Shown here one piece after another: positions 1-21,744 of a stretch of 21,744 nucleotides of DNA. This stretch comes from a virus. The notes beneath the pieces were generated by a model that ran no database searches, was not told the DNA's origin, and worked only from the letters and a program-made list of their open reading frames with translations. The number at the start of each line of letters is the position of its first letter. Within the stretch, counting starts at the first letter, position 1. The stretch spans positions 1 to 21,744 of the IMG/VR virus record IMGVR_UViG_3300027985_000977. The stretch is one strand, 5' to 3'. Both the position numbers and the translations under genes were made by a program.

Positions 1-2
1 CC

Positions 3-641
3 GGCGCCGACCTGGACCCCGCCCCCACCATGGTGGAGGCCGACGCCCTCGTGGCGCTGACCGCCACCGGCACCGGCGCCGCCGACATCGCGGCCGTTGC
101 CGCGGCGAACCTCGCCCTGGCCGCCCCTGCCGCCGCGACGATCAACGCCGCCCTGGCCGCCTCGCTCAACGCGATGCTGCCCGCCCAGACCGTGGTCGCC
201 GTTGGCGGCGCCACCCTGGCGCTCACCGCGGAGCTGGCCGGCAAGGACTTCGAGTACAGCGTCGGCTGCAGCGCCGCCGGCGCCGCCTGGACCGTCACCA
301 CGGACAACAGCGTCGAGGCCACCAACCTCTTCAACGCCATGCTGGGCGTGGCGCTGCGGGCCAACTCGGTCGAGATCAACCTGGCGACGGACCCCGGCTA
401 CGTCGCCAACAGCTGCATGAGCGTCCTGCGCAGCGGGACGGTCGTCGTGGCCGTGGACGGCACCGTGACCGTGGCCAGCCCGGTCTACCTGCGCCTGGCC
501 GACTCGCTGGCCACCGGCAACGAGATCGGGACCTTCTCCGGCTCGGCCGGCACCGACAAGGTCCGCCTCCCCCGCGGCATGGCTCGCTGGGTCCGCTCGC
601 TGAGCGCCACCCAGGCGATGCTCCGCATCGACGCCAACTAG
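3..641 (+). CDS. Head decoration / structural cement protein, 5' partial
   Basis: The reading frame is open from the first bases of the window, and the ATG at 30 has no Shine-Dalgarno, so the true start is probably upstream and this is a C-terminal part of at least 212 residues. The N-terminal two thirds are Ala/Thr-rich. The end (from about MSVLRSGTVVVAVDG to the C-terminus) has the pattern I associate with gp24-like structural cement proteins: a short beta strand, a 'PVYLRL' segment, then a '..RGMARWVRSLSA..' tail. Its place just before the major capsid gene fits a trimeric capsid-stabilising protein. The middle section (about residues 45-110) looks like an inserted beta domain. It ends in TAG, 56 bases before the capsid gene. 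The family assignment is from pattern memory; a head-fibre protein is the alternative. Confidence 0.62.
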   Translation, partial: GADLDPAPTMVEADALVALTATGTGAADIAAVAAANLALAAPAAATINAALAASLNAMLPAQTVVAVGGATLALTAELAGKDFEYSVGCSAAGAAWTVTTDNSVEATNLFNAMLGVALRANSVEINLATDPGYVANSCMSVLRSGTVVVAVDGTVTVASPVYLRLADSLATGNEIGTFSGSAGTDKVRLPRGMARWVRSLSATQAMLRIDAN

Positions 642-657
642 CCCACGCCACCGACTT

Positions 658-681
658 CCCCGGGCGGGAGACCGCCCGGGG
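658..681 (+). promoter_or_regulatory. Perfect 10-bp hairpin with GAGA loop before capsid RBS
   Basis: CCCCGGGCGG at 658-667 pairs perfectly with CCGCCCGGGG at 672-681 around a GAGA loop, a GNRA-type tetraloop. The Shine-Dalgarno AAGGAG (686-691) of the capsid gene begins four bases later. There is no U tract, so this is more likely an mRNA 5' stabiliser or processing signal than a terminator. Similar hairpins precede the sheath and tube genes. Confidence 0.6.
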
Positions 682-697
682 GCCCAAGGAGCACAAG

Positions 698-1663
698 ATG
701 AGCCAGTACTACCTCAAGGGCGACGTGGCCGCTCGCTTCGACAGCGACGTGGGCGCGGGCGCCGGCATCTACTTCGAGCGGCAGCTCGAGCAGGTCGAGG
801 GACAGGCCCTCCGCTACAAGAACCCCGAGCTCAACGGCCTCGCCCTCTTCGCCCTGAAGACGGACGTGGACCCGGGCGCCGAGTCCTACAAGCGCCGGAT
901 CTACGAGCACACCGGCCAGGCGATGATCATCTCCGACTACGCCGACGACCTCCCCCGCGTGGACGTGGCGGCCACCGAGGACATGATCGGCTTCAAGAAC
1001 CTCGGGGCGGCCTTCGGCTACAACATCCAGGACCTGCGAGCGGCAGAGTACGCCAGGCGTCTCAACAACGGCGCCAGCGTCTACCTGCCCACCGAGAAGG
1101 CCATGGCGGCCCGTCGCGCCATCGACGCCGCCCATGACGACATCATCTGGAACGGGGCCCCGGCCGCCGGTCTCTTCGGCGTGCTCAACCACCCCCACGT
1201 TCCGCGCTACCCGATGGATGTCGCGTCCACGGCGGCGACTGACACCGTCTACGACGCCCTCTGCCGGCTCTTCGACAAGGTCAAGGAGAACTCGACCGAG
1301 GTGGAGCGCCCCAACCGACTGCTCCTTGCAAGCAAGGTCTACAACCTGCTCTCCAAGAAGCTGCGGACCAACACGGACAGCACCGCCCTGGACCTGCTGG
1401 CCAAGAGCGTGGGCATCGCTCGCGAGTCCATCATCTCGGTGCACGAGCTCAACGGGAAGGGGCTCGGCGGCAACGACGCCGTCATCGCCGACCGCAAGGA
1501 CCCGCTGGTCATGTCCTACGTCATGCCCGTGCTCTACCAGCAGCTCCCGGTGGAGCGGAAGGGGCTGGAGTACGTGGTCTCCTGCCTCGGTCGCTCCGGC
1601 GGCGTGATGAGCACCTACCCCCTCGGCATGGTCATCGGGTCGTTCACGAACGCCCTGGCGTAG
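698..1663 (+). CDS. Major capsid protein (DUF2184-like)
   Basis: This 321-aa protein has the features of the DUF2184 group of HK97-fold major capsid proteins. It lacks an obvious scaffold or protease region, is rich in charged and aromatic residues, and has a central segment about 'AMAARRAIDAAHDDIIWNG' followed by 'GLFGVLNHPHV', the conserved helix-plus-loop of this family. It forms the icosahedral shell. The ATG at 698 has a good Shine-Dalgarno (AAGGAG) seven bases upstream. The gene follows the decoration protein and precedes the connector genes, as expected in a head module. Hairpins flank it on both sides (658-681 and 1681-1763), consistent with a separately stabilised, abundant message. 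It ends in TAG. Confidence 0.85.
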   Translation: MSQYYLKGDVAARFDSDVGAGAGIYFERQLEQVEGQALRYKNPELNGLALFALKTDVDPGAESYKRRIYEHTGQAMIISDYADDLPRVDVAATEDMIGFKNLGAAFGYNIQDLRAAEYARRLNNGASVYLPTEKAMAARRAIDAAHDDIIWNGAPAAGLFGVLNHPHVPRYPMDVASTAATDTVYDALCRLFDKVKENSTEVERPNRLLLASKVYNLLSKKLRTNTDSTALDLLAKSVGIARESIISVHELNGKGLGGNDAVIADRKDPLVMSYVMPVLYQQLPVERKGLEYVVSCLGRSGGVMSTYPLGMVIGSFTNALA

Positions 1664-1680
1664 CCGATCCTCTCGATCTC

Positions 1681-1763
1681 GCCGGGCTCCCAAGCGGAGC
1701 CCGGCAGATCCAGGCGTCCGAGGCGATCTCTGGCGTCTGGATCTGCCATGAGCGATGGTCGCT
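1681..1763 (+). promoter_or_regulatory. Three consecutive hairpins after the capsid gene
   Basis: Hairpin 1 is a perfect 10-bp inverted repeat, GCCGGGCTCC (1681-1690) with GGAGCCCGGC (1696-1705) and a 5-base loop. Hairpin 2 pairs 1705-1716 with 1734-1745 over 12 bp with one G-U pair. Hairpin 3 is AGCGA/TCGCT at 1751-1755 and 1759-1763. None has a U tract. They may be partial terminators, RNase-processing sites or 3' stabilisers for the capsid message. They fill most of the 132-base gap before the next gene. Confidence 0.55.
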
Positions 1764-1795
1764 GAGGCAGAAAACGCACACGGAGGAGACCAACC

Positions 1796-2146
1796 ATGAC
1801 CGACAAGCGACAGAGCGCAGGGCATCCCAGCAACGACAACGAGACCAGAACCGCACGCTCTGAGCGTCCGGTCCGGGTCTGGAACAACACGCTCTACATG
1901 CACATCGCAGACATCCCCACGGGCGAGACGACCCCGCTGGAAGACGGCCGGGAGGTCCCTGTGACGAAGGTCCTGCGGTTCCCCAGCGGTCGTCGGAACC
2001 CCAAGGGGACCGGCGGCATCATCCCGGGCGAGGTCACGATCGCCGAGTGGGAGTGGGAGGCGCTCAAGCGTCACCCCTCGGCCAAGTACATGCTCAAGGG
2101 CGGCCGCGGCGAGCGCCCCACGCTCGAGCTCGCCATCGAAGACTAG
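1796..2146 (+). CDS. Hypothetical head-module protein, 116 aa
   Basis: I do not recognise this 116-aa protein. The first 25 residues are polar and probably disordered. The rest contains 'VWNNTLYMHIADIPTG', a short Gly/Pro-rich loop near 'FPSGRRNPKGTGG', then a helical segment 'VTIAEWEWEALKRHPSAKYML'. It is a soluble protein without membrane segments. It starts at ATG 1796 behind a strong Shine-Dalgarno (GGAGGAGA at 1782-1789) and lies between the capsid gene and the head-tail connector. A minor head or assembly role is likely from position only. Its TAG stop is fused to the next Shine-Dalgarno (TAGGAGG). Confidence 0.75.
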   Translation: MTDKRQSAGHPSNDNETRTARSERPVRVWNNTLYMHIADIPTGETTPLEDGREVPVTKVLRFPSGRRNPKGTGGIIPGEVTIAEWEWEALKRHPSAKYMLKGGRGERPTLELAIED

Positions 2147-2158
2147 GAGGGCGAAGAG

Positions 2159-2542
2159 GTGGCCACCAGGGACATGCTGCGTGACTTGGTGGCCGCCTGC
2201 GCCGCCGAGACCGACGACGACAAGCTAGACCGCTTCATCGCCTACGCCGTGACGCGGTTGGACCGTACCGAGTGGGGCAACGCCTACACCCAAGCGGTCT
2301 GCTATCTGGCTGGCCACCTCTACACCCGCGGGTCGACCGCTGCGGTGGGGGGAGGCGGCGGCGCCGTGGGCGGCGTCACCGCCGAGAGCGCCGGGGGGAT
2401 GAGCCGCAGTTACGGCGGCGTGTCCGGCGCCCAGTCGGATGCCGAGCTGCTCACGACTGCGGCGGGCGCCGACTTCGTGGCGCTGCGCAAGAGCCACGTC
2501 CTGGGGGCCAGGGCGGTGCTGCTCCCGGCCTTCTACTACTGA
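2159..2542 (+). CDS. Head-tail adaptor, DUF4054-like
   Basis: This 127-aa protein matches the DUF4054 pattern of head-completion adaptors that dock on the portal. It has an N-terminal helix, then 'AVTRLDRTEWGNAYTQAVCYLAGHLYT', a Gly-rich loop ('AVGGGGGAVGG'), and a 'VTAESAGGMSRSYGG' strand. GTG at 2159 is chosen because AGGAGG (2145-2150) lies eight bases upstream. The in-frame ATG at 2174 has no comparable site and would cut the first helix. It sits between the capsid and neck genes, the usual place for adaptor 1. The Gly-rich loop (about residues 58-72) is somewhat longer than I would expect. Confidence 0.75.
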   Translation: MATRDMLRDLVAACAAETDDDKLDRFIAYAVTRLDRTEWGNAYTQAVCYLAGHLYTRGSTAAVGGGGGAVGGVTAESAGGMSRSYGGVSGAQSDAELLTTAAGADFVALRKSHVLGARAVLLPAFYY

Positions 2543-2553
2543 GCGAGGGCGCC

Positions 2554-3123
2554 ATGGCCACCAGCGGCGTCAAGGACACGGACAAGGGCTGGAAGCGCAT
2601 CATGGATGCCTTCTCTGACCTGTCCTCGGCCTTCGTCACCGTCGGCATCCACGGCGACGCTGACCCTTACGTCCGCACCGCGGACAACCCGGATCCTCCC
2701 CCCGTGGCCGTGGTGGCGTCGAAGCACGAGTACGGCGACGGCGTCCCGCAGCGGGCCTTCCTCCGTCCCACGGTGGACGCCAACCGGGGCGAGTACGCCA
2801 CCATCGAAGGGAAGGTCATCGGCAAGGTCATCGACGGCACGATGAAGCTCGACCAGGCCCTCGGGATCGTCGGGATCAAGGTGGCCGTGGACGTCAAGCA
2901 GGCGATCACCGACCTGGACAGCCCGCCCCTGGCAGAGTCGACCATCGAGCGCAAGGTCGCCAAGGCGTCCTACCTCAGCGCGTCGAAGCAGCAGAGCTAC
3001 AAGGAGAGCGGGGCCAACCCGCTCATCGACACCGGGCACATGCGCCAGAGCGTGACCTACGACGTGCGCATCAACGGCGTGAGCCTCGACCACCCCAAGG
3101 AGGTCGGAGGGAGCGGAGCATGA
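2554..3123 (+). CDS. Neck / tail-completion protein (gp10/gpG-like)
   Basis: This 189-aa protein starts at ATG 2554; upstream codons in the same frame overlap the previous gene and are not used. It shows the features of virion-morphogenesis neck proteins: 'VTVGIHGDAD', then 'HEYGDGVPQRAFLRPTVDAN' and near the C-terminus 'NPLIDTGHMRQSVTYDV', comparable to the 'LxDTGxLRxSIT' signature of HK97 gp10-like and Mu-type gpG proteins. It would help join the filled head to the tail. Its last four bases overlap the next start (ATGA at 3120). The Shine-Dalgarno is weak (AGGG). Confidence 0.72.
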   Translation: MATSGVKDTDKGWKRIMDAFSDLSSAFVTVGIHGDADPYVRTADNPDPPPVAVVASKHEYGDGVPQRAFLRPTVDANRGEYATIEGKVIGKVIDGTMKLDQALGIVGIKVAVDVKQAITDLDSPPLAESTIERKVAKASYLSASKQQSYKESGANPLIDTGHMRQSVTYDVRINGVSLDHPKEVGGSGA

Positions 3124-3479
3124 TCCTAGGATCTCAGCCCGTCACCCGCCAGCGCTTCGCCGCCGGGGCCGTGAGCGCGGCGGGACGGTGGACCGAGGGC
3201 GCCACTACCTCCACCACCATCCTCGCCAGCGTCCAGCCCGCCACCGGGCAGCAGCTCCAGCGCCTCCCCGAGGGGCTGCGGGAGCGTGTCGAGTTGATGG
3301 CCTTCACGGAGACCGAGCTGCGCACGGCGGACCAGGCCACGGGGCTCAGCGCCGACCGGATCGTGGTGGGCGGCGAGACCTACCAGGTCGCCCACGTCCG
3401 ATACTGGCCGACCTTCGGCCCCCTGCCTCACTACGAGGCGGCGCTCGAGCGCTTCGACGAGACCGGCGGGGAGGTGTAG
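3120..3479 (+). CDS. Head closure protein (gp16/Hc1-like)
   Basis: This 119-aa protein has the layout of small head-closure (stopper) proteins. It starts with a short lead, then 'TTSTTILASVQPATGQQLQRLPEGLRERVEL' and 'LRTADQATGLSADRIVVGGETYQVAHVRYW', resembling the 'xxIQPxxxxxLPEGxR...V.G..Y.V' pattern of this beta-barrel family. It would close the connector after DNA packaging. It overlaps the preceding gene by four bases (ATGA) and has GGAGGGAG upstream. It is followed three bases later by the tail terminator candidate. Length and context fit the family. Confidence 0.7.
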   Translation: MILGSQPVTRQRFAAGAVSAAGRWTEGATTSTTILASVQPATGQQLQRLPEGLRERVELMAFTETELRTADQATGLSADRIVVGGETYQVAHVRYWPTFGPLPHYEAALERFDETGGEV

Positions 3480-3482
3480 ACC

Positions 3483-4031
3483 ATGCCTCCGGTCAACATC
3501 CGCGAGACCGTGCTCCAGGCCGTCCGGTCCTACGTCATCCAGGCCACGGGGCTGCCCTCCGCCTCGGTCATCATCGCCGGGGCAGGGCAGGTCCGGCCGT
3601 CCATGCCCTACATCTCCATCGTCGCCCTGACCCCCGGGATCAAGGTGGGGCAGGACGAGGTCCTGCGCAGCGTGACGCTGGCCGGCCAGTTGCAGGAGCG
3701 CCCGAGGGGGCACCGCCGCTGCACCGTGCAGGTCTCGGCCTGGGGGACGGACGCCTCGGACTACCTGGAGCTCGTGCGGCTCCAACTCGAGCTGCCAACG
3801 CAGAGGGAGATCCTCGACGTGGTGTCCATGCGGGTCATCGGGCAGGGCCCCGGCATGGGCCTGCGTGGCACTGGCTTCGAGGAGCGCTCCAACATGGACC
3901 TCGAGGTGACCTACCGCATCGAGATCGCCCCCGCCGACGCGGTGGCGGCTGAGCACTTCGAGTGGGAGGTCACCCTCTACCGCGACAACCCCCCGGCCGA
4001 TCTTGTGGCGGGGTCTACCGAGAGCATCTGA
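3483..4031 (+). CDS. Tail terminator / neck protein, gp12-like (LIC_12616-type)
   Basis: This 182-aa protein begins with 'IRETVLQAVRSYVIQATGLPSASVIIAG' and continues with 'PYISIVALTPG', then 'CTVQVSAWGTDASDYLELVRLQLELP' and a 'YRIEIAPA' strand. This helix-plus-sheet order is what I recall for the phage neck-terminator gp12-like (LIC_12616) family, which caps the tail tube and sheath. The Shine-Dalgarno GGAGGTG sits about six bases before ATG 3483. It ends in TGA followed at once by TAG. Position immediately before the sheath gene agrees. Confidence 0.68.
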   Translation: MPPVNIRETVLQAVRSYVIQATGLPSASVIIAGAGQVRPSMPYISIVALTPGIKVGQDEVLRSVTLAGQLQERPRGHRRCTVQVSAWGTDASDYLELVRLQLELPTQREILDVVSMRVIGQGPGMGLRGTGFEERSNMDLEVTYRIEIAPADAVAAEHFEWEVTLYRDNPPADLVAGSTESI

Positions 4032-4033
4032 TA

Positions 4034-4047
4034 GCGGCCTCTGCCGC
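4034..4047 (+). promoter_or_regulatory. Short hairpin abutting sheath RBS
   Basis: GCGGC (4034-4038) pairs with GCCGC (4043-4047) around CTCT. The Shine-Dalgarno GGAGGG (4049-4054) starts one base later. It is shorter than the hairpins before the capsid and tube genes but in the same position relative to the ribosome binding site. Confidence 0.4.
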
Positions 4048-4058
4048 CGGAGGGTAGG

Positions 4059-5195
4059 ATGAGCACCCCGATCGACCTCATGGACCAACTGATCACCGTC
4101 AACGTGGCCCTGTCCGGTGTCCCGGTGTCCCGCGCCGGCTTCGGCACGGTCATGCTCGTGAGCCCCAACGCGGCGCCGGTGTCCGGGCTCGTGCTCACCT
4201 ACACGAGCGCGACGGCCTCGACCTCGCTCGCCTCGGACCTCGGCTCCGGCGTCATCAACGCGGCCATCCAGGCGGCCGTGCTCAAGGGCTTCGCCCAGAG
4301 CCCCCGCCCCGCCGTCATCAAGGTCGGCAAGATCCCGGCCTTCACCCCGGTCCCGGGCCCCTCGACGCTGGCCACCGACATGGCCGCCATCGTGGCGCAG
4401 GACGACGACTTCTACGGCGTCGCCCTCGACGTGAGCGACTACACCACGGTGGGCGCCGACGAGCCCGAGATCGAGCTCCAGGCGAACGCCATGGCGGCCT
4501 GGTGCGAGACGGTGAACAAGGTCTTCCTGGCCAAGACCTGGGATGCCGACGTCTACAACGGCGCCGTCTCCACCGACCTGGCCAGCGACATCAAGGGCAG
4601 CGCCTACGAGAACACGGCGGTGGTCTGGTCGCAGCTCGTCGGTGGCCCCCCCGGGACGGCGGACCAGCCCATCGACATGGCGGCCCTCTGTCGCTGGCTC
4701 GCCTACGACCCCGACACGAAGAGCGCCCCCTTCTCGGCGGGCCTGACCGGGGTCACCCGCTGCCAGCTCACCGCTACCGGGCTGGACCTGAGCGCAGCGC
4801 AGATCGCCGCGGCGAAGGCCAAGTACGCCAGCGTGGCGCAGCTCTACGGCTCGGCGGCGGCCTTCCTCGACCCGGGGCTGAACGGCGCCGGGCGGCAGTG
4901 GAGCGAGGTGCTGAGCAAGCACTGGCTCCAGGCCCGCGTGCGTGAGGACGTGGCCGATCAGGCCGTGGCGCTCGCCGCTCGGGGTGACAAGTTCCCGCTG
5001 AGCGATGAGGGCGTGGCGATCTGCCAGGGCATCCTGGCCCGGCGGCTCCAGCAGGGCGTGACGGCGGGGCACTTCTCGACCTTCGCCATCACGAGCGGGA
5101 CCACGAACTCGACGACCCGCACGATCACGATCGGGGCGAATGCGACCGTGCTGGACTCGGCCCGCAGCTTCACCTTCAACATCAACTTCCTCTAG
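4059..5195 (+). CDS. Tail sheath protein (DUF3383-like)
   Basis: This 378-aa protein starts 'MSTPIDLMDQLITVNVALSG' followed by 'RAGFGTVMLVS', the opening typical of DUF3383 contractile sheath proteins. The middle has 'DDFYGVALDVSDYT' and the C-terminal third contains 'QLYGSAAAFLDPGLNG' and the 'LSDEGVAICQGILARRLQQGV' helix, with a final beta strand 'RSFTFNINFL' suited to the sheath-sheath interlock. It polymerises around the tube and contracts to drive injection. A strong Shine-Dalgarno precedes ATG 4059. The tube gene follows, as in contractile-tail operons. At 378 aa it is a compact, single-core sheath. Confidence 0.83.
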   Translation: MSTPIDLMDQLITVNVALSGVPVSRAGFGTVMLVSPNAAPVSGLVLTYTSATASTSLASDLGSGVINAAIQAAVLKGFAQSPRPAVIKVGKIPAFTPVPGPSTLATDMAAIVAQDDDFYGVALDVSDYTTVGADEPEIELQANAMAAWCETVNKVFLAKTWDADVYNGAVSTDLASDIKGSAYENTAVVWSQLVGGPPGTADQPIDMAALCRWLAYDPDTKSAPFSAGLTGVTRCQLTATGLDLSAAQIAAAKAKYASVAQLYGSAAAFLDPGLNGAGRQWSEVLSKHWLQARVREDVADQAVALAARGDKFPLSDEGVAICQGILARRLQQGVTAGHFSTFAITSGTTNSTTRTITIGANATVLDSARSFTFNINFL

Positions 5196-5217
5196 GCCGC
5201 TGAGGCTGTAGACTAGA

Positions 5218-5237
5218 GCGGGGGCGCAGGCCCCCGC
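5218..5237 (+). promoter_or_regulatory. Perfect 8-bp hairpin before tail tube RBS
   Basis: GCGGGGGC (5218-5225) pairs with GCCCCCGC (5230-5237) around a GCAG loop. The Shine-Dalgarno AGGAGG (5242-5247) begins four bases later. It lies in the 57-base gap between sheath and tube. With no U tract it is more likely a 5' stabiliser, processing site or attenuator of readthrough than a full terminator. Confidence 0.55.
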
Positions 5238-5252
5238 ACTCAGGAGGGTGCT

Positions 5253-5696
5253 ATGGGTCTCGAGCGGTTCCTTGTGGCCAAGAGCTACGACTTCAGCGCG
5301 GTCCAGGTGCTCATCGGCGGCATCAAGATCGGCGGCTTCGCCGAGGACTCGGGTGTCGCCATCGAGTACGACGGCGACATCTCCAGCGTCAAGATCGGCG
5401 CCGACGGCGAGGCGTGCGTGTCGCGCCTGCCGCTGCCCCCGGCCAACGTCACGCTGACCCTCATGGAGACCAGCGCGAGCAACGCCATTCTGGAGGGGTT
5501 CCTCATCGCCCAGCGGAACACCCCCGCCGGGTGGATCCTGCCCTTCGTCATGCTGGACCCGACGACGGGGGAGAAGGTCCTCTCCGGGCAGTGCTCCTTC
5601 GCAAACCTCCCCAACGTCATGAAGAACCGAGAATCGTCCACCCGCGAGTGGCGGCTGATCGTGCCGCGGCCCGTGACCACCTACGCCACCGAGTAG
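5253..5696 (+). CDS. Tail tube protein (DUF3277-like)
   Basis: This 147-aa protein matches the DUF3277 tail tube pattern: an N-terminal 'SYDFSAVQVLIGGIKIGGFAEDSGVAIEYDG', then 'KIGADGEACVSR', 'VTLTLMETSASNAILEGFL' and a central 'LPFVMLDPTTGEKVLSGQC', ending in beta strands. It would form the hexameric rings of the inner tube. ATG 5253 has a good Shine-Dalgarno five bases upstream. The gene sits directly after the sheath and before the chaperone, the standard order. It ends in TAG. Confidence 0.83.
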   Translation: MGLERFLVAKSYDFSAVQVLIGGIKIGGFAEDSGVAIEYDGDISSVKIGADGEACVSRLPLPPANVTLTLMETSASNAILEGFLIAQRNTPAGWILPFVMLDPTTGEKVLSGQCSFANLPNVMKNRESSTREWRLIVPRPVTTYATE

Positions 5697-5715
5697 ACCA
5701 ACCCAGGAGTGAGCC

Positions 5716-6162
5716 ATGCGCGAGATGCAGAACCGGACCATCGAGGATGCCGACGGCAAGCCCGTCGAGTACCGCATCATCCCCTTCGGCGCGTCGCAAG
5801 GGATGCGCCTGGCGCTCGAGATCTTCGCCCTCGTCGGGCCCGCCGCGGGCAAGCTGCTCCAGGGCGCGCTGGCGTCCCGCGGGGACTCTTCGGCGCTGGA
5901 CGCGGACGTGGACCTGGACGCCGTGGTGCGGGAGGCTGCGCACGCCCTCGTGGGCTCTGACACCACCTCGCTCATGCGGCGCCTGCTGGCCAACACGACC
6001 CGGGCGGGGCAGTCGCTGGACAACCTGGCGGTCTTCGATGTGTCCTACCAAGGCAACTTCGGGGAGCTCATCGACGCGCTCGTGGCGGTCATCGAGGTCA
6101 ACCGCTTCGTGGATTTTTTCGTACGGCCTGGGCGGCGCCTGCTGAAGGCAGTGCCCGTCTGA
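5716..6162 (+). CDS. Tail assembly chaperone, short form (gpG-type)
   Basis: This 148-aa product is the unshifted form of the tail chaperone, located between tube and tape measure like lambda G. It opens 'MREMQNRTIEDADGKPVEYRI' and is mostly helical, with a middle 'DLDAVVREAAHALVG' and 'LVAVIEVNRFVDFF' near the end. It has no membrane segment. Such chaperones coat the tape measure protein before tube polymerisation. A slippery heptamer near its 3' end (6114-6120) allows a -1 shift, so residues 136-148 are unique to this short form. Shine-Dalgarno AGGAG precedes ATG 5716. Confidence 0.8.
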   Translation: MREMQNRTIEDADGKPVEYRIIPFGASQGMRLALEIFALVGPAAGKLLQGALASRGDSSALDADVDLDAVVREAAHALVGSDTTSLMRRLLANTTRAGQSLDNLAVFDVSYQGNFGELIDALVAVIEVNRFVDFFVRPGRRLLKAVPV

Positions 6163-6398
6163 GGCTGCCCCAGCGGGCGAAGGACCTGGGGGCGCTCTTC
6201 CGCTGGGACGAGCGCCTCATCTTCCGCGTCTGGGGGCTCCACCCGGGGATCTCGCTGGTGGAGATCCAGCGGGACTGGAGCCTGAGCGACCTGATCCTCG
6301 CCTCGGCCCAGCTCGAGATCCAGGCCGAAGAGCAAGCCGCAGCGCACGAGGCGGCGCGTGAGAAGGCAGAGCGCAGCGCTGGGCCACGGGGGCGATGA
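5716..6398 (+). CDS. Tail assembly chaperone, -1 frameshift fusion (gpGT-type)
   Basis: A -1 shift at 6114-6120 joins the first 135 residues of the short form to a further 92 codons that are open without a stop from 6120 to 6395, giving about 227 residues. The stop TGA is at 6396-6398. The extension reads 'RTAWAAPAEGSARLRLPQ', then 'LGALFRWDERLIFRVWGLHPG' and a charged helical tail 'EEQAAAHEAAREKAERSAG'. It has no start codon and RBS of its own and fills what would otherwise be a 232-base gap before the tape measure. Its stop overlaps the tape measure ATG (6395). In the lambda model the T part binds tube subunits. The feature spans both frames, so a simple translation of the interval will not work. 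Confidence 0.75.
6114..6120 (+). other. Programmed -1 frameshift slippery site T TTT TTC
   Basis: In the gpG frame the codons are GAT TTT TTC, so the heptamer is T TTT TTC, a textbook X XXY YYZ site. Both Phe tRNAs can re-pair in the -1 frame as TTT TTT. About nine bases downstream (6130-6155) a two-part stem can form: GGGC with GCCC outside and GCCT with AGGC inside. A run of six T is conspicuous in this GC-rich sequence. Confidence 0.8.
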
Positions 6399-8041
6399 TG
6401 ATCATCCGCGAGTTGTTGACAAAGTTCGGCTTCGATGTTGACAATGGCGCCCTGGACAAGCTCAGCAAGCAGGTGGACGGGGTCAAGACTGGACTCAAGT
6501 ACGCCTCGGCCGCCGTGTCGGCGTTCGGTGCGGCGATGAGCGCAGTGGCGGTCAAGACGGCCCTGGACGGCGACAAGTTCGCCAAGCACTCCAAGCGGAT
6601 CGGACTCACGGTCAGCGAGTACCAGCAGCTTGACCACGCTGCGCAACTCTCCGGCACGTCCATCGAAGAGATGCAGACGGGCATCCGTCGGCTCGCGATG
6701 ACCATCGACGGCGCAGAGCGGGGCATGAGTACGGCCGTGGACACGGCCAGACAGCTCGGCGTCTCGTTCCGCAACGAAGACGGCACCATGCGAGGCGTCT
6801 CCGAGGTCATCGAGGACATCGCGGACAAGATCGCAATCCTGCCGGACGGCCTGCAGAAGACCGCCCTCGCTCAGGCGGCCTTTGGTCGTGGCGGAAACGC
6901 CATGATCAACATGCTGAACGAGGGAGGGGAAGGTATCCGCCGGATGCGGGCCGAGCTGGAAGAACTCGGCGGGGAGATGGACGAGAAGACGGCCAAGGCG
7001 TCGGAGAACTTCATCGACGCTCAGCGCCGCGTCTTCATCTCGACGCGTGGCCTCATGTACGCCATCGGTGGCGAACTGCTGCCGGCGATGACCGAGCAGA
7101 CCAACCAGACGATCGAGTGGTGGAAGGCGAACAAGGACCTGGTCAAGACCCGTGTCCAGGCTTGGGTCAAGGGCATCGTGGCCACTGTCAAGGACCTTAC
7201 CGCATCCGCCCGGCGCCTCTTCGAGCGCATCGACCCCGTCGTCGAGCGCATGGGGGGCTGGGAGCTTCTGCTGCGCCGCCTGGCGGTGGCGGCCGGGCTC
7301 TTCATGGCCGCCTTCGCCACGGCCAAGCTGCTCGCCTTGACCAAGGCCCTCGCCCTGGCGGCGGTCTCGATCTTCAAGCTCGGGCTCAGTGCCGCCCCGA
7401 TCGGCCTGACCGCGGTCGCCCTGCTTGCCCTCGGCCTGGCGATCGAGGACGTCATCGCCTACTCGCAGGGCGCCGACTCGGTCCTCGGCCGGCTGGAGAA
7501 GCGCTTCGAGAGCGTCAAGACGGCCGTGGACGCGGCCAAGCTGGCGCTCAAGGACCTCAAAGAGGCCCTCGGGATGCAGACCCCGCTGAGCCCCGACCGG
7601 CGCCTGGTAGGCGACCAGCAGATCCCCAGGGTGCGGGCCAACCGCTCGCAGGCGGCTGTCCTCTGGGACGGCGTCACCGCCGGGATCGGAGAGTTCCTCA
7701 AGGGCCCAGAGGTGACCGGTGCACTGCGCGGCGCCTTCCGCGGCGTCGGGCTCATGCCCGAGAACGCGGACGCAGCGGTCTTCACCCCAGACCTTGGCCT
7801 CCTCGGACGGCTGGGGGCCGGGCCCGCCGGATCCGGCACCATTCCGATCCGGCGCGCCGAGACGGCCATGCCGCCCATGGCCGCCCCGCAGACGACGATC
7901 ACGGCGCCCGTCACGGTCAACGTCACGCAGCCCGGGGCCACCCCCGAGCAGGTGGGCGCAGCCGTGCGCGAGGGCGTGCGCGAGGGGCTCAGCACTGAGC
8001 TGCGGCGGGCCGGCAACAACCTGCGCCAGTCGGAGCAGTAG
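6395..8041 (+). CDS. Tail tape measure protein
   Basis: This 548-aa protein opens 'MMIIRELLTKFGFDVDNG' and 'LDKLSKQVDGVKTGLKYASAAV', a typical tape measure N-terminus. It continues with 'HSKRIGLTVSEYQQLDHAAQLSG' and 'LAQAAFGRGGNAMINMLNEGG', repeated in many tape measure proteins. A hydrophobic stretch at about residues 292-350 could insert in the host membrane during ejection. The C-terminal part is Pro/Ala-rich, then 'VTVNVTQPGATPEQVGAAVREGVREGL', also common in the family. It sets tail length; 548 residues imply a short tail, about 80 nm at 0.15 nm per residue. Starts at ATG 6395 or 6398; the first overlaps the stop of the frameshifted chaperone. Confidence 0.9.
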   Translation: MMIIRELLTKFGFDVDNGALDKLSKQVDGVKTGLKYASAAVSAFGAAMSAVAVKTALDGDKFAKHSKRIGLTVSEYQQLDHAAQLSGTSIEEMQTGIRRLAMTIDGAERGMSTAVDTARQLGVSFRNEDGTMRGVSEVIEDIADKIAILPDGLQKTALAQAAFGRGGNAMINMLNEGGEGIRRMRAELEELGGEMDEKTAKASENFIDAQRRVFISTRGLMYAIGGELLPAMTEQTNQTIEWWKANKDLVKTRVQAWVKGIVATVKDLTASARRLFERIDPVVERMGGWELLLRRLAVAAGLFMAAFATAKLLALTKALALAAVSIFKLGLSAAPIGLTAVALLALGLAIEDVIAYSQGADSVLGRLEKRFESVKTAVDAAKLALKDLKEALGMQTPLSPDRRLVGDQQIPRVRANRSQAAVLWDGVTAGIGEFLKGPEVTGALRGAFRGVGLMPENADAAVFTPDLGLLGRLGAGPAGSGTIPIRRAETAMPPMAAPQTTITAPVTVNVTQPGATPEQVGAAVREGVREGLSTELRRAGNNLRQSEQ

Positions 8042-8049
8042 GGGGCACC

Positions 8050-8652
8050 ATGGGCATTGGCAGCGAGGAGGTCATCGCCCTGCGGGGCCCCGTTCTCTTC
8101 GACATGACCGGGACCGAGATCCTCACCCTCGACGCCTCGATCACCCAGGAGCACGGGCTCTCGTGCGAGGTCACCGACCACCCCGTCGAGTCCGGGGCCA
8201 ACGTCTCCGACCACGTCCGCATCAACCCCATCGCGCTGCGGATCACCGGCGTCGTCTCGGCCTACCCCTTCGCAGACGACACCGCCCCAGTGGGCCGTGA
8301 GGTGGACGCCTGGGGCAAGCTCGAGTCCATGGTGGGCCAGGTCTTCGAGGTCTCGACGACCCTGCGGCGCTACCCCAAGATGGTGCTCCTGCGGGTCGAC
8401 GTGACCCGAGAGCGGGGCGTCACCGACCTCGAGCCCAAGCTGGAGCTCCGGGAGATCCGCACCGTCTCGCAACAGAGCGTGACCCTGCCCCCGGACCAGA
8501 TCCGTAAGAAGCCGCAGAAGGCCAGCGGGCAGGGAAAGGCGGACAGCGGGCGCACGTCGGGGAGCGCGGCGGACGCAGCCCAGGCCGCAGCGACCCGCCG
8601 ATCCATGGCCGCCGCCCTTCTGGACGCCGTGCTGAAGTCCTCGACGCCGTAG
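8050..8652 (+). CDS. Dit-like baseplate protein
   Basis: This 200-aa protein contains 'ILTLDASITQEHGLSCEVTDHPVESGANVSDHV' followed by 'PIALRITGVVSAYPF', the core signature of Dit-like baseplate N-terminal domains in myophages ('TDHPVExGxxxxDHV'). It then runs 'LESMVGQVFEVSTTLRRYPKMVLLRV'. The last 50 residues are Lys/Ala/Ser-rich and probably flexible. The protein would form the ring joining tube and baseplate hub. The RBS is weak (GGGGG). It follows the tape measure by eight bases. Confidence 0.72.
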   Translation: MGIGSEEVIALRGPVLFDMTGTEILTLDASITQEHGLSCEVTDHPVESGANVSDHVRINPIALRITGVVSAYPFADDTAPVGREVDAWGKLESMVGQVFEVSTTLRRYPKMVLLRVDVTRERGVTDLEPKLELREIRTVSQQSVTLPPDQIRKKPQKASGQGKADSGRTSGSAADAAQAAATRRSMAAALLDAVLKSSTP

Positions 8653-8661
8653 GAGGCCCCC

Positions 8662-9657
8662 ATGTTGGTGCTGCGGACTCCCCAGGAGTACCCCGACCAG
8701 GAGCAGACCATCGCCCTCGGCGGCGTGTCCTACCGCGTGCGCCTCACCTGGCGCCCCTACTGCGAGGCGTGGTACCTCGACCTCCTGGCCGTGGACGGCA
8801 CGGAGATCCTCCTGGGCGTGCGCGTGGAGCCCGGCGCCAACTTGCTCCTCTGGGCGGACCCCGCCGTGGCCCCTCCCGGGGGGCTCATGGCGGTAGCCTC
8901 GGGCGTCACTGGCGACGAGGGGGAGCGCGCCCGGGTCAACGTCGCCCTGACCCGCCCCGTGGTCATCGTGGCCGGGGTCAACGACGCGCTCGAGTTCGAC
9001 GAGACCCTGGGCGGCGGCGGGGGCCCCTTCGTGGCCACCGTCGCCCCCGGCACCTACTACTGGCTCGGGGACGGCAGCCCCACCGACTTCTGCCTTGCGC
9101 TCGGGGCCGCCCTCACCGCTGCGGGCGCGTGGGTCTACTCGTGCACCATCAACGCCGGACTGCTGGACATCCAGACTGGCGGCGGGCAGCGGTACGAGAT
9201 CAACACGACGGCCGCGGCGACCACGATCTCGCCGTGGGTGCTCGGGGCGGCTCCAGAGGCGCCAGCCCCGGGAGCCGAGGCCGACGACGGGGCCGGCCAG
9301 TTGTTCCTCCCCAACGCCGTCTCTCGCTGGCCGCTGAAGGCCGGCCACATCTACGCCGACCCGTCCGGGGTCGAGTGGCGGTGCCTGGCCGACATCGCCG
9401 GGCTCTCCGGCGCCGAGCCGGCCACGCCCCGACAGGCGGTCTTCGAGACGGTCTCGCCGGCGGCGTCCACGCTGGCGGCGGGCTCCGTGCTCACTGCGGC
9501 CGCCCCCGCGGGCGCCCCCGTGGGCGTGGTCCAGACGATCGCCCTGCCCTACGAGGCGGGGGCGGACGCCATCGTGCTGCAGCGGGAGGATCTCGGGCAG
9601 TCGCTCATCCTGGTCTACGTCACGCAGGCCGAGATTGACGACCTGGCGGGGGCGTAG
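8662..9657 (+). CDS. Baseplate plug-like protein with inserted domains
   Basis: The N-terminal 80 residues ('IALGGVSYRVRLTWRPYCEAWYLDLLAVDGTEILLGVRV') match the short plug protein family named after cyanophage Pam3 gp18. Members I recall are about 100-130 aa, whereas this one is 331. Residues 105-195 look like a separate beta domain: 'FVATVAPGTYYW', 'LALGAALTAAGAWVYSC', 'LLDIQTGGGQRYEIN', a pattern seen in other phage structural proteins. A Pro/Ala-rich linker follows (196-210), then another domain with 'PLKAGHIYADPSGVEWRCLADI'. The end 'LILVYVTQAEIDDLAG' may return to the plug fold. It probably sits at the base of the tube. AGGAGG precedes ATG 8662. Confidence 0.6.
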   Translation: MLVLRTPQEYPDQEQTIALGGVSYRVRLTWRPYCEAWYLDLLAVDGTEILLGVRVEPGANLLLWADPAVAPPGGLMAVASGVTGDEGERARVNVALTRPVVIVAGVNDALEFDETLGGGGGPFVATVAPGTYYWLGDGSPTDFCLALGAALTAAGAWVYSCTINAGLLDIQTGGGQRYEINTTAAATTISPWVLGAAPEAPAPGAEADDGAGQLFLPNAVSRWPLKAGHIYADPSGVEWRCLADIAGLSGAEPATPRQAVFETVSPAASTLAAGSVLTAAAPAGAPVGVVQTIALPYEAGADAIVLQREDLGQSLILVYVTQAEIDDLAGA

Positions 9658-9659
9658 TC

Positions 9660-10481
9660 ATGGCCTTCGGAGACCTCGGGGAACTCTTCGGGCGCGTGGT
9701 GCGCGTCGAGGTGGGCCAGCCCGGCGCCGTGGGCATCGCCTACGAGGGCCTGCGCGTGGTCTTCGCCGTGGAGCGCACGGCGGGACGGGCCCTCAACTCG
9801 GCCAAGGTCCAGATCTACGGCCTGAGCGCGACGAGCTCGGCCCGCTTCTCCGAGAAGGACGCCGAGCTGCGGCTCCTGGCGGGCTACGGCGTCCCCGGGC
9901 AGATCTTCATCGGCGGCATCGATCGGGCCGTGCGCAAGCAGCAAGGGGCCGACTGGATCACCGAGATCGAGGCCCAGGACGGGGCGAGCACCTACCGGGG
10001 CGTCTGGATCTCCAAGACCTGGGCGGCGCAGACGACCACCGACCAGATCCTGGCCGAGATCGCCCGCATGGCTGGGCTCCCGCTGGGCTACGTTGCCCCC
10101 CTGCCCAACGTCACGATCTCCACCCCGCTAACGGTCTCGGGCCCCCTGCGCTCTGCCCTGAGCGCCCTGGCCGACACGGTTGGGGCAGAGTGGAGCATCC
10201 AGGACGGCGAACTCCAGGTGCTCGTGCCCACGGGCGGGACGTCTTCGTCGGCGGTGCGGCTCTCGCCCGAGAGCGGGCTCATCGATAGCCCCCAGAAGAC
10301 CAAGGAGGGCGTGGAGGTTGTGGCGCTGCTCCAGCCCACGATTACCCCCGGGCGCCGCTTCGTGCTAGACTCTAGGGAGTTCAAGGGCATCTACCGGGCC
10401 AAGGAGGTGCGCCACGAAGGCGACTCCGGCTGGGGGCAGCCCTTCTACACCCACATCGTCGGCACCCCGGTGGAGGCGTAG
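9660..10481 (+). CDS. Baseplate hub protein (gp44/gpD-like)
   Basis: This 273-aa protein shows the order seen in small myophage hubs: 'LRVVFAVERTAGRALNSAKVQIYGLSA' (a beta domain with the frequent 'N.A.I.IYNLS' motif), 'IFIGGIDRAVRKQQGADWITEIEAQDG', a helical insert 'TTDQILAEIARMAGLPLG', then 'LRSALSALADTVGAEWSIQDGELQVL' and 'GVEVVALLQPTITPGRRFVL'. These are typical of hub proteins related to Mu gp44. It would form the central trimer carrying the spike. The RBS is weak, two bases separate it from the plug gene, and translational coupling is likely. It abuts the next gene with TAG directly followed by ATG. Confidence 0.75.
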   Translation: MAFGDLGELFGRVVRVEVGQPGAVGIAYEGLRVVFAVERTAGRALNSAKVQIYGLSATSSARFSEKDAELRLLAGYGVPGQIFIGGIDRAVRKQQGADWITEIEAQDGASTYRGVWISKTWAAQTTTDQILAEIARMAGLPLGYVAPLPNVTISTPLTVSGPLRSALSALADTVGAEWSIQDGELQVLVPTGGTSSSAVRLSPESGLIDSPQKTKEGVEVVALLQPTITPGRRFVLDSREFKGIYRAKEVRHEGDSGWGQPFYTHIVGTPVEA

Positions 10482-11147
10482 ATGGCCGAGACCAAGAGCT
10501 ACCCGGCGCTCGAGGACGTGCTCCTCGCCGCCGTCCGCGGCGAGCTCTACCAGGCGCACTTCGCCTTCGTGGGCGAGGTGGTGAGCTACGACGAGGCCCG
10601 CCAGGTGGCCAACGTCCAGCCCGTGGTGCGGGCCCGGCGGGCCGACCTCGACGGCGGAAGCGTGAGCTACAAGCTGCCGCAGCTCGCGGACGTTCCCGTG
10701 GCCTTCCCGCAGGGCGGCGGCTTCGCCATCACCTTCCCGCTGGCGGCGGGCTCGCAGGGGCTCGTCGTCGTCTGCGAGCGGTCTCACGATGAGTGGCGGG
10801 CCGTGGGCGGGTCCGACGTGACGCCGCAGCTCCGGCGACGGTTCGACCTCAGCGACGCGATCTTCTACCCCGGGGTCTCGAGCCCGGCCGATCCGCTGGG
10901 ATCCGTCGCCGTGGACAGCGGTGCGATGGTGCTGAGCGGGCCAGCGGTGAAGATCGGCAGCTCGGGGGCGTCGCACGCGTTCGTCTTCGGGGACGCCGCG
11001 AAGACGCTGCTCAACGGGCACGTCCACCTGACGCCGGTGGGGATGAGCGGGCCAATGCTGGAGGGGGCGACCTTCCTGGCGGCGCCGCTGGATAACCCGC
11101 TCTCCGCGAGCTATCCTCACCTGAGCACGAAGATCGAGGGAGAGTAG
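10482..11147 (+). CDS. Baseplate spike protein (Gp138 N-terminal domain)
   Basis: This 221-aa protein has the Gp138/gp45-like spike pattern: an OB-fold with 'AHFAFVGEVVSYDEARQVANVQPVVRAR', then 'LPQLADVPVAFPQGGGFAITFPLAAGSQGLVVVCERSHDEW' and 'RRFDLSDAIFYPGVS'. The C-terminal part with short Gly/Ser-rich strands and 'GHVHLTP' would form the trimeric needle; the His pair is of the kind that binds metal at spike tips in related proteins. It pierces the outer membrane. The Shine-Dalgarno GGAGG lies inside the end of the hub gene, and there is no gap between the genes. Confidence 0.82.
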   Translation: MAETKSYPALEDVLLAAVRGELYQAHFAFVGEVVSYDEARQVANVQPVVRARRADLDGGSVSYKLPQLADVPVAFPQGGGFAITFPLAAGSQGLVVVCERSHDEWRAVGGSDVTPQLRRRFDLSDAIFYPGVSSPADPLGSVAVDSGAMVLSGPAVKIGSSGASHAFVFGDAAKTLLNGHVHLTPVGMSGPMLEGATFLAAPLDNPLSASYPHLSTKIEGE

Positions 11148-11420
11148 ATGGCCCTGGACAAGGCAGCATTCAAGGCCGGGCTGAAGGCCGACCTCGTGAC
11201 GATCTTCGCCACCCCGGACAACGACCCGGCCGTCCAGGCCGAGGCCATCGCCAACGCGATCGGGGACCGGCTGGACACCTACGTCAAGCAGGCCACGGTC
11301 TCGGTCACGACGACCATTAGCCTGGCAACGTCGGAGCTGCAGACCACGGTCGCCATCGGGTCCCCCACGGGGCCGCCTCTGGTCCCGGTCGACCTGTCCG
11401 GCACCGGCACGCTCAGCTAG
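11148..11420 (+). CDS. Conserved small baseplate-operon protein, 90 aa
   Basis: This small protein has an N-terminal helical half ('ALDKAAFKAGLKADLVTIFA', 'AEAIANAIGDRLDTYVKQATV') and a Thr/Ser-rich C-terminal half ending in 'PLVPVDLSGTGTLS'. I recall similar small genes between the spike and the gp25 wedge in other myophages but know no function. It abuts the spike gene without a gap (TAG then ATG) with AGGGAG upstream. Its constant place in the baseplate operon suggests an assembly or minor structural role, which is inference. Confidence 0.75.
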   Translation: MALDKAAFKAGLKADLVTIFATPDNDPAVQAEAIANAIGDRLDTYVKQATVSVTTTISLATSELQTTVAIGSPTGPPLVPVDLSGTGTLS

Positions 11421-11429
11421 GGGGACACG

Positions 11430-11813
11430 ATGGCCATCCGGCGCGACATCCTGCTCGACGCAGACGGGGACATCGACCTCAGCGGGGGCGGGTCCTGGGT
11501 GGCCGACGAGGCAGCCATCGCCCAAGAGATCCGCGTCCGCCTGCGCACCTTCCTTGGGGAGTACTTCCTCGACACGGTCACGCGGGGGCTGCCCTACGAG
11601 CGGTGGGTGTCCGGCGGCTGGTCTTCGGCCGTCCAGAAGGAGGCCCAGGTGCTCGTCCGCTCCGAGCTGCTCAGCGTCCCCGGCGTGACCCGGATCCTTG
11701 AACCCGGCGTCTCCATCGACTGGGACAGCGCCGCCCGCTCCGTGACCGTCTCTGCCAGCGTGGCCGTCGACTCGGGGGCGATCCTCGAGGTGCTCCAGGA
11801 GGTGACCCCGTGA
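11430..11813 (+). CDS. Baseplate wedge protein, gp25-like
   Basis: This 127-aa protein fits the gp25/gpW lysozyme-related wedge family: 'DGDIDLSGGGSWVADEAAIAQEIRVRLRTFLGEYFLDTVTRGLPY' is the conserved core, and 'VRSELLSVPGVTRI' follows. In contractile systems it contacts the sheath's first ring and nucleates its polymerisation. It overlaps the next gene by four bases (GTGA). The 3' end carries the strong Shine-Dalgarno of that gene. Confidence 0.82.
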   Translation: MAIRRDILLDADGDIDLSGGGSWVADEAAIAQEIRVRLRTFLGEYFLDTVTRGLPYERWVSGGWSSAVQKEAQVLVRSELLSVPGVTRILEPGVSIDWDSAARSVTVSASVAVDSGAILEVLQEVTP

Positions 11814-13024
11814 CGCTGCCCCTGACCGGCTACTCGGCCAAGACCCTCGCAGAGTGGCAGGCCGACCTTCGCACCGCGATCCGCGCCAGCCTGAACGCCA
11901 CCACGCCCGGCCTGGGTGACTCGGCCAACCTCGACGCCGGGAGCGTCCTGGGTAACCTCATCGACACGTTTGCCGCCAGGCTTGATGAACTGAGCAACGC
12001 AACTCAGGACCTCTACGACTCCTTCGATGAGCGCAACGCCACAGGGGTCTACCTGGCCAACCTGGCCGCCATCGTCGGGGTCGACCGCCAGGTGGCCACC
12101 TACTCGACCGTGACGCTCAGCCTCACGGCGACGGCGGCCTGTACCGTCCCCGCCGGGTCCATTGTGGCCGACGCCGCCGGGCAGCAGTGGGTCACCGCCA
12201 CGGACGTGCTCTTCGCCGCCCCCGGCGTCCAGACCGTCGAGGCGTCGCCCCCCGAGACCGGAGCCATCCAAGCCGGGGTCGGAACGCTGACCGTCATCGT
12301 GACCCCAGTCACGGGCTGGGCGAGCGTGACCAACGCCGCAGCGGCCACCGAGGGGCAGGACCGGGAGCTTGACCCTGCGCTGCGCTCTCGTCGTCGTCGG
12401 TCCCTGAAGATCACTGGGGCCTCCAGCCCGGATGCCATCTTCTCTCGCGTATCCGCGGTGGACGGCATCGAAGCCTGCCTCGTGCGACACAACAAGACGG
12501 CCGCAGCCGTCACCCTGGGCACCACGACGACGATCACCCTGGACGGCCACAGCTACGCCGTGGTGGTCTACCCCAACGGGCTCAGCGCGGCGCTCAGCGC
12601 TGCGGTGGCGCAGGCGATCTGGGACTCTGCCCCGTCCGGCATCGACTCCATGCGCATGGTGGCCAACGACGCGGGCGCCGGGGGCGGCGTGACCGAGACC
12701 GTGACCGACGCCTCTGGGCTCTCGCAGACCGTGAAGTTCTCGACCGCGGTCGACCGGCCGTTGACCTTCACCGTGACCGTCGTCAAGGGCGACCCCTTCC
12801 CGCTGGACGCCGTGCTGATCGCAGACGTGCAAGACGCCATCGTGGACTACGTCGCCACGCTGAGCGTCGGGGAGCAGCCCCTGGCCCTGCCGATCTACAC
12901 CGCCCTCGCCGCAGTCGAGGGCTGCTCAAACGTGACCGCCCTGGGCATCGTCGGGACCGTGGACACCTTCGAGATCGCGATCATCACGAACCCCGCGGCC
13001 GACATCGTCGTGACCGTGGTCTAG
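11810..13024 (+). CDS. Baseplate wedge protein, gpJ / Mu gp47-like
   Basis: This 404-aa protein has the baseplate J-like pattern: an N-terminal 'TLAEWQADLRTAIRASLN', then 'NLDAGSVLGNLIDTFAARLDELSNATQDLYDSF', a middle 'GSIVADAAGQQWVTATDV' and 'ETGAIQAGVGTLTVI', and 'LRSRRRRSLKITGASSPDAIFSRVSAVDGI', comparable to 'RR...S......a....I..VpGV' of Mu gp47 proteins. It would form the wedge with gp25. The start is GTG 11810, five bases after a full AGGAGGTGA Shine-Dalgarno (11797-11805). It ends in TAG fused to the next RBS. Confidence 0.85.
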   Translation: MTLPLTGYSAKTLAEWQADLRTAIRASLNATTPGLGDSANLDAGSVLGNLIDTFAARLDELSNATQDLYDSFDERNATGVYLANLAAIVGVDRQVATYSTVTLSLTATAACTVPAGSIVADAAGQQWVTATDVLFAAPGVQTVEASPPETGAIQAGVGTLTVIVTPVTGWASVTNAAAATEGQDRELDPALRSRRRRSLKITGASSPDAIFSRVSAVDGIEACLVRHNKTAAAVTLGTTTTITLDGHSYAVVVYPNGLSAALSAAVAQAIWDSAPSGIDSMRMVANDAGAGGGVTETVTDASGLSQTVKFSTAVDRPLTFTVTVVKGDPFPLDAVLIADVQDAIVDYVATLSVGEQPLALPIYTALAAVEGCSNVTALGIVGTVDTFEIAIITNPAADIVVTVV

Positions 13025-13034
13025 GGGGGAGCAG

Positions 13035-13601
13035 GTGCCGACGCCCTACCAGACCGACCACCTCGAGGAGTTGCTCGGGGAGACCCTGGCGCAGCTCCGC
13101 AGCCGGCCCAAGTACGCCGCCCTGCTCGCGGGCCTGGCCGACCAGATCCAAGAGCTCGAGGACGATCTCTTCGACCTGCGCAACGACCAGCTCCTGGCCA
13201 ACGCAGCGGGGGAGCAGCTCGACCGCTACGGCCGGCTCGTGGGCGAGCTGCGGGGCGGGCTCAGCGACGCGGACTACCGGCGCTTCATCGGGGCCCGGAT
13301 CCTGTCCAACCTCTGCGAGGGGACGGTCGACGAGCTGATCGAGATCCTGCGCATCATCTCGGCGCCGCAGGTGACCGGGACGGTGGTCGAGTACCAGGAG
13401 ATCTACCCGGCCGCCTTCGAGCTGCGCTTCTTCCGCAGCGTGCCCCTCACTGCGCTCATGCTGTCCCGGGTCTCGGCGCACATGGGCGACCTGTCGCCGG
13501 CCGGGGTGGGGATGATCGCCGTGGAGGGTACGGACCTCGCCTTCCGGCTCGACGTGGGCCCCGGTCTGGACGTTGGAGAGCTGAGCCGCATCGTGCTCTA
13601 G
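13035..13601 (+). CDS. Baseplate wedge / tail protein (DUF2612-like)
   Basis: This 188-aa protein has the DUF2612 pattern: 'LRSRPKYAALLAGLADQIQELEDDLFDLRN', then 'AAGEQLDRYGRLVGELRGGLSDADYRRFIGARILSNLCEGTVDELIEIL', and a beta C-terminus. It would be the outer wedge that links the baseplate to fibres, similar in place to Mu gp48. GTG 13035 is taken as the start because of the GGGGGGAG just upstream. It ends TAGGAGG, fusing the stop with the next RBS. Confidence 0.78.
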   Translation: MPTPYQTDHLEELLGETLAQLRSRPKYAALLAGLADQIQELEDDLFDLRNDQLLANAAGEQLDRYGRLVGELRGGLSDADYRRFIGARILSNLCEGTVDELIEILRIISAPQVTGTVVEYQEIYPAAFELRFFRSVPLTALMLSRVSAHMGDLSPAGVGMIAVEGTDLAFRLDVGPGLDVGELSRIVL

Positions 13602-13610
13602 GAGGATCGG

Positions 13611-14876
13611 ATGGCGGGAACGACGGGCAATCTGGCGTGGGCAGAAGACGGGAGCGAACTTGCAACCGAGCCAGTAGACGGCTTCAAGGCAAGCGGCTAC
13701 AGCTTCAAGCACGTCCCCACCTACGAGAATCTCAACTGGACGCTCCAGCAGCTCGGGCGAGCCAGCGTGCGCCGGTTCAACACGGCCGAGGGCCTTATCC
13801 AGGCCCGGCGCAGCGGGACCGGAGGCGGGGCTCCCAACGAGCTCCATGAGGACTTCGGGCTCGTGCTGCCGCCGACGACTGACCCTCTCTGGAGCGAGCT
13901 TTGGGCCGTGGCCGGGGACGCCACGGAGACCGAGTTCGTGTCCGACGGGGAGTTCCTCTGGACCATGGCGGGGGCCGCCCTGAACATGGCGGTCCGCAAG
14001 CGCAGCCGCATCGACGGCAGCGTGGTGGCGACCGGGGTCATGGCCTGGGACTACCCCTACATCGCCACGGCGGGGGGCAACGTCTACGCCCTCGACGACG
14101 TGGTCGGCGTGGCCACGCTCCACGCGGTCGACCGGGACACGCTGGCCAGCTCCTACAACGTGGCGATCGGCGCGGTGACCCCGACCGCCATCGCCACGGA
14201 CGGGACCTACGTCTGCGTGCTCGAGGGCAACAACGCCCACCTCTACCAGGACACGGGCGCCGCGCTCGTGGCGGTGGGCGGGGCCTGGCCCTACACCCCC
14301 GGCGTTGCGGTCAACGCGGTCGCCATGGACGGGGGCTACATCGTCCTCGGCGGGGCCACGGACGGCGGGAACAACGAGGCGTGGATCCTCGACTACGCCG
14401 CCACGGTCCAGGCGAGCTTGACCAGGACGGGCAACGCAGCGATCACCCGCATCGCCTTCGACGGGCGCCGGATCGGCTTCGGCGGAGCGGTGGACGCTGG
14501 GAACTACATCGGGCTCTTCTCGGGGCTCTTCGGCACGCTGCGCTGGGAAGACAACGTCGCGGCGAACGACGTTGCGATCACGCTGGACGGGACGCTCCTG
14601 CGGGCGAGCAACGGCAGCGTTGCGATCTACGACCCCCAGGACGCCGCGATCTGGCGCATCATCCTCTGGGACGCGGGCGCCGCCACGGCGGTCAACCGTC
14701 TCGCCTACGACTTCGACGGGCTCTTCGCCCTGGGGGCCCCGGACGCCGGCGGCAACAGGTTGAAGCGCTACCAGATCCACGCCACCCCGAAGTTCTACTC
14801 GGTGGAGCAGGACGCCACGCACCCCCACCGGGCGATCCACAGCATCATCCAGCCGGTTGACCACCGGGCTCTCTAG
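13611..14876 (+). CDS. Putative tail fibre/adhesin with seven-bladed propeller
   Basis: This 421-aa protein follows the last baseplate wedge, where fibres or receptor-binding proteins begin. The N-terminus ('VDGFKASGYSFKHVPTYENLNWTLQQLG') resembles baseplate-attachment ends of phage fibres. From about residue 109 to 375 I see seven imperfect repeats about 42 residues apart, each centred on a short strand pair such as 'AIATDGTYVCVL' (193), 'AVAMDGGYIVLGG' (237), 'IAFDGRRIGFGG' (281) and 'AITLDGTLLRAS' (322). This spacing suggests a seven-bladed beta-propeller. No signal peptide is present, unlike the next three genes. Receptor binding is inferred from position and fold type only. Confidence 0.6.
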   Translation: MAGTTGNLAWAEDGSELATEPVDGFKASGYSFKHVPTYENLNWTLQQLGRASVRRFNTAEGLIQARRSGTGGGAPNELHEDFGLVLPPTTDPLWSELWAVAGDATETEFVSDGEFLWTMAGAALNMAVRKRSRIDGSVVATGVMAWDYPYIATAGGNVYALDDVVGVATLHAVDRDTLASSYNVAIGAVTPTAIATDGTYVCVLEGNNAHLYQDTGAALVAVGGAWPYTPGVAVNAVAMDGGYIVLGGATDGGNNEAWILDYAATVQASLTRTGNAAITRIAFDGRRIGFGGAVDAGNYIGLFSGLFGTLRWEDNVAANDVAITLDGTLLRASNGSVAIYDPQDAAIWRIILWDAGAATAVNRLAYDFDGLFALGAPDAGGNRLKRYQIHATPKFYSVEQDATHPHRAIHSIIQPVDHRAL

Positions 14877-14885
14877 GAGGCCGCC

Positions 14886-15932
14886 ATGCTTCGACGTGCT
14901 CTGCTCACCCTGTCCGCAGTCGTCGCCCTGGCGCTGCCCTCCGTCGCCTTCGCCCAGGGCGCCTACGGTCCCGGAGCGTGCGGGCTGGAGACCACCAGGG
15001 TCGCTCTCTGCACCGGGGGCCCCGCCGGCCCCGTGAACCTCGAGGAGATCGACGGCAACCCGGTCGACGTGGGCGCCGGCGTGGCCGGGCTCGGGACCCT
15101 GCGGATCATCCTCGCCAGCGACGACGCGACCGCTCTGGCGATCGCTGCGATGGCGGCATGGGACCTGGACACCGGGATCGTCACGGCGACCACCCAGCGG
15201 GTGACCTTGGCCACCGACGATCCCGCTTCGGTGTCGCTGGTGACCATCGCCGGCTGGACGCTCGGCGGCGGGCTGGCAGACGCCACCACGCAGCGGGTCT
15301 ACGAGGCCGACGACTCGCTCTTGTCCGCCGGCGTCCAGGCGATCGCTGAGGCCGTGGCGGCCCCCGCCGGCCCGATCCCCCCCTCGGTAATGCTGTTCGG
15401 CGCCGACGACGGGATCGCTACTCGGGCGCTGGTCGCAGACACCGCAGGTGCGCTCACCGTGGCGGCGGCGCAGCTTCCGCCTGCTCGTGGGGCGCAGGCT
15501 CAGGCGGACTCGCTGAGCGTCGTGCAGGCCACGGCGGACGTGTGGGAGGTCAACCAGACGCAGATCGGGGGCAACACCATTGACGCAGGCGCTGGGGCGG
15601 ACTCGACCGGGACGCAGCGCGTTGTGGAGGCCAGCCGGGACGGATCTGCCTACTCGGGCGGGACCGTCACCCAGGGCGCCGGGGACGCCACGATCGCCGT
15701 GCGTGCGACCCGCAAGTGGGCGCTGGTCCAGAACGTTGACGCGGACGGAGCCTTGTGCGTGGCCCTTGGATCTACCACGAACGCGTGCGCCGACTGTCAC
15801 CTGCTGGACGCTGCGGCGGCCGCTGGCGAGTCCGGCGGCACTTGGCAGATCGGAGACTGGGGCGGGGCGATCTCCGTCTGCGCCCCCGACGCTGGGACCA
15901 CGATCTCGTATCGGGTCACCGAGGCCTACTGA
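14886..15932 (+). CDS. Secreted-type fibre-region protein with signal peptide, 348 aa
   Basis: The first 24 residues form a clear Sec signal peptide: MLRR, a hydrophobic core, and a 'SVAFA' cleavage site before Gln-Gly. This is unusual for a virion gene. The mature part has repeated motifs: 'VDVGAGVAGLGTLRIILASDD' near residue 60, 'TTQRVTLATDD' (102), 'TTQRVYEADD' (135), and 'IDAGAGADSTGTQRVVEAS' (232). The last 75 residues ('WALVQNVDADGALCVALG' onward) look like a beta-sandwich with four Cys (about 291-337) that could form disulphides in the periplasm. I do not recognise a named family. AGGAGG precedes ATG 14886, and the stop overlaps the next start. It could be a fibre, a decoration or an exported host-surface factor. 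Confidence 0.7.
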   Translation: MLRRALLTLSAVVALALPSVAFAQGAYGPGACGLETTRVALCTGGPAGPVNLEEIDGNPVDVGAGVAGLGTLRIILASDDATALAIAAMAAWDLDTGIVTATTQRVTLATDDPASVSLVTIAGWTLGGGLADATTQRVYEADDSLLSAGVQAIAEAVAAPAGPIPPSVMLFGADDGIATRALVADTAGALTVAAAQLPPARGAQAQADSLSVVQATADVWEVNQTQIGGNTIDAGAGADSTGTQRVVEASRDGSAYSGGTVTQGAGDATIAVRATRKWALVQNVDADGALCVALGSTTNACADCHLLDAAAAAGESGGTWQIGDWGGAISVCAPDAGTTISYRVTEAY

Positions 15933-16519
15933 TGCGCCGGACTACCGCTGGCTGGCTGATGGCCGCTGCGCTGCTCGGCATCTTCGCCATGGCCCAGATC
16001 TCGCAGCCCTTCCCCGCCCGGCTAGACATGCTCGGCGGGGTCCCGACCGTCGACTGGGTCCACCATGAGGTCCACGACGGGCACACGTTTCTGGCTACCG
16101 ATCTGCAGACGATCAACGCCGGAGTGCCCAATCGGACGGTGTGGACGCTGACGACGGCGGCCAATGCCGCCCACACACTCTGCGCAGTCACCGCCAACGG
16201 AGAGGTGGAGATCTACGTCAACAAGTCGCCTACCATCTCGGCGGCTGGCGTTCTGGGCGTTCCGGTCAACCTGGACACGGCGAGTTCAACTGCTCCCGTT
16301 ACCACCGTGCACCGCAACGTCACGCTGTCGGCGGACGGGACCAAGCACGGAGTCTGGCTTGTCGGGACTTCGGCGCCTGCGTCTCGTGTCGGCGGCGGCG
16401 TCCGACTCGGGCAAGAGTCGCTGATCGGTCCGTCCAGCACATACGCTGTAATTGCCGTAGCGACGAACAACGGCACCAAGGTGGCGATCGAGTGCTCTTG
16501 GTACGAGGAGGCCCCATGA
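15932..16519 (+). CDS. Beta-sandwich phage protein with signal peptide, 195 aa
   Basis: This gene starts at ATG 15932, overlapping the previous stop (ATGA). The N-terminus (MRRTTAGW, hydrophobic core to 'GIFAMA' before Gln-Ile) looks like a signal peptide or a single membrane anchor. The rest, 'VHHEVHDGHTFLATDLQ', 'NRTVWTLTTAANAAHTLCAV', and a C-terminal 'TYAVIAVATNNGTKVAIECSWYEE', resembles a beta-sandwich family of small phage surface proteins ('VHxGxxF...') that are normally unexported. Two Cys residues in the mature part could pair. The stop overlaps the next ATG. The fold family is tentative. Confidence 0.68.
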   Translation: MRRTTAGWLMAAALLGIFAMAQISQPFPARLDMLGGVPTVDWVHHEVHDGHTFLATDLQTINAGVPNRTVWTLTTAANAAHTLCAVTANGEVEIYVNKSPTISAAGVLGVPVNLDTASSTAPVTTVHRNVTLSADGTKHGVWLVGTSAPASRVGGGVRLGQESLIGPSSTYAVIAVATNNGTKVAIECSWYEEAP

Positions 16520-17679
16520 CCGCGCTGCGATCTCTAGCTTTGGCGCTCGCCCTGCTGCTCCCGGTCCCCGCCCTGGCCCAGGGCCTCGGGTGCCCGGGGA
16601 TCGCTCAGCCGTGCGCAGCGACGACACCGGCCCCGACCGAAGACACGGTCTATGTCTACCCGGTCGTTGCGCAGTCCAGCCCAGGCGGGCTCGGCTCGCT
16701 GGCAATGTCCGCCGTCGAGACCGTCCGCTTCCTCATGGACGACCATGCCACCTACTCGGGCCCCGGCTGGACGCTGATCGAGGCCCGCAGCGACGGCGCC
16801 CGAGAGATCCCGGCGACGGCCAGCGATCTGGACAGCCTGGCCACGGCCGTCTCGTGGAAGGGCGACGGCTCCGGGCTCGCAGCAGGCGACTGGGTTGTGC
16901 TGCGGTCTGCTGCCAGTGTTGAGGCCGCCGGCAGGTTCATGGGCTACTTTGAGATCGGGGCCAACGACACTTGGAACTACTGGCTGTTCCCGAACGACGA
17001 CTTCACGGCTCAGGGGGCCGGCAATCAGAGCCCGCCGACGACGGGTGACGGTCTCCCGGCCAGCCCCTACGTCGTGGGCAACGGCGCCTCGCTAGCAGCG
17101 ATCACGACCTACACCGGGGCCGGCGACCTGCACATCGCGGCCACTGCGGCGGGCATGTCGTGGATCCGCGACGACGGGTCCAGCAACATCGACTGGATGT
17201 ACCTGGGCCATGCACCGGCCGTCTCTGGCACGGTAGGAGGCGCAGCCGACGACGCCCGGCCTTGGGTCGTGCTGGGCAACGGGCAGGCCAACGTCTACGC
17301 GTCCGTTGGCGGCGGAGGTGCCTACTGGTGCCGCACGGACTACGCAGCGGCCGCCGTGGTCTGCGGGACCAAGGGCGACACGGCCAACGGAGCGACCTAC
17401 TTTCAAGCGACGGCGACCACGCAGCCGACCGCCAACCGCTGGCAGATGCTGGAACTCCCGCTGGTCTTCCTCGACACCGGCGACACCCAGATGCTGGCGC
17501 CGAACAAGCGGCTCGCGGTGGGCATCTCGCAGCTCGTGGACGGCGGCGCCAACCCGTACCGAACCACGATCTCCAGCGACGGCTACACCACCGGCGACCC
17601 CGACTGGGCGTGCTGGTCCACTGCCGCCGCCTATGGCCCGGTCTGCCTGCGCAGCGACGGCGTGACGGCCTGGCCATGA
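16516..17679 (+). CDS. Fibre-like protein with signal peptide, 387 aa
   Basis: The real start is ATG 16516, within a longer frame; it overlaps the preceding stop. 'MTALRSLALALALLLPVPALA' followed by Gln-Gly is a good Sec signal peptide. The mature protein has two Cys near its start, then 'DDHATYSGPGWTLIEARSDG', 'AGDWVVLRSAASVEAAGRFMGYFEI', 'WNYWLFPNDDFTAQG' and 'RWQMLELPLVFLDTGDT'. These strand-rich Trp/Tyr/Gly patterns resemble distal fibre or receptor-binding proteins I have seen in marine and soil phages, but no named family is assigned. The C-terminal third contains several Cys. It is followed by an overlapping ATGA at 17676. Confidence 0.68.
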   Translation: MTALRSLALALALLLPVPALAQGLGCPGIAQPCAATTPAPTEDTVYVYPVVAQSSPGGLGSLAMSAVETVRFLMDDHATYSGPGWTLIEARSDGAREIPATASDLDSLATAVSWKGDGSGLAAGDWVVLRSAASVEAAGRFMGYFEIGANDTWNYWLFPNDDFTAQGAGNQSPPTTGDGLPASPYVVGNGASLAAITTYTGAGDLHIAATAAGMSWIRDDGSSNIDWMYLGHAPAVSGTVGGAADDARPWVVLGNGQANVYASVGGGGAYWCRTDYAAAAVVCGTKGDTANGATYFQATATTQPTANRWQMLELPLVFLDTGDTQMLAPNKRLAVGISQLVDGGANPYRTTISSDGYTTGDPDWACWSTAAAYGPVCLRSDGVTAWP

Positions 17680-17756
17680 GGCGCGGGCCTCTGGACGGGC
17701 CAGACGAGCCCGAGGACCTGCGGCGACTGGTGGCCAGTGCGCAGGGGAACGTGCGC

Positions 17757-17784
17757 TTGCTGGCTCGCCCTTGCGTGCTACACT
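17757..17784 (+). promoter_or_regulatory. Candidate extended -10 promoter before acb2-like gene
   Basis: TTGCTG (17757-17762), a 16-base spacer, and TACACT (17779-17784) preceded by TGC make an extended -10 box. Transcription would start near 17791, about 23 bases before ATG 17814. It lies inside the possible N-terminal extension of the same frame, which argues that the shorter start is used at least from this promoter. The -35 match is only three of six. Confidence 0.4.
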
Positions 17785-17813
17785 GTCTCCCGGACCACAC
17801 TGGAGGAAGCGCC

Positions 17814-18218
17814 ATGCAACGAGAGATCAAGCACCATCACGACGGCCAGGGCCTCACCGAGCTTTGCCACGTCTACGCCGTCGACCCCCCGCACCCGGTC
17901 AACGGGGCGCATCACGAGTACCGGATCGACCGAGAACTGAGCCAAGAAGACCTGCGAGAGGGCTGCGGGGTCTCCGTGTGTGCCGGCTGGATCCAGTTCC
18001 AGCGCGGCCCGCGCACCGCTTCCGACTCAACTCCGGGCACGCTTGACGGCGCCTTGCTGTCCGTGCTGATCGACCGGTTCGAGTCGTTCCAGTCCGGCCC
18101 ATTCGCCTGCCCCGAGAACGGCGAGACCCTCGGTCACCTGCGCGCCGCCCTGGACTGCATGATCGCCCGTGCACGCGAGCGAGCTAGCCGCGGGGTGCTC
18201 GGTAAGAACGCCAAGTGA
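17814..18218 (+). CDS. Acb2/Tad1-like cyclic nucleotide sponge (anti-CBASS/anti-Thoeris type)
   Basis: This 134-aa protein has the signature I associate with the Acb2/Tad1 family: 'HHEYRID' (33-39), 'IQFQRGP' (60-66), 'LLSVLIDRFESFQSGPFACPEN' (81-102) and 'RARERASRGVLG' (119-130). Characterised members bind the second messengers made by CBASS or Thoeris (cyclic di/trinucleotides, gcADPR-type molecules), so the host defence effector is not activated. ATG 17814 has GGAGGAA upstream and a candidate promoter before it. The frame is also open back to ATG 17676, giving a possible 180-aa form that overlaps the fibre stop. The first 30 residues (with HHH) differ from the family pattern I recall. Which messenger it binds cannot be read from sequence. 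Confidence 0.72.
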   Translation: MQREIKHHHDGQGLTELCHVYAVDPPHPVNGAHHEYRIDRELSQEDLREGCGVSVCAGWIQFQRGPRTASDSTPGTLDGALLSVLIDRFESFQSGPFACPENGETLGHLRAALDCMIARARERASRGVLGKNAK

Positions 18219-18235
18219 GCGCCTATGGAGGCCCG

Positions 18236-18370
18236 ATGACTTGCAACCGCTGCGTGCTCTGGGCCCCGTGGCCGTGGCGCTGGCTGATCGAGGCGCTCCC
18301 ATTCAACGGCGCCTTCTTCGCCTACGAGGGGGGCTACTGGCCCGCTCTCTGGCACTGGATGCGAGGATGA
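18236..18370 (+). CDS. Trp-rich 44-aa small protein
   Basis: A 44-codon ORF lies exactly between the sponge gene and the next gene. It starts at ATG 18236 with GGAGG (18227-18231) four bases upstream, and its TGA overlaps the following ATG (18367). The product has seven Trp residues, including 'VLWAPWPWRWLIEALPF' and 'YWPALWHWM', and two Cys near the start. It has amphipathic, membrane-active character but no long clean transmembrane segment. The function is unknown. The coupled position supports translation; composition alone would not. Confidence 0.5.
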   Translation: MTCNRCVLWAPWPWRWLIEALPFNGAFFAYEGGYWPALWHWMRG

Positions 18371-18663
18371 TCCAAGACACCATGCGGCGCACTGTCGAGT
18401 GGATGCAGAGCCACGGGTTCAAGACGACCGACTCCGGCGACGGGGCGCAGAACGTGGCTGCTGGGATGGGCTGCGCGATCGACCGGCCCCACGTCTTCGC
18501 GACAGTCTCCCCGGCGGACCTAGTCAGCGAGGCTGACCGGCTGTGCGTGCTGGCGAGCGTGGAGGGAATGGGCGGGACAGTGGAGGCCACTTACAGCCCG
18601 GACGACGGGATCGCCGTGGTCTGCCTCTTCGGCGTGCGTGACTCCGACTGGACGGCCCCATGA
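18367..18663 (+). CDS. Conserved phage protein of unknown function, 98 aa
   Basis: This gene starts at ATG 18367, overlapping the previous TGA. The 98-aa product begins 'MIQDTMRRTVEWMQSHGFKTTDSGDG' and contains 'AAGMGCAIDRPHVFATVSPADLVSEADRLCVLA' and 'VEATYSPDDGIAVVCLFGV'. I recall similar short proteins with 'HGFxTTDSGDG' and 'DxPHVF' from other phages, but no function is known to me. It is soluble, alpha/beta in pattern. Its last four bases overlap the endolysin start (ATGA at 18660). A link to the neighbouring anti-defence gene is possible but only by location. Confidence 0.72.
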   Translation: MIQDTMRRTVEWMQSHGFKTTDSGDGAQNVAAGMGCAIDRPHVFATVSPADLVSEADRLCVLASVEGMGGTVEATYSPDDGIAVVCLFGVRDSDWTAP

Positions 18664-19379
18664 CCTACCCAACCGGCTCCGGCCCCCTCGGCCTTCCAGA
18701 CCTATCCCGCACCCTGCCCGACGTGCGAGCCGCTGGCGAGGCGGTCGTGGCCTGGGCCCTGGCGCAGTGGGAGCAGGGGATCCGCGACCGGCCCGAGGAC
18801 TACGACCGGATCACACCCTACCTGCGGGCGGTGGGCGACGCTCGGGACTACCCTGCCCGCAGCAAGGGGCGGGACTACGCGTGGTGCGGGGCCTTCGCTG
18901 CGGCGGCCTGGCGCTCCGTCGGGCTCCACCCGACGCTGGCAAAGCACCTGTTCCCCAGCACCTACCGCCTCGCCCTCTTCGGGCAGTACCGCACCGACCG
19001 GCGCCTCTGGCCCAGCGACCGGGTGACCCTGCCCGGTGGCGAGCGGCTGAGCCTGCGGGACCTTCACGCCGGGGCCCCCCGCTACTGCGAGGTGGTGCCG
19101 CCCGGGGCTCGCCCTCGGCTGCCGCTGCGCCCGGGCGACGTGTGCTGCGTCGGGGCAGTGGACGGGCCATGGTGGGGCTCGCACGTCGTCCTGGTGGACT
19201 CGCTGACCGCCCTGGCCCAGGACTCGTTCCTGACCCTCGAGGGCAACGGCGTCGGGGAACTCGGCGCCGGGCTGGGGCGTTGCGAGGGTGTGGTGCGCAA
19301 CAGCCGGTCCCTGGCCAGCGTGCGCCTGCATCTCCGCCCAAGCCCTTGGGATCTTGTGCCGGAGCTGGCATACTCTTGA
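18660..19379 (+). CDS. Endolysin, CHAP/NlpC-P60-type peptidase or amidase
   Basis: This 239-aa protein has a Cys-His-Asn arrangement typical of CHAP-like papain-fold cell-wall hydrolases: Cys76 in 'YAWCGAFAAAAW', a 'LRPGDVCCVG' strand (156-164), His175 in 'WWGSHVVLVDS', and Asn196 in 'LEGNGVG'. It would cut peptide bonds or the amide bond in peptidoglycan. No signal peptide is visible, so it needs the holin to reach the wall. The N-terminal 70 residues are helical and Arg/Asp-rich. It overlaps the previous gene (ATGA) and precedes the holin/spanin genes, which confirms a lysis cassette. The substrate bond cannot be assigned from sequence. Confidence 0.75.
   Translation: MTYPTGSGPLGLPDLSRTLPDVRAAGEAVVAWALAQWEQGIRDRPEDYDRITPYLRAVGDARDYPARSKGRDYAWCGAFAAAAWRSVGLHPTLAKHLFPSTYRLALFGQYRTDRRLWPSDRVTLPGGERLSLRDLHAGAPRYCEVVPPGARPRLPLRPGDVCCVGAVDGPWWGSHVVLVDSLTALAQDSFLTLEGNGVGELGAGLGRCEGVVRNSRSLASVRLHLRPSPWDLVPELAYS
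19346..19374 (+). promoter_or_regulatory. Candidate promoter before holin-side lysis genes
   Basis: TTGGGA (19346-19351), a 17-base spacer and CATACT (19369-19374) with an upstream TGG form an extended -10-type promoter at the end of the endolysin gene. The start would be near 19381. A 5-bp hairpin GCCGC/GCGGC (19384-19397) follows almost at once, then GGGGG as ribosome binding site of the next gene. Confidence 0.4.
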
Positions 19380-19383
19380 CGAG

Positions 19384-19397
19384 GCCGCAACCGCGGC
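19384..19397 (+). promoter_or_regulatory. 5' leader hairpin before TM/coiled-coil gene
   Basis: GCCGC (19384-19388) pairs with GCGGC (19393-19397) around AACC, five bases before the GGGGG ribosome binding site. It repeats the hairpin-then-RBS arrangement of the capsid, sheath and tube genes. Confidence 0.35.
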
Positions 19398-19410
19398 GAC
19401 TGGGGGTTCC

Positions 19411-19770
19411 ATGAAGGACGCAGACGCCGCGCAGAGATCGCAGACGCAGGCGGTCGGATGGCCGACTCTCGCGGGGCTCGCCCTCGCCGTCATCGGTTCT
19501 ATCTCCGGGCTGCTGCTCTTCACCGCCGACGGGCGCTACGTTCGCCCCGCCGAGGCGCGTGAGGTGGCCAAGGACGTAGTACAGGCCGAGGCGCAGAGCA
19601 AGTCCGAAGCGGCCGACGTCGAGCGCGTCAACCGCAACGAGCACGAGGCCATCCGCCGCGAGATCACCGAGCGGCTCACCCGCATCGAGGAACGCCAGGG
19701 CGCCATCACCCGCGCCCTGGAGAAGCTCCAGGCAAACATCGAGCGCATGCACCAGAGGAGAGATCGATGA
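19411..19770 (+). CDS. Lysis-cassette TM plus coiled-coil protein
   Basis: This 119-aa protein starts at ATG 19411. It has one membrane segment at about residues 18-37 ('PTLAGLALAVIGSISGLLLF') and a long charged helix from about 60 to 115 with 'IRREITERLTRIEERQGAITRALEKLQANIERM', a good coiled coil. That layout fits an inner-membrane lysis accessory, for example a holin partner or an additional i-spanin-like protein. It is unlike XhlA, where the order is coiled coil then TM. It overlaps the holin candidate by four bases. The exact role is unresolved. Confidence 0.65.
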   Translation: MKDADAAQRSQTQAVGWPTLAGLALAVIGSISGLLLFTADGRYVRPAEAREVAKDVVQAEAQSKSEAADVERVNRNEHEAIRREITERLTRIEERQGAITRALEKLQANIERMHQRRDR

Positions 19771-20270
19771 GCAAGACCACCCGCAGCGCCCTCGTCGGAG
19801 GCGCCGCAATCCTGTCCATGGCCTTTTTCTGCGCCGTCGCCTTCGGGCAGGTGGCCATCCCGCAGCCCGTGGCGGACGTGGCGGCCAACGTGCCCGCAGC
19901 GGGCGCTGATCCCGGCCTGGCGGACCTCCTGAGCGGGGTGGGCGACGTCTACGCCGGCTTCCGCACGGGCGTCTTGGCGGGCCTCGTGGCGCTCGTCATG
20001 CTGCTCACCCGAATCGCCCGCACCTCGATCGGCGGCAAGCTCTTGGAGCGGCTGCCCTCGAACTGGCGCTGGTCGGTGCCCGCTGCGCTGGGGCTCATCC
20101 TGGCCGTGCTCATCGGGATCCAGTCGGGGCAGCCCTGGTATCAGATCGCCTCGGACGCCATGATGCTGATCGCTGCGGCCATCGGCGGCCACCACTGGCT
20201 CAGCGACGTGGCGGGCAAGGGCAGGGCAGCGGCGAAGGCCGAGCCCCCGGCGCCCCCGGCCGAGGGCTGA
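19767..20270 (+). CDS. Putative holin, 3-4 TM segments
   Basis: This 167-aa protein has hydrophobic segments at about residues 8-28 (possibly a cleavable signal ending 'AVAFG' before Gln), 66-83 ('TGVLAGLVALVMLLTRI'), 103-119 ('SVPAALGLILAVLIGIQ') and 127-145 ('IASDAMMLIAAAIGGHHWL'). The C-terminus is short, basic and Pro/Ala-rich, as in many holins. Position between endolysin and spanin genes supports a holin that releases the endolysin. If the first segment is cleaved, three TMs remain (class I topology). It overlaps the preceding gene with ATGA. The sequence alone does not prove hole formation. Confidence 0.68.
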   Translation: MSKTTRSALVGGAAILSMAFFCAVAFGQVAIPQPVADVAANVPAAGADPGLADLLSGVGDVYAGFRTGVLAGLVALVMLLTRIARTSIGGKLLERLPSNWRWSVPAALGLILAVLIGIQSGQPWYQIASDAMMLIAAAIGGHHWLSDVAGKGRAAAKAEPPAPPAEG

Positions 20271-20273
20271 CGC

Positions 20274-20597
20274 GTGACCGCCGATCTGATCATGGCGTTG
20301 CTCTTCGCCCTGGCGGCGGGCGCCGCTGGTGTCTGGGGCTGGATGGAGCGCGCCTCCCGGCTGAGGCTCCAGGCGGCGGCCGCGGACGCTGAGCAGCGGG
20401 CCGAGGCCGCCCTCGTGGCGCAGGGGGCAGCCGAGGCTCAGGCCGAGCTCGAGCTGGCCCGCAACGACATGGAGGACCTCGACGATGATGCCTTCGCTGC
20501 AGCTGTTGATGCTGCTGACGCTCGCCTCGGCCTGTCCGGCGCTCGCCCTCGCTCAGACCTCGCAGGGCTCGCCCGGCGGGAGGGTCTCGTCCACTGA
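20274..20597 (+). CDS. i-spanin-like protein (Rz-type)
   Basis: A 107-aa product from GTG 20274, three bases after the holin stop. It has a single N-terminal TM ('LIMALLFALAAGAAGVWGW', about 5-23) and then an Ala/Glu-rich helix 'RLQAAAADAEQRAEAALVAQGAAEAQAELELARNDM', the layout of Rz-type inner-membrane spanins. Its final 113 bases are overlapped in the +1 frame by the next gene, the arrangement known from Rz/Rz1. No clear Shine-Dalgarno is visible, so coupling to the holin is likely. Confidence 0.6.
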   Translation: MTADLIMALLFALAAGAAGVWGWMERASRLRLQAAAADAEQRAEAALVAQGAAEAQAELELARNDMEDLDDDAFAAAVDAADARLGLSGARPRSDLAGLARREGLVH

Positions 20598-20976
20598 GGC
20601 GGCCCTTGCCCTGGCCGGCGTGGATCCACCCGAGCTTGAGCCCGTCCCCGCCGTGGAACCCAGCCCCCCGGCCCTCGTCCCCACGCGCTGCGACGCGTCA
20701 GGGGTCTGCCACGTCGCCCGCCCCCGGCTCGAGCGCCTTCTTCTGGCCGCCACGGTGGAACTGCCCGGCTGCCAGGAGCGGCTACGGGAGGATGGCGAGC
20801 GCCTGGTGTCCCTTCGGCGTGACCTCCTGGTGAGCGCCAGGGAGGCGGCTACGGCGGGACAGCGGATGGAGGCAGACGGTCCCCCGCCGTGGGGCTGGGT
20901 AGCCGTGGGGGGCGTGACGGGGGCGCTTCTGGGGGCTGCGGTGGCGATCCTGGCGGTGAAGGCGGCGAAGCCCTGA
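20485..20976 (+). CDS. Overlapping o-/u-spanin-like protein, signal peptide plus C-terminal TM
   Basis: This 163-aa protein starts at ATG 20485, nine bases after GGAGG, inside the i-spanin-like gene in the +1 frame. Its N-terminus is a signal peptide ('LLMLLTLASACPALALA' then Gln). Cys17 in 'LASAC' is a weak lipobox; the alternative is ordinary cleavage after 'LALA'. A Pro-rich section (48-66, 'DPPELEPVPAVEPSPPALVP') resembles Rz1-type outer spanins. A helical part with Cys69, Cys75 and Cys96 follows. The C-terminal 'WVAVGGVTGALLGAAVAILAVKA' (138-160) is a TM segment, as in one-piece u-spanins. The last codons AAG CCC TGA are part of an 18-bp direct repeat, and a terminator follows. Confidence 0.6.
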   Translation: MMPSLQLLMLLTLASACPALALAQTSQGSPGGRVSSTEAALALAGVDPPELEPVPAVEPSPPALVPTRCDASGVCHVARPRLERLLLAATVELPGCQERLREDGERLVSLRRDLLVSAREAATAGQRMEADGPPPWGWVAVGGVTGALLGAAVAILAVKAAKP

Positions 20977-20985
20977 CGCGAGAAG
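20968..20985 (+). repeat. 18-bp direct repeat, copy 1
   Basis: AAGCCCTGACGCGAGAAG occurs here, spanning the stop codon of the last lysis gene and the first bases of the terminator stem. An identical copy is at 21083-21100, starting 115 bases later. Confidence 0.9.
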
Positions 20986-21012
20986 AGCCGCCCTGGCCGA
21001 GGCGGCTCTTCT
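20981..21012 (+). terminator. Hairpin terminator of the late/lysis operon, probably bidirectional
   Basis: AGAAGAGCCGCC (20981-20992) pairs perfectly with GGCGGCTCTTCT (21001-21012), 12 bp, with an 8-base loop. The outer part of the stem is A-rich on the left and T-rich on the right (CTCTTCTT), so it could act on both strands. It starts four bases after the last + strand stop. No long U tract follows. Confidence 0.75.
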
Positions 21013-21049
21013 TGGCGCCGCATTTGCGGGGCCGCATTGGCGCTGTAGC
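20981..21049 (-). ncRNA. Hypothetical short RNA between promoter and terminator
   Basis: A transcript from the minus-strand promoter at 21084-21056 to the bidirectional hairpin would be about 70 bases. It contains a small inverted repeat CCGCA/TGCGG (21018-21029) and the terminator stem, whose sequence is complementary to the 3' end of the late mRNA. This rests only on promoter and hairpin recognition. Confidence 0.2.
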
Positions 21050-21055
21050 CAGGGC

Positions 21056-21084
21056 ATCTTACCCGGCGGCCGACACCACGTCAA
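21056..21084 (-). promoter_or_regulatory. Minus-strand promoter candidate TTGACG-17-TAAGAT
   Basis: On the minus strand TTGACG (21084-21079), a 17-base spacer and TAAGAT (21061-21056) give a good sigma70-type match (five of six and four of six). It would start near 21049 and read toward the terminator at 21012-20981. No ORF with a ribosome binding site follows, so the product would be a short RNA. Confidence 0.4.
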
Positions 21085-21100
21085 GCCCTGACGCGAGAAG
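21083..21100 (+). repeat. 18-bp direct repeat, copy 2
   Basis: Identical to 20968-20985. Here it is non-coding, overlaps the start of the minus-strand -35 box (21084-21079), and forms the left arm of a hairpin: GACGCG(A)GAAG at 21090-21100 pairs with CTTCCGCGTC at 21110-21119 with one bulged A. Confidence 0.9.
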
Positions 21101-21145
21101 GGCCCGGCGCTTCCGCGTCGAGCCCTCCCCTAGCCGAGCTGTCGC

Positions 21146-21199
21146 CCCATCAGGATTGATGTTGCCCGGACAACCTACCCGATGGGCGGGCGGTGTCAA
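21146..21199 (-). promoter_or_regulatory. Palindromic operator-like site with second minus-strand promoter candidate
   Basis: 21161-21174 (GTTGCCCGGACAAC) is a palindrome at 12 of 14 positions. It overlaps the -10 box (TAGGTT, 21177-21172) of a minus-strand promoter candidate whose -35 is a perfect TTGACA (21199-21194) at 16 bases. A perfect CATCA/TGATG repeat (21148-21161) and an outer CCCATC/GATGGG stem (21146-21151 with 21181-21186) surround it. It may be an operator or simply a terminator-like structure for the minus-strand operon. The whole gene-free stretch 20977-21210 shows nothing else I recognise. Confidence 0.3.
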
Positions 21200-21210
21200 G
21201 GGCTACCTCT

Positions 21211-21402
21211 TCACCAGTCAATCCTCCCGGTCTCTCTGAGCCAGACGAGGACCTGCCAGGCGGTCCCGGTGAAGACCACCTCGTCGCCCTGCAGGATCTC
21301 CTTCGCGTACGGGCCGGCCGTCCTCGACTCCGGGTCACGGTGGCGCAGGCCCAGGGCGAGCAGGAGGTCGCGGAGGGGGAGGTGGCGCAGTAGGTCGCTC
21401 AC
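21211..21402 (-). CDS. Small hypothetical protein, 63 aa
   Basis: This minus-strand ORF would start at GTG 21402, overlapping the stop of the preceding gene as GTGA, and encodes 63 residues: 'VSDLLRHLPLRDLLLALGLRHRD', then 'AGPYAKEILQGDEVVFTGTAWQVLVWLRETGRIDW'. An upstream in-frame GTG at 21432 would add ten residues and has GGAGG downstream of it rather than upstream, so it is less likely. The product looks soluble, with a helix then a beta/helix part. I do not recognise it. It is the last gene of the minus-strand unit and converges with the late operon. Confidence 0.55.
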   Translation of the reverse strand: MSDLLRHLPLRDLLLALGLRHRDPESRTAGPYAKEILQGDEVVFTGTAWQVLVWLRETGRIDW

Positions 21403-21716
21403 AGTTCGAACCCGTCCATGGCCTCCAGGCACCGGCAGCAGGGCGCAGCGAGGTGGCAGTTGCAGTCGGCTGGCGGTGCGTACTTCTCTCCGGCCCAGCG
21501 CACGACGCGCCAGCGCGGCGAGTAGTCCCCGGTGCGCCGGCGCTCGGCGCCGTCCTTTGGTGCATCGGGGTCGAAGTACTCCTGCCAGGTCCCGTCATCC
21601 TCTCGGCGGAGAAGCAGCGGGTCTCCGTCCTCATCCACCGACCACCACTCCGAGGAGTCGTTCGGCTCGGTCCTCTGCTCCCCCAGGGTGCACTCGCTCA
21701 TCCAGTCGCTGTTCAT
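21399..21716 (-). CDS. Acidic Cys-cluster hypothetical protein, 105 aa
   Basis: This minus-strand gene starts at ATG 21716 with AAAGGAGA six to seven bases upstream. The N-terminal 60 residues are acidic and Trp-containing ('SSEWWSVDEDGDPLLLRREDDGTWQEYFD'). The middle has 'PRWRVVRWAGEKYAPP'. The end holds a cluster Cys85-X-Cys87-His88 and Cys93-Cys94-X-Cys96, which could bind a metal. No family is recognised. Small acidic proteins of this sort are common in early phage operons. Its stop overlaps the GTG of the next gene. Confidence 0.65.
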   Translation of the reverse strand: MNSDWMSECTLGEQRTEPNDSSEWWSVDEDGDPLLLRREDDGTWQEYFDPDAPKDGAERRRTGDYSPRWRVVRWAGEKYAPPADCNCHLAAPCCRCLEAMDGFEL

Positions 21717-21744
21717 CGTCCATCTCCTTTGGCCGCCTTGATGC
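21713..21744 (-). CDS. C-terminal end of an upstream minus-strand gene, partial
   Basis: Reading leftward from the window edge, one frame gives 'IKAAKGDGR' followed by TGA (21715-21713) overlapping the ATG of the 105-aa gene. The basic, helical tail and the ATGA junction fit a co-transcribed upstream gene. Only nine codons are visible, so its function cannot be judged. Confidence 0.4.
   Translation of the reverse strand, partial: IKAAKGDGR

Follow-up and report, generated by a model that had tools for sequence, protein, structure and literature searches.

The window analyzed here, a 21,744-base IMG/VR virus record with a GC content of 70%, carries structural genes of a contractile-tailed phage, as identified by profile matches. 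On the + strand, a DUF3383-type tail sheath gene (4059–5195; phrog_205, 2.6e-33; DUF3383) is followed by a KPP10_Orf10-type tail tube gene (5253–5696; 3.9e-10), a tail assembly chaperone gene (5716–6162) and a tape measure gene (6395–8041; phrog_8125, 2.5e-44); further genes encode a Dit-like protein, a Pam3 gp18-like plug, an E217 gp41-like hub and baseplate J. The chaperone gene thus lies between the tube and tape measure genes, as in G/GT-type loci, and its 148-aa, G-like 0-frame product matched PF21822 Phage_TAC_15 with 55.8 bits (8.8e-15; curated cut-off, 22) and phrog_1613 (6.3e-13). A profile search of solved structures returned nothing of note, and a structure predicted from the chaperone sequence alone was of low quality (mean pLDDT 44) and was kept out of fold searches. 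Elsewhere in the window, at 20274–20976, two overlapping open reading frames, one with an N-terminus of the membrane type and a coiled-coil-like sequence (20274–20597) and the other with a signal-like N-terminus (20485–20976), could be an overlapping spanin pair.

The codons GAT (6112), TTT (6115) and TTC (6118) of the chaperone gene place the heptamer T_TTT_TTC at 6114–6120 in the phase of the gene, as an earlier note on this DNA had claimed, with 42 nt from the heptamer to the end of the 0-frame stop codon. A ribosome shifted by −1 would restart at CGT 6120 and read 92 codons to the TGA at 6396–6398, which overlaps the tape measure ATG (6395–6397). The predicted fusion, with the junction ...NRFVDFF-RTAWAAPAEGSAR..., comprises 135 + 92 = 227 aa, and the stretch between the 0-frame stop codon and the tape measure gene (6163–6394) measures 232 nt; the coordinates and numbers stated in the earlier note proved correct, the spacing of the stem excepted. 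The overlap of the extension TGA with the tape measure ATG suggests translational coupling of the two.

Because a GC content of 70% makes long open frames common, the open frame by itself is weak evidence; codon usage, which is independent of openness, is better evidence. The codon-usage score of 6163–6394 in the −1 frame was +0.30, compared with 0.42 ± 0.12 for genes and −0.85 ± 0.14 for off-frames, and the coding signal, judged by codon usage and by GC at each codon position, was restricted to the −1 frame. These data show that 6163–6394 is coded in the −1 frame, in line with the proposal that the 232 bases before the tape measure read as protein. The same stretch might instead be a separate small gene with its own start and no frameshift, and in several records (for example, Erebus product25 and GZ7) part of it does stand as a hypothetical gene of its own. 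However, GTG 6258 is the sole ATG, GTG or TTG in the extension frame; it lacks a good ribosome-binding site and would give 46 aa, and both the coding signal and the homology to the closest relative described below start upstream of it. A separate gene would also leave the in-phase heptamer unexplained, and we consider this alternative very unlikely. The heptamer of lambda, G_GGA_AAG, also occurs in phase at 8532–8538 in the Dit-like gene, where it opens a −1 frame of 368 codons; this frame does not look coding, and the site was rejected as probably due to chance.

The codon usage of the window makes T_TTT_TTC very unlikely to have arisen by chance. Among the 118 Phe codons of the listed genes, 3 are TTT, one of these three lying inside the heptamer, and the number of in-phase T_TTT_TTN heptamers expected in 148 codons is about 7.7e-5 if codons are assumed to be independent. 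No other A/T-only XXXYYYZ heptamer was found in the window. Upstream of the heptamer, a GAGG lies at a distance of 16 nt in the window, and an Erebus-like clade of relatives (L004, L011–L014, L022, L023 and L029) has a GGAG about 11 nt before it; the spacing in this clade is near that of the dnaX stimulator, and conserved codons (CAG GAG) may suffice to account for it.

Downstream of the heptamer, the stem proposed in the earlier note is present as a predicted fold (6125–6178; −33.4 kcal/mol), but the heptamer is separated from the start of the best fold by 4 nt and not by the nine bases that had been claimed. Its z score was −1.9, 8 of 200 shuffled sequences folded equally well, and so did about 2% of the 60-nt stretches of the window. 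Across 32 loci, the mean z score of the downstream structure was −0.5, with strong structure in some loci only, the window included, and a conserved downstream stem was therefore rejected as part of the site. Since the stem is not conserved, and since P2 and the P2-like phages studied in PMC3091744 have been reported without downstream structure, this possible stimulator is probably not essential.

We explored the conservation of the arrangement in related phages and prophages, which were reached via searches with tail and capsid proteins; single-sequence searches of contig collections with the chaperone, extension, capsid and baseplate J returned no relatives, and phage records gave no match for the chaperone or the extension. 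The closest relative found was L053 (IMGVR_UViG_3300014656_000383), obtained with the capsid alignment A4, with identities of 52% for the major capsid protein, 50% for the sheath, 51% for the tube and 38% for the chaperone. In L053, T_TTT_TTC is likewise in phase at the 42-nt stop distance, the −1 frame is open and its TGA overlaps the tape measure ATG; the extensions of L053 and the window are homologous (7e-5). None of the phage records searched came near the roughly 50% capsid, sheath and tube identity of L053, and the window phage and L053 may belong to an undescribed group.

The earlier note had named the heptamer and the open frame in relatives among the features on which its proposal would stand or fall, and on this point the proposal held. 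The −1 frame reached at least 110 nt beyond the 0-frame stop codon in all 52 related chaperone loci, a set that includes some near-duplicates, and an in-phase canonical XXXYYYZ heptamer was present at the junction in 46 of the 52. These heptamers were mostly T_TTT_TTN, the others being C_CCT_TTT, C_CCT_TTG, C_CCA_AAG, G_GGA_AAT, G_GGT_TTT and A_AAT_TTT; the six loci without a canonical heptamer had G_GTT_TTT (L008 and L051), only U_UUU (L037 and L046) or nothing clear (L050 and L052). Where the tape measure start was annotated, the extension usually ended within about 15 nt of it, with exceptions that include Spp001, AbTJ and MD-2021a, as well as 13VT501A and PhiPLPE, in which other genes intervene before the tape measure. 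The +1 frame reached the tape measure in none of the seven loci compared. Loci found with the fusion as query are biased towards those that keep the extension; among the loci reached via other tail or capsid proteins, the extension was present in 18 of 18 and a canonical heptamer in 14 of 18. At the level of sequence, these results establish the arrangement and its conservation in relatives.

The same comparison bears on two further explanations. The window is a metagenomic contig and homopolymers are prone to errors, so that an error in the T run, made in sequencing or in assembly, might have split one continuous gene; dozens of loci, those of isolated phages included, show the same shift at the same place and in the same direction, which refutes an error at the level of the family and leaves it a negligible chance in the window. 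Alternatively, RNA polymerase might slip on the T run and shift the frame in a fraction of the mRNAs; the slippery site is a T homopolymer, and the polymerase and ribosome routes would give an identical fusion protein. However, at six bases the T run is short for slippage during transcription, and the −1 frame of many relatives comes with non-homopolymeric sites (for example, C_CCT_TTT and G_GGA_AAT), a pattern that fits tandem tRNA slippage; we regard the polymerase route as extremely improbable.

We then compared the extensions with catalogued domain families. The extensions of relatives (for example, L024 1575–1817 and L003 3349–3609) matched Pfam PF21829 DUF6889 in 8 of 16 cases at E values up to 0.1 and PHROG 4364 in 15 of 16, both families being labeled in the catalogues as of unknown function. 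Several records list the frameshift-encoded domain as a separate hypothetical gene, and DUF6889 and PHROG 4364 appear to catalogue a frameshift-made domain as if it were one. The window extension is too divergent for DUF6889: it gave no match to PF21829 and stayed below the curated cut-off. Its similarity to a wider extension profile was weak, with an hhalign probability of 6%, and ranked 9 of 5001 against residue shuffles, which is suggestive of membership in the wider extension family. Considering the extensions and the sites together, we somewhat favor a joint reading in which, throughout this family of contractile-tail chaperones, frameshifting persists through turnover of the slippery site (T_TTT_TTN, C_CCT_TTT, G_GGA_AAT, A_AAT_TTT, G_GTT_TTT and, in some loci, no canonical heptamer) and the DUF6889/PHROG 4364 extension is a T-domain that binds the tube and normally arises by frameshifting alone.

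Programmed −1 frameshifting that yields a G/GT-like pair of chaperones is, with high confidence, the best explanation of the sequence features of the window. One start would then serve two tail assembly chaperones: the majority of ribosomes would stop at 6162 and release the 148-aa protein, and a minority would slip back by one base on T_TTT_TTC, where the two Phe-tRNAs could re-pair on TTT TTT, and continue from CGT 6120 (extension, 6120–6398) into the 227-aa fusion with its extra, T-like C-terminal domain. We infer both the slippage and its rate. The roles may follow those in lambda: the N-terminal part that occurs in both products would bind the tape measure protein, and the C-terminal domain, made rarely, would recruit subunits of the tube, its presumed partner, so that tube assembly would start on the tape measure. 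The locus is almost certainly a well-supported further example of a mechanism already known from lambda, P2 and many relatives, and the known picture of tail-length control is unchanged. The analysis corrects the annotation of the window phage and of many relatives, Pam3 included, in which the extension is omitted or called hypothetical, and it offers a candidate function for an uncharacterized family of domains (DUF6889/PHROG 4364).

In lambda, G and GT share the part that binds the tape measure protein, and binding of the tube subunit falls to the −1 part (PMC5009743). The earlier note had taken lambda as its model, and a chaperone pair of the G/GT type is supported: the likeness seen here lies in the gene order and the two-product chaperone (PMC5009743), and lambda differs in its slippery site, G_GGA_AAG, and its non-contractile tail. 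The slippery sequence of the window does differ from that of lambda, as had been noted, yet it is of the P2 type and not unusual, since P2 E/E+E' shifts at TTTTTTG (PMC3091744). P2 resembles the window in its contractile tail and in a −1 shift (T_TTT_TTG) between the tube and tape measure genes that needs no stem (PMC3091744); the last base of its heptamer is G, whereas that of the window is C, its products are 91 aa (E) and 142 aa (E+E'), and the two are likened here by arrangement. In an HK97-similar tail assembly chaperone cluster, shifting was measured at 7% (PMC3711429). For Vandenendeviridae and Andersonviridae, a 2025 paper on phage Adele described a conserved −1 frameshift in the chaperone, with the motif GTTTTT, proposed from conservation (PMC12846349); these families share with the window a conserved −1 extension between chaperone and tape measure and differ in their motif, only L008 and L051 among the loci analyzed here being of that type. 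Pseudanabaena phage Pam3 (ON014755) has an in-phase T_TTT_TTC like the window and a −1 frame that runs to 13 nt past the tape measure start; its record annotates the 0-frame chaperone only and omits the extension. Mulock (MN098327) and Magia (MT701587) carry a homologous module of sheath, tube, chaperone and tape measure with a −1 extension up to the tape measure start; they are distant from the window in sequence and differ in their sites, G_GGA_AAT_TTT_TTG in Mulock and C_CCT_TTT in Magia, and their records annotate a 'tape measure chaperone frameshift product' (PMC7883833).

Follow-up and report, generated by a model that had tools for sequence, protein, structure and literature searches.

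By the accepted view, tailed phages fold and assemble their structural proteins in the cytoplasm, which raises the question of why three consecutive genes in the fibre region of a phage from an environmental sample should begin with what look like Sec signal peptides. The window, i.e., the whole stretch of 21,744 bases analysed here (an IMG/VR virus record, 70% GC), contains a contractile tail module with a sheath protein (DUF3383/phrog_205, E 2.6e-33), a tube-like KPP10_Orf10 protein, a tape measure, a Pam3_gp18-type plug, baseplate J and a DUF2612 tail protein. A leaderless ORF of 421 aa at 13611 follows this module and lies just 5' of the three leader genes, which are referred to below as genes 1–3, or the cassette. 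On the 3' side, the cassette is followed by two small genes (17676 and 18367), an endolysin-like gene (18660), and membrane- and spanin-like genes (19411–20976). The cassette genes and their predicted leaders, with the cleavage site marked by a hyphen, are:

14886–15932, + strand: gene 1, putative exported protein of 348 aa with a leader, TQRV(T)LASDD-type repeats and a C-terminal beta-type domain
14886–14954, + strand: gene 1 leader, MLRRALLTLSAVVALALPSVAFA-Q, score 19.8
15932–16519, + strand: gene 2, putative exported protein of 195 aa whose C-terminal half resembles phrog_5335
15932–15994, + strand: gene 2 leader, MRRTTAGWLMAAALLGIFAMA-Q, score 9.1, the weakest of the three
16516–17679, + strand: gene 3, putative exported protein of 387 aa, no known family, leader score 16.3
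16516–16578, + strand: gene 3 leader, MTALRSLALALALLLPVPALA-Q, score 16.3

The initial annotation had placed signal-peptide-like starts at 14886, 15932 and 16516, and these coordinates are correct: hydrophobic leaders are present, ending in the sites AFA-Q (residue 23), AMA-Q (residue 21) and ALA-Q (residue 21), respectively. All three have the features associated with Sec and signal peptidase I, i.e., a positive n-region, a hydrophobic core and a small-x-small site within ~35 residues, which are strong in genes 1 and 3 and moderate in gene 2. No second TM-like segment was seen in the three products. A lipobox Cys at position +1 is absent from all three leaders; the +1 residue is Gln, and Cys occurs only deeper in the mature parts. 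That Gln follows the site in all three could simply mirror the leader style of the host.

The leader scores derive from a home-made SPase-I weight matrix combined with simple charge and core terms, a rough scorer that is not SignalP, and the matrix was derived from a set of well-known leaders of E. coli, 28 at first and 27 in a later run. Among 4336 internal 40-mers of the window proteins, a single one scores at least 9.1 and none reaches the scores of genes 1 and 3 or of the two lysis-region proteins discussed below. Shuffles of each leader's own composition attain the observed score in 1, 90 and 34 of 5000 cases for genes 1, 2 and 3, respectively. The control set consisted of 160 annotated late genes, drawn from seven reference phages or phage regions (lambda, B3, pOW20-A, MW202455, Mu, KsaM-C1 and S2B); annotated genes were chosen, as greedy ORF calling is unsuitable at 70% GC, where long antisense ORFs mask real genes. 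None of the 160 reaches 9, and the maximum, 7.6, belongs to lambda lom, which thus served as an unplanned positive control for the scorer. On these features, export of the products of genes 1–3 is very probable.

Downstream of the cassette, the lysis region encodes three proteins of relevance here:

18660–19379, + strand: endolysin-like protein with a conserved WCGAF...H...EGN pattern, 83% identical in contig 3300027985_000690
19767–20270, + strand: holin-like multi-TM membrane protein with an AFG-Q leader-like N-terminus and two further TM-like segments, outside the exported cassette
20485–20976, + strand: spanin-like protein with an ALA-Q leader and a C-terminal TM, starting within 20274 in another frame

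The last two had been grouped with genes 1–3 as five proteins sharing one site pattern. The strings themselves are as claimed (ALA-Q at residue 23 of 20485 and AFG-Q at residue 27 of 19767), with leader scores of 17.6 and 10.4 that are reached by 9 and 231 of 5000 shuffles, respectively, but the proteins do not form a single class, since 19767 and 20485 are membrane proteins with additional TM-like segments, and the grouping was dropped. The product of 20274 is i-spanin-like, with an N-terminal TM, a coiled coil and weak PHROG matches to Rz. Rz1 starts inside Rz in another frame, as 20485 does in 20274; the combination of a leader and a C-terminal TM in 20485 is unusual for an o-spanin, and a possible lipobox (ASAC) is seen inside the leader. 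For 18660, no family match was obtained, and motif and position suggest its role as an enzyme. Between the cassette and this gene lies 17676–18218, whose product contains 7 Cys residues and matches phrog_2428 (E 3.3e-19); it is missing from the corresponding place in contig 3300027985_000690.

As for expression, the three genes are tightly joined:

15930–16519, + strand: overlapping junctions, TGATG at 15930–15934 (genes 1/2) and ATGA at 16516–16519 (genes 2/3)

Because of these overlaps, genes 1–3 are probably co-translated. The junction between gene 3 and 17676 is likewise ATGA, and genes 1 and 3 are preceded by AGGAGG-type sites. A scan from 12,900 to 21,744 for terminator-like and forward promoter-like sites gave none, and since the junctions overlap and no internal site of this kind was seen, the three products are probably expressed jointly, along with those of the late genes.

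When 2.9 million viral contigs were queried with the individual genes and those next to them, one relative of the cassette was returned, IMGVR_UViG_3300027985_000690 (L002). Genome scans gave no further cassette relative and no host, and the cassette is known from two genomes only. The relative contains the same three genes, all with leaders, and the endolysin-like neighbour, which there directly adjoins the cassette. Its head and neck genes are of Mu type (gpT-type phrog_371, E 3.7e-77; Gp36; tail_S), its tape measure is long, and none of the genes scanned was recognised as a sheath gene, all of which makes it a probable siphophage. DNA similarity between the two phages is concentrated in two blocks, the larger of which covers most of the cassette:

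15242–17210, + strand: DNA block in common with contig 3300027985_000690 (L002/L011), blastn, 85%

The second block, 18674–19373, is 82.5% identical, and outside the two blocks only short or weak protein matches are found. The three leader genes and the endolysin-like gene therefore appear to have moved between differently built phages. In the plug-type protein (8662–9657 in the window), a 100-aa stretch is 37% identical to part of a protein directly 3' of the tape measure in the other phage (L011 9212–9508). A transglycosylase-like ORF of the relative (L002 15271–15804, minus strand), located away from the tail-side endolysin-like gene, starts with a leader-like sequence.

A survey of homologues for conservation of the leader had been proposed as a check, and in the sole cassette relative leaders are found on all three genes. 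Those of genes 2 and 3 are near-identical in the two phages, with one residue change each. Gene 2 is 96% identical over its length (L002:8837-9424); in gene 3, the leader and the first ~50 aa are conserved and the remainder is strongly diverged, such that the mature part is only about half identical. Gene 1 is 69% identical to L002:7767-8837, with a differing N-terminal segment of ~110 aa, and this N-terminal third lies outside the common DNA block. The DNA sequences encoding the two gene 1 leaders cannot be aligned, synonymous change being saturated, and both nevertheless still encode leaders (AFA-Q vs VLA-Q). Leaderless tail proteins are encoded just 5' of the cassette in both phages, 13611 in the window and 5751 and 7260 in the relative; they are unrelated between the two, and the cassette thus need not be the adsorption fibre.

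Relatives of parts of the proteins point to phage-structural domains. The repeats in gene 1 are of the GTQRVTLASDDP type, and a pattern scan located the TQRVTLASDD repeat in five other viral contigs, where all five proteins lack a leader. Pairwise E-values between gene 1 and leaderless repeat proteins are 3e-5 and 1e-8, and the likeness is confined to the TQRVTLASDD repeats. One contig with a leaderless TQRVTLASDD protein also carries a cysteine-peptidase-like ORF with a strong leader, MQPLSAFRFPLLLLLLATSASA-A (L009 5522–6037, minus strand). In gene 2, the C-terminal ~110 aa give a weak match to phrog_5335 (profile positions 73–185 of 191, E 1.2e-3), as does the copy in the relative (E 2.2e-4). 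The KsaM-C1 member of this family matches at E 7e-57, and relatives of the KsaM-C1 protein occur in 230 phage records. In contrast to gene 2, the KsaM-C1 member and gp51 of Vibrio phage XM1 are leaderless and coded in head regions; gp51 is not mentioned in the text of the XM1 structure paper. For gene 3, no relatives beyond the cassette were found in Pfam, PHROGs, NCBIfam, PDB or the viral contigs.

Searches of PDB, Pfam and NCBIfam yielded nothing convincing for genes 1–3, and no fibre family was found for gene 1 in Pfam, PHROGs or NCBIfam. Neither an enzymatic family nor a PADLOC anti-phage defence match was obtained for the three genes, and AlphaFold2 models from two-sequence alignments have low mean pLDDT (31.9 for gene 2 and 29.8 for gene 3). 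The domains of genes 1 and 2 look phage-structural in type, and the description of the products as tail fibres has partial support in the fibre-type repeats of gene 1 and the phrog_5335 half of gene 2, virion membership being putative. The initial annotation had named homologues without leaders as an observation that would speak against its proposal; for genes 1 and 2 these exist among distant relatives of their domains, and not in the cassette relative. Because leaderless relatives exist for parts of both genes, virion-type domains have probably gained leaders here, or else the leaders have disappeared from the other phages.

Cys residues are present in the mature parts, as previously pointed out; they number 6, 2 and 6 in genes 1, 2 and 3, and the counts in the relative are 4, 2 and 4, i.e., even in all six proteins. 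The residues missing from the relative form the pairs C32/C42 in gene 1 and C272/C283 in gene 3. Paired loss and even counts are suggestive of disulphides, with the qualification that both pairs are located in generally diverged stretches. Richness in Cys was ruled out as evidence in its own right, since the leaderless neighbours 17676, 18367 and 18660 exceed the cassette proteins in this respect.

The explanation that we prefer, with a confidence close to but short of even, is that genes 1–3 constitute a co-translated late cassette of three soluble Sec-leader proteins that would act at the host envelope. Supporting sequence features are the leaders with their AxA-Q sites, leader upkeep in the one relative, the overlaps, the lack of further membrane segments, and an origin of some parts (the repeats in gene 1 and phrog_5335 in gene 2) in leaderless phage domains. 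Production would coincide with that of the tail and lysis proteins; the products would then cross the membrane via SecYEG and be cut by signal peptidase I, after which disulphides would form in the periplasm. They may then operate at the envelope of the dying cell, most likely by binding or masking surface structures so that progeny and competitors avoid sticking to the host and its debris, and would be shed at lysis. Surface masking as the function of the cassette proteins is proposed tentatively, at rather less than even confidence. The head-region coding of gene 2 relatives suits a virion part and counts against this explanation.

Exported phage proteins that block receptors are known from the superinfection-exclusion lipoproteins of the T5 Llp type; unlike these, the cassette leaders have no lipobox, and the cassette proteins are much larger. 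A late host-surface role is our first choice for two reasons: both phages encode separate leaderless tail proteins upstream, and tail regions of other phages are known to encode proteins that are exported or act at surfaces (Lom; PblB, PMC4508584). Lambda Lom, the top scorer among the controls, is an exported outer-membrane protein with its gene between J and the side-tail-fibre genes (PMC12309495), and is similar in being an exported protein from the tail-fibre region. It is a single beta-barrel, whereas the cassette comprises three soluble-looking proteins without barrel features, two of which have virion-type domains; no family match to a Lom-type outer-membrane barrel was found, and the C-termini (EAY, EAP and AWP) lack the alternating pattern. 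PblB of streptococcal prophages is tail-fibre-like, freed at phage lysis and binds viable cells, and one version has a predicted signal peptide (PMC4508584). The resemblance is that of a tail-fibre-like phage protein acting at cell surfaces; PblB differs in being a single large protein from a Gram-positive host, and no sequence relation is expected.

Alternatively, the products could be virion parts for which folding and disulphide formation take place in the periplasm, with attachment to the tail or head delayed until the compartments mix at lysis. The virion-type domains of genes 1 and 2 and the fibre-like genome position agree with this, and the swap between unrelated phages resembles the host-recognition module common to Alteromonas phages A5 and V22, which is likewise a near-tail module exchanged between phages of different morphology (PMC10579305). 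That module consists of a tail fibre and a chaperone, whereas the cassette proteins carry export leaders. With separate leaderless tail proteins upstream in each phage, leaderless relatives that lack any export signal, and no precedent in the literature searched, we regard this alternative as unlikely, and the more specific proposal of a second, extracytoplasmic assembly step, in which virion components are deliberately exported, oxidised, folded in the periplasm and added at lysis, as improbable. About equally improbable is that the proteins are exported lysis-support factors, aiding the endolysin and spanins in envelope breakage or preventing debris from trapping progeny: the endolysin-like gene has moved along with the cassette, and in the relative the two are adjacent, but genes 1–3 match no enzymatic family, and lysis proteins do not typically have fibre-type repeats.

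Lysogenic-conversion morons that change the lysogen surface would have a parallel in lambda lom, exported and located between tail genes (PMC12309495). The overlapping junctions without a forward promoter-like site of their own, and the lack of any temperate sign noticed in either phage, make this account distinctly doubtful. The least probable reading takes the hydrophobic N-termini for uncleaved membrane anchors or virion-internal helices. The gene 2 leader, with its low score, could alternatively be such an anchor, and codon 20 of the gene is an in-frame Met, with no ribosome-binding site discernible; however, small-x-small sites followed by Gln are found in all three genes and again in the relative, and the leaderless relatives have no such helix.

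An exported three-gene cassette with partly virion-type domains, common to phages of different tail type, would imply either an unnoticed late-infection treatment of the host surface or virion parts that are finished outside the cytoplasm. Single-gene precedents are known in Lom and PblB, and the open literature searched contains no account of consecutive Sec-exported fibre-region proteins, three in a row included, which is an absence there and not proof. In Psychrobacter phage pOW20-A, a gene between baseplate genes (L016 35555–36049) has a lipoprotein-type leader with LTAC, and its product is probably another exported protein encoded within a tail module.

What the first reader, a model, noticed from the sequence alone, without database searches (positions are those of the whole stretch)
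17814..18218. Acb2/Tad1-like anti-defence sponge placed between fibre and lysis genes
The protein carries the motif series FQxGP, LxxxxIDRxxxFQSGPFACxEN and RxxERxxRGVxG, which I link to phage proteins that bind CBASS/Thoeris signalling molecules. The N-terminal 30 residues with a His triplet are not part of the pattern I recall and the final motif has Leu where Glu is usual (RGVLG versus RGVEG), so its ligand preference may differ. It is inside a late-gene region but has its own candidate promoter, which would allow early expression.
Basis: partly seen in the sequence, partly recalled or inferred. Interest (0 to 1): 0.8.

Follow-up and report, generated by a model that had tools for sequence, protein, structure and literature searches.

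The report
Phage Tad1 immune-signal sponge, CbTad1-like
This phage gene encodes a divergent but otherwise ordinary member of the known Tad1 family, proteins that soak up the small signalling molecules bacteria use to trigger anti-phage suicide, and it sits on a small cassette that a sister phage lacks at that place.

Summary
The 134-residue protein at 17814-18218 (+) is a real gene and a Tad1 (Thoeris anti-defence 1) family member, not an Acb2. It matches Clostridium botulinum prophage Tad1 by sequence (E 3.7e-14; family profile 7.1e-38). Its AlphaFold model (pLDDT 89.9) superposes on CbTad1 bound to gcADPR (Z 14.9, 125 of 125 chain residues). Pfam's hairpin model misses it, but also misses 32 of its 91 alignment partners. 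The N-terminus aligns with the family, and its HH(H)DGxGLxExC form recurs in the closest relatives found (57% and 52%). Leu in RGVLG occurs in 13 of 101 distinct proteins; in 10 of these it goes with Arg67 and a one-residue loop insertion, as in CbTad1. The likely function, inferred from CbTad1, is sequestering gcADPR and cyclic oligonucleotides; no ligand was tested. The gene lies on an approximately 1-kb segment absent at that place from a syntenic sister contig, so it is probably an accessory (moron) gene. A promoter scan found no site. New member of a known kind; low interest.

The parts
17814..18218 (+). tad1: 134-aa Tad1-family protein (strands in residues 3-62, then helices 78-94 and 100-125)
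17802..17806 (+). Shine-Dalgarno GGAGG, 7 nt before the ATG
   Evidence: read directly
17757..17784 (+). weak promoter-like site by eye (TTGCTG, 16 nt, TGcTACACT); not found by the consensus scan
   Evidence: by eye; one search found 0 sites
17681..18673 (+). accessory segment (about 1 kb; edges as BLAST gives them, so approximate) absent at that place from the syntenic sister contig L116; carries tad1 and two small ORFs
   Evidence: 17639-17680 matches L116 3946-3987 and 18674-19373 matches L116 4006-4696
18236..18370 (+). 44-aa ORF in the segment; no homologue in the loci searched
   Evidence: positive coding score in its frame (f2 of the range given)
18367..18663 (+). 98-aa ORF in the segment; a homologue lies directly after a CbTad1-type tad1 in L125
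   Evidence: coding score +0.574 in its frame (f1 of the range given)

Best explanation
The gene encodes a Tad1 sponge of the CbTad1 clade. Shown here: sequence homology, the Tad1 fold, the clade traits, and presence on a segment missing at that place from a sister contig. Inferred from CbTad1 and CmTad1: the protein dimerises and assembles as a hexamer (three dimers). It would hold gcADPR and some cyclic dinucleotides in pockets between protomers, and cyclic trinucleotides such as cA3 at the trimer interfaces. It would thus keep Thoeris and CBASS effectors from being activated during infection. It acts by stoichiometric binding, not catalysis, so strong expression should matter; the good Shine-Dalgarno fits that. 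Expression timing is unknown.
For: Sequence: CbTad1 E 3.7e-14 over window residues 29-134; profile of 92 members 7.1e-38 over profile positions 2-129. Structure: pLDDT 89.9; Foldseek hits 1-20 are CbTad1 or CmTad1, best E 1.1e-11 to the 1''-2' gcADPR complex 7uaw; VIA Z 14.9, rmsd 1.8, 125 of 125 chain residues. Columns G75, Q93, G95, R119 and R123 are invariant in the 92 rows. Clade: an 11-row group with CbTad1 has support 100/96, all with Leu. Oligomer, pockets and ligands of Tad1: passages of review PMC12043709.
Against: No ligand, oligomer or phage assay. Identity to CbTad1 is only 35% over 122 columns. The window row sits on a long branch (3.74) that the tree program flags, and its bootstrap had not settled, so side-chain contacts may have changed. 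Pfam PF24729 gives no hit. The host and its defence systems are unknown.
Confidence: 0.9

Rival explanations
1. A Tad1-fold protein whose pocket has drifted to another immune nucleotide (for example another cyclic ADPR isomer, His-ADPR or a particular cyclic trinucleotide), so that it counters a different defence system than CbTad1 does.
For: Only 35% identity to CbTad1; long branch; substitutions at usually fixed positions such as T105 (A in 94 of 101 rows) and M116 (L in 91 of 101); the C-terminal tail takes part in the pocket.
Against: The features that set it apart from most Tad1 are those of the CbTad1 clade, and the fold superposes end to end.
Confidence: 0.07
2. An Acb2-type sponge (no beta domain, cyclic oligonucleotides only).
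For: Shared two-helix hairpin; T4 Vs.4, which I recall as an Acb2, appears as a weak match, Z 5.1 over 60 residues.
Against: Beta strands fill the N-terminal half; CbTad1 Z is 14.9 against 5.1, and unrelated helical proteins score as high as or higher than Vs.4 (ClpB, Z 6.5); no Acb2 chain is among the sequence matches.
Confidence: 0.01
3. A decayed, non-functional Tad1 remnant.
For: Divergent; absent at that place from the sister contig.
Against: Intact frame, good ribosome-binding site, coding codon usage, family-invariant residues kept.
Confidence: 0.02

Closest known systems
CbTad1 (Clostridium botulinum prophage Tad1; PDB 7uav, 7uaw, 8smd, 8kbe, 8kbf)
   Same: Full-length fold (Z 14.9), Arg in the GxR loop, one-residue-longer loop before the helices, xVLG tail.
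   Different: 35% identity over 122 columns; the window has the HHHDGxGLTELC N-terminus where CbTad1 has a shorter STIQKREKLN stretch.
L119/L120 and L121: Tad1-like genes in MAG contigs of an uncultured proteobacterium and an uncultured bacterium (CALDOK010000471, CALEMW010000171, CALEMW010000008)
   Same: 57% and 52% identity by tblastn (65% and 56% over 133 aligned columns); same HH(H)DGxGLxExC N-terminus, QRGPRxxxxSTPGTLDGALL loop and RGVLGxNxK tail. L119 and L120 are near-copies (99.8% in DNA).
   Different: Longer stretch before the fourth strand; not characterised.
CmTad1 (PDB 8kbb, 8kbc, 8kbd) and SBSphiJ7 Tad1
   Same: Same fold (CmTad1 Z 12.7); SBSphiJ7 Tad1 aligns at 27%.
   Different: Glu-type tail (KGIEGTS in CmTad1; RGVEGTHEK in SBSphiJ7) and no GxR Arg or loop insertion (CmTad1 FQEGPIKEYGINGV; SBSphiJ7).
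Acb2 (T4 Vs.4, PDB 7uq2; that Vs.4 is an Acb2 is recalled)
   Same: Two-helix hairpin region (Z 5.1, 60 residues; no better than unrelated rows there).
   Different: No N-terminal beta domain (Acb2 layout from PMC12043709); no sequence match found here.

Membership tests
Tad1 | Sequence homology to characterised Tad1 | tested here: met
   CbTad1 phmmer E 3.7e-14; family profile 7.1e-38; same clade as CbTad1, 100/96
Tad1 | Four N-terminal beta strands followed by two long C-terminal helices | tested here: met
   E3-5, E18-22, E35-40, a short helix 44-48, E55-62, H78-94, H100-125; feature as given in PMC12043709
Tad1 | Structural match to solved Tad1 | tested here: met
   7uaw Z 14.9, rmsd 1.8, 125 of 125 chain residues; Foldseek E 1.1e-11
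Tad1 | Pfam PF24729 Acb2_Tad1_hairpin hit | tested here: inconclusive
   No hit; PF24729 is reported for 59 of 92 alignment members at E<=1, the window among the 33 without, so it lacks sensitivity for this branch
Tad1 | Hexamer of three dimers | not testable with these tools
   No complex prediction available; PMC12043709 gives it for Tad1
Tad1 | Binds gcADPR and cyclic oligonucleotides; inhibits Thoeris/CBASS | not testable with these tools
   Needs protein and phage assays
Acb2 | Short N-terminal helix plus two long helices, without a beta domain | tested here: not met
   Beta strands fill the N-terminal half; Acb2 layout from PMC12043709

The most novel reading that the evidence does not exclude
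The HH(H)DGxGLxExC subclade (window, L119-L121) is a Tad1 variant with its own ligand range, and the segment is a compact counter-defence cassette: the 98-aa neighbour, whose homologue directly follows a CbTad1-type tad1 in L125, would be a second, undescribed anti-defence protein.
Probability: 0.07. Interest if true: 0.5.

Novelty: new member of a known kind. Interest (0 to 1): 0.2.

Why it matters
It extends the CbTad1 branch to a high-GC (70%) phage that has no near DNA match in the held phage records, and shows tad1 as a present/absent cassette at one place in two syntenic contigs. It also shows that a common profile (PF24729) misses about a third of the Tad1 proteins collected here (33 of 92), so counts made with it alone would be low. 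The mechanism itself is already known.

Tried and rejected
A single-sequence scan of viral contigs with P0001 found no relative; two- and four-row alignments did. NCBIfam and PADLOC gave 0 families. A start at ATG 17676 (in frame, overlapping the upstream stop) was rejected: its extra 46 codons score 0.03 for coding, above the other two frames but far below tad1 itself, I see no good Shine-Dalgarno before it, and family N-termini agree with 17814. Plasmids: no match at E 1e-3. The whole window has no near match in the phage records (megablast). Capsid as a handle on phage kin: no viral contigs relative; the upstream fibre-like gene also none, although L116 holds a nucleotide-level relative of its first part, so that kind of search is insensitive. 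Tad1 in the rest of the sister contig: none, with the window and the L010 record as positive controls; that contig may be a fragment. The 98-aa ORF: no match in phage records at E<=1, none in L116; one viral contigs relative, L139, whose 141,696-base record has no Tad1 match at E<=1. So the pairing with tad1 is seen in 2 of the 3 records with a clear copy, which argues against a strict link. In one search (10 records, 5 with a match at E<=1) the matches beyond the window and L125 are weak: L020's record at E 0.004 and three above 0.1; not followed. The primary Tad1 papers are not held; ligand statements rest on passages of a review, passages of PMC12657218 and PDB titles. Passages of PMC11722364 and PMC13299392 were seen and added nothing on this protein. 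That CbTad1 R57, F82, N92, R109 and R113 matter for ligand binding is recalled and comes from no call; by the alignment these would be window R67, F92, N102, R119 and R123, all the same residue types.

Full report
What is there. The ORF at 17814-18218 (+) encodes 134 residues. It has a GGAGG ribosome-binding site 7 nt before the ATG, and its frame scores as coding with the codon usage of other window genes (+0.433, against -0.474 and -1.019 in the other two frames).

Family. Pfam, NCBIfam and PADLOC report nothing, while PHROG 2428 (unknown function) matches at E 1.7e-19. Against solved structures the best matches are Tad1 of a Clostridium botulinum prophage (E 3.7e-14), gp184 (6.4e-5) and a second Tad1, 8kbb (5.2e-4), which is CmTad1 by its title. 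A profile of 92 members, the window included, finds CbTad1 at 7.1e-38 over profile positions 2-129. As a control for the Pfam miss, the same library reports PF24729 for 1 of 5 phage relatives and for 59 of the 92 alignment members at E<=1; the miss therefore says little.

Structure. AlphaFold2 with the 92-row alignment gives pLDDT 89.9 and pTM 0.80: strands 3-5, 18-22, 35-40, a short helix 44-48, strand 55-62, then helices 78-94 and 100-125. Foldseek's first 20 PDB hits are all CbTad1 or CmTad1, the best being CbTad1 with 1''-2' gcADPR (E 1.1e-11); the next hits have E 0.5 or more. VIA-align gives Z 14.9, rmsd 1.8, 125 of 125 chain residues; CmTad1 Z 12.7; T4 Vs.4 (recalled as an Acb2) only 5.1 over 60 residues, no better than unrelated helical proteins in that list. 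This is the beta1-beta4 plus alpha1-alpha2 layout that review PMC12043709 gives for Tad1, in contrast to Acb2 (passages read).

The two oddities. I collected 115 loci (the window as L001, 8 from phage records, 106 from viral contigs) with 101 distinct proteins. At the RGVxG position 85 have Glu and 13 Leu. Ten rows, the window among them, have Leu together with Arg67 and one extra residue in the loop before helix 1; 3 have Leu alone, 2 the extra residue alone, 86 none of the three. CbTad1 has all three (alignment). In a 98-row tree (4 of the 101 rows, truncated or doubtful, dropped; CbTad1 added) the window and CbTad1 lie in an 11-row clade with support 100/96, all Leu; the Leu label needs 3 changes over the whole tree. 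The tree warns that the window's branch is long (3.74), that its join with L092 may be false and that the bootstrap had not settled; the shared insertion and Arg point the same way. A genome-contig scan with a CbTad1-clade alignment returned 13 loci: by reading them, 9 of 13 are Leu-type and 4 Glu-type; the query favours the Leu type. The closest, L119 and its near-copy L120 (57%) and L121 (52%), share the N-terminal HH(H)DGxGLxExC. So the His-rich start is a subclade trait, and the region aligns with the N-terminus (Arg, Glu/Thr, Ile/Leu, then His, then GAxHxY) of the family at large.

Surroundings. The window is a 21,744-base virus record with Pfam matches to a major capsid protein, DUF3383, hub gp41, xxxxx_N, baseplate J and DUF2612 proteins, and a tape-measure match below the curated cut-off, so the gene is in the structural region. 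A sister contig, L116 (IMGVR_UViG_3300027985_000690), matches at 82-88% in DNA on both sides: window 15242-17210 pairs with L116 1585-3553, 17639-17680 with 3946-3987, and 18674-19373 with 4006-4696; the end of the fibre-like gene (17211-17638) gave no DNA match. The 993 bases between hold tad1, a 44-aa ORF and a 98-aa ORF in the window, where L116 has 18 bases; the edges are those BLAST gives and cut into the first bases of the next gene. The segment's G+C (0.681) is close to the window's (0.701). No Tad1 match occurs elsewhere in the 37-kb sister contig, while the window and the L010 record, searched together with it as controls, do match; L116 also lacks the two small ORFs. tad1 is thus probably an accessory (moron) gene here, though which of the two states is older was not tested. 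In L121 tad1 likewise follows genes that look, by eye, like a tail fibre, an amidase and a small membrane protein; in L013 it sits near portal- and capsid-like genes (by eye, not profiled). In phage OLIVR5 it lies among replication and recombination genes. A late-region position is therefore neither unique nor general.

Promoter. The scan found 0 sigma-70 sites in 17000-19500 (shuffles: mean 0.1), and other promoter types are not covered by it. A TTGCTG-16-TGcTACACT site at 17757-17784 is visible by eye but has only 3 of 6 -35 matches. Early expression is not supported, nor excluded.

How it works. By homology it sequesters signals without cleaving them. Per the review, Tad1 binds gcADPR and cyclic dinucleotides in the same six pockets and cyclic trinucleotides at two trimer interfaces. 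PDB titles list CbTad1 with 1''-2' gcADPR, 1''-3' gcADPR, and 1',3'-cADPR plus cA3. A 2025 paper reports that co-expressing CbTad1 with the Panoptes operon stops colony formation, which its authors put down to sequestration of 2',3'-c-di-AMP (PMC12657218, passages), so such a sponge can also be a liability. That the window protein does any of this is inference.

Verdict. New member of a known kind: a divergent CbTad1-type Tad1, on an accessory segment.

Noticed in passing
L005:712-1725 (Burkholderia phage FLC9, gp131): A cyclophilin-type peptidyl-prolyl isomerase (PF00160, E 2.5e-44, residues 3-162) is fused in frame to a C-terminal Tad1-like domain. A library search for papers with tad1, phage and cyclophilin gave 0. 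The related L099 reading frame (383 codons) matches it only over its C-terminal half.
   Followed up: partly
window 18367-18663: 98-aa ORF next to tad1; a 37-38% homologue directly follows a CbTad1-type tad1 in L125 (1044-1358), and a third copy (L139) has no Tad1 match in its record.
   Followed up: partly
Pfam PF24729 and the members of alignment A5: The Acb2_Tad1_hairpin model is reported for only 59 of 92 Tad1-family members at E<=1; family counts made with it alone would be low.
   Followed up: yes
L002:2998-3399; L009:1372-1725: Tad1-family genes carry other names in public records: 'ABC transporter ATPase' (phage OLIVR5) and 'structural protein' (Lactococcus phage 1706); the PDB molecule name of 7uav is also 'ABC transporter ATPase'.
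   Followed up: no
L126, L127 (Clostridium cadaveris NZ_CP076620.1): Two CbTad1-type genes in one chromosome, in stretches about 98.6% identical in DNA; two related prophages would explain it, not tested.
   Followed up: no
window 18660-19379: Candidate endolysin (WCGAF motif, read by eye) with no Pfam or PHROG match, no phage-record match at E<=0.01 and only chance-level PDB matches (E 0.13 and 0.4); 84% identical in the sister contig L116.
   Followed up: partly
L116:5116-5817: The sister contig carries, after its endolysin candidate and a small membrane-like protein, an ORF with calcineurin-like phosphoesterase motifs (recognised from memory); the window has no counterpart at E<=0.01.
   Followed up: partly
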